The position numbers and the translations under genes were made by a program. From assembly GCA_903877335.1 (NCBI GenBank), contig CAIRDJ010000241.1:1-50096 (forward strand): a stretch of 50,096 nucleotides of DNA, in the 5' to 3' direction. Below, piece after piece: positions 1 through 50,096 of this stretch. Source of the stretch: an uncultured Chloroflexota bacterium. Lineage in GTDB: Bacteria; Chloroflexota; Anaerolineae; Aggregatilineales; Phototrophicaceae. The notes below the pieces were generated by a model. The model made no database searches. It was given only the letters and a program-made list of their open reading frames with translations, and was not told the DNA's origin. Numbering within the stretch: position 1 is the first letter of the stretch; every line of letters begins with the position of its first letter.

Positions 1-112
1 ACACCAAAAGATTTACCCGTTCGTATTTAAGTGCAAATTCCAGGTGATTGTATAATGCTTCAATTTTGGAGATGCTGGCATTGTCTTGATGCAAATACGC
101 AGCAGAAAATTA
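1..112. other. AT-rich stretch abutting the asnB break; possible edge of an inserted element
   Basis: This stretch is visibly richer in A and T than the DNA that follows, and the change falls where the asnB protein stops looking like asparagine synthetase. On the minus strand another frame is open from a TAA near 112 to the window edge. It would encode about 35 residues (…YLHQDNASISKIEALY…NLLV), which I do not recognise. The simplest reading is the end of foreign DNA inserted into asnB, lying mostly outside the window. A contig-end assembly join is the alternative. Confidence 0.4.
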
Positions 113-480
113 GCCACGCCGAACATCCCCTCTAGGCGGGCGATGCACCCCACCCCCCACTGCTCATAGCCGTGCACAATGACTTCTGTATCAGTTTGGG
201 TGTAAAAGTGATGCCCTTCGCGTTCCAACTCCGCCCGCAACACACGATGGTTATAGATTTCCCCATTGAAGGCAACCACTGTTTGACGATCTTCGCTGAA
301 CACGGGTTGCACCCCTGCCGACAGATCAATGATTGCCAACCGCCCCGCCCCCAAAGCGACGCGCCCATCCTGCCAGATCCCATAACCGTCCGGTCCACGA
401 TGAGCGGTGCGCTGTGCCATGCGTTCTACCAAAGTGGGATTGGCACCGCGTTCATTCACTTGACCAAAAATGCCACACAC
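13..480 (-). pseudogene. asnB: Asparagine synthetase B, glutaminase domain only (truncated)
   Basis: The first ~120 residues are the N-terminal nucleophile glutaminase domain of glutamine-hydrolysing asparagine synthetase, which releases ammonia for the conversion of aspartate to asparagine. The start is GTG with AAAGGA eight bases upstream, giving Cys2, the catalytic nucleophile (MCGIFG). RGPDG, the FNGEIYNH motif and the TDTEV motif follow in normal order. After LEGMFGVA the protein ends in about 30 unrelated residues (NFLLRICIK…) and a stop. The family is usually around 600 residues, so the whole synthetase domain is missing. The break coincides with a drop in GC. The remnant cannot make asparagine, although the glutaminase half could still fold. 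Confidence 0.8.
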
Positions 481-598
481 ATTGATTGTCCTTTGTCTGA
501 AAAACGATAGTATAGCCTATGCCATCAAAGGGCATTTCAAAATGGGGCAAATCTGTTAAAAATACAGCGTAGCACAATGTTTTTCGTGAAGGTTTGGA

Positions 599-1309
599 AT
601 GGCTTCAACAACACGTATTCTCATCATTGTTCCGGCCCTGAACGAAAGCGGGAGCATCCAGCGCGTGATCGCTGACATTCGCCAATATGTTCCTACCGCC
701 GATGTCGTGGTCATCAATGACGGCTCAACCGACAATACCTCGGAATTAGCACGCCAAGCGGGGGCGGTGGTGTTGGACATGCCCTATAACGTGGGTATCG
801 GGGCGGCGGTGCAAACAGGGTTTCTCTACGCGGCACAGCATGATTATGATATTGCCGTTCAAACCGACGGGGATGGGCAACATCCCCCGTCCGAATTGCC
901 TCCCTTGATTGCGCAGTTGTTGCGCGGGAACGCGGATGTGGTGATCGGTTCCCGTTTTCTGGAAGATCGGGGCTATCAGCAAACTCTGTCGCGTCGCGTG
1001 GGGGGGTGGATTTTGGCGCGGATTCTGTCTGCCAGCACGCGCTCACGCATCACCGACCCGACCTCGGGCTTTCGTGCTTCCTCAAAGCGAGCCATTGCCC
1101 TGTGTAGCAAGCTCTATCCGCACGACTATCCTGAACCAGAGGCGATCATTATCTTGCACCGCGCCGGCTTGACCATCCAAGAGATACCCGTCACCATGAA
1201 ACAGCGCGATAGCGGGCGTTCCTCGATTACGTTCTTCCGCAGTGGTTATTACATGGTCAAGGTCATCCTCGCCATTCTCATTAACCTGCTACGAAGCCAG
1301 CGCGTATAG
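599..1309 (+). CDS. Family 2 glycosyltransferase, dolichol-phosphate mannosyltransferase-like
   Basis: A 236-residue GT-A enzyme of the DPM1/DPG-synthase type, which moves a sugar from a nucleotide donor to a polyprenyl phosphate at the cytoplasmic membrane. Seen in the sequence: the VPALNESG start motif, VINDGSTDNT for nucleotide binding, the DxD-like QTDGDGQHPP, the SRF motif, DPTSGFR in the acceptor loop, and a hydrophobic C-terminal segment (about residues 213-232) that may anchor it. The length is normal for single-domain members. It is monocistronic, with the convergent LSDAT gene about 110 bases downstream. The sugar and lipid carrier cannot be read from the sequence. Confidence 0.85.
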   Translation: MASTTRILIIVPALNESGSIQRVIADIRQYVPTADVVVINDGSTDNTSELARQAGAVVLDMPYNVGIGAAVQTGFLYAAQHDYDIAVQTDGDGQHPPSELPPLIAQLLRGNADVVIGSRFLEDRGYQQTLSRRVGGWILARILSASTRSRITDPTSGFRASSKRAIALCSKLYPHDYPEPEAIIILHRAGLTIQEIPVTMKQRDSGRSSITFFRSGYYMVKVILAILINLLRSQRV

Positions 1310-1422
1310 GTGGGGGGCGAACCATCGGCGTAGCCTGTGCTCATCACCTGTTGTGTGGAGATTGGGCGGCAAATCTGGATGCGGTTCTCAAGCACGGGGC
1401 GCACCTGTCAAACTGATCGGGT

Positions 1423-2220
1423 TCACGTCACCCCAAAAGCGTGGCGCAACGCCTTGTGCATTCCGCTTGGGCCTTCAGATGTTCCAACCACGAGAATGTT
1501 GCCCCGCCGAACTGCTTCCCAAAGCAGGCTTTGATCGGATTTGCCGGTGCGGGTGGCACGCGCCAACTCGTCGGCGAAGCGTCCACTCCCTTCTAGGGCG
1601 ATCAGCGGGAGATTGAGTTCTTTGGTGGTTGCCATATACACTTCGTTGCGCGTGATTTGCCCCCCATTGATGACAATGCCCAGCGTGTGAGCCACGCGCG
1701 TGTGCTGGTGTTTTGCGCACGCGATCGCGTTGGCGAGGGTGATTATCAAGCGGGATTCCGCCCCAAATTCGTTGCCGACCACGAAGATGAAATGGGAATG
1801 ACCCGGGCACAGGGGAAACTCGCCGGGGTGGTCGTGCCCCTCATACTTCACCAGACCATGTGGCGCAATGCCAATCAATGGAAAAGTGTAGTTGCCCTTC
1901 CTACGCGCCGACGCCATCATTTCAATCACCCCCGATCGTGTCGCCCCGTCGATGACGGTGATGTGATGCTCGTGCGCAAAGGGGGCGATCCCTTCCTCAA
2001 AGATCAAGCGTGTTCGTTGTTGATCCTCCTCAGACATGTTGGATGCCCCGCCTGTGATGAAAATGGCGTTGCTCGGTCTACTGATAAAACGGTATGTATC
2101 CAGCACGTCATGGGGGTCAACATCGCTGGCAACCACCATTGCAGGCACAGAGACGCCATCTTCCAAGCGAATGCTGAAGGATGGTTCGCGGTTTGAAAAT
2201 ACCCTGCGCAAGATATTCAA
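1423..2220 (-). CDS. LSDAT/SLOG-domain protein (prokaryotic TRPM-like nucleotide-sensing domain)
   Basis: 265 residues that read as one SLOG-superfamily domain of the LSDAT (prokaryotic TRPM N-terminal-like) type. Visible features: the ITGGASNMS glycine-rich loop, DGATRSGVIEMM, the PLIGIAP strand and loop, GHSHFIFVVGNEFGAES, the VINGGQ motif, and a late EGSGRFADELA…R stretch. Known members have a Rossmann-like fold proposed to bind nucleotide derivatives such as ADP-ribose species; in animals the domain forms the N-terminal part of TRPM channels. This gene stands alone, with no membrane segment and no obvious effector gene beside it (mutY diverges upstream, a glycosyltransferase converges). 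The ligand and role are unknown. Confidence 0.75.
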   Translation of the reverse strand: MNILRRVFSNREPSFSIRLEDGVSVPAMVVASDVDPHDVLDTYRFISRPSNAIFITGGASNMSEEDQQRTRLIFEEGIAPFAHEHHITVIDGATRSGVIEMMASARRKGNYTFPLIGIAPHGLVKYEGHDHPGEFPLCPGHSHFIFVVGNEFGAESRLIITLANAIACAKHQHTRVAHTLGIVINGGQITRNEVYMATTKELNLPLIALEGSGRFADELARATRTGKSDQSLLWEAVRRGNILVVGTSEGPSGMHKALRHAFGVT

Positions 2221-2310
2221 TCAGCACCCACTATCTTTTGGTTTGTCCCAAACATCTTGTAAACTTGACATCATTCACGCCCATGAAACCTAATCCTATG
2301 GAGAAGTGCC

Positions 2311-3399
2311 ATGTCATCACAAATCATTGCTACCCATCTGTTAGATTGGTTTCGCCCTCAAATGCGAGACTTACCCTGGCGACATATCCAGAATCCTTAC
2401 ACGGTCTGGCTTTCCGAAATTATGTTACAACAAACACAAATCGAAACTGTCCTCCCATATTATAATCAGTTTATTACAAAATACCCTACTGTAGATCTGC
2501 TGGCACAAGCAACACTGGATGAGGTCCTCAAATTGTGGGAAGGCTTAGGGTATTACGGTCGCGCGCGCAACCTGCACAAGACCGCACAGATCGTCTCCAC
2601 CACTTACGGGGGAATCTTTCCCACCACGCCCGAACAACTCATGACCTTGCCCGGCATTGGGCGCTACACCGCCAGCGCGATCGCCAGCATAGCCTTTGGC
2701 TTTCCTAGCGCGGTGCTAGACGGCAACGTGATGCGTGTCTTGGCGCGGTTGGATGATCTGGCGGAGGACATTGCTGTTAAAGCCACCCAAGCGCAGTTGT
2801 GGGAACGGGCACAGGCTTTGCTCCCAGAAGATGCGGCAGGGGACTATAACCAAGCCATCATGGAGCTGGGGCAAAAGGTGTGTCGCCCAATCGCCCCGCG
2901 CTGCACAGACTGTCCCCTTCAAGCGCACTGCCTCGCCTTTGCACGCAACACCCAAGCCATCCGCCCCGTCAAAACCAAGAAGCCCGCCACCCCTCATTAC
3001 CACGTAGCCGCCGCCATGGTTTGGGATGATGCTGGGCGCGTGTTGATTGCCCAACGCCCGCTAGACGGCTTGTTGGGGGGGCTATGGGAATTTCCAGGGG
3101 GGAAGCAAGAAGCTGGCGAGAGCCTGAGCGAGTGTTTACAGCGTGAATTGCTTGAGGAGTTGGCAATTGAGGTGGACGTGCTGGAGTTGTTCACGGTGGT
3201 TAAACACGCTTTCACCCACTTCAAGATCACGCTACATGCCTTCACCTGCCGCTTTCGCCCCGGCGTACACCCTCCCCAAAAACTCGGCGTGCAGGATTAC
3301 GCATGGGTTCAGGTGGAGGAATTGGCGCGTTATAGTTTTGGCAAGGCGGATCGCGTGGTGATTGAGGAATTGCACAACCGACGTGGGATGCTGTTGTGA
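2311..3399 (+). CDS. mutY: A/G-specific adenine glycosylase MutY with C-terminal NUDIX domain
   Basis: A 362-residue base-excision repair enzyme that removes adenine mispaired with 8-oxoguanine. Catalytic Glu36 lies in SEIMLQQTQIE. The helix-hairpin-helix is LPGIGRYTASAI (about 113-125), and Asp137 lies in VLDGNVMRV. The [4Fe-4S] cluster cysteines are at 191, 198, 201 and 207. From about residue 228 a MutT-like domain follows, with a NUDIX box beginning GGKQEAGESL and carrying RELLEEL. In MutY this domain recognises 8-oxoG; whether it hydrolyses anything here is open, although the box looks intact. An in-frame ATG at the observed start follows GGAGAAGTGCC, a reasonable ribosome site. Confidence 0.95.
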   Translation: MSSQIIATHLLDWFRPQMRDLPWRHIQNPYTVWLSEIMLQQTQIETVLPYYNQFITKYPTVDLLAQATLDEVLKLWEGLGYYGRARNLHKTAQIVSTTYGGIFPTTPEQLMTLPGIGRYTASAIASIAFGFPSAVLDGNVMRVLARLDDLAEDIAVKATQAQLWERAQALLPEDAAGDYNQAIMELGQKVCRPIAPRCTDCPLQAHCLAFARNTQAIRPVKTKKPATPHYHVAAAMVWDDAGRVLIAQRPLDGLLGGLWEFPGGKQEAGESLSECLQRELLEELAIEVDVLELFTVVKHAFTHFKITLHAFTCRFRPGVHPPQKLGVQDYAWVQVEELARYSFGKADRVVIEELHNRRGMLL

Positions 3400-3407
3400 A
3401 AAACAAC

Positions 3408-3431
3408 GTGCCTTCTCAACGGAGAAGGCAC
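3408..3431. terminator. Bidirectional hairpin terminator between mutY and the DUF4013 gene
   Basis: A perfect 10-bp stem (GTGCCTTCTC / GAGAAGGCAC) with a 4-base loop lies between two convergent genes. Read on the minus strand the stem is followed by GTTGTTTTTC, a good T tract, so it should end the DUF4013 transcript. On the plus strand the T tract is weak. Confidence 0.8.
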
Positions 3432-3445
3432 ACCCATTCTACTGC

Positions 3446-4117
3446 TTACATCTCAAAGATGTCAGAAGAGCTACCTTCGTTCTTGGGCTTGGAGCTACCG
3501 ATATGCTTTGGTTTTTCGCGCGTGGAAGCACCATAACCATATTGCCCCAGCAGGTGAGTCTCTAGCGGAACTTGCAGGGTGATTTGCAAGATGCCACCGA
3601 TGAACGTGCTAGAGAGGAGCGTCAAAATCACTGTCAACACGAACACCCAGACCCCATAGCTGAGTGATGCGCTCATGTTTTGGCGAAAGCTCTTCCAAAG
3701 TTCCCCAAAGCGGAAAAATCCATCTAAGCTGTTGGTTTCGATGTAGCGCAATAACCCCTCGTTGGTCATGAAGTATGCCACCGCCATACCCACCAAGCCT
3801 AAGGGCGGGATGATGAAGGTGAACAGCGCGATGAACCAAATCGGCAATTGCGCCAAGCCCACACGGAAACCCTCCCCGGCCATCTCCCCCATGCGATCCC
3901 AATTGGGGAGGGGGTGTTCCACCCCATCGCGCATGTTGCGCAACATGCGGATTTGGTAGCCTTCTAACAAACACACCCAGAAAATGATGGGGAAGATCAA
4001 CCAACCGAATAGGACGCACCCCATTGCAATGAGGAGCCCCACACCGAGCTTGCGAAACCACTGTGGATCATCAAAGATGAAGCTCAATGTTTTAGAGAAT
4101 TGAATGGTAGAAGCCAT
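3446..4117 (-). CDS. DUF4013 integral membrane protein
   Basis: A 223-residue polytopic membrane protein matching the DUF4013 pattern. An N-terminal FSKTLSFIFDDPQWFRKLGVG leads into several hydrophobic helices, with the family's LEGYQIRMLRNM and DGVEHPLPNWD motifs between the first two. The C-terminal ~25 residues are polar and lysine/serine rich. Start: an upstream in-frame start would add 11 residues, but the ATG at 4117 has AAAGGAA about ten bases upstream and gives MASTIQFSK. Function unknown for the family. The gene is monocistronic, divergent from the Bax-inhibitor gene, and ends at a strong hairpin. Confidence 0.8.
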   Translation of the reverse strand: MASTIQFSKTLSFIFDDPQWFRKLGVGLLIAMGCVLFGWLIFPIIFWVCLLEGYQIRMLRNMRDGVEHPLPNWDRMGEMAGEGFRVGLAQLPIWFIALFTFIIPPLGLVGMAVAYFMTNEGLLRYIETNSLDGFFRFGELWKSFRQNMSASLSYGVWVFVLTVILTLLSSTFIGGILQITLQVPLETHLLGQYGYGASTREKPKHIGSSKPKNEGSSSDIFEM

Positions 4118-4241
4118 CGCTATGTTATTCCTTTCATTAAAGTATCTCAACTATCGTTATCACTTTATACGCATCAAGGTCAGCGAGGTTGCACCCCACC
4201 CCACTTCCTATGTTGTATTTGTTCTCATTTAATGCTTTGTT

Positions 4242-4270
4242 TTCATTTCTCTTACATTTCGGTTATATTA
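4242..4270 (+). promoter_or_regulatory. Possible promoter for the Bax-inhibitor-1 gene
   Basis: TTCATT and TATATT are spaced 17 bases apart in the AT-rich intergenic region, 38 bases before the gene start. The -10 match is good and the -35 match is weak. Confidence 0.4.
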
Positions 4271-4307
4271 TAAGACGAGTATCAACTTAATGGAGGAGTT
4301 TCTGAAA

Positions 4308-5006
4308 ATGTTCAATGAAAACCGCACCGCGTACTATTCCAGTGCGATTGATCTACAACCCATCATGCGCCAAGTGTATATGTGGATGGGCTTGGGGTTA
4401 TTCCTTTCCGCCGTAACCGCCTTCTTGACCGTGAGTACCTCTTTGGTCAGGTTAGCGATCAACCCCGCTGTGCTCATCGTTGCCATCATTGCGGAGTTCG
4501 CCCTGGTGATGGGCATCAGCTTTGGGATGCGTCGCATGTCTGCGAACATGGCAATGGGTTTGTTCATGGTCTACGCCGTCTTGAACGGGTTCACCCTGTC
4601 GGTCGTGCTTTTGGCATTCAGTGGGGGCACGGTTGCGATCGCCTTCCTGTCTACCGCCGGCATGTTCGGGGCAATGTCCATCTTCGCCTTGACGGGCAAG
4701 GTTGACTTAACCCGCATGGGGTCTTTCTTGGGGATGGCCTTGATCGGCTTGCTGATTGCCATGTTCCTCAACATCTTCTTCCGCAGTAGCGCGTTCGACT
4801 TCTTGATTAGCATCGCGGGCATTGTGTTGTTCACCGGCTTGACCGCCTATGACACCCAACGCATTGCGCAAATGGCAAGCGAAATGCGCGTACAACAAGG
4901 GGACGATGCCATCAAGTTCAGCATCTTTGGTGCGCTCCAGTTGTATCTGGACTTCATCAATTTGTTCTTGTTCATCCTGCGCTTGCTGGGCGGCAGACGC
5001 GACTAA
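4308..5006 (+). CDS. Bax inhibitor-1/YccA family membrane protein
   Basis: A 232-residue protein with seven hydrophobic segments and the BI-1 family hallmarks: an N-terminal polar tail with a YMWM first helix, LNGFTLS in the middle, the FALTGK loop, and near the C-terminus LTAYDTQRI, followed by GALQLYLDFINLFLFILRLLG. Bacterial members (YccA, YetJ) are implicated in membrane-protease control or pH-dependent calcium leak; which applies here cannot be read. Start: GGAGGAG at 4292-4298 is spaced nine bases from the ATG at 4308. An ATG at 4290 overlaps that ribosome site and is unlikely to be used. Confidence 0.9.
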   Translation: MFNENRTAYYSSAIDLQPIMRQVYMWMGLGLFLSAVTAFLTVSTSLVRLAINPAVLIVAIIAEFALVMGISFGMRRMSANMAMGLFMVYAVLNGFTLSVVLLAFSGGTVAIAFLSTAGMFGAMSIFALTGKVDLTRMGSFLGMALIGLLIAMFLNIFFRSSAFDFLISIAGIVLFTGLTAYDTQRIAQMASEMRVQQGDDAIKFSIFGALQLYLDFINLFLFILRLLGGRRD

Positions 5007-5011
5007 CCTTG

Positions 5012-5035
5012 AGGGGCGCAACGCGCCCCTTTCTT
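5012..5035 (+). terminator. Rho-independent terminator after the Bax-inhibitor gene
   Basis: An 8-bp GC-rich stem (AGGGGCGC / GCGCCCCT) with a 3-base loop, followed by TTCTT, just behind the stop codon. It separates the gene from lspA, which may therefore have its own promoter or depend on read-through. Confidence 0.75.
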
Positions 5036-5064
5036 CTGCACGTGCCACCTTGAAAGTAGGTCTT

Positions 5065-5580
5065 ATGCATCGGGTAAAAAGCGGGTTCTTGTTAATCACG
5101 GTGGGGGCATTGGTCTTCCTCGTTGACCGCCTCAGCAAGTTGTGGGTGGTCAACCATCTGGATATGTACGAAAGCGTGATTCCCATCCCTGCGCTCTTCC
5201 CGTACTTTCAAATCACCCGCAGTTTTAACACGGGGGCAGCGTTCGGCATTGGGGCGGGAACGCCCTTCGCCAGCGTGGTGTTCTTTGTGGTCTCGGTGGG
5301 AATCATCTTGTTTTTGCTGGCAAGCTACCCACGCCTAGAAAGCGTGAGCGCACGGGTGGCAACGGCTATGATTGTGGGCGGTGCCAGCGGTAACGTGGTG
5401 GACCGCTTGGTATATGGGCATGTGGTGGATTGGGTACACCTCTCCATCCCGTCGGTGATTGCCAACGTGTCCAACCTTGCCGACCATGCGATTGTGCTGG
5501 GGGTGTGCGTGTTGCTGGTTTTGAATTGGCGACAACCCCAACCCGCGCCTCAAGACCCACCCCCCACTCCAACAACTTAA
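5065..5580 (+). CDS. lspA: Lipoprotein signal peptidase (signal peptidase II)
   Basis: A 171-residue inner-membrane aspartyl protease that cleaves the signal peptide of diacylglyceryl-modified prolipoproteins. Four hydrophobic segments are visible. The family motifs are FLVDRLSKLWV in helix 1, FNTGAAFG, GGASGNVVDRLVYGHVVDWV with the first catalytic Asp, and NLADHAI with the second. The start chosen is the ATG at 5065 (MHRVKSG), because the open frame upstream runs back through the Bax-inhibitor gene. The C-terminus ends in a proline- and threonine-rich tail. It stands directly after a terminator hairpin. Confidence 0.93.
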   Translation: MHRVKSGFLLITVGALVFLVDRLSKLWVVNHLDMYESVIPIPALFPYFQITRSFNTGAAFGIGAGTPFASVVFFVVSVGIILFLLASYPRLESVSARVATAMIVGGASGNVVDRLVYGHVVDWVHLSIPSVIANVSNLADHAIVLGVCVLLVLNWRQPQPAPQDPPPTPTT

Positions 5581-5586
5581 CCGCCG

Positions 5587-6285
5587 TCATGCCCCGTCTA
5601 GTGCCATGTCAACCGCTGCCAAAGCGTGTAAGCGTGTGGTATCAAAGACGGGCACCGGGCTATGCTCTTGCTGAATGAGGAGCATGATCTCGGTACATCC
5701 CAGAATAATCCCCTGTGCCCCCTCCGCCACCAACTGTTCAATCACACGCCTAAATGCCAAGCGCGAAGCCTCTCGGATCGTCCCCATGACCAATTCCGCA
5801 TAGATGCAATCATGCACGAGGCTCCGCCCCGCCTCATCAGGAATCCGTACCGACAGCTCAAAGTGGTCACGCAGTCGTCCGGCATAAAACTCGCCTTCCA
5901 TGGTGTAGCGCGTGCCCAATAACCCCACCCTGTTGATGCCTGCCGAACGAATGGCGTGGGCGGTTGGGTCTACAATGTGGACGAAGGGGATGCTCACCCC
6001 GTTGAGCATGGGTTCAACCAGTTTGTGCATGGTGTTGGTGGCAAGGATGAAACATTCCGCCCCCCCACGCTCCAAGCGTAACGCGCCCTGATTGAGCAAC
6101 TGCGCGGCTTCTTCCCACCTACCTTGATGTTGCAATTGCTCCACTTCATGGAAGTCTAGCGAATACAACAACACGTCCGCAGAATGGAATCCGCCCAGTT
6201 GGTCACGCACAGCTTGGTTGATGATGCGATAGTATTCAGCGGAGGATTCCCAGCTCATCCCGCCCAAGATGCCGATGGTTTTCAT
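5587..6285 (-). CDS. Aspartate/glutamate racemase family protein
   Basis: A 232-residue cofactor-independent racemase of the Asp/Glu/hydantoin family, which interconverts L- and D-amino acids with two cysteines. Seen: MKTIGILGGMSWESSAEYY, the first-cysteine region GGAECFILATNTMHK, the VGLLGTRYTM motif, and the second-cysteine motif IILGCTEI. This is the YgeA/aspartate racemase branch, judging by the GGMSWESS start. The start is the ATG at 6285, which overlaps the stop of the upstream MFS gene as ATGA, so translation is probably coupled. The open frame extending further upstream is only a shadow of that transporter. Confidence 0.88.
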   Translation of the reverse strand: MKTIGILGGMSWESSAEYYRIINQAVRDQLGGFHSADVLLYSLDFHEVEQLQHQGRWEEAAQLLNQGALRLERGGAECFILATNTMHKLVEPMLNGVSIPFVHIVDPTAHAIRSAGINRVGLLGTRYTMEGEFYAGRLRDHFELSVRIPDEAGRSLVHDCIYAELVMGTIREASRLAFRRVIEQLVAEGAQGIILGCTEIMLLIQQEHSPVPVFDTTRLHALAAVDMALDGA

Positions 6286-7469
6286 GATGCGGTTATCTGC
6301 TCCGCTTTGGTGCCGATTTGTGCGACATACTGCGCCAAGCCACAAGCAATCACAATGCTGACGAGCAGAACAGGGACAATCCCAAAGGCGTTCCAAATTC
6401 CCACTTGGTCGGCAAGCCCACCGAGTAGCTGGGGGAAAACCACAATGGAAAAGCCAATGCCAAAGACCACGCGCGAACTGGCTTTGTCCGCTTGGTTTCC
6501 ACTCACTTTGATGGCGATTGACAAGGTGAGGGGATACAAGTTGGCAGAGCCGATGCCGGCAATGAACAAGCCTGCCACCCGTGCCAGCGGATAGGGCATC
6601 AACCAGAACACCCCAAAGCCCACCGCAAAGGTGAAGATTGCCACCCACAAAAACACGCCCGCCCCGTAGAGTTGTACCAAGCGACTGCCCACGATCCGCC
6701 CGATAATCATCGCCAGAAAGAAGAGCGACACCAACGAACTGGCTTGGGTGGCGGGGAATTTGGCAACATTCTCTAAGAAGTCCGCGCCCCAATAGATCAG
6801 CGACCATTCCAGCGCGATGGAAAACACCACCACCACCCAATAGAGCCAGAATAGACCCGGTAACGGTTGAGCAGTGTGCGTGCGTTCCGTCGGTTGGGAG
6901 GGGGTTGGGAAGGGAAGTTGACGAAAGACGATGAATACTCCCACGCCAAACAGCACCATCACCCACCAGGCAAACCGCCACCCCAAACCTGGGGTCAGTT
7001 CACCGAAGGCGACTATCTGGGGACCCACCGCGGCAAAGATCACCGCGATCACGTTGCTTTCCGTCAAGCCAATGGTGCCGTTTTCGCCGTGATAGTCGGC
7101 GATGGAACTTTGCAATGTGGTGAGCATGACCGTGCCCACAAAGCCCATCACAAACATGCCCGCCATGCTGACGAAAGGATGCCAAGTCAAGATGACTAGC
7201 CCTGCCCCAATCCCCATCCCGAATAAGCCACCCCAAAAACTGCGGTAGCGTCCAAAACGGGCGATCACACGCTCGCCTATCAAGCCGATCAGCAACATGC
7301 CCAAGGCGAAGGCGGTCAAGTGTAGCCCCGTGACGGTGTAATTCATGTTGAGTTCATCCCGTAGGAAAGGCACGGTAGGACCAGGCACGGTTTGCAAGTA
7401 GGCGAAGTAGCCTAAGCACAGGTACATCAACCATGTGAAACGATCACGCACATAATGGGGACGGTTCAT
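6282..7469 (-). CDS. Major facilitator superfamily transporter
   Basis: A 395-residue protein with about twelve hydrophobic segments in two halves separated by a polar loop near residues 195-210 (PTPSQPTERTH). The half-1 cytoplasmic motif is degenerate (IGERVIARFGRYR). No single substrate motif is recognisable. It is the first gene of a two-gene operon with the Asp/Glu racemase, linked by a 4-base ATGA overlap, so an amino-acid-related substrate is a reasonable guess but only inference. Confidence 0.85.
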   Translation of the reverse strand: MNRPHYVRDRFTWLMYLCLGYFAYLQTVPGPTVPFLRDELNMNYTVTGLHLTAFALGMLLIGLIGERVIARFGRYRSFWGGLFGMGIGAGLVILTWHPFVSMAGMFVMGFVGTVMLTTLQSSIADYHGENGTIGLTESNVIAVIFAAVGPQIVAFGELTPGLGWRFAWWVMVLFGVGVFIVFRQLPFPTPSQPTERTHTAQPLPGLFWLYWVVVVFSIALEWSLIYWGADFLENVAKFPATQASSLVSLFFLAMIIGRIVGSRLVQLYGAGVFLWVAIFTFAVGFGVFWLMPYPLARVAGLFIAGIGSANLYPLTLSIAIKVSGNQADKASSRVVFGIGFSIVVFPQLLGGLADQVGIWNAFGIVPVLLVSIVIACGLAQYVAQIGTKAEQITAS

Positions 7470-7802
7470 TTTGTTTACGATTCACTTTCTGTTGGTGGGT
7501 CAAATCGTGTCCCATGATAGCACGCATTCTGGGGTTGTGTATGCTATGGTGAGGCGTATCTTTCGCCTGGATCCACCAAGAAACGGCGCACGGGACAACA
7601 CACCCCTGCACGCGCACCCACAATGGGCAAGAAATTGCTCCACAGGGAGTCGGCGTGCCCAGACGAGCGTGAAATACATGCTATCCTTCGCGTTTTTCAA
7701 TTGGGGTTGACGATCATGCGCGCTGGCACTCCCTTCCTGTCCGTGTGGTATGCTTGCCCGCATTGGTTGCTTCATCCTCGGTTGTGTCAAGAAAGGTTGC
7801 CC
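7470..7802. promoter_or_regulatory. Divergent intergenic region with a probable purB promoter
   Basis: This 333-base gap between divergently transcribed genes holds no convincing gene: the short open frames have no ribosome site or protein-like composition. An extended -10 element (TG-G-TATGCT, 7746-7754) would start a transcript about 40 bases before purB. I see no clear promoter for the opposite (MFS) operon and no riboswitch-like fold. Confidence 0.4.
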
Positions 7803-9200
7803 ATGAACTTCACCCATGATACCTACTTAAGCCCCTACACCTGGCGGTATGGCTCGGATGCCATGCGCCACATCTGGTCAGAAATCTATCGGCGCAAACT
7901 TTGGCGACGCATCTGGGTTGCGCTGGCGCAAGCACAGCAACAAGTCGGCTTGACCACCCCTGAACAAGTGGCGGACTTACGCGCTCACCAAGAGCAGATC
8001 GACCTTGAACGCGCCCATATCATCGAACAAGAGATTCAACACGACCTCATGGCAGAGGTTCACACTTACGCCGAGCAATGCCCCATCGGTGGGGGGATCC
8101 TTCATTTGGGCATGACCAGCATGGATGTGGAAGACAATGCGGAGGCGTTGCGCCTGCGCGAGGCGTTGGGGCTTCACTTGGAACGCTTGGGGCAGGTCTT
8201 GCATCGCCTTGCCGAACAGATCGAACGCCATGCCGAGACCGTGTGCATGGGCTATACCCACCTTCAACCCGCTGAACCCACCACTGTGGGCTATCGCTTG
8301 GCGTTCTATGCCCAAGATTTGCTGGCGGACTGGCACGAGTTAACCCGTTTACGCGGGATGATTCGTGGCAAGGGCGTGAAAGGGGCGGTGGGCACAGCTG
8401 CCTCGTATGAGCAATTGTTACAAGGAACGTCCCTTACCGCCGCTGCCCTTGAGGCGCACTTGATGGCATCGCTCGAGCTAGAGCCGTTCGCGGTTTCCCA
8501 CCAAACTTACACCCGTCGCCAAGATTGGTTGATCGTCAACGCGCTGGCAGGGATGGGCATCACGCTGTACAAGTTTGCTTTTGACTTGCGCCTGTTGCAG
8601 TCCCCCATGTTTGGGGAATGGCGCGAGCCGTTCGGCAAGAAGCAGATCGGTTCATCCGCCATGCCCTTCAAGCGCAACCCCATCCATGCCGAAAACATGG
8701 ATAGCCTGGCGCGGTTGTTGGCAACCCTTCCGCGCGTGATGTGGGACAACGCCGCCCATAGCCTGCTGGAGCGCACCCTAGACGACAGTGGCAACCGTCG
8801 CTCGGTTTTGCCGGAGGCATGCCTGATCGCTGATGAGTTGTTGATACGCATGGCGCGTTTGGTCGATCGCTTGACGGTGGATGAAGTCGCGGCGAGTCGT
8901 CAGGTGCGCGTGTATGGTGTTTTTTCTGCTACCGAGCGCGTCTTGATGGAAGCAACGCGACGGGGCGCAAACCGTCAACATGTGCATGAGGTGATCCGCA
9001 CGCATAGCCTGACGGCATGGGAGGCACTCCAAACAGGGCAACCCAACCCGCTTTCCACCTTGCTGATGGAAGATGCCACGCTCAACCAGGTTCTAAGCGC
9101 GGAAGAGGTGGGGGCGTTGTTGGATGCGTCCGCTTATGTGGGGATTGCTCCCCAACGCTCCCGTGAGTTGGCAACACAAATCAAAGCGCAGGTTCAATGA
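7803..9200 (+). CDS. purB: Adenylosuccinate lyase
   Basis: A 465-residue enzyme of the aspartase/fumarase superfamily. It acts twice in purine synthesis, splitting fumarate from SAICAR and from adenylosuccinate. Motifs: HLGMTSMDVEDNA (first conserved region), MGYTHLQPAEPTTVGYR (the TxxQPAxP-type region with the catalytic histidine) and the signature loop GSSAMPFKRNP with the catalytic serine. The start is the ATG at 7803, preceded by GAAAGG at six-base spacing; the longer frame upstream lacks a ribosome site and matching sequence. Length and domain order are normal. It is monocistronic, so its control is likely at its own promoter. Confidence 0.93.
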   Translation: MNFTHDTYLSPYTWRYGSDAMRHIWSEIYRRKLWRRIWVALAQAQQQVGLTTPEQVADLRAHQEQIDLERAHIIEQEIQHDLMAEVHTYAEQCPIGGGILHLGMTSMDVEDNAEALRLREALGLHLERLGQVLHRLAEQIERHAETVCMGYTHLQPAEPTTVGYRLAFYAQDLLADWHELTRLRGMIRGKGVKGAVGTAASYEQLLQGTSLTAAALEAHLMASLELEPFAVSHQTYTRRQDWLIVNALAGMGITLYKFAFDLRLLQSPMFGEWREPFGKKQIGSSAMPFKRNPIHAENMDSLARLLATLPRVMWDNAAHSLLERTLDDSGNRRSVLPEACLIADELLIRMARLVDRLTVDEVAASRQVRVYGVFSATERVLMEATRRGANRQHVHEVIRTHSLTAWEALQTGQPNPLSTLLMEDATLNQVLSAEEVGALLDASAYVGIAPQRSRELATQIKAQVQ

Positions 9201-9211
9201 GATCAAGCGCA

Positions 9212-9243
9212 CCCCCTTCGTGCAAGGCAAGGCGTGAAGGGGG
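9212..9243 (+). terminator. Possible terminator hairpin after purB
   Basis: An 8-bp stem CCCCCTTC / GAAGGGGG with a 16-base loop lies 11 bases after the purB stop. No T tract follows, so this is a weak call. Confidence 0.35.
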
Positions 9244-9460
9244 AAATGTAGCCATGGATCGCGCAGGTCATGAATTCGCCCCTGACCCTGTGAAGTGAGA
9301 CATGGCGGGGGGCAATAGCGATGCTTGCCGTCATTGTTTCGTATCCGCAAGAAAAACACGAATTTTCAACTTACTTGGGCATATTCTTATCTTGTGTTTA
9401 CTTTGAGCAGGCATACTGCAACGATAGTTAGGGTATCAATCATTCTTGAGGAGGCCTTGC

Positions 9461-9850
9461 ATGGCAAGCGTTACGGCATTTTCGCTCTTAAACGGACATC
9501 AATTCATGAACCTAACCACCTATCGCAAAAATGGGGAAGAGTCCACCCGCCCGGTTTGGTTTGTCGATAGTGGCGAAGCGTTATTCATCTTTACCACCGC
9601 CGACAGTTGGAAGATCAAGCACATTCAAAAACGCCCTGAAGTTTGGGTTAGCCCGTCCGATTCACGCGGGACACCCCTCAGCACCGAACGCGCTCAAGGC
9701 ATGGGGAAGGTGCATGCGAAGGGATCGGAACGCGCCCGTTATGGCAACCAACTTCTCAATAAAAAATATGGTTGGATGAAGTGGATGTTCAATCTAACTT
9801 ATTGGGTGAGTCGTCGCCCGTATGTCATTCTTGAAATTCAACCGAGTTAA
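9461..9850 (+). CDS. PPOX-fold (split beta-barrel) flavin/F420-dependent oxidoreductase-like protein
   Basis: A 129-residue split-barrel protein of the pyridoxamine 5'-phosphate oxidase-like class, close in pattern to short F420-dependent PPOX proteins. Visible: TYRKNGEESTRPVWFV near the N-terminus, ALFIFTTADSWKIKHIQKRPEVWVSPSDSRG with the phosphate-binding basic residues, and YVILEIQPS as the last strand. Start: ATG at 9461 with GAGGAGG six bases upstream; an earlier TTG in frame overlaps that site. The cofactor (FMN, F420 or heme) and substrate cannot be assigned. The next gene begins four bases after the stop. Confidence 0.8.
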   Translation: MASVTAFSLLNGHQFMNLTTYRKNGEESTRPVWFVDSGEALFIFTTADSWKIKHIQKRPEVWVSPSDSRGTPLSTERAQGMGKVHAKGSERARYGNQLLNKKYGWMKWMFNLTYWVSRRPYVILEIQPS

Positions 9851-9854
9851 GCCC

Positions 9855-10373
9855 ATGTCGCTCAACCGCGTTTGGATTGCTCGTGTGGTGGTGGCGTTTG
9901 TGATTATAACAGGGGTGCCTGCGTTGACGATCTTATGGTTCACGGTGCAAACTGGTCGCCTGCCAGAAGCCTTCGATGAGAGGATGCCCCAAATTCCCCC
10001 ACCCAACACCGCCGAGACGCTCCGCTTGGCGATGGACAGCACCCCCGTGACGAGTACCGCGCGGTATAGCGGTACGCTCGAGATGGTCATTGAGGGCGTG
10101 GGGCAGGTCAGTCCGACCGTGTTTCATGATGCTTTCTTTGGGTATAACCAGCTTGGGCAACGGATTGATCTTGAGCATCCGCTCCCTGCTCGCGCCATCC
10201 TGTACGTGAATGAGCAACCCCTCGCGGCGTCCCAACCCAATCCCTTCCATGTATACACGGTTTCAGTTGAAGTGGGCGAAGAAGCACAACCGCTGGTGTT
10301 ACAACTGCGCGAGGACTTTCCCGCCGATAATGTTGGCGCGTTGAACGTGTACGTTGTGACCGCAGGGGAATAG
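9855..10373 (+). CDS. Hypothetical single-pass membrane protein with extracytoplasmic domain
   Basis: 172 residues: a short positive N-terminus, one hydrophobic segment (about residues 8-30, VVVAFVIITGVPALTILWF), then a proline-rich linker (PQIPPP) and a mostly beta-type domain of ~120 residues. I do not recognise a family. An ATG at 9822 is also in frame and would overlap the PPOX gene by 29 bases; neither start has a strong ribosome site, and 9855 keeps the genes separate. It is co-directional and almost contiguous with the PPOX gene, so the two are probably one transcript. Confidence 0.6.
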   Translation: MSLNRVWIARVVVAFVIITGVPALTILWFTVQTGRLPEAFDERMPQIPPPNTAETLRLAMDSTPVTSTARYSGTLEMVIEGVGQVSPTVFHDAFFGYNQLGQRIDLEHPLPARAILYVNEQPLAASQPNPFHVYTVSVEVGEEAQPLVLQLREDFPADNVGALNVYVVTAGE

Positions 10374-10384
10374 GCTTGACAGAG

Positions 10385-10414
10385 GTGGCGTGGCGAGAAC
10401 TTCCACCACGCCAC
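10385..10414. terminator. Hairpin between convergent genes
   Basis: A 9-bp perfect stem (GTGGCGTGG / CCACGCCAC) with a 12-base loop sits between the end of the small membrane protein gene and the end of sppA. T tracts are poor on both strands. Confidence 0.5.
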
Positions 10415-10427
10415 GCAGCGATCACGA

Positions 10428-12131
10428 TTACTTGTGATTCACACGGAAGGGCATGATCCACTGGGGTTGCCCGTTCAATAAACTGTGCGCATTCTGGCGC
10501 ATGAAAGCGAGCGTGCTGACAGGGTTGGCACGCTCCGCCACTTGTGGGACGAGTGGCTTGGTTTTGCCCTCCACCAGCGCGATCGGGATGGAACTTTCCA
10601 CTTGTGCCAGTTGGCGGAGCGTATCGAGGGCGTGGCGTAGGTCTCCCAACGAATCGACTAGCCCATGCTCCAACGCCTGTTCGCCCGTCCACACGCGCCC
10701 GCCCCCCACTGCGTCCACCGCGTCGGGGGTCATGTTGCGCCCGTGTGCCACTTGAGCGACAAAATCCTCATACGACTCTTGCACATTCTTGAGCATCCAC
10801 GCGCGTTGACTTTCGCTGAACGGTTTGGTCAAGCTGAGGATGTCGGCATTTTCGCCACGCGCATATTCAAAGCCTTTGAGGTGGAGCTTATCGCGTAGCC
10901 CTCCCACGCTCGGTTTGCTACTGATAACCCCAATCGAGCCGGTGATTGTGCCATGCTGTGCCACGATATGACGGGCGGGCATGCTCACCAAATAGCCCCC
11001 ACTGGCGGCGACATTGTTCATGAACACCACAATTGGCACTTTGCGGTTGAGTTCTGCTAAAGCGGAGCGCATGGACTCCGCGGCGGTGGCAGCTCCTCCT
11101 CCGCTGTCTACCACCAGCAAAACCCCCGCCAAGTCTTCATCCTCCATGAGGGCGCGAACATGACGCACAAAGGTGACGTCACCGGTGCGGGAGGTGTCCA
11201 CCACAGGGACTGGGATGGGCGAAGAACCAGGGAGCACATCACTTTCGCCGGGGAAGATCAAGCCCTCCACCTTGAGGATGGCAAGATATTCGTCTTGTGG
11301 GCGACGTGGGCGCGTCAGCAACAACGATTCGGCATCCTCCCACGTGAAAAGAGAATCGCTCTGCAGGTGTTGGTAAAGCTGTTCTTCGGTCACGAGCGCG
11401 TCCACCACTTGGGCTTCTAGTGCCTGTTTCGCCGTGTAAGGGGCACGGTCGATCAAGTCCCGCGCTGCGCTTTCGGTCAGGTTACGCCCCTCTAGGATGC
11501 CGTTCAACAGTTGAGCGTATTGGGAATCTAAGAGCCAATTGAGTTGTTCGCTGGCTTCTGCCGACGGTTCAGAGCGTGTGAGGGCATCGTTCGCGCCTTT
11601 GTAGGGGCTAATGGCAACCGACTCGATGGCAATTCCCAATTGCTCAAGCGCGTCTTTGAAGTACAACACCTCTTGACGCAAACCCACCGTCAATACAAAC
11701 CCGCTCGGTTGCATCAGAATTTCATCCGCCCCACACGCCACATAGTAGCGCGCCAGATCATACTCTTGGGCGTAGCACACCACGCGCTTCCCACTTTTAC
11801 GCAAGCGTTGCAAGCTGTCACGCAGTGATTGTAAATCCGCCAAGCCCAAACCCAGCTCTCGCAGATGAAGCACCACCCCCTTGGTGCGGGTGTCCTGCGC
11901 AATCCGCTCAAAACGACGGTCTAGCTCCCACAGGCTCAAGGGGGGTTCACCAAAGAGCCGTCGCTGAATCAAGTTGCGCGATTCAGGCAGGAGGGGCATT
12001 TCATCCGAGAGCATGAAATACACATAGTCGAGTTGTTTTGTGCGCAAGCGAAACCGATTGCTGGAGTGAATCCAGAGGCGTTGTAGGAAATAGACCAAGT
12101 TCCAAGTTTTGTCCCGCTTTTTCGTAGACAT
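10428..12131 (-). CDS. sppA: Signal peptide peptidase SppA, 67K type (protease IV)
   Basis: A 567-residue two-domain serine protease of the type that degrades cleaved signal peptides at the membrane. In this family the N-terminal domain supplies the catalytic lysine and the C-terminal domain the serine. Here they are Lys178 in ISPYKGANDAL and Ser377 in NNVAASGGYLVSM, followed by the family's GTITGSIGVI. Start: ATG at 12131 with AAGGTG six bases upstream; a start at 12167 has none. Unlike the E. coli enzyme I see no clear N-terminal transmembrane anchor, so attachment to the membrane may be peripheral. It is divergent from the histidine-kinase-like gene. Confidence 0.9.
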   Translation of the reverse strand: MSTKKRDKTWNLVYFLQRLWIHSSNRFRLRTKQLDYVYFMLSDEMPLLPESRNLIQRRLFGEPPLSLWELDRRFERIAQDTRTKGVVLHLRELGLGLADLQSLRDSLQRLRKSGKRVVCYAQEYDLARYYVACGADEILMQPSGFVLTVGLRQEVLYFKDALEQLGIAIESVAISPYKGANDALTRSEPSAEASEQLNWLLDSQYAQLLNGILEGRNLTESAARDLIDRAPYTAKQALEAQVVDALVTEEQLYQHLQSDSLFTWEDAESLLLTRPRRPQDEYLAILKVEGLIFPGESDVLPGSSPIPVPVVDTSRTGDVTFVRHVRALMEDEDLAGVLLVVDSGGGAATAAESMRSALAELNRKVPIVVFMNNVAASGGYLVSMPARHIVAQHGTITGSIGVISSKPSVGGLRDKLHLKGFEYARGENADILSLTKPFSESQRAWMLKNVQESYEDFVAQVAHGRNMTPDAVDAVGGGRVWTGEQALEHGLVDSLGDLRHALDTLRQLAQVESSIPIALVEGKTKPLVPQVAERANPVSTLAFMRQNAHSLLNGQPQWIMPFRVNHK

Positions 12132-12286
12132 GCCATTCACCTTATCTTCTAATTTTAACGGAGACAAACAGGCATGGGACTAGCAGATTGATAGAAGTTC
12201 CAATTATGATTGTGCACCAGTGATGCTATTCTAGGAGTATAGGGTACATTCCCGCAACTAGAAAACTCAAGGGGGTTGTTCTATTC

Positions 12287-12877
12287 ATGAAGGTTGCGTA
12301 TGGGCATCAATTGTATAAGACGCTTGTCACCACCTTTGAGGAGGGAGTGGTAATGGTTGAGCATCAAGCGGGAAACATGTTCAAGACGACGAAAGTTGCG
12401 CAACAGTTGTGCTTTGATACGGGCAGGTTCACCCTCCAGCTAAAAACCATCAACCTAGCTGATGTGGTGGCACAGGTAGTCTCGCTTCAAACCCAAGTGG
12501 CGGAAAAGCACTTCATCATGTTGGAATCCATCGCCCGTATCTCGCAAGTGTTCACCACCCTAATTGTGAACGCCATTCACCATGCCACCCCTCTAGGTAA
12601 GATAACAGTGCATTTGCTGGCGATGCCCGCCCAAAGCCAGGAACAGGTTGCGTTTGCTCAGGTATCCATCACAGCTATGAAGATCGGCATTTCTTCAAAA
12701 GACCTCCCACACATCATCCAGCGTTTACATCGGGTGGATTCGATGGGGCAAGGGAGCGAACTCGGTTTAAGTATTGCTCAAGAAGTTGTTCGTGCCCACA
12801 GTGGAGAGATTATCGCTGACAGCAACATCGGTCGCGGTAGCACGTTCACTGTGCGCCTACCCATTGTTACGGTTTGA
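12287..12877 (+). CDS. Degenerate histidine-kinase-like ATPase domain protein
   Basis: 196 residues that align by eye with the C-terminal part of a sensor histidine kinase. GRFTLQLKTINLADVVAQVV corresponds to the end of the dimerisation helix, VFTTLIVNAIHHATP to the N box, DLPHIIQRLHRVD to the F box, and SELGLSIAQEVVRAHSGEI to the G2 region. Two key parts are lost or altered. There is no phospho-accepting histidine H box in the first 60 residues, and the G1 box (normally DTGxGI) reads AMKIGI. There is no sensor or membrane segment. It could be a decaying gene or a non-catalytic partner. A GT2 gene follows after 12 bases. Confidence 0.6.
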   Translation: MKVAYGHQLYKTLVTTFEEGVVMVEHQAGNMFKTTKVAQQLCFDTGRFTLQLKTINLADVVAQVVSLQTQVAEKHFIMLESIARISQVFTTLIVNAIHHATPLGKITVHLLAMPAQSQEQVAFAQVSITAMKIGISSKDLPHIIQRLHRVDSMGQGSELGLSIAQEVVRAHSGEIIADSNIGRGSTFTVRLPIVTV

Positions 12878-12889
12878 GGCTAAATCATC

Positions 12890-14359
12890 GTGTATCTCTC
12901 CCTCCAATTCAAATCTCTCCCCTTGATTGTTATCACCATCTACAACGTGTGTCTCATCCTTTTGGCATATTATACCCTTGCCGAACTCATGCTATTGATT
13001 GGTTACTTCTTTAAGCGTAACCGCCCATTCGCCCAAGTCCCCCCCGCGGAGCTGCCCACGCTCACGGTGCAACTGCCCATCTACAATGAGCGCGCGGTTG
13101 TCGAACAGTTGCTCACCGCAGTCTTCGCTTTACAATACCCTGCCGACCGTCTCACCATTCAAATTCTGGACGATTCCACCGACGAGACCACCCAACTGAT
13201 TCAACAGATGCTCAAGCTGGCACCCAGCGGCGTAACCGTGCAACACATCCGCCGTCCCAACCGTGTGGGCTACAAAGCCGGGGCACTGACCTATGGCATG
13301 GCGCAATCGGCGACGGACTACTACGCCATCTTTGATTCTGACTTCATCCCCGCGCCCGGTTTCTTATTGGAAATCCTCCCCCATCTGCTGGAAGATAACC
13401 GCTTGGGAATGGTACAGGGGCGGTGGGGACATTCCAACCCATACGACAATGCCCTCACTCAAGCACAAAGTTTGATGATTGATTTGCACTTTGAAATCGA
13501 ACAGACCGGACGCTCATCAATGGGCTTGCTCCACAACTTCAATGGCTCTGCTGGGGTGTGGCGTGCGGAGTGCATCCACCAAAGCGGGGGATGGTCGGCA
13601 GCAACCTTGACCGAGGACCTAGATTTGAGCTACCGCGCCCAGCTGAATGGTTGGAAGATGAGGACGGTTTCTAGCTTGGTTGTGCCGGCGGAACTTCCCG
13701 CATCCATGACGGCGTACAAACAACAACAACGTCGCTGGGCACTGGGAAGCACCCAATGTTTACAACTGCATCTTGTCTCCGTTTGGAAAGCGAAGCATTT
13801 TTCACTCTTTCAAAAGGTAATGGCATCCATCCATCTTGGGCAATACATCCCCCAACCCACCATTTTCATCCTGCTATTGGTGACACCGATTGCCCTGCAA
13901 CTGGGCTTGCTGGATGAGGCATGGGGGTTGCCGGGCATTCTGGGCTTTTTGTTGCCGTTGATGCTCATCATCAGTCAACGCCCTAACGGGGACGGTTGGC
14001 GACGCTTGCTCGCGTTCCCCATGACCACCGTGCTGGGAACAGGGCTTACGCTCAATAACTCGCTCGCATTCATCGCCGCCTTCTTCTCGCACGAGGTGGA
14101 GTTTCAGCGCACCCCCAAACAAGGGCAACGCAAAGCCATCAGCGATTACCGCATCGGGGCGAACCTGATGGTCGTGGCGGAATTGGTGATGGGGGTGTAT
14201 TTGTTGTTTGGGGCGTGGCTTGCCCTGAACAAGAACATCCTGATGATCCCGCATCTTTTGATTACAGGCATCTCGTTCTTGGTTATTGCGCTGTGGACGC
14301 TGTGGGACAATCGTCGCCCAACCATGCAACTGATCCAGCGCGTTAGCCCCACGCACTAA
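12890..14359 (+). CDS. Membrane-bound family 2 glycosyltransferase (cellulose synthase/CslA-like)
   Basis: A 489-residue processive-type glycosyltransferase. An N-terminal transmembrane helix (about 12-42) is followed by a GT-A domain with VQLPIYNE, LDDSTDET, the FDSDF metal-binding DxD, TEDLDLSYR with the catalytic base, and QQQRRWALGS (the QxxRW motif). Several C-terminal hydrophobic helices would form the export channel. These motifs match enzymes making beta-linked polysaccharide such as glucomannan; the product here is unknown. The start appears to be GTG, since no suitable ATG lies before the first helix. The gene lies 12 bases after the kinase-like gene. The C-terminus ends just before a promoter-like TATAAT. 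Confidence 0.85.
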   Translation: MYLSLQFKSLPLIVITIYNVCLILLAYYTLAELMLLIGYFFKRNRPFAQVPPAELPTLTVQLPIYNERAVVEQLLTAVFALQYPADRLTIQILDDSTDETTQLIQQMLKLAPSGVTVQHIRRPNRVGYKAGALTYGMAQSATDYYAIFDSDFIPAPGFLLEILPHLLEDNRLGMVQGRWGHSNPYDNALTQAQSLMIDLHFEIEQTGRSSMGLLHNFNGSAGVWRAECIHQSGGWSAATLTEDLDLSYRAQLNGWKMRTVSSLVVPAELPASMTAYKQQQRRWALGSTQCLQLHLVSVWKAKHFSLFQKVMASIHLGQYIPQPTIFILLLVTPIALQLGLLDEAWGLPGILGFLLPLMLIISQRPNGDGWRRLLAFPMTTVLGTGLTLNNSLAFIAAFFSHEVEFQRTPKQGQRKAISDYRIGANLMVVAELVMGVYLLFGAWLALNKNILMIPHLLITGISFLVIALWTLWDNRRPTMQLIQRVSPTH

Positions 14360-14368
14360 TCAACACGC

Positions 14369-14374
14369 TATAAT
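14369..14374 (+). promoter_or_regulatory. Possible -10 element upstream of the first SDR gene
   Basis: A perfect TATAAT lies 24 bases before the SDR start and close to its GGAGG ribosome site. No good -35 match lies at the normal distance. Confidence 0.35.
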
Positions 14375-14398
14375 AGATCCAAAAACGGAGGATAAATC

Positions 14399-15196
14399 AT
14401 GTCGGCGTTTTTGGGCCAAAGCGTATTCATCACGGGGGCGGGGCAAGGGATCGGTTATGCCTTGTGTTCGGCTTTTGCACAAGCCGGGGCGTGGGTGGGG
14501 TTGAATGACCTTGACCCCGACTTGGCGCAACAGGCTACCGATGCCATCAATGCGAGTATTGGGCAAGCGCGAGTCTCGGCGGTGCCGTGTGATGTGGCAG
14601 ACACCTTCGCGCTAGAGCAAGCGTTTCAGGGGTGGGTGGCACAGCACGGGCGGTTAGATGTGGTGATTGCCAACGCTGGCATCACCGATTATGGCACTTT
14701 CCTACAGACCACCCCCGCTGATTTTGACCGTGTGACGGGTGTAAACCTGCGTGGAAGCTACTTCACCGCCCAGTATGCCGCCCGTCAAATGGTGGCGCAG
14801 GGACGCGGTGGGCGCATCCTCCTCATGTCGTCTGTGGTTGGCTTGCGTGCCCACCGTAACCTAACCGCCTATGGGGCAACCAAGGCGGGCATTGCCCACA
14901 TGGCAACCTTGCTTGCTTTGGAGTTGGGCGAGCACGGCATCACGGTGAATGCGCTTGCTCCCGGCGCAACCTTGACCGAGCGCACGCTCCAAGATGATCC
15001 ACAGTACGCCGAAAATTGGGCAAGCGTTAGCATGAACCGTCGTTGCGGAACGGTGGAAGACGTGGTGAATGCCGCCTTGTTTTTGGCGAGTCCCGCCTCT
15101 GGGCACATCACCGCACAAACCCTGGTTGTCGATGGCGGTTGGACAGGTCATAGCCCCCTCGCTACCAATCACCCTGATCTGCCGATCGGTCGGTGA
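14399..15196 (+). CDS. Short-chain dehydrogenase/reductase (FabG/glucose dehydrogenase-like)
   Basis: A 265-residue classical SDR. Seen: the cofactor motif TGAGQGIG near the N-terminus, NDLD after strand 2 (suggesting NAD(H) preference), DVAD, the IANAGIT motif, catalytic Ser in LLMSSVVG, the Tyr-Lys pair in YGATKAG, and LVVDGGWTGH at the end. ATG with GGAGG seven bases upstream. The substrate is not predictable from motifs. The 75-base gap to the next SDR gene in the same direction suggests two related enzymes with separate or shared expression. Confidence 0.88.
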   Translation: MSAFLGQSVFITGAGQGIGYALCSAFAQAGAWVGLNDLDPDLAQQATDAINASIGQARVSAVPCDVADTFALEQAFQGWVAQHGRLDVVIANAGITDYGTFLQTTPADFDRVTGVNLRGSYFTAQYAARQMVAQGRGGRILLMSSVVGLRAHRNLTAYGATKAGIAHMATLLALELGEHGITVNALAPGATLTERTLQDDPQYAENWASVSMNRRCGTVEDVVNAALFLASPASGHITAQTLVVDGGWTGHSPLATNHPDLPIGR

Positions 15197-15270
15197 TGGG
15201 GTGTCAGCTTGACCAATTGGGTTTACAATATTGAAAACACCATAAGATTTTATTTCAAGGATTCCTGAAC

Positions 15271-16035
15271 ATGACGTTTCCACAATTTGATTTACAGGGG
15301 CAAGTTGCCCTGGTCACCGGTGCCAGTCGTGGGATTGGCTATGATGTTGCACGCGCCCTAGCGCACGCAGGGGCACAAGTGATCGTTGCCGCCCGTGATA
15401 CCGACGCGCTTTCACAATTGGTGGAGCGCATTCATGCCGAAGGGGGGAAAGCAACCGCGCTAGAATTGGACGTTGCCAGCTTGTCCAGCATTCAAGACGG
15501 TGTGGCGCACGTGCTGGAGCAGTTCGGCAAGATTGATGTGCTGGTCAACAATGCCGGCTTGGGCTTCAATCATGCTGCGGTGGCGGTGACTGAACAGGAC
15601 TGGGATGAGATGATGAACGTCAACCTGAAGGGGGCGTTCTTCATGGCGCAGGCGTGTGGACGGGTGATGTTACAGCATGGGTACGGGCGCATCATCAACA
15701 TGAGTTCACAGGCAAGCGTCGTCGGCATCGCTGACCATGTGGTCTATTGCACCACCAAAGGCGGGATGAATCAAATGACCAAAGTCTTGGCGTTGGAATG
15801 GGGCGGGCAGGGCGTGACCGTGAACGCCGTCGCCCCCACCTTCATCCGCACGCCGGGCACTTCTGAACGGCTTGACCGTCCCGAATTCATCGAGAATGTT
15901 CTGGCGCAAATTCCAGTTGGGCAGGTGGGCGATACGATGGATGTCGCAGCTGCCGTGATTTACCTAGCGTCCCCTGCCGGCAAGTTGGTTAACGGGCACG
16001 TGTTGCTGGTCGATGGGGGCTGGACAGCGCATTAA
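15271..16035 (+). CDS. Short-chain dehydrogenase/reductase; host gene of RM cassette 1
   Basis: A 254-residue classical SDR: TGASRGIG cofactor loop, AARD after strand 2 (an arginine there suggests NADP(H)), NNAGLG, MSSQAS with the catalytic serine, a Tyr-x-x-x-Lys site in VVYCTTKGG, and LLVDGGWTAH at the end. AAGGA nine bases before the ATG supports the start. The gene is complete, but its last 18 codons and stop are repeated, identical, 1.78 kb downstream. The HindIII-like RM cassette lies between the two copies. The insertion therefore left this enzyme intact. Confidence 0.9.
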   Translation: MTFPQFDLQGQVALVTGASRGIGYDVARALAHAGAQVIVAARDTDALSQLVERIHAEGGKATALELDVASLSSIQDGVAHVLEQFGKIDVLVNNAGLGFNHAAVAVTEQDWDEMMNVNLKGAFFMAQACGRVMLQHGYGRIINMSSQASVVGIADHVVYCTTKGGMNQMTKVLALEWGGQGVTVNAVAPTFIRTPGTSERLDRPEFIENVLAQIPVGQVGDTMDVAAAVIYLASPAGKLVNGHVLLVDGGWTAH

Positions 16036-16037
16036 TT
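15982..16037 (+). repeat. 56-bp direct repeat, copy 1 (end of SDR gene; left edge of RM cassette 1)
   Basis: From AAGTTGGTTAACGG to GCGCATTAATT this stretch is identical, base for base, to 17761-17816. It covers the last 18 codons and the TAA of the SDR gene plus two further bases. Flanking bases differ at both ends (C versus T before, G versus C after). Confidence 0.95.
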
Positions 16038-16080
16038 GAAAAAGAGGCGAATTGAATTTAAGGTGAGATGGAAATCGCAG

Positions 16081-16929
16081 ATGCGACAAGCGACCGTGGA
16101 ATATATCATGGGCATTTCAAAAGAAGCGAATGCCTTTGACCAGATTGAGCATCGTTATCTCAATATGACACGTGAAGAAGTGATTCAACACATTAAACAC
16201 GTTGGGATTCTCCCAGAAAGATTTGACCACGATAGCTCTGAAGAAAAGTTGTGGTCAAAATTCTCGGATGTGATCTTAGCCACTGCGCTCAATCATCTAG
16301 GTCTATCATCCCGTGTGATCCGAACACGTGGGAACGCCGCTGATGTTTTTTCGTTTGCCTCTGATTACACTATGGTGGGCGATGCAAAATGTTTTCGGCT
16401 AAGTCGGACGGCTAAAAATCAGAAAGATTTCAAGATTAAGGCTTTGGATGATTGGAGACGACAGAACACTTTTGCATTACTGGTCGCTCCGATTTACCAA
16501 TTTCCGCTAGATCGTAGCCAAATATACTCCCAAGCCATCACCAAGAATGTCACCTTGTTATCGTATACTCACCTTCATTGTTTGTTAGCTTGTCAGCCCC
16601 AAACAACCCTGCGCCCATTATGGGAAGTGGGGCATCTGTTAAGTCAACAAAACATTCCGCCGTATGGTAGAAACTATTGGAATACAATTGATAGGGTGGT
16701 CGCCGATTTATGTGGGATGCCCCTTGCTTCTTTGAAGCCTTATAAAGATGCCGAAGTTTCTTTGATACAGCTTTTGGCAACCGAAGGAATCGACTATTGG
16801 CGAGATAAAGTGGAATATTTCCAATCGCTTAGCCGTGAGGAAGCCATTGATCTTCTCATAAAATCTCAGAAGATAGAACAGAAAATACAGACTTTACACA
16901 GAGTGATAACGAGAAAATACACGGTGTAG
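16081..16929 (+). CDS. Type II restriction endonuclease, HindIII family
   Basis: A 282-residue nuclease that I recognise as a homologue of R.HindIII (300 residues, cuts AAGCTT). GILPERF, RGNAADVF and especially GDAKCFRLSRTAKNQKDFK match the HindIII order GILPE, RGNAGDV and ADAKSFRLSRTAKNQKDFK. The PD-(D/E)xK pair is Asp101 and Lys103 in GDAK, equivalent to Asp108/Lys110 of HindIII. Start: the ATG at 16081 fits the HindIII N-terminus best, with AGGTGAG upstream at a long 13-base spacing. A TTG at 16036, immediately after the SDR stop, is also in frame and would give 297 residues (MKKRRIE…). The AT-rich composition differs from neighbours. Confidence 0.9.
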   Translation: MRQATVEYIMGISKEANAFDQIEHRYLNMTREEVIQHIKHVGILPERFDHDSSEEKLWSKFSDVILATALNHLGLSSRVIRTRGNAADVFSFASDYTMVGDAKCFRLSRTAKNQKDFKIKALDDWRRQNTFALLVAPIYQFPLDRSQIYSQAITKNVTLLSYTHLHCLLACQPQTTLRPLWEVGHLLSQQNIPPYGRNYWNTIDRVVADLCGMPLASLKPYKDAEVSLIQLLATEGIDYWRDKVEYFQSLSREEAIDLLIKSQKIEQKIQTLHRVITRKYTV

Positions 16930-16934
16930 CCTAT

Positions 16935-17747
16935 ATGCACGATTACAGAAATAGAATCATCCAGGGTGATTGTTTGGATGTCCTCAAGTTGATCACAACA
17001 GGCAGTGTTGATCTGGTGGTGACGTCCCCGCCCTACGATAACCTACGCAGTTATAACGGGTATCAATTTGATGTTGTTCAAACCGCGCAAGCCCTTTATC
17101 GTGTGGTCAAAGACGGTGGTGTCGTCGTATGGGTTGTTGGAGATGCCACCCTGAATGGCAGCGAGACGGGCAGTAGCTTTCGCCAAGCATTGGCTTTTAT
17201 GGCGATAGGTTGGAATTTGCATGATACGATGATTTTTCAAAAGGTGAACCCCATCCCACAAATCTACCGTAAACGTTATCAAAATGTATTTGAATACATG
17301 TTCGTTTTCAGTAAAGGGAGAGTCGCCACACATCATCCCATTCTGGTAGACAGTCTGCATGCTGGGCTTGAGCTAAATGGGACGAGCTATAAAAATTATT
17401 CCAAACATGAACAGAAACGCGAAAAACGTGCCAATCCTGTCAAGGCTACCAAGCTAAAAGGCAACATCTGGCAATATGTTGTTGGTAAGCGCAAAGAGGA
17501 TCAAGAAGCAAAAGGACACCCCGCCCCCTTTCCCTGCCAACTGGTCAGAGATCATATTCTTTCATGGAGTAACGAGGGGGATACTGTTTTAGACCCCTTT
17601 TGTGGAAGTGGTACGACGTGTAAGGTGGCAAAAGAACTGGGGCGTTTTTATATCGGAATAGAAATTAGCGACGAATACTGCCAATTGGCTGAAGGACGGG
17701 TTAGGCAAACCAGTTTATTTGAAGTCAGTAGTGACTCATTCCCTTAG
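16935..17747 (+). CDS. DNA adenine methyltransferase partnering the HindIII-like nuclease
   Basis: A 270-residue amino-methyltransferase of the beta class: motif IV SPPY at 31-34 near the N-terminus, a variable target-recognition region about 105-200, then HPAPFP and motif I FCGSGTT at 222-228. It would methylate the site cut by the adjacent nuclease; by analogy with M.HindIII this is N6-adenine in AAGCTT (inference). It begins five bases after the nuclease stop, so the two are co-transcribed. The stop lies 13 bases before the second copy of the direct repeat. AT-rich like its partner. Confidence 0.9.
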   Translation: MHDYRNRIIQGDCLDVLKLITTGSVDLVVTSPPYDNLRSYNGYQFDVVQTAQALYRVVKDGGVVVWVVGDATLNGSETGSSFRQALAFMAIGWNLHDTMIFQKVNPIPQIYRKRYQNVFEYMFVFSKGRVATHHPILVDSLHAGLELNGTSYKNYSKHEQKREKRANPVKATKLKGNIWQYVVGKRKEDQEAKGHPAPFPCQLVRDHILSWSNEGDTVLDPFCGSGTTCKVAKELGRFYIGIEISDEYCQLAEGRVRQTSLFEVSSDSFP

Positions 17748-17760
17748 AATCTGCAGGGGT

Positions 17761-17816
17761 AAGTTGGTTAACGGGCACGTGTTGCTGGTCGATGGGGGCT
17801 GGACAGCGCATTAATT
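17761..17816 (+). repeat. 56-bp direct repeat, copy 2 (remnant of the SDR gene end)
   Basis: Identical to 15982-16037. It encodes the last 18 residues of the SDR protein and its stop but has no gene body or start before it, so it is a remnant. It marks the right edge of RM cassette 1 and leads into the ABC transporter promoter region. Confidence 0.95.
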
Positions 17817-17841
17817 CAAGAGGAAATCGGCTTTTTGCTTG

Positions 17842-17870
17842 TTTCGCTAATGTTAAATAAACGTTATACT
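17842..17870 (+). promoter_or_regulatory. Possible promoter of the nucleoside ABC transporter operon
   Basis: TATACT (17865-17870) has TTTCGC 17 bases upstream in an AT-rich stretch, 38 bases before the start codon. The -35 is a weak match. It lies outside the RM insertion, so the operon would have kept its own promoter. Confidence 0.45.
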
Positions 17871-17908
17871 TCATGGCAATAGATCACGGCTTAGACAAGT
17901 GAGTTTTT

Positions 17909-19453
17909 ATGGTAGAGTCTCCGATTGTTCTTGAGGTGCGTGGGCTAACCAAACGCTTCCCCGGCGTATTGGCGAACGACCACATTCACCTTAAACTTCA
18001 TAAAGGTCAGGTTCTGGGGTTGCTCGGCGAAAATGGCGCGGGCAAGAGTACCCTGATGAATTTGATCTATGGGTTGTACGCGCCCGACGAAGGTGAGATT
18101 TTGGTCAATGGGCAAGCGGTCGCCATCCATGATGCCAACGATGCCATCCGTTTGGGGATTGGCATGGTGCATCAACATTTCCAATTGGTGCCGGTGCTTT
18201 CGGTCACGGAAAATATTATGTTGGGCAACGAGTCCTTGCGAGATCGCTTCTTCCGTTTTCTGGACAAGAAAACCGCTCGCCAGCGCATTGTAGACATTGC
18301 CCAGCAATATGGGTTACAGGTAGACCCCGACGCGCTCATTCAAGATTTGCCGGTGGGGGTGCAACAGCGCGTTGAGATCATCAAGGCACTGTATCGCAAG
18401 GCAGACATCCTCATTCTGGATGAACCCACTTCGGTTCTCACCCCACAAGAAGCAGAGGGGTTGTTTGAGATCATCGAGTCGCTCACTGCGCAAGGAGTCA
18501 GCATCATCTTCATCACCCATAAACTCAAAGAGATTAAGCGTGTTTGTGATACGGTGACGGTTTTGCGACTGGGCAAGGTGGTTGGGGATGCCGACCCGCA
18601 CACCGCCACCAGCGAGGAACTCGCCTCGTTGATGGTGGGGCGGAGTGTGTTGCTACAGGTGGACAAAAGCGATGCACACCCACGCCAAGCGGTGTTACAG
18701 GTGGAACGCTTGAATGTCCTCGATGATCGGCATTTGCCTGCCGTGCGCGAGGTCTCGCTTGAGGTTCGTGGTGGCGAGATTGTTGGGATTGCAGGGGTAC
18801 AAGGGAACGGTCAAACTGAATTGGTGGAGGCGATCACTGGTTTACGGGTGATCCAAAGCGGACTTGTTCGCATTGACGGGCGTGATGTCACCCACGCCAC
18901 CCCACGCACTGTTACCGAGGCAGGCACCGCCCACGTCCCCGAAAATCGCAGTAAAAATGGGATGGTCAAGGAGCTACCGATCACCGATAACTTGGTGCTT
19001 CAAACCTATTACCTTGCACCTTTTTCAAACAACGCGCTTCGTTTTGACCCTGCCATTGAGGAGAACGCCCAAGCCCTCGTCACCCAATATGACGTGCGTA
19101 CCCCCAGCATCTTCGCGCACGTTGGCACGTTGAGCGGGGGCAACCAACAGAAGGCGATCATTGCGCGTGAATTTTCTCGCAATGCCAAACTGCTGATTGT
19201 GGCACAACCCACGCGCGGGGTGGATGTTGGCTCGATAGAATTCATCCACAAGCAAATTGTGAGCATGCGCGATGCTGGCACTGCCGTCTTGTTGATTAGT
19301 ACCGAGTTGGACGAAATCCTTTCCTTGAGCGATCGTGTGGCGGTCATGGTGGGGGGGCGCATCGTGCAGACGCTCTCTGCTGACGAGCTTGACCGTGAGC
19401 GCATCGGGCTATTGATGATGGGCAGCGTACCAGCACAGGAGGAATCCGCATGA
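17909..19453 (+). CDS. ABC transporter ATP-binding protein, nucleoside/simple-sugar (BMP-linked) type
   Basis: A 514-residue protein with two ATPase domains. The first has Walker A GENGAGKST, the loop GMVHQHFQLVP typical of the YufO/NupO-like purine nucleoside importers, and Walker B ILILDEPTS. The second (from about residue 265) has GVQGNGQTE as a degenerate Walker A, LSGGNQQK as signature and LLIVAQPTRGVD in place of a canonical Walker B. Unequal domains are normal for this family. It energises uptake through the two permeases encoded next; its stop overlaps the next start as ATGA. No substrate-binding lipoprotein gene is adjacent. Confidence 0.92.
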   Translation: MVESPIVLEVRGLTKRFPGVLANDHIHLKLHKGQVLGLLGENGAGKSTLMNLIYGLYAPDEGEILVNGQAVAIHDANDAIRLGIGMVHQHFQLVPVLSVTENIMLGNESLRDRFFRFLDKKTARQRIVDIAQQYGLQVDPDALIQDLPVGVQQRVEIIKALYRKADILILDEPTSVLTPQEAEGLFEIIESLTAQGVSIIFITHKLKEIKRVCDTVTVLRLGKVVGDADPHTATSEELASLMVGRSVLLQVDKSDAHPRQAVLQVERLNVLDDRHLPAVREVSLEVRGGEIVGIAGVQGNGQTELVEAITGLRVIQSGLVRIDGRDVTHATPRTVTEAGTAHVPENRSKNGMVKELPITDNLVLQTYYLAPFSNNALRFDPAIEENAQALVTQYDVRTPSIFAHVGTLSGGNQQKAIIAREFSRNAKLLIVAQPTRGVDVGSIEFIHKQIVSMRDAGTAVLLISTELDEILSLSDRVAVMVGGRIVQTLSADELDRERIGLLMMGSVPAQEESA

Positions 19454-21387
19454 ATACAACCGTTCGTCCCGCCTTTAGTTGGGGGCAACTGACCCGCCGT
19501 TTCGTGCCATTTTTGGCGGTGCTAACCGCGCTCATCTTCACCGTGCCTTTCATGTGGATCACCGGCGCGCGTGGTGATATTTCGCGCGGGTTACAAATTG
19601 TTTCCACCGCATACAGCGCAATGATTGAGGGATCGCTTGGACTGGCACTCAACCCGACCATCGCCCCAACCGACTTCGCCCTGCTGTCAACCGTCTTGCA
19701 GCGTGACCCCATTGAGTTGGGGGATGTGGGTAAGCTGGTGCGACGCATCGAAGACATCCAAGCGGTGGGCGTGGATACCATGCTGGCGTATGCAGCGTTA
19801 TTGAACACGCTCAATCTGGAAGATGACATCCTTGAGTCGCTCCCGTCCGATCTTTCGGAGGCAACCGCTACCCTCGAAGCGCAGGGGATTTCCATCACCC
19901 CACAGCAAACCGCCGACTTGCTCCAGATTGTTGAGCTGGGAAGGAGCACCATCACCCGCGCATACCCATTGGCGCAAACGATCCAAGCCTTGAACATCAC
20001 AGACCTGGACGCGCTGAAGCAACAAGCGGATTTGTTGGATCGCTTGGCGGATGAAGGACTCTTGAGCGAAACCGACGCGCTAACCGCCATCCAGTCCGAG
20101 CTACCCGCCGTGTTAGAAGCGCATCTCATTGTGCGTCGCCACGGCAACCGCATCCTCACGATGCCCAATACTGCCGCGCGGGGGATTCTCATCACCGACA
20201 ACAACACTCCCGATGATCCCGCCGATGACCAACCCGAAGCGGTTTGGTTGCGCTTGGGCGGACAAGCTGGGTTATTCTTCCCGCGCGAGTTAGAGAATAC
20301 CATCGTGCGCTCCATCCCGTTTGTGATTGCCGGGTTGGCGGTGGCGTTGGGCTTTAAGGCAGGCATGTTCAACATTGGCGCAGAAGGACAGCTGTACTTT
20401 GGCGCGGTATTTGCGGTTTATGTCGGCTATAGCACCCTGTTCACAGACTTGAGTCCATGGATTCACATTCCCTTTGCGATTGTGATGGGTTTGTTGGGGG
20501 GGGCACTTTGGGGCGCATTGCCCGGCATCTTGAAGGCGTACACCGGAGCGCATGAGGTGATCGTCACCATCATGCTGAACTTTGTCGCCATCCGCTTGGT
20601 GGATTGGCTCGTCAAAACGAAGGGTCTCATGCTAGACCCCACCGCCAGCACCCCGCGCTCCCCCTATGTCCATCCCTCCGCCCAACTGCCCACGCTGGAT
20701 TTTCCGTTGTGGGTTTTCGTCATGGCGGCGATGTTGTTTGTCGGCGTGGCATTGTACTTGCGCCGTGACCAATTGGCGAAGCACCCCATCGCGTGGGTCA
20801 GTCCGATCTTGAACGGGGCGTTAGTGGGTTTGGTGGGGGTCTTCTTAAGTTGGATCACCGTGCGCGGTGCCCTGCATTTGGGCTTGCTCATCATGATTGG
20901 GGCGGTTTGGCTAACGGATTGGTTCTTGGCGCGAACAACCTTCGGCTTTGAAATTCGCACCGTTGGCTTGAACCCGTCCGCCGCCAAGTATGCCGGCATG
21001 AGCGTCAGTCGTAACATCATCTTGGCGATGGCGCTCAGTGGCATGTTAGCTGGTTTAGCGGGGGCGATCGAAATGATCGGCGTGATTAAAACCATGCAAC
21101 CCGAACCCTTCAACGGGGTGGGTTTCGATGCCATTGCGGTGGCGTTGTTGGCGCGCACCAAACCCAAGAACATGATTTGGGCCGGCTTCTTGTGGGGGGC
21201 ACTCTACGCCGGGGCACCGCTCATGCAAACCCGCGCCGAGATCTCCATTGATCTCGTGCGGATCATTCAGGCACTAATCATTATGTTCATCGCTGCGGAT
21301 GCCATCATTCGCGGATTATGGCGCATCCCTTCTGCCAGTGCAGAAGAAAAAGCGGCGCAGATGTTCTCCAGTGGATGGGGTGGATAA
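19450..21387 (+). CDS. ABC transporter permease (YufP/NupP-like) with a large inserted domain
   Basis: A 645-residue permease, nearly twice the usual ~350. After the first membrane helix (about 19-37) and the expected AYSAMIEGSLG, a hydrophilic, mostly helical insert runs to about residue 283. The family pattern then resumes: ENTIVRSIPFVIAGLAVALG, FKAGMFNIGAEGQ, GALPGILKAYTGAHEVIVTIMLN, and later AGMSVSRNI and ALSGMLAGLAGA. The insert would face the outside, where a substrate-binding protein docks. ATG overlaps the ATPase stop, with AGGAGG upstream. The next permease follows after three bases. Confidence 0.88.
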   Translation: MNTTVRPAFSWGQLTRRFVPFLAVLTALIFTVPFMWITGARGDISRGLQIVSTAYSAMIEGSLGLALNPTIAPTDFALLSTVLQRDPIELGDVGKLVRRIEDIQAVGVDTMLAYAALLNTLNLEDDILESLPSDLSEATATLEAQGISITPQQTADLLQIVELGRSTITRAYPLAQTIQALNITDLDALKQQADLLDRLADEGLLSETDALTAIQSELPAVLEAHLIVRRHGNRILTMPNTAARGILITDNNTPDDPADDQPEAVWLRLGGQAGLFFPRELENTIVRSIPFVIAGLAVALGFKAGMFNIGAEGQLYFGAVFAVYVGYSTLFTDLSPWIHIPFAIVMGLLGGALWGALPGILKAYTGAHEVIVTIMLNFVAIRLVDWLVKTKGLMLDPTASTPRSPYVHPSAQLPTLDFPLWVFVMAAMLFVGVALYLRRDQLAKHPIAWVSPILNGALVGLVGVFLSWITVRGALHLGLLIMIGAVWLTDWFLARTTFGFEIRTVGLNPSAAKYAGMSVSRNIILAMALSGMLAGLAGAIEMIGVIKTMQPEPFNGVGFDAIAVALLARTKPKNMIWAGFLWGALYAGAPLMQTRAEISIDLVRIIQALIIMFIAADAIIRGLWRIPSASAEEKAAQMFSSGWGG

Positions 21388-21390
21388 CCA

Positions 21391-22662
21391 ATGACAGGCT
21401 TCAAACTAACCCGTTTACAATTCTTCGGGCTATTCTTCATTGTGGTGGGTCTCATTTTGGTGACGCAAGTCCCCGCCCGCATCGCATCAGATGCCATGAG
21501 CGGGATCAATCTGGGAGACAACGCCGCCCGTTTGTTCAATCAACCGCGCGTGACCGTGAACGTCCCCACGGTGGGCTACTCCGTCGTGGTTGGCATCGTG
21601 TATGTGCTGGTGGGTGCGTCGAGTTTCCTCAACTGGGCGGGGTTGGTGCGCTACCGTAACACCCTCTTGGTGGTGTGCGGAGGGTTGCTCATTCCCACCA
21701 TCTTGCTCATCACCGCTGCCAACAATAGTTTCAACCTTGCGATCATGCTCCGCGCCAGTTTGCGCCTGTCCACGCCCATCATCATGGGGGCAATGGCAGG
21801 CATCTGGTGTGAGCGTTCGGGCGTGGTCAACATTGCCATTGAAGGGATGATGTTGATCGGAGCGGGCATCGGTTTCGTGATGTTCACCCTCTCGCTGGGG
21901 ACGAACCTGGACATTCGGCAGGCGCAATGGTTGGGGGTGTTGTCTGCCGTGTTGGCGGGTGGGCTAATGGCGGTGCTTCACGCTTGGCTTTCCATCACCT
22001 ACAAGACCGATCAAATCGTGAGTGGGACGGTGATCAATATCTTGGCGGTGGGGCTAACCAGCTTTCTCCGTCGGGAGGTGCTAATCTCGTCGGAAGCTGG
22101 GCGCGAAACGCTCGCCGCGGTCAACCTGCCCCTCCTCAAAGATATTCCCATCTTAGGGGAAGCCATCTTTCAAGGGCAACCCATCTTCTACATGATGCTG
22201 TTGATTGTGGTCTTCACCCATATCATGTTGTACTACACTCAGTGGGGCTTGCGCACCCGTGCGGTGGGGGAGAACCCCCACGCCGCCGATACGCTCGGCA
22301 TCCATGTCCAACGCAATCGCTGGATCAACGTCCTCATCGGGGGGATGATCGCCGGCTTGGCGGGGGCGTGGTTCTCGCTAGAAACAACGGGCAGTTTCGA
22401 TGATGGGATGACCAACGGCAAGGGCTTCATCGCGTTGGCAGCGATGATCTTTGGCAAGTGGACCCCGTTCGGGGCGGCAGGCGGGGGCTTGATGTTCGGC
22501 TTTGCCGAAGCACTGGGCGACCGCTTCCAAATTTTAGGGGTGGCAATTCCCCCACAATTCATCCAGATGACCCCCTACATCGTCACGATCGTGGTGCTGG
22601 CGGGCTTGGTTGGGCGAGCAGTTGCCCCCAAGGCAGTAGGTACACCTTTCGTCAAAGAATGA
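21391..22662 (+). CDS. ABC transporter permease (YufQ/NupQ-like)
   Basis: The second permease of the operon, 423 residues. The conserved core begins near residue 115: SLRLSTPIIMGAMAGIWCERSGVVNIAIEGMML, then STGT-like YKTDQIVSGTVINILAVG and ENPHAADTLGIHV. About 110 extra residues with two or three hydrophobic segments precede it, so this protein too is longer than its usual ~310 residues. It should form the translocation path together with the 645-residue permease. The operon ends at a hairpin about 15 bases after the stop. Confidence 0.9.
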   Translation: MTGFKLTRLQFFGLFFIVVGLILVTQVPARIASDAMSGINLGDNAARLFNQPRVTVNVPTVGYSVVVGIVYVLVGASSFLNWAGLVRYRNTLLVVCGGLLIPTILLITAANNSFNLAIMLRASLRLSTPIIMGAMAGIWCERSGVVNIAIEGMMLIGAGIGFVMFTLSLGTNLDIRQAQWLGVLSAVLAGGLMAVLHAWLSITYKTDQIVSGTVINILAVGLTSFLRREVLISSEAGRETLAAVNLPLLKDIPILGEAIFQGQPIFYMMLLIVVFTHIMLYYTQWGLRTRAVGENPHAADTLGIHVQRNRWINVLIGGMIAGLAGAWFSLETTGSFDDGMTNGKGFIALAAMIFGKWTPFGAAGGGLMFGFAEALGDRFQILGVAIPPQFIQMTPYIVTIVVLAGLVGRAVAPKAVGTPFVKE

Positions 22663-22677
22663 AACAAGCGGAGCAGT

Positions 22678-22697
22678 GGGCAGGCGCAAACCTGCCC
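22678..22697 (+). terminator. Hairpin after the ABC transporter operon
   Basis: A 7-bp GC-rich stem (GGGCAGG / CCTGCCC) with a 6-base loop between the convergent permease and MoxR genes, followed by AGTTTG and, further on, a T6 run. Confidence 0.55.
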
Positions 22698-22709
22698 AGT
22701 TTGCCCAAG

Positions 22710-23642
22710 CTAGTTTTTTCTGCGGTTGGTGGGGTAGTCGCGCTCATCACCCCGATTGAGCATCTGACGCGCTTTTTGTACGTCGCTCTCATGCTTCAAT
22801 AGCACGGTCAGGGTGGTCTCTAACACGGTGCGATCCAACTGCGACGCATTGAGCATGACCAACGCCTTCGCCCAATCAATCGTCTCAGAAATGCTCGGTT
22901 GCTTCTTCAAGTCCATCGTGCGTAAGTTTTGCACCATCTCGACTGCCTGTTGTGCAGTACGCGCATTGAGTTCAGGCACGGCATTCTTGACAATTTGCAA
23001 CTCGCGCTCGTGGGTTGGATAGTCCATGAACAAGTACAGTGCCCGACGCTTGAGTGCCTCCGAAAGGTCGCGCGTGTTGTTGCTGGTGAGGATCACGCTG
23101 GGGATATGCTTGGCTTTGATCGTCCCCAACTCCGGCACAGAAACCTGAAAGTCGCTCAGGATTTCTAGCAAGAACGCCTCAAACTCGGCATCGGCGCGGT
23201 CAATCTCGTCAATCAGCAACACCACCGGCTGGTCAGAGGTGACGGCTTGAAGTAGCGGGCGCGCCAAGAGGAACCGCTCGCTGAAGAATGCGCTCTCTTG
23301 TTGTGCCAGTTGATCTGCTGCTGCGCTCAAGGTGGTGGCACTTTGTAGAATCTCACTGAGTTTGTCGCGTAGCAATTGGGTATAGAGCATCTGCTTGGCG
23401 TATTCCCACTCGTACAGTGCCTTGCTCTCGTCCAAGCCTTCGTAACATTGCAGGCGAATCAATCGTCGCCCCGTGACTTTTGACCAAGCCTTTGCCAACT
23501 CCGTTTTCCCAACCCCTGCCGGTCCCTCTGTCAACAAGGGCTTATTGAGCTTTTCCGCCAGGAACACCACCGTGGCGATCTCGTCACTGGGCAGATAACC
23601 AACCTTGTTCAGGGCATTCTTGACTGCGGACACATTCTGCAT
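22710..23642 (-). CDS. MoxR-family AAA+ ATPase
   Basis: A 310-residue AAA+ protein: Walker A GPAGVGKTELAKA, Walker B VVLLIDEIDRAD, sensor-1 region ILTSNNTRDLSEALKRRAL with the arginine finger. MoxR proteins are chaperones that mature or activate metalloenzymes and complexes, usually encoded with VWA-domain proteins. The CYEGLDESKALYEWEYAKQ stretch resembles the CoxD-like branch. No VWA gene or target enzyme lies beside it here, so its client is unknown. The ATG has GGGAG eight bases upstream. Monocistronic, between a convergent ABC operon and ppa. Confidence 0.85.
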   Translation of the reverse strand: MQNVSAVKNALNKVGYLPSDEIATVVFLAEKLNKPLLTEGPAGVGKTELAKAWSKVTGRRLIRLQCYEGLDESKALYEWEYAKQMLYTQLLRDKLSEILQSATTLSAAADQLAQQESAFFSERFLLARPLLQAVTSDQPVVLLIDEIDRADAEFEAFLLEILSDFQVSVPELGTIKAKHIPSVILTSNNTRDLSEALKRRALYLFMDYPTHERELQIVKNAVPELNARTAQQAVEMVQNLRTMDLKKQPSISETIDWAKALVMLNASQLDRTVLETTLTVLLKHESDVQKARQMLNRGDERDYPTNRRKN

Positions 23643-23744
23643 TTGAGCTTCTCCCTATAGTGGGTTTACTTTCACCTTTTCACTATAACGCGAAAACGAA
23701 TCATTGTGGGGATTTCATCGAAGATATTCATGCAATAAAACGAT

Positions 23745-23769
23745 ATGGGGTGCGTTTGTCACACCCCAT
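23745..23769 (-). terminator. Terminator of the pyrophosphatase gene
   Basis: An 8-bp stem (ATGGGGTG / CACCCCAT) with a 9-base loop, 15 bases beyond the ppa stop. On the minus strand it is followed by ATCGTTTTATT. Confidence 0.65.
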
Positions 23770-23783
23770 CCTTCACAAGCGGG

Positions 23784-24338
23784 TTATGCCTGCACGCCAT
23801 CACCGCTGGCATTGTTGGCGGTGAGGTACGTTTGACGCGCTTCAAGAATGGTTACTTTGGCTTGCGCTGCATCAACCCAACCCTCGTTGGCAACCTTGGT
23901 TCCCTGCAAATCTTTGTAGGTCATGAAGAAGTGTTCGATTTCGCGGATGAGATGGGCGGGGACATCTTCCAAGGACTGAAAGTCTTTGAAGTAGGGGTCA
24001 TCATTGGGGACTGCCAAGACCTTAAAGTCTAGCTCGCCCTTGTCAACCATCTTGAACATGCCGATCGGGCGTGCTTCAATCACACAGCCGGGGAAGGTGG
24101 GATAATTGACCAACACCAAAATATCGAGGGGGTCTCCATCATCGGTGAGGGTGCGCGGGATGAAGCCGTAATCGGTTGGATAAAACACCGCGCTATACAA
24201 CACGCGATCGAGCTTCATCACCCCAGCGGTTTTGCTGTATTCGTATTTGTTGCGGCTACCCTTGGGGATTTCAACAACGGCATTCACCACTTCGGGGACT
24301 TCGGGTCCGGAGGACAAATCGTGCAACAGATTCAACAT
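23784..24338 (-). CDS. ppa: Inorganic pyrophosphatase (family I)
   Basis: A 184-residue soluble enzyme that splits pyrophosphate and so drives biosynthetic reactions. Seen: VVEIPKGSRNKYEYSK, YPTDYGFIPRTL, and the metal-binding signature DGDPLDILVL, then the E-rich PNDDPYF and EHFFMTYKDL near the end. Start: ATG at 24338 with AAGGAT seven bases upstream; an in-frame GTG at 24356 overlaps that ribosome site. Size and motif order are normal. It lies downstream of the ridA remnant and was presumably next to ridA before RM cassette 2 inserted. Confidence 0.93.
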   Translation of the reverse strand: MLNLLHDLSSGPEVPEVVNAVVEIPKGSRNKYEYSKTAGVMKLDRVLYSAVFYPTDYGFIPRTLTDDGDPLDILVLVNYPTFPGCVIEARPIGMFKMVDKGELDFKVLAVPNDDPYFKDFQSLEDVPAHLIREIEHFFMTYKDLQGTKVANEGWVDAAQAKVTILEARQTYLTANNASGDGVQA

Positions 24339-24442
24339 GCTTAAGATCCTTTTCACTACCTGGATAGAAGGGGGCGGATGTTCCCACCCATGCCAGAAAG
24401 TATGACCTGCAATGAAAGAATTACCAGTGTCATCTTCTAGCC

Positions 24443-24490
24443 CACAATCGCTTCTGCCTCAACCTCCACCAGCATGAGCGGGTCAATCAA
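24443..24490 (-). repeat. 48-bp direct repeat, distal copy (remnant of ridA end)
   Basis: Identical to 26685-26732. In the ridA frame (minus strand) it encodes [16 protein letters not shown], then GGC TAG, giving a final Gly and stop just beyond the repeat. It has no gene body, so this is the original 3' end of ridA cut off by the insertion. The stop codon of the cassette 2 methylase (24483-24485) lies inside it. Confidence 0.95.
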
Positions 24491-25784
24491 GCAGAGGCAA
24501 CAGGGGCTGTAATTCGCTGACCAAATAAGGAAAGGTGTGCAATTCAAAATTACGAATTCCCTGATGCTTATCGAACATGGGTAAACTAGGTTGATTGGTA
24601 TCGGGAGATGTTTTGTGGGTGAAATCTCCCATAGCTTCTAGCCCAAAGGCAAAACGTTTTAAGATGGTTTTCAGCGCTTCAAGACTATTGTCCATTCCAA
24701 TCCAACTACGATTCAATTCTGATGCAACGGTAAGCGTTGTCCCTGAACCTGCAAAACAATCTAAAACCAAATCTCCCTCCTGTGAGGAGGCTTGAATAAT
24801 CCGTCGCAGAAGTTCTGTTGGTTTTTCAGTTGGATAGCCAGTCACCTTGATATTTTGGTTGTGCGCATCTTTGACATCCAGCCATATATCTTGAATTGGG
24901 ATTCCTTGACTTTCATCTAAATAAATTTTTCGTCGTGGATTTCCATTGCTAGACCAGTAGATTTCCCCACGTTGATCCATTTGCTCAAGGGTTTCGGGGG
25001 TGTATTGCCAATGTTTACCCAGTGGAGGGAGCATCCCACGCCAAGCCTGTCCGGTCATGCCATTGCGTTCACCAGGGGCATGTAGGGGTACTTTCTTATA
25101 GCGTCTACCCGTATGTTTTTCTACATAGAGATATTCTTGATGAGAATGCTCATCCGTCCAATCGTGATGAGGTCGATTCCATATATATTGGTTGGATTTG
25201 GTATAAAACAGAATATAGTCAGAAACGTTGCCATACTGTCGGCGAGTATAATTCTTAGGATTACACTTGCGTCGTGTGATAAAACTCCGAAAATTAGAAC
25301 GCCCGAACAGTTCATCCATGATAAGTTTGATATGAAATACCATGTTATCATCAAGATGTACATAAATTGATCCATCTTGTGCAAGTAGCTCACGTAAAAA
25401 TACTAGACGTTCACGCATGAATTCTAGGTAATGTGCACCTGTCAGCAAATCATGATAAGCATTATTACGTGTTCTTGACTTAAATATCTTTTGTGTGGCG
25501 AAGGGAGGATCAATGTAGATAAGTTTGATCTGGCTTTGGAGTTGAGTATGACGGAGTAGACTAGCAAGTAAATCTAAGTTATCTCCATAGTAGAGTAAGT
25601 TCGGGTTGGAGCATGTGGGAGTGCCATGCCAAACTAATTCTGCAGGAGATGCAGGGTGATCCAAGATGCGCTCAGGGCTTTTTTTCCCCGTATAGCTCAA
25701 TTGAACCTCAAAAGAATCTGCCATGTTAGCAGAATCCCCTTGAATGGTAGCCCCCCATTTACTTCGATCTTCACCTGTTGCCAA
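24483..25784 (-). CDS. DNA methyltransferase of RM cassette 2 (beta class, DPPF)
   Basis: A 433-residue site-specific amino-methyltransferase: motif IV DPPF at 92-95 in IYIDPPFATQ, a long target-recognition region of about 170-310, GYPTEKPTELLRRII, and motif I FAGSGTT at 344-350. N6-adenine methylation is likely from DPPF. Start: TTG at 25784 has AGGAAG eight bases upstream; an ATG at 25724 (MADSFEVQ) is a reasonable alternative with weaker spacing. The gene starts 18 bases after the nuclease stop. Its last codons and TGA run into the duplicated ridA sequence, so the target DNA supplies its stop. AT-rich. Confidence 0.88.
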   Translation of the reverse strand: MATGEDRSKWGATIQGDSANMADSFEVQLSYTGKKSPERILDHPASPAELVWHGTPTCSNPNLLYYGDNLDLLASLLRHTQLQSQIKLIYIDPPFATQKIFKSRTRNNAYHDLLTGAHYLEFMRERLVFLRELLAQDGSIYVHLDDNMVFHIKLIMDELFGRSNFRSFITRRKCNPKNYTRRQYGNVSDYILFYTKSNQYIWNRPHHDWTDEHSHQEYLYVEKHTGRRYKKVPLHAPGERNGMTGQAWRGMLPPLGKHWQYTPETLEQMDQRGEIYWSSNGNPRRKIYLDESQGIPIQDIWLDVKDAHNQNIKVTGYPTEKPTELLRRIIQASSQEGDLVLDCFAGSGTTLTVASELNRSWIGMDNSLEALKTILKRFAFGLEAMGDFTHKTSPDTNQPSLPMFDKHQGIRNFELHTFPYLVSELQPLLPLLD

Positions 25785-26684
25785 AATAAATTCTTCCTGT
25801 CCTTAAGATTTTAACCAATCTAGGGTGATGCGCTCTGAAAACATCCGTATGGTACTGACTATAATTTTCCCCTGCCAACTTGCTTCAAGCTGGGCATAAT
25901 CATCCCACATAGAACCTAACAATAATCCAGGTCCGTCATTGATGAAGATGATCTTGGTTGTTAGTTGATTCTGCTGGGCATAATTCAAGAACTCATCGGC
26001 ACAGTTTTGATACCCTCCAATGCGATCATCTTCTTGCGCTCCGCCACGATCTCCATCATATCGAGCAAAACCAATCGATAGAATTGTTTTTTGCTCATCA
26101 TAGATAATGAAATCGACAGGACGGTTTGGTTTGGGATACATGTTAAAAATATCACCTAACTTGATGTCCGCTCCAGCACGTTGGGGACCTACCAGCGTGA
26201 GTTTGGGAAAGTATAATTGGAATAGATTGAAAAAGCGTTCTGTCAAATCATATCCTTTTTGACCACGGCTTTTATACTCCCAAAGTAACGCGCACAAAAC
26301 TTCATCAGGCATTGGACGAGACTCAAATTGAGATTGTACCTCGTGAATTCGACGAAACGTAGCACCAAACACTGCCTGAATTTCTGTGCTTTTGCTTTTT
26401 CGTTTTAACATTTCTACAGGTATATTGGGGCTAACATACTTCCTGAATACCCGTAACAACTGTATACGCATCCAAGTTTCATTCACTTGTGCAATTTGTT
26501 CTAAGAGATACGAAGAATCATCTGAAGATTGCAACAGTTGCTTGAATAACACCAAGACAGGCGCATATAGTAGAGTTGCATCATTGAGATAATCAGGGTA
26601 GAACTCTCCGCTTGCCAAAGTGATCCACAGATGGGCAGTGTCTTTGTATTGAGCAAAAGTAGCGTGATTCATTATCTAAAGCGA
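24491..26684 (-). mobile_element. RM cassette 2, inserted at the end of ridA with target duplication
   Basis: A 2.19-kb AT-rich block between two identical 48-bp copies of the ridA 3' end. It holds only a nuclease gene and a methylase gene, in that order and in the ridA direction. No transposase, integrase or terminal inverted repeats are visible, and no separate promoter can be recognised between ridA and the nuclease. The design is the same as RM cassette 1, with unrelated proteins. Confidence 0.85.
25803..26672 (-). CDS. Probable type II restriction endonuclease of RM cassette 2
   Basis: A 289-residue protein that I cannot place in a named family. Its position before a methylase inside a duplicated-target cassette points to the cognate nuclease. 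A PD-(D/E)xK-like core may lie at 184-222: RPVDFIIYDEQKTILSIGF followed by ARYDGDRGGAQEDDR, with Asp187 and acidic and basic residues in the next strand, then a strand KIIFINDGPG. The N-terminal 120 residues are helical. The ATG lies four bases after the ridA stop (TAG ATA ATG) with no good ribosome site of its own, suggesting coupling to ridA translation. Markedly AT-rich. Confidence 0.7.
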   Translation of the reverse strand: MNHATFAQYKDTAHLWITLASGEFYPDYLNDATLLYAPVLVLFKQLLQSSDDSSYLLEQIAQVNETWMRIQLLRVFRKYVSPNIPVEMLKRKSKSTEIQAVFGATFRRIHEVQSQFESRPMPDEVLCALLWEYKSRGQKGYDLTERFFNLFQLYFPKLTLVGPQRAGADIKLGDIFNMYPKPNRPVDFIIYDEQKTILSIGFARYDGDRGGAQEDDRIGGYQNCADEFLNYAQQNQLTTKIIFINDGPGLLLGSMWDDYAQLEASWQGKIIVSTIRMFSERITLDWLKS

Positions 26685-27065
26685 CACAATCGCTTCTGCC
26701 TCAACCTCCACCAGCATGAGCGGGTCAATCAAACGACTGACTTCTACCATAGCCGTGACGGGACGGATCGTCGCAAAGAACTCGCCATGCGCCCGCCCAA
26801 CCGCTTCCCATTGACTGATGTCCGTCACGTAAATGCGCGTGCGCACAACATCCTCCAACGATGCGCCAAGTTGTTGCAACGCCTTTTCGATGTTGCGGAT
26901 GATTTGTTGGGTTTGGGCATAAGCATCCCCAATGCCCACCAGTTGACCGTTGGCATCGGTGGCGGTTGTGCCTGCCACATGGATGATATTCCCCACCTTG
27001 ACCGCGCGTGAGTAGCCCACAATCGGCTCCCATTTTGCTCCGCTAGACAGGTTAATGCGTTCCAT
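26676..27065 (-). CDS. RidA/YjgF/YER057c family protein; host gene of RM cassette 2
   Basis: A 129-residue trimeric-fold protein of the family that hydrolyses reactive enamine/imine intermediates of amino-acid metabolism. Seen: [12 protein letters not shown], the central helix [30 protein letters not shown], and the active-site strand [15 protein letters not shown] with the key arginine. The last residues of the gene have been rewritten. The present end is …EAEAIVSL, while the remnant 2.2 kb downstream still reads …EAEAIVG and a TAG. The replacement of the last codon is at the cassette edge and should be neutral. Confidence 0.9.
26685..26732 (-). repeat. 48-bp direct repeat, proximal copy (ridA 3' end)
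   Basis: Identical to 24443-24490. It is the C-terminal coding part of the intact ridA gene. Bases on both sides differ from the distal copy (A versus C at one end, A versus G at the other), which fixes the repeat at 48 bp. Confidence 0.95.
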
Positions 27066-27170
27066 CGTTTGTTGCTCCTCATCGGGTTAGACTAAGATCG
27101 GTTGAAGGGTAGGCAATAGCGTATAACCAATTTTCTGCTGGGTTGTTGTGACCAAAAGTCCATGATGGGG

Positions 27171-27626
27171 TTACTCTTCTGGCTTGGGGTGGGCGGTGTG
27201 GAAGGCGTGCTTGACGCGCTGGCGCAAGTCGTCAGTAGGAGCGGTGGGGGCATCGGCATACACGCCCCCGCTTAGGTAGCTAATCCCAATCCAAAGTGCG
27301 CGAGAGTGGCGGTACATCAACCCGACGCTACACAAGATGAACCCCAACCAAAACCCGATGTTCAGCGAGCGTGGCAACCCAACTATCAGCTCACCCACGA
27401 AGAAGCCCCCTATCGAGACAATCGGGAGCAACGTCATGCTGAACATCAACCCGCCCAAAGACTCCCCACTCATGCGCTCAAAGCGCACGTGACAGGTTGC
27501 ACACGTTGGGGCAATTTCAAAGGGGGTGGCAAAAATGCGCCCCTGATGGCAATGGGGACAACGCAACCGAACCCCACTGATGAAGAGGGTATGCGTGGCG
27601 TGACGCAAGAATTTCCAAGCAGACAT
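27171..27626 (-). CDS. DUF983 zinc-ribbon membrane protein
   Basis: A 151-residue protein with the DUF983 layout: a short N-terminal stretch, a four-cysteine zinc ribbon (CPHC…CATC, about residues 23-44), then two hydrophobic helices (about 58-80 and 88-105). Function unknown; some members are encoded near cytochrome oxidase assembly genes, which is not the case here. It starts six bases after the GNAT gene stop and is the last gene of a GT4-GNAT-DUF983 run. Confidence 0.8.
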   Translation of the reverse strand: MSAWKFLRHATHTLFISGVRLRCPHCHQGRIFATPFEIAPTCATCHVRFERMSGESLGGLMFSMTLLPIVSIGGFFVGELIVGLPRSLNIGFWLGFILCSVGLMYRHSRALWIGISYLSGGVYADAPTAPTDDLRQRVKHAFHTAHPKPEE

Positions 27627-27632
27627 GCGGTT

Positions 27633-28124
27633 TTAATCCATCCCCACCACTTTGCTTCGGCGTTCTAACAACAGGACATCTTTCCATTCCCCATTCAACT
27701 TGCCCACGCGCTCACGGTAGCCAATTTCACGAAAGCCACATGCGCGATGAATGGCGGTGCTGGCAACGTTCTCCAAGAAAATCCCCGCCATCAACGTCCA
27801 AAAGCCTGCCTCTTCCGACGATTCCACTAGGGCACGCAACAGGATTTTACCAATGCCGGTGCCTCGCGCTTTGGCACTCACATAAATGCTGACCTCTGCC
27901 ACGCCAACATACACGCGACGGCTAGACACGCGACCGAGTGCTGCCCACGCCACCACCGTGCCTTCTCGCTCGTATACCAACCGACAATTGGGTAAATGGT
28001 TGGCATCCCACGCTTCCCATGTGGGCACTTCTAGCTCAAACGTGGCTTGCTCGGTGGCAATGCCTTCTGCATATATCGCGCAGACTGCTTCCCAATCGGT
28101 GGGTTGCATGGGGCGAACGCTCAT
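27633..28124 (-). CDS. GNAT N-acetyltransferase, phosphinothricin acetyltransferase-like
   Basis: A 163-residue acetyl-CoA-dependent acetyltransferase. The IYAEGIATEQATFE start, VAEVSIYVSAKARGTGIGKILL (acetyl-CoA P-loop RGTGIG) and FLENVASTAIHRACGFREIGYRE match the PAT/YwnH-type branch that acetylates small amines or amino-acid analogues. Substrate unknown. Its ATG overlaps the stop of the upstream glycosyltransferase as ATGA. Confidence 0.87.
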   Translation of the reverse strand: MSVRPMQPTDWEAVCAIYAEGIATEQATFELEVPTWEAWDANHLPNCRLVYEREGTVVAWAALGRVSSRRVYVGVAEVSIYVSAKARGTGIGKILLRALVESSEEAGFWTLMAGIFLENVASTAIHRACGFREIGYRERVGKLNGEWKDVLLLERRSKVVGMD

Positions 28125-29191
28125 GTAATTTCTCCTGTATTGAGAACGCTGACCAAACGGGGAATCAAAGCCGAAAGGCTATGCTGGGCAATCACTTGTT
28201 GTCGCAAATGTTCGCCTAGCTGGGTGCGTTCGGTGTCGTTCAAGTTGCTGATGAGCTGTATTGTAGCGGTCAGTTGCGGGACTGAGTACCCTGTTATGAG
28301 CATGGGCGCGTACTCCCCAAGCACGTCCGCAAAGGCGGGGTTGGTGACGAGGGTGGGAGTTTGACACAACATGCTTTCTAGGGCGGCTTTATCAAACAAG
28401 CCGACGGGGCTAAGGTTGATGGCGATGCTGGCGCGTTGATACCAATCGCGCACTGCTTCGGCGGAAAGCCCCCCCGTGAAGATGACCCGTTGCGCCACCC
28501 CCAAGCGTTCAGCATGGTGGCGTAAGGTCTCCAGATAGGTGGGGTCTTCGCCTTCGGGGATGCCCCCGATGAAAACAGCGGTATAGTCGGGGAGGTGGGG
28601 GAGTGCCTCAATGAGCAGTGCCTGTTGCTTGATCGGTTGCAGGCGTGCCACATGGACAATCAACCGCTCTCGTAGCCGAGACGGCGCAGGCATGAAGAAA
28701 CTCGGGTTGACCCCATGCCCCAACGGGCGCACCTTCGTGCTGGGCAGGGGGAAACTGTTGGGAACGGCGGTGACTACCCGACGCACAAACGGCAACGCAC
28801 GCTTGAGGTCAGCACTGATCTGGCGATGGGTGTACCACAGGGTGATCGGTTTGCCATACAGCACAGCGAAGGGCGCAATCAACCACGCATAACGGGGGAT
28901 CATGTGGACGAACACAGCATCACAGCGAGGCAACAACCGCCATGCTTGGCGGTAGAACCCGTATAACACGCGCCACCGTGCAAGCTGATCGCGCGGGGCA
29001 GGCGTGGACGTGCTGGTCTTGCCCATCGAGTGAACACGCACATTGGCGGGCAAAATGGCGACGCGCCCCACTTCTAATGCCAAGACATCCACGCGCTCAA
29101 CATGCTGTGCCAACGCTTCCACCCAGCGCGGAATGAAAGCCGTCGCCCAATCATCCTCATCCATGCGAACGACCAGCATCAACAATCTCAT
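28121..29191 (-). CDS. Glycosyltransferase, GT-B fold (family 4/1 type)
   Basis: A 356-residue GT-B enzyme. The N-terminal half begins MRLLMLVVRMDEDDWATAF and has VFVHMIPRYAWLIAPFAVL. The C-terminal nucleotide-sugar domain begins IVHVARLQPIKQQALLIEAL and carries RVIFTGGL and EYAPMLI. The usual glycosyltransferase E-x7-E patch is seen as FDKAALESMLC, with one acidic position replaced. It probably builds a glycolipid or cell-surface sugar; donor and acceptor are unknown. First gene of an operon with GNAT and DUF983. Confidence 0.82.
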   Translation of the reverse strand: MRLLMLVVRMDEDDWATAFIPRWVEALAQHVERVDVLALEVGRVAILPANVRVHSMGKTSTSTPAPRDQLARWRVLYGFYRQAWRLLPRCDAVFVHMIPRYAWLIAPFAVLYGKPITLWYTHRQISADLKRALPFVRRVVTAVPNSFPLPSTKVRPLGHGVNPSFFMPAPSRLRERLIVHVARLQPIKQQALLIEALPHLPDYTAVFIGGIPEGEDPTYLETLRHHAERLGVAQRVIFTGGLSAEAVRDWYQRASIAINLSPVGLFDKAALESMLCQTPTLVTNPAFADVLGEYAPMLITGYSVPQLTATIQLISNLNDTERTQLGEHLRQQVIAQHSLSALIPRLVSVLNTGEIT

Positions 29192-29271
29192 AGGCTCAAC
29201 CTTAAGCTAGGAGGGGTGCCTGTGCCCATCTTGACGCGAAGGGCAACAGGCAAGCAGATAATCAAGACGGG

Positions 29272-29628
29272 TTAGCGGTGAGAAATTTCACCCTCACCAA
29301 CCGGCTCTTTGGTGGTGGTGATGCTTGTCCATTCGGGCTTGTCACCGCGTAAGTGAGCGAAGATCGGCTTTTCGTTGCGTAACAGGTCAACGAAGATGGG
29401 CAGATGCTGGTAGGGCATAAACATGTGCCCCTTCTTCTCCTCTTGGTTGAAAGCGGGTTGTGGGAAGGGACTGTCTGCATCGAGGAAATTCACGTCCAGC
29501 GTGTATTCATCCCCATGACAACGCACAATCGCGCGTAGCATGATCTTCGTCCCGTTGAAGTCCATCATTTCCAATTGACGAAGGATGACCATATATTCTT
29601 TCACTTCAAATACTGCAATTTCTGCCAT
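29272..29628 (-). CDS. Conserved-looking hypothetical protein
   Basis: 118 residues, soluble, with no signal peptide or membrane segment and no motif I recognise. The first part (MAEIAVFEVKEYMVILRQLEMMDFNG) alternates like beta strands and includes VRCHGDEYTLDVNFLD; the middle has KKGHMFMPYQHLPIFVDLLRNEKP. The start is the ATG at 29628 with GGGAG eight bases upstream; a TTG six bases earlier is less likely. It lies alone between the GT4 gene and radA, in the same direction. Its codon use fits the neighbours. Confidence 0.6.
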   Translation of the reverse strand: MAEIAVFEVKEYMVILRQLEMMDFNGTKIMLRAIVRCHGDEYTLDVNFLDADSPFPQPAFNQEEKKGHMFMPYQHLPIFVDLLRNEKPIFAHLRGDKPEWTSITTTKEPVGEGEISHR

Positions 29629-29906
29629 GTTCAAAACTCCCGTATAATCTTGAATGAGTGTGGTACGTTAATGATAACGCGAAAGCCAGAACATGTCATG
29701 GGGATGATCCAATGCATCCCGCGCCACCATCGCATCTGTCGCTCTAGGTTCGCGCGGTTGGTCAAGCGAAAGATGGTGTTGACACCTTCTGTAAGTCGAT
29801 TGAGGTTGCGGATCAACCTGACAGGAAGCGAGGAAAGTGCTTCCCACGCACCGCGATGTCATGCTTTCTTGCGGGATAGTTGAATCGGGCACGGCGTTCC
29901 CTCTGG

Positions 29907-31295
29907 TTATTTATCCGGCAGGGCGAATTTGAGGGCTTCTGCCACATTACGAATGGGGATGAGTTCTAGCCCTTTGGGCATGCCCTCTGACTGACGACGG
30001 GTGCGCGGAACCAAAGCGCGCTTAAAGCCGAGCTTTTGCGCCTCGCTCAGGCGTGCCCCCAACTGGCTTACGGTGCGGATTTCCCCGCTCAAGCCCACTT
30101 CACCAATGACCACCATATCGGCAGGGATCACCCGATCCAGATAACTAGAGGCAATGCTCACCGCCATTGCCAAGTCAGAAGCTGGCTCGCTCACTTTTAG
30201 CCCGCCGATCACGTTGATGAAAATATCTTGTTCGTGGAGTTTGAACCCAACGCGCTTCCCCAACACCGCGCTAATCAACAGCAAGCGGTTGAGATCCACC
30301 CCGTTGGGGGTACGGCGTGGGTTGCCAAAACTGGTTTGGCTAGTGAGGGCTTGAATTTCTACCAAGAGCGGGCGCGTGCCTTCCATCGTGACGGCGATGG
30401 TGCTGCCGGATGAACTAATCACGCGCTCGGCGAGGAATGCCTCGCTGGGGTTGGGGACTTCCACCATGCCCTCCCCTTGCATCTCAAACACGCCCACCTC
30501 ACTGGTTGCGCCAAAGCGGTTCTTGACGCTACGCAACAAGCGGAAATGTTGGAAGGGGTCGCCTTCCAGATACAGCACCGTGTCTACAATGTGTTCGAGC
30601 AAACGCGGACCGGCAATGCTCCCTTCTTTGGTGACATGTCCCACCAAGAACACACTCACGCCCGCGCTCTTGGCGAACGTCTGCAGGCGACTGGCACACT
30701 CGCGCACTTGTGCCACGTTACCGGGCGAAGATTCGATCTCGTCGGTGTAGACCGTCTGAATGGAATCGACAATCAACACCACGGGATCAACCACGCGGAC
30801 TTGTTCCATGATGCTACTGAGGTTGGTTTCGGTCAGCAGGAACAAATCATGTGATTGGGTGTTCAAGCGTTCCGCCCGCATTTTGATCTGGCGTGTGCTT
30901 TCTTCTCCGCTGACGTATAACACGCGCCCGATGGTGTTGGCAAGCAACGCCGACATTTGAAGCAGAAGGGTGCTCTTGCCGATCCCCGGCGCCCCTCCCA
31001 ACAGGATGATGCTACCGGGGACGATCCCCCCGCCCAAGACACGGCTAAATTCTTTGACGGGGAGTTCATGCCGTGCGCCCATGTCCATGTTCACGTCAGC
31101 AAGGCGCAAGGCAGAATTGACTCCCATTGCCGAACCACCCGTGCGGGGAACCGTGGCTTTGGTGCTTTTGGGTGCCACTTCTTCGAGCACTTCCTCCATC
31201 GTGTTGAACTCGCCACAATTGGGGCAACGTCCATACCCTTTGGGCGCTGAATAACCACAGTTCCCACATACATACTTGATTCGTGCTTTTGCCAT
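29907..31295 (-). CDS. radA: DNA repair protein RadA (Sms)
   Basis: A 462-residue recombination protein that helps branch migration and D-loop processing with RecA. In order: a four-cysteine zinc motif (CGNC…CPNC, residues 10-27), Walker A GGAPGIGKSTLL, Walker B VVLIVDSIQT, the RadA-specific KNRFG motif (SVKNRFGATSEVG), and a C-terminal Lon-protease-like domain with GGLKVSEPASDLA lacking protease residues. Normal length. It follows an SDR gene after 19 bases, which suggests co-transcription. Confidence 0.95.
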   Translation of the reverse strand: MAKARIKYVCGNCGYSAPKGYGRCPNCGEFNTMEEVLEEVAPKSTKATVPRTGGSAMGVNSALRLADVNMDMGARHELPVKEFSRVLGGGIVPGSIILLGGAPGIGKSTLLLQMSALLANTIGRVLYVSGEESTRQIKMRAERLNTQSHDLFLLTETNLSSIMEQVRVVDPVVLIVDSIQTVYTDEIESSPGNVAQVRECASRLQTFAKSAGVSVFLVGHVTKEGSIAGPRLLEHIVDTVLYLEGDPFQHFRLLRSVKNRFGATSEVGVFEMQGEGMVEVPNPSEAFLAERVISSSGSTIAVTMEGTRPLLVEIQALTSQTSFGNPRRTPNGVDLNRLLLISAVLGKRVGFKLHEQDIFINVIGGLKVSEPASDLAMAVSIASSYLDRVIPADMVVIGEVGLSGEIRTVSQLGARLSEAQKLGFKRALVPRTRRQSEGMPKGLELIPIRNVAEALKFALPDK

Positions 31296-31314
31296 GCGGT
31301 TGTGTCTCGTGGAA

Positions 31315-32247
31315 TTAGGCTGAAACGTTAAACGGAGTTTGGGTTAGCTCTTCGGTGCGCTCCCACAGTTTGCGCCAGTCTTCCACCCGACGCGCTGCGG
31401 GAGTTTGGGGACATTCAGCAGGATAACCGCGTGCCCACCAGCGAGGACCATAGAACTTCCCACCCATAGCATCGGAGCTGGTAGCGGCGTAAAGCTGGGG
31501 CAACGCGCCCATCTCTTGCGACTGCCCCAGATGGGGAATAACATACTTGAACGCCCATGCTTCCCCTTTATGTCCGCTGGCATCCGCTGATGTGCCCTGT
31601 AGGTTGGTGATGGAAAAGCCCGGGTGGGCGGATAGGGCACGGGTGTTTTCGATGTTTGCAGATTTCAAACGGCGGTCTAGCTCATTGGCAAACACGGTCA
31701 TGGCGAGCTTGGTTTGCCCATACACCCCCCAACGGGAGTAGTTGCGCTCCCAGTTGAGATCATCAAACTGGATGCTTGCGCCATATTGAACGACGCTGCT
31801 CAAATTGACAATCCGACTATGGGGACGGTTGACGATCAAATCAAATAGGCGGGCGGTCAAAACGAAATGCCCATAATAGTTGACCGCCATTTGCATCTCA
31901 AACCCGTCTTCGGTGGTGGTTTGTGGAATTGCCATCACACCAGCATTGTTCAACAAAATATCAAGGCGATCATACTGACTGCGGAATGCCTCGACAAAGG
32001 CATGAACCGATGCTAACCGCCCCAAGTCCAACGCCATCAAGTGCAGTTGAGCATTCGGGATTTCTGCTAGAATCTGCGCTTTGGCACGTTCCGCTTTCTG
32101 TGGGTTACGGCACGCCATGATGACGGTTGCCCCTTTCCGCGCCAGTTCACGGCTACTTTCATAGCCTAAACCGCTGTTTGCCCCCGTGACCATTGCCACA
32201 CGCCCGCTTTGGTCGGGAATGTTGTTCGCTGTCCAGTTGTTAACCAT
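31315..32247 (-). CDS. Short-chain dehydrogenase, retinol-dehydrogenase-like
   Basis: A 310-residue SDR of the longer RDH/WWOX-like type: TGANSGLGYESSRELARKGA, MACRNPQKAE (the arginine favours NADP), NNAGVM, NLSSVVQYG with the catalytic serine, and YGQTKLAMTVFANEL with the Tyr-Lys pair. The family's common C-terminal region (GGKFYGPRW) is present. Natural substrate not predictable. Upstream gene of radA; divergent from the NAD-binding protein gene. Confidence 0.85.
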   Translation of the reverse strand: MVNNWTANNIPDQSGRVAMVTGANSGLGYESSRELARKGATVIMACRNPQKAERAKAQILAEIPNAQLHLMALDLGRLASVHAFVEAFRSQYDRLDILLNNAGVMAIPQTTTEDGFEMQMAVNYYGHFVLTARLFDLIVNRPHSRIVNLSSVVQYGASIQFDDLNWERNYSRWGVYGQTKLAMTVFANELDRRLKSANIENTRALSAHPGFSITNLQGTSADASGHKGEAWAFKYVIPHLGQSQEMGALPQLYAATSSDAMGGKFYGPRWWARGYPAECPQTPAARRVEDWRKLWERTEELTQTPFNVSA

Positions 32248-32382
32248 AGATCCATTTTGCTCCTTGTTGGTATCCTGATGGGTTGAGGATCAACCTGCCT
32301 CAACGATAGCACAAAACCCGCTGAATACGGCACGAATTTCCACGCGAGAAACGACTTGGTGGGGTGTCCTTGCTGGTCGTTG

Positions 32383-32391
32383 TGGTATACT
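32383..32391 (+). promoter_or_regulatory. Extended -10 promoter element
   Basis: TGGTATACT fits an extended -10 (TG-n-TATAAT type) about 43 bases before the start of the NAD-binding protein gene. No convincing -35 lies at 17 bases, as expected for extended -10 promoters. Confidence 0.45.
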
Positions 32392-32433
32392 GGAGCACGC
32401 TTTGTCACGAATTTAACATTGAGGAAAAGATCT

Positions 32434-33375
32434 ATGTCGAATATTTACATCAATGATGCCACTACTGCCATCGGGCGGACGTTAACCGCGCTCTTGGTGT
32501 CACAGGGTCATAGCGTTAGTGCCCGCGTCGATACTGCCGCACAAGCGGATGGGTTGCGCCAGGTTGGGGCGTTGCCAGTCTATGGGGATGCCACCCGTAC
32601 AGGAGAAGTCTTGAGCACCTTGCGCTTGACAGAAGCAGAAGTGGTGGTGAACTTGCTCCCACAAACTTACAACCAAGTCCCATGGTTGGCGCAGGATTGG
32701 GCTTCGGGTGCAACTGCGATTCACGGTGCTGGCGTGGCAACCGCTGAAGCGGTACAACAAGCATCCATCAAACGCTACCTCACCACCAGCTTTGCCTACC
32801 TCTACCGCGATAACGACCATGCTGTCGATGAAACCGCCAAAACCCGCAAAGCAAAGGGGAATGCGTGGTTCCATGCCTTGCTAGAAGCAGAAACCGCTGC
32901 TTTTGGCGCCGGGGCAACAGTCTTCCGCTTGGGGCATTTGTATAGTGCCGAAGCACACGATCCCATCCGTCAACTCGAACAGGTTGTTTTGCGTGCGAAC
33001 CCCACCCTTACCGGCTCTAAGGCACACCTCACCAACTGGACTCGTGCCGAAAGCGCAGCGCGGGCGTTGGCGGGGGCGGTGCAAGCAGACACCCTCGACA
33101 GCGTTTATAACCTGGTTGACCATGAGGCAGTTTCTGCCTATGACGTGTTAAGCCTGTTGTCGCGCAAGTTGGGCTTGTCCACCCCACCAAGCATCCCGAA
33201 TTTCCTTGCCAACCTACAATATGGAGAGGATCACATGGCGGTTTTGCATACCAACGTGAGCGTGAGTAACGAGCGTGTGAAAACCGCGCTCAACTGGAAA
33301 CCACGCTTTCACACGATGGATGCCAGTCTTGAAGATGTCTTGTTAACTTGGCGCGCGACGGCAGTGATTCGCTAA
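32434..33375 (+). CDS. NAD(P)-binding epimerase/reductase-like protein
   Basis: A 313-residue extended-SDR/NmrA-like protein. The N-terminus has a modified dinucleotide loop (NDATTAIGRTLTALLVSQGHSV) where the usual GxxGxxG is degraded, then VYGDATRTGEVLSTLR, TTSFAYLYRDN, and VFRLGHLYSAEAHDP. The canonical Tyr-x-x-x-Lys pair is not clear, so it may bind a nucleotide without acting as a dehydrogenase. Start: ATG at 32434 with GAGGA eight bases upstream, although the open frame begins earlier. The stop overlaps the next start (TAATG). Confidence 0.72.
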   Translation: MSNIYINDATTAIGRTLTALLVSQGHSVSARVDTAAQADGLRQVGALPVYGDATRTGEVLSTLRLTEAEVVVNLLPQTYNQVPWLAQDWASGATAIHGAGVATAEAVQQASIKRYLTTSFAYLYRDNDHAVDETAKTRKAKGNAWFHALLEAETAAFGAGATVFRLGHLYSAEAHDPIRQLEQVVLRANPTLTGSKAHLTNWTRAESAARALAGAVQADTLDSVYNLVDHEAVSAYDVLSLLSRKLGLSTPPSIPNFLANLQYGEDHMAVLHTNVSVSNERVKTALNWKPRFHTMDASLEDVLLTWRATAVIR

Positions 33376-34142
33376 TGGCGCCTCTGAAGGCAATCCTATT
33401 TGACATGGACGATACGCTCATTGACTGGAGCCAGGGTGATGGTAGTTTTCATCAACTGGAGTTAGAACGTTTTCAGTCAGTGTGTGATTACTTGGTGGGG
33501 TTAGGCTATACCCCACCCTCCCCCGCATGGTTGGTGGAGCAACTTCCGCAGCGGGCAGAACGCGCGTGGAAAATTGCCCACGAGACCTTGATCTCTCCCC
33601 ATTTGCCACAACTCATCATGGACATGCTATTTGAAGCGGGAATCCCTAACACCGCGCTAGATGTTCCCACCTTCATTGAATACTACGGTTGGGACGCTGC
33701 GCCGGGCGTGATGCCCTTTAGGGATGTCCCTCCTGCATTGGACATCTTTGTGCAACACGGCATCCAACTGGGAATCGTCACCAATGCCTATCAAACCGCT
33801 CCCATGCGCCAGCGTGAATTGAAAACGCAATCCCTGTGGCACTACTTCCAGCACTGCCTCATCACGGCGGCGGACGTTGGGCGGTTAAAACCGCATCCGT
33901 CGATCTTCCAAGCGGCACTGTCTGCCCTAAACGTACAACCGCATGAAACCGTATTCGTAGGGGATAACTTGGTTGCGGATGTCTTGGGAAGTCAGCGCAT
34001 GGGCATGAAAGCGGTGTGGCGCAAGGTGGCACATCACCACTATTCACAGGCAACGCAAGAGAGCATTTTGCCCGACGCAACCATCACAGATTTCACCCAA
34101 CTTTTTCCGCATTTGGATGCTTGGTTTCCCGCGTGGCGATGA
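33375..34142 (+). CDS. HAD-family hydrolase
   Basis: A 255-residue haloacid-dehalogenase-type phosphatase: motif I DMDDTLID with the nucleophile Asp and general acid Asp, motif II VTNAYQ, motif III lysine in DVGRLKPHPSIF, and motif IV GDNLVADVLGSQRMGM. A helical cap lies at about residues 20-105. Substrate unknown. The start is the ATG overlapping the upstream stop by one base (TAATG). Its own stop overlaps the next gene as ATGA, so the three genes form a tightly coupled operon. Confidence 0.88.
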   Translation: MAPLKAILFDMDDTLIDWSQGDGSFHQLELERFQSVCDYLVGLGYTPPSPAWLVEQLPQRAERAWKIAHETLISPHLPQLIMDMLFEAGIPNTALDVPTFIEYYGWDAAPGVMPFRDVPPALDIFVQHGIQLGIVTNAYQTAPMRQRELKTQSLWHYFQHCLITAADVGRLKPHPSIFQAALSALNVQPHETVFVGDNLVADVLGSQRMGMKAVWRKVAHHHYSQATQESILPDATITDFTQLFPHLDAWFPAWR

Positions 34143-34693
34143 ACTCTCCCCTCTACCTATTAACGGACTCTGACCGAAACCTGATTCTGACGGGCTACAC
34201 TGGACCTAACCAACCGGCGTTGGGGCGTGAACTGGCGGAGCGTTTGGGCAGGCGTTTGGTCGTTGTTGAAGAGCGCGTGGAGCAACTCGCAGGCATGCGC
34301 GTGGAAGAAATGCGAGAGACCTTTGGCGTGGCGCATCTGAAGACGATTGAGTTGCAAGCACTCGACGAAATTCTGCTCAATCGCGGTGTGGTGATACGGG
34401 TGAGCGGTGACACATTAGTGAGCGGAAATATGCTTGAACGCCTAGCCGAGACGGGACCTGTTTTCTGTTTGGTGGCGCAACTGGACGCTGTGCTGAGTCG
34501 CTTACACCTAGCGATGGGCACGCGCTTTCAAGACCCTGCCGAGCGCGACTTAGAGCTAGGCAAACTCAAGACGGCGTGGTCGGCGCGGGGCAAAGAGGGG
34601 GTCATTGAGATTGATGCCACCTATCTGACACACTCGCAAACCGTAGAGCGCATCCTCACCCAATGGCGCGACTTGGCACTTAGGCGGGTATAA
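34139..34693 (+). CDS. Shikimate-kinase-like protein lacking the P-loop
   Basis: A 184-residue protein whose layout follows shikimate kinase: LILTGYTGPNQPALGRELAERLGRRL (residues 15-40), VVVEERVEQLAGMRVEEMRETFG where DLDxxIE and the acid-rich helix normally lie, then a GVVIRVSGDTLVSG strand in place of the GGG loop, and LVAQLDAVLSRLH as the lid start. The Walker A GxxGxGKS is replaced by GYTGPNQP, with no lysine, and the Asp-x-Asp is VEE. It should not phosphorylate shikimate in the usual way. It is linked by ATGA overlap to the HAD gene. It may be a pseudoenzyme or ligand sensor. Confidence 0.65.
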   Translation: MNSPLYLLTDSDRNLILTGYTGPNQPALGRELAERLGRRLVVVEERVEQLAGMRVEEMRETFGVAHLKTIELQALDEILLNRGVVIRVSGDTLVSGNMLERLAETGPVFCLVAQLDAVLSRLHLAMGTRFQDPAERDLELGKLKTAWSARGKEGVIEIDATYLTHSQTVERILTQWRDLALRRV

Positions 34694-34706
34694 GTTGCGA
34701 TTGGGC

Positions 34707-34729
34707 GGGGGGCATTCTAAACACCCCCC
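34707..34729. terminator. Possible hairpin between convergent genes
   Basis: G6 and C6 runs separated by 11 bases, between the shikimate-kinase-like gene and tal-pgi, which converge. No T tract on the plus strand. Confidence 0.35.
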
Positions 34730-34739
34730 ACCTAAACGA

Positions 34740-37619
34740 TTAACTAGCGGTACGGCGTGCGTCTACAATATCCAATGCCCGGAGCATCGTCTCTAACGCG
34801 CCCTGAATGTCCCCATCGGATACATGAATACGGATATTACGGCGTTTGTGATCTGTTAATGCCTTGATGTCGCCTGCTGCTTGGGCGGTCTTAAGCGTGC
34901 CGAAGTCATAGCCTGCTTGGGGAATCTCAACGCGCTCGACATCATCATGCGTGAATTGGAAGAACACCCCGTTATTCGCTCCGCCTTTGTGCAATTGACC
35001 GGTGCTGTGCAAGTAGCGCGGACCGTAACCATACGTCACCGCGCGACGGGTGGCGTGGCGCAAACGCTTTTGCAAGAGTTGTAGCGTGGCGGAGGTTTCC
35101 TCCGTGACGGGCGCGTAGGTTAATATGCCGAAGTAATCCCCAGCGCGCGTGCCCACAATTTGCGCGGCGATCACTTCAACAATGTTTTCGCTGTTGAAGT
35201 TGTGTTGCTCGCACAGTTCGCGCAGCGGTTCACGGGTGCTTGCGCTCATGTACAAGCTGATTGCCCCGTTGGTGAGGTCTGGCGTTTGCGTGGGGAGCGT
35301 GCCGTGTTCAGCAAAATACTTGAGCAATTCGTCGGTGTTCGCCTTTGCCTCTGAAACGTTCGGCTCATCAAATGGGTTGATCTTGAGCATGTAGCCGGCA
35401 ATCGCCGTGCCATATTCAAAGCGCAAGAATTCCCCTGCGAGGTCGTACTTGTCCTTGAGATGATAGGTGATGCGCGGTTGTCCCGCCTCGCGCAGGGCAC
35501 GCACTTTGGCATCCATCTCTTCGTTGTCATCCGCGCCCACCAACTTGAGATAGATGAATACGCGGTCGCTGGCGTAGTCTTGCGCCGCAGCGATGGGTCC
35601 TCCCACTACGGGAACCACGCCCACACCCTCTTTGCCGGTGCTTTCCGCGATGAGTTGTTCCGCCCAATCACCAAAGCTGGCGATTTCTTGGCTAGCAACA
35701 ATGACCAACTTATCGCGCTTTTCGGCGTACATTTGCCCCATGATTGCCCCCAACCACAAGCCCGGATGTTGACTGGCGGGGATGTCCTCGCCCATTGCCA
35801 TGAACATGCGCGTGGCACTTCCCCACAGGCGATCCAAATCTAAGCCGATCAACGCGGCGGGCACTAGCCCAAAGTAGCTCAAGGCGCTGTAGCGTCCGCC
35901 AATGTCGGAGGGATTGATGAACACATCCATGAACTGATTTTCTTGGGCGATGGTTTGCAGGATGCTTCCTTCATCCGTGATGGCGAGGAATTGGCTTCCG
36001 TTGTGATGGGTGAGTTCAAAGAAGTAGCGATAGAACGAGAGCGTTTCTAGCGTGCCCCCACTCTTGCTAGAGACGATGAAGAGCGTTTTCTCCAGATCAA
36101 CTGCATCACGGATGGCAGTCACTTGGGCAGGGTCGGTATTGTCTAGCACGCGCAAATCGGGGAAACCTGCTTGTTGCCCAAACGTCTTGAAGAGCACTTC
36201 GGGCGCAAGGCTACTGCCCCCCATTCCCAACAAGACCACATGCTTGAACGCGCTGGCTTGGATGGCGGTTTGCAATGCCTTCAAGCGTGGCAAGTCCATC
36301 GTATCCAGCACATCCAACCATCCCAAACGGTTGACAATCTTGGTCATGACGTTAGGGTTGTCTTTCCAAATGGTGGCATCCTTGTTCCAGATGCGCCCGT
36401 TGATGTGTTCGGCATCCAGCTTGGCGAGGGCAAAGTCAACCGCTTGGCGGTAAATGCCCAGCGCGGTGTGTTGCGTGTCCATCGCGTTCGTCATGAGCAT
36501 GACGCGCTTGGTCTCCACTTGCCCGATCAGCTTATCGAAGCTGTCCACAAACTTGTCGATCCCTTCGTGTTGCAAGCGTTCGGTGACGGCGTGCATATCC
36601 ACCCCAACTTCTGCCAACTTGTTCATCACCTGTTGGGCAGCATCGAGGTCTTGGGTGAGCGTGTTAGCTGGGGTGGCGGTGGAAGCGGTGAACGCCTTGA
36701 GCGTGCTGGGGGGCAAGGTGTTGACGGTGTGCTTGCCGATGAGTGCGTCCACATAGTAGGTGGCGGGGTAGTTGGGGTTTTTGGTGGAGGTGGAAGCCCA
36801 CAACGGACGTTGCACTTGTGCCCCTGCTTGGCTCAATACAGCGAAGCGTTCCCCTTCAAAGAGGCGTTGGTAGCTGGCATAGGCGAGTTTGGCGTTGGCG
36901 ATTGCCGCTTTGCCCAACAACTCATCACTCATGCGGATGCGGTCAAGGTCGCGCCCGGTGGCACTGCGCACATTGGCGTTCAACAAATCATCCACCAGCG
37001 AATCAATCCGACTGATGAAGAAACTTGCCACAGAAGCCACCTTGCTCATGTCGCCACCGCTGGCGTGCAGGCGTTCGACCCCGCGGATGTACGCCTCTGC
37101 CACCGCTTCGTAATTTGCCACCGAGAAGATCAAGGTGACGTTCACGCTAATGCCACTGGCGATAGTCTCTTCAATCGCGCTTAAGCCTGCTACCGTCGCT
37201 GGAATCTTTATCATGAGGTTGGGGCGGTTGACGGCGCGGTAAAGGCGTTTTGCTTCTGCCACCGTGCCTGTTGCATCGTGCGCCAACTTGGGCGAAACCT
37301 CTAGGCTAACGTATCCGTCTTGTGCTTGGGTGCGATCATACACACCGCGCAACAAGTCCGCTGCGTCTTGAATGTCGCGCACGGCGAGTTTCTCATACAG
37401 TTCAACCGCGTCTAAGTCCAGATTGGCTTGAATGACCCCGTCATAATCTGTGCTTTCGCCGATTGCCTGTTGGAAGATGGACGGGTTAGAAGTGAGACCC
37501 AACACGCCCCCCACTTCTACTAACTGCCGAAGTTCGCCGTTATCAATGATCCTGCGCGAGATGTTATCCGTCCAGATGCTTTGACCCAATGACTGAACCT
37601 GTATAGGTGGAATGGTCAT
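34740..37619 (-). CDS. Bifunctional transaldolase/glucose-6-phosphate isomerase
   Basis: A 959-residue fusion of two sugar-phosphate enzymes. Residues 1 to about 370 are transaldolase: GLTSNPSIFQQAI, and Lys138 in LMIKIPATVAG, the Schiff-base lysine. From about 395 onward is phosphoglucose isomerase: VVLLGMGGSSLAPEVL, FIVSSKSGGTLETL, and GGRYSALSYFGLVPAAL. It would join the non-oxidative pentose phosphate pathway to glycolysis in one polypeptide. It starts 22 bases after the transketolase stop, so the two are one operon. Such fusions are known in several bacterial lineages, including Chloroflexota. Both active sites look intact by eye. Confidence 0.93.
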   Translation of the reverse strand: MTIPPIQVQSLGQSIWTDNISRRIIDNGELRQLVEVGGVLGLTSNPSIFQQAIGESTDYDGVIQANLDLDAVELYEKLAVRDIQDAADLLRGVYDRTQAQDGYVSLEVSPKLAHDATGTVAEAKRLYRAVNRPNLMIKIPATVAGLSAIEETIASGISVNVTLIFSVANYEAVAEAYIRGVERLHASGGDMSKVASVASFFISRIDSLVDDLLNANVRSATGRDLDRIRMSDELLGKAAIANAKLAYASYQRLFEGERFAVLSQAGAQVQRPLWASTSTKNPNYPATYYVDALIGKHTVNTLPPSTLKAFTASTATPANTLTQDLDAAQQVMNKLAEVGVDMHAVTERLQHEGIDKFVDSFDKLIGQVETKRVMLMTNAMDTQHTALGIYRQAVDFALAKLDAEHINGRIWNKDATIWKDNPNVMTKIVNRLGWLDVLDTMDLPRLKALQTAIQASAFKHVVLLGMGGSSLAPEVLFKTFGQQAGFPDLRVLDNTDPAQVTAIRDAVDLEKTLFIVSSKSGGTLETLSFYRYFFELTHHNGSQFLAITDEGSILQTIAQENQFMDVFINPSDIGGRYSALSYFGLVPAALIGLDLDRLWGSATRMFMAMGEDIPASQHPGLWLGAIMGQMYAEKRDKLVIVASQEIASFGDWAEQLIAESTGKEGVGVVPVVGGPIAAAQDYASDRVFIYLKLVGADDNEEMDAKVRALREAGQPRITYHLKDKYDLAGEFLRFEYGTAIAGYMLKINPFDEPNVSEAKANTDELLKYFAEHGTLPTQTPDLTNGAISLYMSASTREPLRELCEQHNFNSENIVEVIAAQIVGTRAGDYFGILTYAPVTEETSATLQLLQKRLRHATRRAVTYGYGPRYLHSTGQLHKGGANNGVFFQFTHDDVERVEIPQAGYDFGTLKTAQAAGDIKALTDHKRRNIRIHVSDGDIQGALETMLRALDIVDARRTAS

Positions 37620-37641
37620 GCCTTTACTTGCTCCTTCTCTG

Positions 37642-39633
37642 TTAGCCTAATAAGTGTCGTGCCGCTTGAATAACCGCACGAGCAGTGATGCCATATTCTT
37701 CATAAACTTTTTCGTAGGGGGCACTTGCGCCGAAGCGATCTACCCCGATGCACACCCCATCCATGCCGACATATTTCTGCCAACCCGTTGTAACACCTGC
37801 TTCTATACTAACACGCTTGCGTACAGAGGAAAGTAACACACTTTCCCTGTATTCAGCAGGTTGTTCATCAAACAATTCCCAACACGGCAACGAAACCAAC
37901 CGCGCTTTGATGCCCTCCGCCGTGAGGGTGTGGTATGCCTCATGGGCGATTTCCACTTCGCTTCCGCTTGCCATGAGAATGACATCGGGCGTGCCGTCGC
38001 TATCGGCGAGGACATAACCCCCCCGTGCCACCCCATCCGCTACGCCATCTGCTGACAGCGACGCCACGTTTTGGCGCGTCAAAATGATGGCACTGGGCTT
38101 GGTCAAAGTCATGAGGGTGCGCCATGCTGCCACCGTTTCGTTGCTGTCCGCCGGGCGAAAAACGTACAAATTGGGGATCAAGCGCAATGCCATCACATGT
38201 TCAACCGATTGGTGCGTGGGTCCGTCCTCGCCCAAGCCAATGCTGTCATGCGTGAACACATACACGGCGGGGAGGTGCATCAACGCGCCTAAGCGCATGG
38301 CAGGGCGCATGTAGTCGCTGAAGGTTAAGAACGTCGCACTATAGGGCTTGATGATCCCCCCGTGCAACGCCAACCCGTTCACAATCGCGCCCATCGCATG
38401 TTCACGCACGCCGAAGCGGATGTTCCGCGCGGCAGGTTGGTGGTGGGCGGTGTGGTTGGCACCCTTGATGAGCGTCTTGGTACTGCCGGCAAGGTCAGCA
38501 TCACCGCCGATCATGGTCGGGAAGTGGGTGGCGATCGCGTTCAGCGCGTCCCCTCCTGCGTTGCGCGTGGCGTTTGAGGCGGTGTAATGGGGCAAGTGTT
38601 GATCCCATCCTTCCACCAACACCTGTTGAAGCGCGTTATCCAACGCCTGCGCTTGGGCGGGATTGGCAACTTGCCACGCGCTGAACAGCTCTTGCCATGT
38701 GGATTCAGCTTGCGCCCCGTGTTCGATTGCCTCACGGAAGTGGGCGAGTGCTTCTGCTGGGATGGCGAATGGCTCGCTTTCTGTCCAACCGAGTGCCTGC
38801 TTGGTCAAGCGCACTTCGTCTTCACCCAAGGGCGAGCCGTGCGCTTTGCTGCTGTTCGCCTTGTTGGGGCTACCATAGCCGATGGTGGTTTTGATCTCGA
38901 TCAACGTCGGGCGTTGGGTTTCGGTTTTCGCTTGGGCAATCGCTTCGCTCACATGGGCATACTCATTCCCTTCGGCAACGCGCACGACGTTCCAACCTTG
39001 TGAGGCGAAACGCTGGGGGATGTCCTCCGTGAAGGTCATGTTGGCTTCGCCGTCGAGGGTGATGTCGTTGGAATCGTACAGCACGATCAGCTTGTTCAGT
39101 CCCCAATGCCCCGCCAAAGCGCACGCCTCGATGGCGACCCCTTCCATCAAATCCCCATCCCCTGCCAGAACATAGGTGTAATGGTCGATAATGGCGTGTT
39201 CGGGCGTGTTGAAGGTTTTCGCTAGAAATGCCTCCGCCAATGCCATGCCCACCCCATTTGCCACCCCTTGCCCCAACGGACCGGTGGTGGTTTCTACGCC
39301 GGGGGTTTCGCCATATTCAGGATGACCGGGGGTGGGGCTTCCCCATTGGCGAAAGTTCTTGATGTCTTCCATAGACACATCAAAGCCTGTCAGATGGAGC
39401 AACGAATACAACAACATGCTCCCATGCCCTGCACTGAGGATGAAGCGGTCACGGTTGAACCAGTGTGGATTGCGTGGGTTATAGCGCAGGTGTTGCATCC
39501 AAAGCGCGTAAGCCATGGGCGCAGCTCCCATCGGCAAGCCTGGGTGTCCGCTGTTGGCGCGTTGCACCGCTTCAATGGACAAGACCCGAATGGCATTGAT
39601 TGCCAGGGTGGATAATTCAGAAGATGTAGCCAA
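37642..39633 (-). CDS. tkt: Transketolase
   Basis: A 663-residue thiamine-diphosphate enzyme that moves two-carbon units in the pentose phosphate pathway. Seen: [38 protein letters not shown], the ThDP motif [21 protein letters not shown]…YDSN, and in the second half [21 protein letters not shown] and [14 protein letters not shown]. The start is TTG at 39633 (MATSSEL), supported by GAGGAG eight bases upstream. First gene of the tkt–tal/pgi operon. Confidence 0.94.
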
Positions 39634-39840
39634 AAATTCTGCTCCTCAAAAACTACAAGGTACAAGTTTCAATCAAAAAACTATTCAATCGCCTCCAGTA
39701 TAACACCATCCCCACGCGCGGTGGCTAACGATTTTCCGAATTTACCCGAAACCGTCCGCCAGCGTGGCGCGTCACGCCCCAAGCAACACCGCACTTTTGG
39801 AACAATTGAGCGAATTTTCGTGGAATGAAATCGCACGCTG

Positions 39841-39849
39841 TGCTATGAT
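39841..39849 (+). promoter_or_regulatory. Extended -10 promoter element before RM locus 3
   Basis: TGCTATGAT is an extended -10 match 41 bases before the methylase start. TGGAAT lies 17 bases upstream as a poor -35. The 256-base gap 39634-39889 holds nothing else I recognise. The other two RM cassettes show no such element. Confidence 0.4.
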
Positions 39850-39889
39850 AGAATGACGTGGCACGCCAGAAGATGGGATCGGTTCATCC

Positions 39890-40672
39890 ATGCTGTACTA
39901 TCAGAACGACCAAATCACAATCTACAACGATAGCGTTCTAGCTATTGATAGCATCCCTGCTGGGAGTGTGGATTTAATCGTCACCTCGCCCCCTTACAAT
40001 GTCTCAATTGATTACAACAGTCACGCGGACGATAGCACCTATGAGGAATATTTAGCCTTCTCTGAACAATGGATGCGCCGTTGTTATGACTGGCTCAAGG
40101 ATGATGGGCGGTTCTGTTTGAACATCCCACTTGACAAGAACAAAGGCGGACAACGAAGCGTTGGGGCAGATTTCACCCAACTTGCTCGGTCAATCGGCTT
40201 CCAATATCACGCCACCATCATCTGGAATGAAGGCAATATCTCGCGCAGAACTGCGTGGGGATCATGGATGAGCGCGTCCGCCCCGTTTGTGATTGCGCCG
40301 GTTGAGTTAATTGTCGTGCTGTATAAACGGCAGTGGAAAAAGATTTCTGGCACACGTCAGAATGATGTCACCCGCGCCGAATTTTTGGAGTGGACAAATG
40401 GCGTGTGGACATTCAACGGGGAGAGCAAGAAGCGCATTGGACACCCTGCGCCCTTTCCTGTTGAGTTACCGCGTCGCTGCATGAAGATGTTCAGCTATGT
40501 GGGGGATACCGTGTTGGATCCATTCTTGGGGAGCGGGACGACGTTGGTCGCTTGTGTACAGAATAACCGCAAGGGCATCGGCATTGAACTCGATCAACGC
40601 TACAGTGAATTGGCGCACAGGCGCATTGACGTAGCCAGCATTCAACAACTCAAATTACTGGTTGAGGAGTAA
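39890..40672 (+). CDS. DNA methyltransferase of RM locus 3
   Basis: A 260-residue beta-class amino-methyltransferase: motif IV SPPYN at 33-37 in IVTSPPYNVSI, the C-terminal GHPAPFPVELPRRCM and motif I FLGSGTT at 212-218. SPPY occurs in both N4-cytosine and N6-adenine enzymes, so the modified base is undecided. The ATG follows GGGATCGGTTCATCC, a weak ribosome site. The HNH nuclease gene follows after five bases. Base composition is intermediate between the AT-rich RM cassettes and the host genes. Confidence 0.88.
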   Translation: MLYYQNDQITIYNDSVLAIDSIPAGSVDLIVTSPPYNVSIDYNSHADDSTYEEYLAFSEQWMRRCYDWLKDDGRFCLNIPLDKNKGGQRSVGADFTQLARSIGFQYHATIIWNEGNISRRTAWGSWMSASAPFVIAPVELIVVLYKRQWKKISGTRQNDVTRAEFLEWTNGVWTFNGESKKRIGHPAPFPVELPRRCMKMFSYVGDTVLDPFLGSGTTLVACVQNNRKGIGIELDQRYSELAHRRIDVASIQQLKLLVEE

Positions 40673-40677
40673 CTCAC

Positions 40678-41271
40678 ATGGAAACGAAGCTGACCATCAG
40701 CGCACTCATTCTTGAATATTTCCAACAACACCCCAAGCGTCCCCTCCAACATGGCGAGGTAGTGGATTGGGTGGAAGAACAATACTTGCAGGCGTATGGC
40801 AAGAAACCGCGCGATACTTGGCGCGGGATTCGTCAGCTACACCAACAAGGCAAACTCATCAAGGTGGATAAGGGTTTATACATGTATGACCCCGACCACA
40901 TTGCTAACCCAATCCTAGAGGAATTCACACCCGATCAGAAACAAGCGATTTTGGAGCGTGATGGTTATCGCTGTGTGGTGTGTGGCTTGGGCGAAGCAGA
41001 CGGGGTGGACTTGCAGATAGACCACATCCGCCCCAAAGACAAGGGCGGACTAGCCACTTTAGAGAATGGGCAAACGCTTTGCACCAAGCACAATTTGCTC
41101 AAGAAGAACTATGGACAGACTGAAACCGGTAAGCGACTCTTCATCAATTTCTATAGGATTGCTGTTGACGAGGACGATGAAGAAATGATTCAGTTTTTCA
41201 CAGAAGTTTTGCAGGTGTATGATAAACATTCTGTCGATACGCATATTGAATGGAAACCTGTTACCCGATAA
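40678..41271 (+). CDS. HNH endonuclease, probable restriction enzyme of RM locus 3
   Basis: 197 residues. The first ~75 look like a winged-helix DNA-binding domain (ISALILEYFQQHPKRPLQHGEVVDWV…RQLHQQGKLIKVDKGLYMY). Then comes an HNH nuclease: paired cysteines CVVC at 99-102, DH at 115-116, Asn at 130, and C-x-x-H at 135-138 in LCTKHN, a beta-beta-alpha-metal fold with a structural zinc. The start has GAGGAG eight bases upstream and lies five bases after the methylase stop, so the pair is co-expressed. The partner methylase suggests a type II restriction role. The recognition site is unknown. Confidence 0.8.
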   Translation: METKLTISALILEYFQQHPKRPLQHGEVVDWVEEQYLQAYGKKPRDTWRGIRQLHQQGKLIKVDKGLYMYDPDHIANPILEEFTPDQKQAILERDGYRCVVCGLGEADGVDLQIDHIRPKDKGGLATLENGQTLCTKHNLLKKNYGQTETGKRLFINFYRIAVDEDDEEMIQFFTEVLQVYDKHSVDTHIEWKPVTR

Positions 41272-41282
41272 AGAGGTGGAAT

Positions 41283-41516
41283 ATGCACATACACATTCAG
41301 TTATTCGGTGGGCTACGCGACTACCTCCCCCCTGCGCAACGGGGGAAAACCACCCTCAGCGTGAGCGAGGGGGCAACCGTTCACGATGTCCTAGCGCAAC
41401 TGGGCATCCGCACCCCCGTGATCGTCAACATCAACGAAACCCACGAAGTCGAACCGAGCTACCCCGTCCGTGAGGGAGATAAGCTCTTGGTGGTGGGGCA
41501 TTCGTCCGGTGGTTGA
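41283..41516 (+). CDS. MoaD/ThiS-family sulfur-carrier-like protein
   Basis: A 77-residue beta-grasp protein: MHIHIQLFGGLRDYLPP at the start, the VNINETHEVEPSYPVREGDKLLVV end strand and a C-terminal Gly-Gly (GHSSGG) for thiocarboxylate or adduct formation. MoaD-type proteins carry sulfur for molybdopterin, thiamin or tungsten cofactors. No moaE, moeB or thiG gene lies in the window, so its partner is elsewhere. The start has GAGGTGG about five bases upstream. The next gene probably overlaps its end. Confidence 0.8.
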   Translation: MHIHIQLFGGLRDYLPPAQRGKTTLSVSEGATVHDVLAQLGIRTPVIVNINETHEVEPSYPVREGDKLLVVGHSSGG

Positions 41517-42402
41517 CCCCGCACCCTTGACCTTTTGGCAACACTTCCGCACGGCGTACCCTGCCTACGCGGATTCGGTGGCAACCGCTTTTGGGGAGCG
41601 TCCGCGCTGGATCAAGCAACTCATCAAGTGGGTGGCGTTTCCGTTCACGCTGGAGATGGTGCGCTTGGGGCATCGCTATGAGTCGCTCGTCAACCAAGAT
41701 GGAAGCGTTCAACGCGCCAGCGAATGGCTCTTGAAGACGTGTTCGGGCGGGGTGACGGCGCACGGGGCACACAACATCCCCAGCACAGGGGCATTGCTGA
41801 TTGTGGCAAACCATGCCGGCATGGGAGATGCCATCGCCATTCACACCTTTCTACCGCGCCATGACATCTATACGGTGGTCTTTCAGCGTGGGCTATTGGC
41901 GGGCTTGCCGTCGTTTGTCAACTATTGCATCGTGATTGATGAAGCCGATCCCATCGGCTCGATCCGCCAAATCGTGCGCGTCCTCAAAGACGGTCATGCG
42001 GTGTTGCTCTTTCCGTATGGGCAAATCGAACATGATCCGGGGTTGGACTTGCCACAGGCAACTCAAACGCTGGAGGGATGGTCTCGTAGTGTGGAGATCA
42101 TCACGCGCCACGTGAAGGACGTTGCCGTTTTGCCAACTGCTGTGGGGGGAGTCTTGTCACGTCGGGCATTGCGCCATCCCATCGCCCAACGCTTCAAAAC
42201 CTTCAACCGCCAGTCTTTTTTTGCTGGCACGCTTCAGTTACTATTCAAAGCATACCGTGATGCGTGGGTCGATGTTCATTTTGGAACGCCCCTGCGCCAG
42301 TCGATCAACCATGAGGTTGTTCAAGCACAGATGCGCACGTTGCTTGCGCAGGTGCATCAGCAACAAACGGAACGGTTCGGCACTTATCCCCCGTCTTCAT
42401 GA
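41509..42402 (+). CDS. PlsC-like lysophospholipid/1-acyl-glycerol-3-phosphate acyltransferase family protein
   Basis: A ~297-residue acyltransferase-like protein. The motif ALLIVANHAGMGDAIAI carries the HX4D catalytic pair. LFPYGQIEHD stands where the FPEGTRS motif is usual, and PTAVGG where the third block lies. The altered second motif means the acyl acceptor could differ from lysophosphatidate. Start uncertain: GTG at 41509, overlapping the end of the MoaD-like gene, or GTG at 41470. There is no clear transmembrane anchor, although a hydrophobic stretch lies near residues 115-135. Confidence 0.72.
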   Translation: MVDPAPLTFWQHFRTAYPAYADSVATAFGERPRWIKQLIKWVAFPFTLEMVRLGHRYESLVNQDGSVQRASEWLLKTCSGGVTAHGAHNIPSTGALLIVANHAGMGDAIAIHTFLPRHDIYTVVFQRGLLAGLPSFVNYCIVIDEADPIGSIRQIVRVLKDGHAVLLFPYGQIEHDPGLDLPQATQTLEGWSRSVEIITRHVKDVAVLPTAVGGVLSRRALRHPIAQRFKTFNRQSFFAGTLQLLFKAYRDAWVDVHFGTPLRQSINHEVVQAQMRTLLAQVHQQQTERFGTYPPSS

Positions 42403-42429
42403 AAAGAGGAACGTTATACCCAGTCTATT

Positions 42430-42457
42430 TTGGGTTTGCGGATAAAGTAGGTACACT
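42430..42457 (+). promoter_or_regulatory. Possible promoter of the ribA operon
   Basis: TTGGGT and TACACT with a 16-base spacer, 37 bases before the ribA start. I see no FMN riboswitch in the short leader. Confidence 0.4.
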
Positions 42458-42493
42458 TTGGATAAGATCGTCAGCAGTTGAGATAGATGAAAT

Positions 42494-43120
42494 ATGACCC
42501 CCTTGATGATTACGCGCGAGGTCAGCGCACGCATACCCACCGCGTATGGGATGTTTGATCTGTTGGTCTACACCAACAATCGGGATGCCAAAGAGCATCT
42601 TGTGTTCAGCGTGGGCAATCACCCCCAACCCGAACCCACCCTCACGCGCATTCATTCGGAGTGCTTCACAGGGGACGTGATGGGGTCACGCCGTTGTGAT
42701 TGTGGCGAACAGCTTCACCATGCCATGCAGATGATTCAAGCGAGCGGGCATGGGTTGATCTTGTATTTGCGCCAAGAAGGGCGGGGCATTGGCTTGGTCG
42801 ATAAACTCAAGGCATATAACTTGCAAGATCAAGGATATGACACGGTGGATGCAAACCTTGCGCTGGGGCACGCAGAAGACGAGCGCGACTATCACATCGC
42901 CCATTTGATCTTGGCGGATTTGGGGGTTTCGCAATTGCGCCTGATGACCAACAACCCCAGCAAAGTACGCGCCCTCAGCACCGACACCCTCACCATTGTG
43001 GAGCGCGTCCCCCTTGAACCGACCTTGCTCCCCGAAAATACCCACTATCTTCAGACCAAAGTGAACCGCATGAATCACCTGTTGACCTTGCCCGATGACC
43101 CCAACCGTCCCCGTGACTGA
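42494..43120 (+). CDS. ribA: GTP cyclohydrolase II
   Basis: A 208-residue enzyme for the first step of riboflavin synthesis: GTP to 2,5-diamino-6-ribosylamino-4(3H)-pyrimidinone phosphate. The zinc cysteines are in HSECFTGDVMGSRRCDCGEQL, and the catalytic loop is YLRQEGRGIGLVDKLKAY. No RibB (DHBP synthase) domain is fused, unlike many bacterial RibBA proteins. The 3' end overlaps the reductase gene by 26 bases. ribB, ribH and ribE are not in the window. Confidence 0.92.
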   Translation: MTPLMITREVSARIPTAYGMFDLLVYTNNRDAKEHLVFSVGNHPQPEPTLTRIHSECFTGDVMGSRRCDCGEQLHHAMQMIQASGHGLILYLRQEGRGIGLVDKLKAYNLQDQGYDTVDANLALGHAEDERDYHIAHLILADLGVSQLRLMTNNPSKVRALSTDTLTIVERVPLEPTLLPENTHYLQTKVNRMNHLLTLPDDPNRPRD

Positions 43121-43769
43121 ATTCTTCCGCCCCCAACTGTGTGGAGATGGCTTGCCGTTCGTCACCGTCAGCTATGCCCAAAGCCTCGACGGATGCCTTG
43201 CGAGCCACGACCACCGCGCCCTCGCGTTGAGCGGGCAAGCCAGCATGACGCTCACGCATGCCATACGCGCCGGTCACGATGCCATTCTGGTGGGCGTGCA
43301 AACCGTGCTGAGTGATGATCCCATGCTCACCGTGCGGTTGGTGGCGGGCGCACATCCGCAACCTGTGGTGTTGGATTCTCGCCTACGCTTTCCCATTTCT
43401 GCACGGTTGTTGACGCATCCGCGCGGAGTGTGGGTTGCCACCGTCACCCCACCGCCCCCTACGCTTGCCCCCGCGCTCACCGTGCTACACACGAACAGCA
43501 CCCCGAACGGACAGGTAGACTTGCCCCATCTGTTGCAACAACTAGGGGAACGGGGCATCCGTAGCGTGATGGTGGAGGGGGGCGCAACCGTGATCGCTAG
43601 TTTCTTGCAGGCGCGGTTGGTGAATCGGGTGATTGTCACGCTCACCCCCCGTTACTTCGGGGGGGTTGGCATTGCGCACACCTTACGAACCGCCATGCCC
43701 ATTGCCCTGCCCCATCCGCACTGCTTCGCGCTGGGGGAAGATTTCATCCTATGGAGTGATTTGACATGA
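43095..43769 (+). CDS. RibD C-terminal-domain reductase
   Basis: A 224-residue stand-alone version of the RibD reductase domain, which reduces the ribosyl pyrimidine intermediate of riboflavin synthesis with NADPH. Seen: VTVSYAQSLDGCLAS, the GHDAILVGVQTVLSDDPMLTVR signature, and VMVEGGATVIASFL. It lacks the N-terminal deaminase domain of bacterial RibD, resembling the archaeal/fungal arrangement. It starts inside the end of ribA and its stop overlaps the alcohol dehydrogenase start (ATGA). A related dihydropteridine or F420-linked reductase role cannot be excluded. Confidence 0.85.
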   Translation: MTPTVPVTEFFRPQLCGDGLPFVTVSYAQSLDGCLASHDHRALALSGQASMTLTHAIRAGHDAILVGVQTVLSDDPMLTVRLVAGAHPQPVVLDSRLRFPISARLLTHPRGVWVATVTPPPPTLAPALTVLHTNSTPNGQVDLPHLLQQLGERGIRSVMVEGGATVIASFLQARLVNRVIVTLTPRYFGGVGIAHTLRTAMPIALPHPHCFALGEDFILWSDLT

Positions 43770-44755
43770 TCGCACACCTGCTACAATTTGTTGCCGAACG
43801 GCAAGTAAGCGTGATCGAACAGACTTTACCCCCGCTACAGGCGCATCAAGTGCGCGTGCAAACCACGCTTTCGGCGATCAGTGCCGGCACCGAGTTACTG
43901 GTCTTTCGCAACCAGTTCCCGCGCAATATGGCGGTGGATGCCAACATCGACGCGCTGGCAGGGGCGTTCGCCTATCCGCTGGCGTATGGGTATGCGTTGG
44001 TGGGGCGAGTGGTGGAGGTGGGGACGGCGGTTGAACGAAGCTGGCACGGACGGCGCGTGTTCGCCTTTCATCCCCACGCCAGCAGTTTCATCACCACGAC
44101 GGACGCGCTCCTGCCCATCCCCCACGGGATCAGCGATGCCGACGCGGTGTGCCTGCCCAACATGGAAACGGCGGTCAACTTGGTACAAGATGGTGCCCCG
44201 TTGCTGGGCGAATCGGTGGCGGTGTTCGGGCAAGGGGTGGTGGGCTTGTTGACCACCGCGCTGTTGAGCCGTTTTCCGCTGGGGCATTTGGTGACGGTGG
44301 AGGGCTTGCCGATACGGCGTGCCACCTCGTATCAAGCAGGGGCGCACAACAGCTTGAGCTTGGATGCGGTTCCGCCCACGCGCTTCGACCTGATCTTTGA
44401 GTGTTCTGGAAGCCCGTCTGCTTTGAATACCGCGCTGGGTTGGTTGCGCCACAGCGGGCGCGTGGTGGTGGGGTCTTGGTATGGGGACAAAATGGTCACG
44501 CTCAACTTAGGGGAGTCGTTCCATCGTGAACGCTTGCGCATCATCAGTAGCCAAGTGAGTACGCTTGCGCCCGAGTTAAGCGGACGCTGGGACAAAGCAC
44601 GACGAATGAGCGTGGCGTGGGAGGCGTTGCGGTGGGTAAAGCCCTCCCGTTGGATCACCCACCGTTACCCCCTAGCCGATGCGCAAACCGCCTATCACCT
44701 GTTAGACACCGCCCCACACGATGCGTTGCAAGTGGTGTTTGAGTATCCTGATTAG
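43766..44755 (+). CDS. Medium-chain alcohol dehydrogenase-like protein
   Basis: A 329-residue MDR-superfamily protein: VQTTLSAISAGTELLVFRN at the N-terminus, NMETAVNLVQDGAPLLGESVAVFGQGVVGLLTTALL with the nucleotide loop GQGVVG, and FECSGSPSALNTALGWLRHSGRVVVGSW. The usual four structural-zinc cysteines are absent, so only a catalytic zinc, if any, would be bound. The tight coupling with ribA and the RibD-type reductase suggests a joint role in flavin or pterin metabolism; this is inference from neighbourhood only. Confidence 0.8.
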   Translation: MIAHLLQFVAERQVSVIEQTLPPLQAHQVRVQTTLSAISAGTELLVFRNQFPRNMAVDANIDALAGAFAYPLAYGYALVGRVVEVGTAVERSWHGRRVFAFHPHASSFITTTDALLPIPHGISDADAVCLPNMETAVNLVQDGAPLLGESVAVFGQGVVGLLTTALLSRFPLGHLVTVEGLPIRRATSYQAGAHNSLSLDAVPPTRFDLIFECSGSPSALNTALGWLRHSGRVVVGSWYGDKMVTLNLGESFHRERLRIISSQVSTLAPELSGRWDKARRMSVAWEALRWVKPSRWITHRYPLADAQTAYHLLDTAPHDALQVVFEYPD

Positions 44756-44763
44756 GGCGTGCA

Positions 44764-44772
44764 TGTTACAAT
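44764..44772 (+). promoter_or_regulatory. Extended -10 promoter element
   Basis: TGTTACAAT (TG-n-TACAAT) lies 37 bases before the start of the small membrane protein gene. No good -35 is visible. Confidence 0.4.
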
Positions 44773-44808
44773 CGGTGGCGTTCATCCAACCGACAAACGA
44801 GGGGTCTT

Positions 44809-45216
44809 ATGTCGAGCAGTTATGGCACTATCCTATATACCGATGTCTTGAATCGCCTGAAGGGTACAGGCTGGAAAATCGTCGCCCAATCCACCGACGG
44901 CATCACCATTGAGAAGCAGGTGGGTGCGCCCGGTTGGGCGGTCATTCCGCTGGCATTGGTGCCCGTGTTCGGCGCACTGCTGGGGGCGTTGTGGGTGTAC
45001 TTGGCAGGCAAGGCAACCGTGAAGATTGAACGCCACCTCACGAAAGCGCGTGTGGTCGCGCCCAAAGTAGCGTTTGATGTCAACCGTGAGGAGGACTTTG
45101 AGGACTTCCTCGCGCAATACCGCTTTCGTGGGCACGTCCATTACATGCCCATTCTCGTTGTCGGTGGCGTGACTACCTTCTTGCTGATGCTGCTGTTCTC
45201 GTTCAGCGTCGCTTAA
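44809..45216 (+). CDS. Hypothetical small membrane protein with two transmembrane helices
   Basis: 135 residues with hydrophobic segments at about 44-66 (WAVIPLALVPVFGALLGALWVYLA) and 113-134 at the very C-terminus. The polar parts (GTILYTDVLNRLKGTGWKIVAQSTDGITIEKQ) resemble short structured domains seen before membrane helices in Chloroflexota proteins, but I cannot name a family. The ATG has GAGGGG nearby upstream. Its stop codon overlaps, on the other strand, the stop of the amidase gene within one TTAA. Confidence 0.62.
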   Translation: MSSSYGTILYTDVLNRLKGTGWKIVAQSTDGITIEKQVGAPGWAVIPLALVPVFGALLGALWVYLAGKATVKIERHLTKARVVAPKVAFDVNREEDFEDFLAQYRFRGHVHYMPILVVGGVTTFLLMLLFSFSVA

Positions 45217-46331
45217 GGCGTGACCGTTAGCGTGGGCAACGGGATTGCTGTTGGCGATGGGGGGGCGGTGGGCGCGGTCAACGTGGCGAGGATGTTGGGG
45301 TCGGAGGGGTCTAAGAAGCACAAAATGCCATCGCTAATGCCTTGTGCCATCTCATCGGTTTTGGTGGTCAATATGTCGCGGTCAGAATATAAGAAGCCCA
45401 ATTCAATGATGGCAGCCGGCGTGGTTGGGTTGATCTCACGGAAGATATGATAGTCGGTCATGTCGCGCGTCAAGCCATATCGCCGTTCAATTTGCACCTG
45501 TTGCCCATAGAACGCTCCCACACATTCCACCAGCAATTGATCGTTGCCACTCCCTGTGCGCGCCGCTGCCGTAGAAATCAAATATCCTGAAACCTTCTGC
45601 CCATAGTCCACACACGTATTGGCATGAATGGAGACCAACGCATTGGCGGTGTAGCCCGCAAGGCGCGGGTCAAACTCGTCCAGCAGATCAACCGTGTAAC
45701 CCCGATTCTGCAGATTACGAATGACGATGGTGGCAACATTCAAATTGACCTCGCGCTCGGTCAAGCCATCTGGACACACCGCGCCGGGGTCATCTTCGGG
45801 ACCGCGATGCCCACTGACAATCCCGATGCGTCGCAGGTAATTGGGGGTTTGCGGTAGCTCGGTGGGAACAATCAACTCCACTTGATGGGTTGCAGTTGCC
45901 AACGCCACGCTGAGCGTGTTGCGCACGTCGGGCGCGATGAACTGGGGGGCAGTCCACCAGGTGAAGATGGTGGCGGTGACAGTGGAAGAGACCAGCACAA
46001 TAATCATGGAACGCACCACCCCCCCAAACGCGCTGACGGCGCGCTCGCGTCGTCGCTCTTGGCGACGTTGCTGGCGGGCTTGGCGAAGGCGGTCGCGCTC
46101 GTGTTGGTGCGCAGGGGCAGGCGCGTCCGCTGCCTCCGCAAGGCTTGCCACAGCAGCAATGTCGATGCCGTGCGCAGGAGGGGTTTCCTCCAACTCGACG
46201 GGCGGGGCTTGGGGCGCTTCTCGCGCTTGCACCGTGTCCACTTGTTGCTGTGCTGCCTGTCGGCGCATCATCTCCAGAAAAATGCTGGAGGCTGAAACCT
46301 GATCTTCTGGATTAGGAGCTGGATGATTCAT
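45213..46331 (-). CDS. N-acetylmuramoyl-L-alanine amidase (Amidase_3) with N-terminal membrane anchor
   Basis: A 372-residue cell-wall hydrolase. A ~100-residue cytoplasmic N-terminus rich in Pro, Ala and then Arg (RRQERRRER) leads to one membrane helix (about 104-126). The zinc amidase domain follows (about 165-350): VSGHRG with the first His, TEREVNLNVA with the Glu ligand, LVSIHANTC with the second His, and AAIIELGFLYSD with the catalytic Glu. A Thr/Pro-rich tail ends the protein. Start: ATG at 46331; an in-frame TTG 33 bases upstream is less convincing. It would cut the amide bond between muramic acid and the stem peptide. Confidence 0.88.
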   Translation of the reverse strand: MNHPAPNPEDQVSASSIFLEMMRRQAAQQQVDTVQAREAPQAPPVELEETPPAHGIDIAAVASLAEAADAPAPAHQHERDRLRQARQQRRQERRRERAVSAFGGVVRSMIIVLVSSTVTATIFTWWTAPQFIAPDVRNTLSVALATATHQVELIVPTELPQTPNYLRRIGIVSGHRGPEDDPGAVCPDGLTEREVNLNVATIVIRNLQNRGYTVDLLDEFDPRLAGYTANALVSIHANTCVDYGQKVSGYLISTAAARTGSGNDQLLVECVGAFYGQQVQIERRYGLTRDMTDYHIFREINPTTPAAIIELGFLYSDRDILTTKTDEMAQGISDGILCFLDPSDPNILATLTAPTAPPSPTAIPLPTLTVTP

Positions 46332-46517
46332 GCTGCTTGCCAAACATGTGCTGGTAACTGTCAAAGATGGTAAGCGAATTGTGCCGTGTGTTCAAGTGAA
46401 GGCGTTGTGCTAAGTGGTTGATTAAATTGAGAGTTGGTGAAAAGTGCTCTCAGTTTGGGTTGCAGTGATTACGATCCCTTGCGTACAATGTAACTATCTC
46501 AAAGTGCTGTGACAGGG

Positions 46518-46523
46518 TATAAT
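46518..46523 (+). promoter_or_regulatory. Possible -10 element upstream of the kinase gene
   Basis: A perfect TATAAT about 78 bases before the likely start codon in the 269-base gap 46332-46600, which otherwise shows no gene. No strong -35 is seen. Confidence 0.35.
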
Positions 46524-46600
46524 CACCCTCCCACCAAAACTAAACTGAATCGGTCACTATACAGCGCAATTATTTGAGTTTCAGCGGGATGAACAGGATT

Positions 46601-49600
46601 ATGGCAGAAGGGTTTTTTGACGGTCGCTATCGATATGATTTAATTTACCCCAGGGGACGCTCTGGGGAAACTTTGCGTGGCGTGGATACGCTCCATAACG
46701 ACCGCCCCATTGTCATTAAACGTCCTGCTCCGCATGACGCGCCCCCCATCCGCGCTGGGCAAGAGGTGAGCATCCGCAACGAGCGTGATGCCTTGCGGGC
46801 ATTGGCGGGACATCCCGTTCTAACCGAGTGGGTGGGCGAAGGTCACTTCATGATTGGTGGGGTGTCCTATCAATACATCGTGATGGAACGTGCCACCGGC
46901 GACATCGTGGAAGAGACCGTCTTGCGCCTGGCGGAAACCGGCAAACGCCTGCCCTTGCTAGAGGTGTTGGTGATTGTGGATAACCTGCTGGACTTGCTGC
47001 AAACCGCACACACGCGCGACATCATCTATAACGATGTGGACAGCAAACACCTCTTTTGGAATCGTGACACCTATCAACTCAAGGTGATTGACTGGGGGAA
47101 TGCAGTCTTCTTAGAAGGGGACGAGATCACCCCGCAAGGCATTAGCCGTCAAACCGATGTGTTTCAGGTGGGAGAGTTGCTCTACTTCATCGTGAGCGGC
47201 GGAAAACGTCCCGAAATCCCGCGCGATGCCGGGGAGGGGTTTGAGGTCGCCCTTGACGATCTTAACTCCTACCTTCCCATCGGCTTGCGCCAGGTCATCA
47301 GCAAGGCACTTCACCCCAATCACCGCCTACGCTATCCGCATCTCAAGGCATTGCGTGAAGCCCTCTTGACCATTCGTAAGCCCCTCTTGGACGAACGAGA
47401 CCGCATCCTAGAGCAGATTCGGCAGCAACTACAACGTGAAAATAGCCGTGATGAGCTGCTAGAGTTGCAACAGGCACTGATCCCCGCCCTAGAAGCGGAT
47501 CCTGGCAATCCGCCCAGTCGTGCTTTACAGGAACAACTACAGCAACGCCTGACCGATTTGCAAGTGAGCGCAGACCTCGACGCAGCAATCATCTACTTGA
47601 CCAGTGCCAATTGGCATCGCGCGGCGGACATCCTGGGCGAGTTGCGCCAGCGCGCCACCAGCGATGCACTCCATAACTCCGTGCGTCTGTTTTATGACTG
47701 GTGCATCCTGTTGTTGGAAAATGAAGAGGTTCAAGCCACTTCGGCTCTTCAAGAGGCGATTCAACTCATCCTCGAAAATAAAGCAGAACGCGCCGCACAA
47801 CGGTTGCTCATGCCTCTTCCTCCTAATGATGCAACCAGACGCTTGCACATTTTATTGGCGGAGCGCATCACCTCGTCCTTCACCGAAGTGGTCTTGTTGC
47901 GCCCCAATTTGTTCCGCTTGGATGAGGCACTCACCAAGTTGAGCGGGGTGGATGGCATTCGCTTGGATGGGCATCGGGAACTCATGGATGAAATTTTGGG
48001 CATGCTCGAGGGGATGAACAACCTGACCAACGTGAGCGCAAGCCAGTTGCGTGATCTGTACCACACGGTGGTCGATCATCTCAACGCCATGCGGAACATC
48101 ATGGAAGCGATCAACATCGGTTTAAGCGACCGCCGTCTGCCGCTTTCATCTTTGGATCGCGCTCGCTATGCTGCCATGAACCTGACCGACAACATGCACA
48201 TCATTGGCAAAGAAGCGATCTCGCGCCCCCCAGTTGCTCTTGCCGCGCTAGAAGCCAACCGCCTGATGGACCCCTTCCCCCCCGTTTGGAATGCTTTGTA
48301 CGATATGCTCAGTAACCTGTATAAACACCTACAGAGCTATCAGGTGTATGTGCCGATGGCAGATGCCTCTGATCTTGAGATGTGGCTAGACCGCTCGCTC
48401 CTACAGCTTCAACCCTATTCTGAACGGGTATTTGACGAGTTGTTGGCAAAGATGATAAGCGGATTGGTGCGCTCGCGTCGGCAATGGAAATTGTTTGAGG
48501 TGAGCGTGACGCTGGGGAATCGTACCGCGACATTGAGTGCCCTTGCACAAATGGAAGAAGCGTTAACCACCCTAAGCCCGACCCTTGCAGGGTGGTTGCA
48601 ACACCTGTCTGCCACCATTAGCCGCGCAGAGTATGTCGAACGCCACGCGCTGGCAGGTGGGTTTGGGCGCACAGTGGCGGATGCCTGGAATGCTTTTGAC
48701 CGTGGGCGGTTGGTAGAAGCTGAACGCCTTGCCCTTCAGGCTTCTCAAATTGCCTCCAGCGATGCTCAAAAGCAAAGCGTCCATCGGTTGAAGTCCCTCG
48801 CAGAAACCGCGCGCTCGTGGCAGGAACGCAACGGGGCGTTAAGCGCAGAGCGCACCCAACAAGCGATTAATGCTTTGGCGGAGTTATACCTGCCAGAGGA
48901 GGCGCAAATTCGAGATGGCTTTGAGCGTCAAATGCCCAGTCAAGCCACCTACCTCAAGGCGATGGGCAAAGGATTGGTGGAACCCTATGCACGCCAAAGC
49001 ACTGCTGCTGTGCGCATGTTGTTCTTTGACTTCATCTTGCAGGGCACCTTAGAAGCGCAAAGTAACGAGTTGGATAACAGTCAGTTTTGGCAACAAGCCG
49101 CCCTCCAAACGCTAGACCCCCACAGTCAAACCCACCCCTTGATGGTCGCGCTGCGTGACCTCATCCAACGCAACATCAACCTGAGTGCCATCGCTACTTT
49201 GTTCAACGGGATTAACCACGCCAGCAAGCTGGACGCACTTGGCGACATTCGCCGACAGATCGAAGCCTACCCAGAGGCAAGATTGGTGGATGAGGCAATT
49301 CGTAGCCTGCGCGAGTTGGAAAATGCCCTGCCGGAGTGGGTCAATGGGGAATTTCGCACAGCGGGCTTGCGCCTAGAAAACGCCATCCATGCCGTCCAGC
49401 ACACCGAGGAAGCGGTGGGGATTTCGCTGGGGCAATATAAACAATGGCTCAATCAATTGCAGGCTTCGCTTGCCACCTTACACACCCTGCGCCGTCGCTT
49501 GAACGAGTTGATCGAAAGCAAGCCCAACGAGCCTAACGATGAAGTGGCTAACCTGCACGAGCGCATGCTCAATGAGACGGTACAAATGCTGGGGCGTGCT

Positions 49601-49849
49601 TACGCCAATAATTTTGTGGTGTGGTATGACACCTATCAACGCTTCGTTGCCATCTTTGCCGACGGAAGCCAACGCCGAAGCGCAAAACTCGTCGCCTTCA
49701 GCGAGCAGTTCCGCGCCCTCTTCATTGATCGCCAACCGGCATACCCCCTCTTTCGGCATTGGTTTGACTTGATCGAACGTGCGCCAGAGTTCCCCCCCCT
49801 CCCACCGACGCGCCCCAACCCACCCTCACCGAAGCCGATGAAAATGTGA
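46601..49849 (+). CDS. Serine/threonine-kinase-like protein with a long helical region; frame breaks before the membrane segment
   Basis: A ~1080-residue protein. Residues 1-270 are a protein kinase-like domain: Lys40 in IVIKRP, Glu61 in NERDAL, Asp145 in YNDVDSKHLFW where HRDLKxxN is usual, and Asp164 in IDWGNA in place of DFG. The glycine loop is poor. Catalysis is possible but not assured. About 800 residues of Leu- and Glu-rich helices follow, probably TPR-like or coiled repeats. The present stop comes after a C8 run at 49792-49799. One more C would continue into a frame encoding a membrane helix, so the protein is probably longer. Start: ATG at 46601; an ATG at 46589 is also possible. 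Confidence 0.82.
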   Translation: MAEGFFDGRYRYDLIYPRGRSGETLRGVDTLHNDRPIVIKRPAPHDAPPIRAGQEVSIRNERDALRALAGHPVLTEWVGEGHFMIGGVSYQYIVMERATGDIVEETVLRLAETGKRLPLLEVLVIVDNLLDLLQTAHTRDIIYNDVDSKHLFWNRDTYQLKVIDWGNAVFLEGDEITPQGISRQTDVFQVGELLYFIVSGGKRPEIPRDAGEGFEVALDDLNSYLPIGLRQVISKALHPNHRLRYPHLKALREALLTIRKPLLDERDRILEQIRQQLQRENSRDELLELQQALIPALEADPGNPPSRALQEQLQQRLTDLQVSADLDAAIIYLTSANWHRAADILGELRQRATSDALHNSVRLFYDWCILLLENEEVQATSALQEAIQLILENKAERAAQRLLMPLPPNDATRRLHILLAERITSSFTEVVLLRPNLFRLDEALTKLSGVDGIRLDGHRELMDEILGMLEGMNNLTNVSASQLRDLYHTVVDHLNAMRNIMEAINIGLSDRRLPLSSLDRARYAAMNLTDNMHIIGKEAISRPPVALAALEANRLMDPFPPVWNALYDMLSNLYKHLQSYQVYVPMADASDLEMWLDRSLLQLQPYSERVFDELLAKMISGLVRSRRQWKLFEVSVTLGNRTATLSALAQMEEALTTLSPTLAGWLQHLSATISRAEYVERHALAGGFGRTVADAWNAFDRGRLVEAERLALQASQIASSDAQKQSVHRLKSLAETARSWQERNGALSAERTQQAINALAELYLPEEAQIRDGFERQMPSQATYLKAMGKGLVEPYARQSTAAVRMLFFDFILQGTLEAQSNELDNSQFWQQAALQTLDPHSQTHPLMVALRDLIQRNINLSAIATLFNGINHASKLDALGDIRRQIEAYPEARLVDEAIRSLRELENALPEWVNGEFRTAGLRLENAIHAVQHTEEAVGISLGQYKQWLNQLQASLATLHTLRRRLNELIESKPNEPNDEVANLHERMLNETVQMLGRAYANNFVVWYDTYQRFVAIFADGSQRRSAKLVAFSEQFRALFIDRQPAYPLFRHWFDLIERAPEFPPLPPTRPNPPSPKPMKM

Positions 49850-50096
49850 CAATTTGGGTGATGGATGCTGGACGTGCCACCCCTCCTGCGATGTCGCGCT
49901 ATGGTGACGTGACGGAGGGGCAAGCCTCGTCCACCCAGCGCACGGGCGTATCGCTCCCTGTGATGGTGGTAGGTGGCTTGGTGGTGGTGGCAGTAGGCTT
50001 GCTGTTGTTCTATCTGTTCACACGATTTACCCTTCCCCAAGCGGTTGTGGTTGCCGTCACCATCAGTCCCACCCCCTCCGAAGACACCACCGCCAC
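49801..50096 (+). CDS. Probable continuation of the kinase gene in a shifted frame (partial, runs off the window)
   Basis: Beginning right after the C8 run, the +1-shifted frame stays open for all remaining 296 bases. It encodes PTDAPQPTLTEADENVTIWV, a polar linker, a clear transmembrane helix (about 49951-50030, SLPVMVVGGLVVVAVGLLLFYLF), and then the Pro/Thr/Ser-rich start of an outer part. This is the typical layout of PknB-like kinases: cytoplasmic kinase, one helix, external domain. It has no start codon or ribosome site of its own, which argues that it belongs to the upstream gene. Confidence 0.65.

Follow-up and report, generated by a model that had tools for sequence, protein, structure and literature searches.

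A singleton frame break at a C8 tract, probably a sequencing or assembly error, in a family-wide gene for an atypical kinase-like membrane protein

The C8 tract and its two reading frames

The window, i.e. the whole stretch of DNA analysed here, was a complete contig (C241) of 50,096 b, belonging to a draft assembly of 500 contigs (3.19 Mb, 94 % completeness, 5.8 % contamination). It ended within a gene for a kinase-like protein, of which the assembly contained only one copy. Direct reading of the window placed a run of eight C residues at exactly 49792-49799 on the (+) strand, 297 nt from the contig end and roughly three quarters of the way into the gene. The upstream ORF occupied frame 2 and terminated at a TGA codon (49847-49849) located 16 residues past the tract's two Pro codons, the truncated product ending with ...RAPEFPPLPPTRPNPPSPKPMKM. 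A previous sequence-only reading had counted 17 residues up to this stop; the early stop itself was recovered. Beyond the tract, frame 2 was crowded with stops, while frame 1 displayed its last stop at 49765 and none from 49768 to the contig end.

Codon usage, scored with the long ORFs of the window as training set, favored frame 2 up to ~49750 (+0.21 to +0.27 per codon) and frame 1 after 49840 (+0.15 to +0.25 per codon), and no other frame competed with these two before or after the tract, respectively. Since the score flipped from one frame to the other, the frame switch exceeded what would be expected by chance. Across the tract, frame 2 of the window yielded RHWFDLIERAPEFPP and frame 1 yielded PPPPTDAPQPTLTEADE. 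When EFPP (frame 2) and PPTDAPQPT (frame 1) were joined, the conserved motif EFPAPPTDEPTP was restored, which located the break inside the C tract. The frame break announced at C8 by the sequence-only reading was therefore confirmed by ORF structure and codon usage, and its position in the tract by homology. The same applied to the membrane helix expected in the next frame, which corresponded to a hydrophobic segment of frame 1 (mean Kyte-Doolittle value 2.76). The coordinates of these features are given in Table 1.

Table 1. Features of the kinase-like gene in the window
Feature	Coordinates	Strand	Evidence
Kinase-like gene, 5' part, frame 2	46601..49849	+	ATG 46601 or upstream TTG 46574; TGA at 49847; 44-52 % identity to continuous proteins; weak Pkinase match
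Atypical catalytic loop and DWG (YNDVDSKHLF ... KVIDWGNA)	47027..47104	+	kept in 19 relatives as YNDVDAKHLF (few changes) and DWG
C8 tract, frame-break site, within codons of conserved motif EFPAPPTDEPTP	49792..49799	+	codon score; alignment of relatives
Frame-1 ORF, 3' continuation of the gene, ended by the contig end	49768..50096	+	EFPP + PPTDAPQPT fits EFPAPPTDEPTP; match to the G020 copy of the gene (E = 1.6e-5)
Transmembrane helix VMVVGGLVVVAVGLLLFYL, frame 1	49960..50016	+	KD 2.76; hydrophobic helix at the corresponding place in 35 inspected relatives

The missing C-terminal domain of the gene was absent from the assembly when searched with the sequence of one relative and with a profile. 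As this profile matched in four out of four genomes of relatives used as positive control, that part of the gene should lie on a contig that was left unassembled or unbinned. Among GTDB contigs, no other assembly from this species or genus was found by protein or by DNA pattern, in a search that may omit the window's own record or near ones.

The predicted protein

The gene product would be composed of an atypical kinase-like domain, a long helical region, a Pro-rich motif, a membrane helix, a Thr/Pro linker and an unnamed C-terminal domain. Its N-terminal domain is related to kinases of the PknA/PknB type (PknA match, E = 1e-5), kinase activity being putative. The Pkinase profile (PF00069) gave 23.8 bits for the window copy, below the cut-off of 31.7, and up to 38.1 bits for relatives. 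Throughout the family, the ATP-binding Lys (of VAIK), the alpha-C Glu, the Asp of the catalytic loop and D(W)G were retained. The loop itself read YNDVDAKHLF where the canonical form is HRDxKPxN, its Lys and Asn being replaced family-wide. This atypical kinase-like membrane protein, recognizable by YNDVDAKHLF and DWG, was encountered in the window (46601-49849) and in relatives (L003-L021 and L099-L127).

The kinase-like domain and the transmembrane helix were separated by ~750 aa, a region which looks helical when its sequence is judged by eye. Beyond the transmembrane helix came a linker rich in Thr and Pro, then a conserved domain of ~200 aa at the C-terminus, for which neither a Pfam match nor a convincing PDB sequence match was obtained. 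The "normal PknB-like layout" attributed to this protein held only loosely: the kinase-like domain and the membrane helix were present, but NCBIfam NF033483 (PknB_PASTA) scored 29.1 bits, below its equivalog cut-off of 450, and full-length relatives yielded no PASTA domain.

The gene in related genomes

The comparison covered genomes of the same family, none of them belonging to the same genus. The region was found in 94 out of 98 of these genomes, mostly as open frames of ~1,400-1,600 aa, and a contig end accounted for many of the shorter copies. In most genomes the upstream protein had one continuous counterpart of ~1,405-1,500 aa, mostly 44-52 % identical. Presence in nearly every family member suggests that the kinase-like protein fulfils a core function, in which case a break in the gene would not be tolerated for long.

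The site of the break was inspected in 35 distinct relatives (some genomes were listed twice). All 35 displayed a single frame through the site, spanned by the conserved motif EFPAPPTDEPTP: RHWY...APEFPAPPTDEPTPRL, or a variant of it, was followed in the same frame by a hydrophobic helix situated 47-101 residues beyond Trp-Tyr. Typical codons were TTC CCC GCG CCG CCG ACC GAC, in which C runs were broken up by G bases. None of the 35 carried a homopolymer run of at least seven at the site. Relatives sharing the same early stop had been proposed as a check; it turned out negative, no inspected relative (n = 35) displaying it.

A further interruption, and possibly a second one, was noticed among relatives. 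In L015 (G012:C9), the gene was broken independently, in the Thr/Pro linker past the transmembrane helix (locus position ~4990-5190); this break was not situated at a homopolymer, and the C-terminal domain went on in a different frame. The copy at G091:C64:446-987 was matched as two pieces, which may reflect another break or a small insertion.

Programmed frameshifting had also been put forward from the sequence alone; as a -1 event, ribosomal or transcriptional, it would produce both the soluble and the anchored form. Direct reading of the tract indeed revealed a heptamer, C CCC CCC, in the correct phase for a -1 slip. This explanation was nevertheless the least credible of those considered, as relatives make the long protein in one frame and need no slip: a slippery heptamer together with the frame break was not conserved among them. 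Nor was a stimulatory RNA structure detected downstream of the tract, where 141 out of 200 shuffled sequences folded at least equally well (z = +0.57). A narrow literature search yielded no paper on a C-only bacterial frameshift site of such kind.

C and G tracts elsewhere in the genome

C or G tracts of at least eight bases were sampled by region in the same genome. Forty were coding and in frame and one was shifted, namely the C8 tract described here, while 27 were left unscored and three were too near edges. Judged by ORF structure, 14 of the 27 unscored tracts seemed to lie between genes, at the ends of genes or in frame. A systematic homopolymer error of the assembly was rejected on this basis, since 40 of the 41 scorable coding tracts kept their frame. 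The genome (G000) displayed 162 C/G matches of eight in 3.2 Mb, 22 of which derived from a single C29 run; this density was unusually high compared with relatives, nine out of ten of which had 2-74 such runs in larger genomes. The C29 run opens contig C160 (G000:C160:1-29, L096) and resembles a poly-G artefact of the reads that found its way into the assembly. This run aside, just 13 runs of nine or more were present.

The sequence-only reading had also envisaged phase variation, the tract switching the kinase-like protein between a soluble and an anchored form. In favor of such a functional switch, the C tract has a length at which slippage is known and lies within the gene of a membrane protein, and both forms could be expressed. 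The suggestion was not supported by the comparison, however: relatives were single-frame, none of the 35 carried a tract at the site, the other scorable coding tracts of the genome were in frame, runs of at least nine were scarce, and there was no sign of a contingency-locus system. A conserved phase-variable tract, as expected of contingency loci, is excluded among the relatives seen, which included no genome of the same species or genus, and functional phase variation as a whole appears very unlikely. A C tract newly arisen in this lineage and acting as a reversible switch between the soluble and the membrane-anchored protein would be, if anything, still less probable. No direct literature precedent for phase variation combined with a homopolymer was found in Chloroflexi.

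Origin of the frame break

The deposited letters do contain the frame break, yet it was conserved in none of the relatives inspected and is very unlikely to be programmed; it is best regarded as a probable error or a singleton indel. The favored explanation, considered probable, is a one-base singleton break affecting a gene that occurs family-wide; near the contig end, a sequencing or assembly error is its most likely cause. On this view, nothing else sets the gene apart from the other genes for membrane-anchored kinase-like proteins found throughout the family. Judging from the codons of relatives, the conserved Ala codon after EFP would have become a Pro codon in the lineage of the window, a change that would fuse adjacent Pro codons and so yield a long run of C. 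Inside this tract, the assembled letters depart by a single C from the frame kept in the family, through a singleton event that was most likely an error of the draft.

An error was favored over a real deletion, again as the probable alternative of the two, by three considerations: the position at a contig end, the drop in accuracy at 8-base homopolymers, which affects reads from several short-read platforms (PMC11140927), and the expectation that singleton breaks confirmed by homology are errors, as formulated for BLASTp-validated frameshifts in the GeneTack survey (PMC3711429). The quality of the draft (500 contigs, 5.8 % contamination, artefact-like C29 at the start of C160) was also in line with an error. 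Of the options proposed from the letters, a non-systematic homopolymer error (or a chance indel) was the one favored.

A real one-base slippage deletion comes next. It would be fixed or polymorphic and would truncate the protein before its membrane helix, without any evolved switching. Homopolymers elsewhere in the assembly were mostly in frame, so that room is left for such an event, and a real indel at C8 stays plausible; long C/G tracts are moreover a known kind of slippage site and tracts of eight were unusually dense in this genome. The GeneTack survey also reported that frame breaks near the 3' ends of genes are more often real indels (PMC3711429); the present one falls some three quarters along its gene. 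On the other hand, the coding bias was intact downstream of the tract, which indicated that the gene had not decayed, its single-frame presence in nearly all family members spoke against a tolerated loss, and the tract lay close to a contig end. A genuine deletion was accordingly regarded as possible but rather unlikely.

These observations matter mainly for clean annotation, since an automated pipeline would report a soluble kinase where the family encodes a membrane-anchored protein. A true mix of tract lengths, should there be one, would make the product a phase-variable signalling protein, in a bacterium of environmental type.

Comparison with known systems

Like Ser/Thr kinases of the PknB/Stk1 type (NF033483, PF00069), the protein displayed an N-terminal protein-kinase-like domain and, further on, one transmembrane helix. 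It differed from them by its loop, which reads YNDVD(A/S)KH where HRDxKPxN is usual, by the ~750 aa region of helical appearance ahead of the transmembrane helix, and by a conserved unnamed C-terminal domain instead of PASTA domains.

With poly-C/poly-G contingency loci, such as the type III methyltransferases cited in PMC3711429, the gene shared a coding C tract in which a one-base change shifts the frame; in contrast to these loci, the tract was shared by no relative seen and no second shifted tract was found in the genome. With the singleton frameshifted genes of the GeneTack survey (PMC3711429), it shared a homology-confirmed break restricted to one genome, with unbroken relatives. That survey dealt with complete genomes, whereas the present break is located at the end of a contig in a draft, a setting that makes errors likelier.
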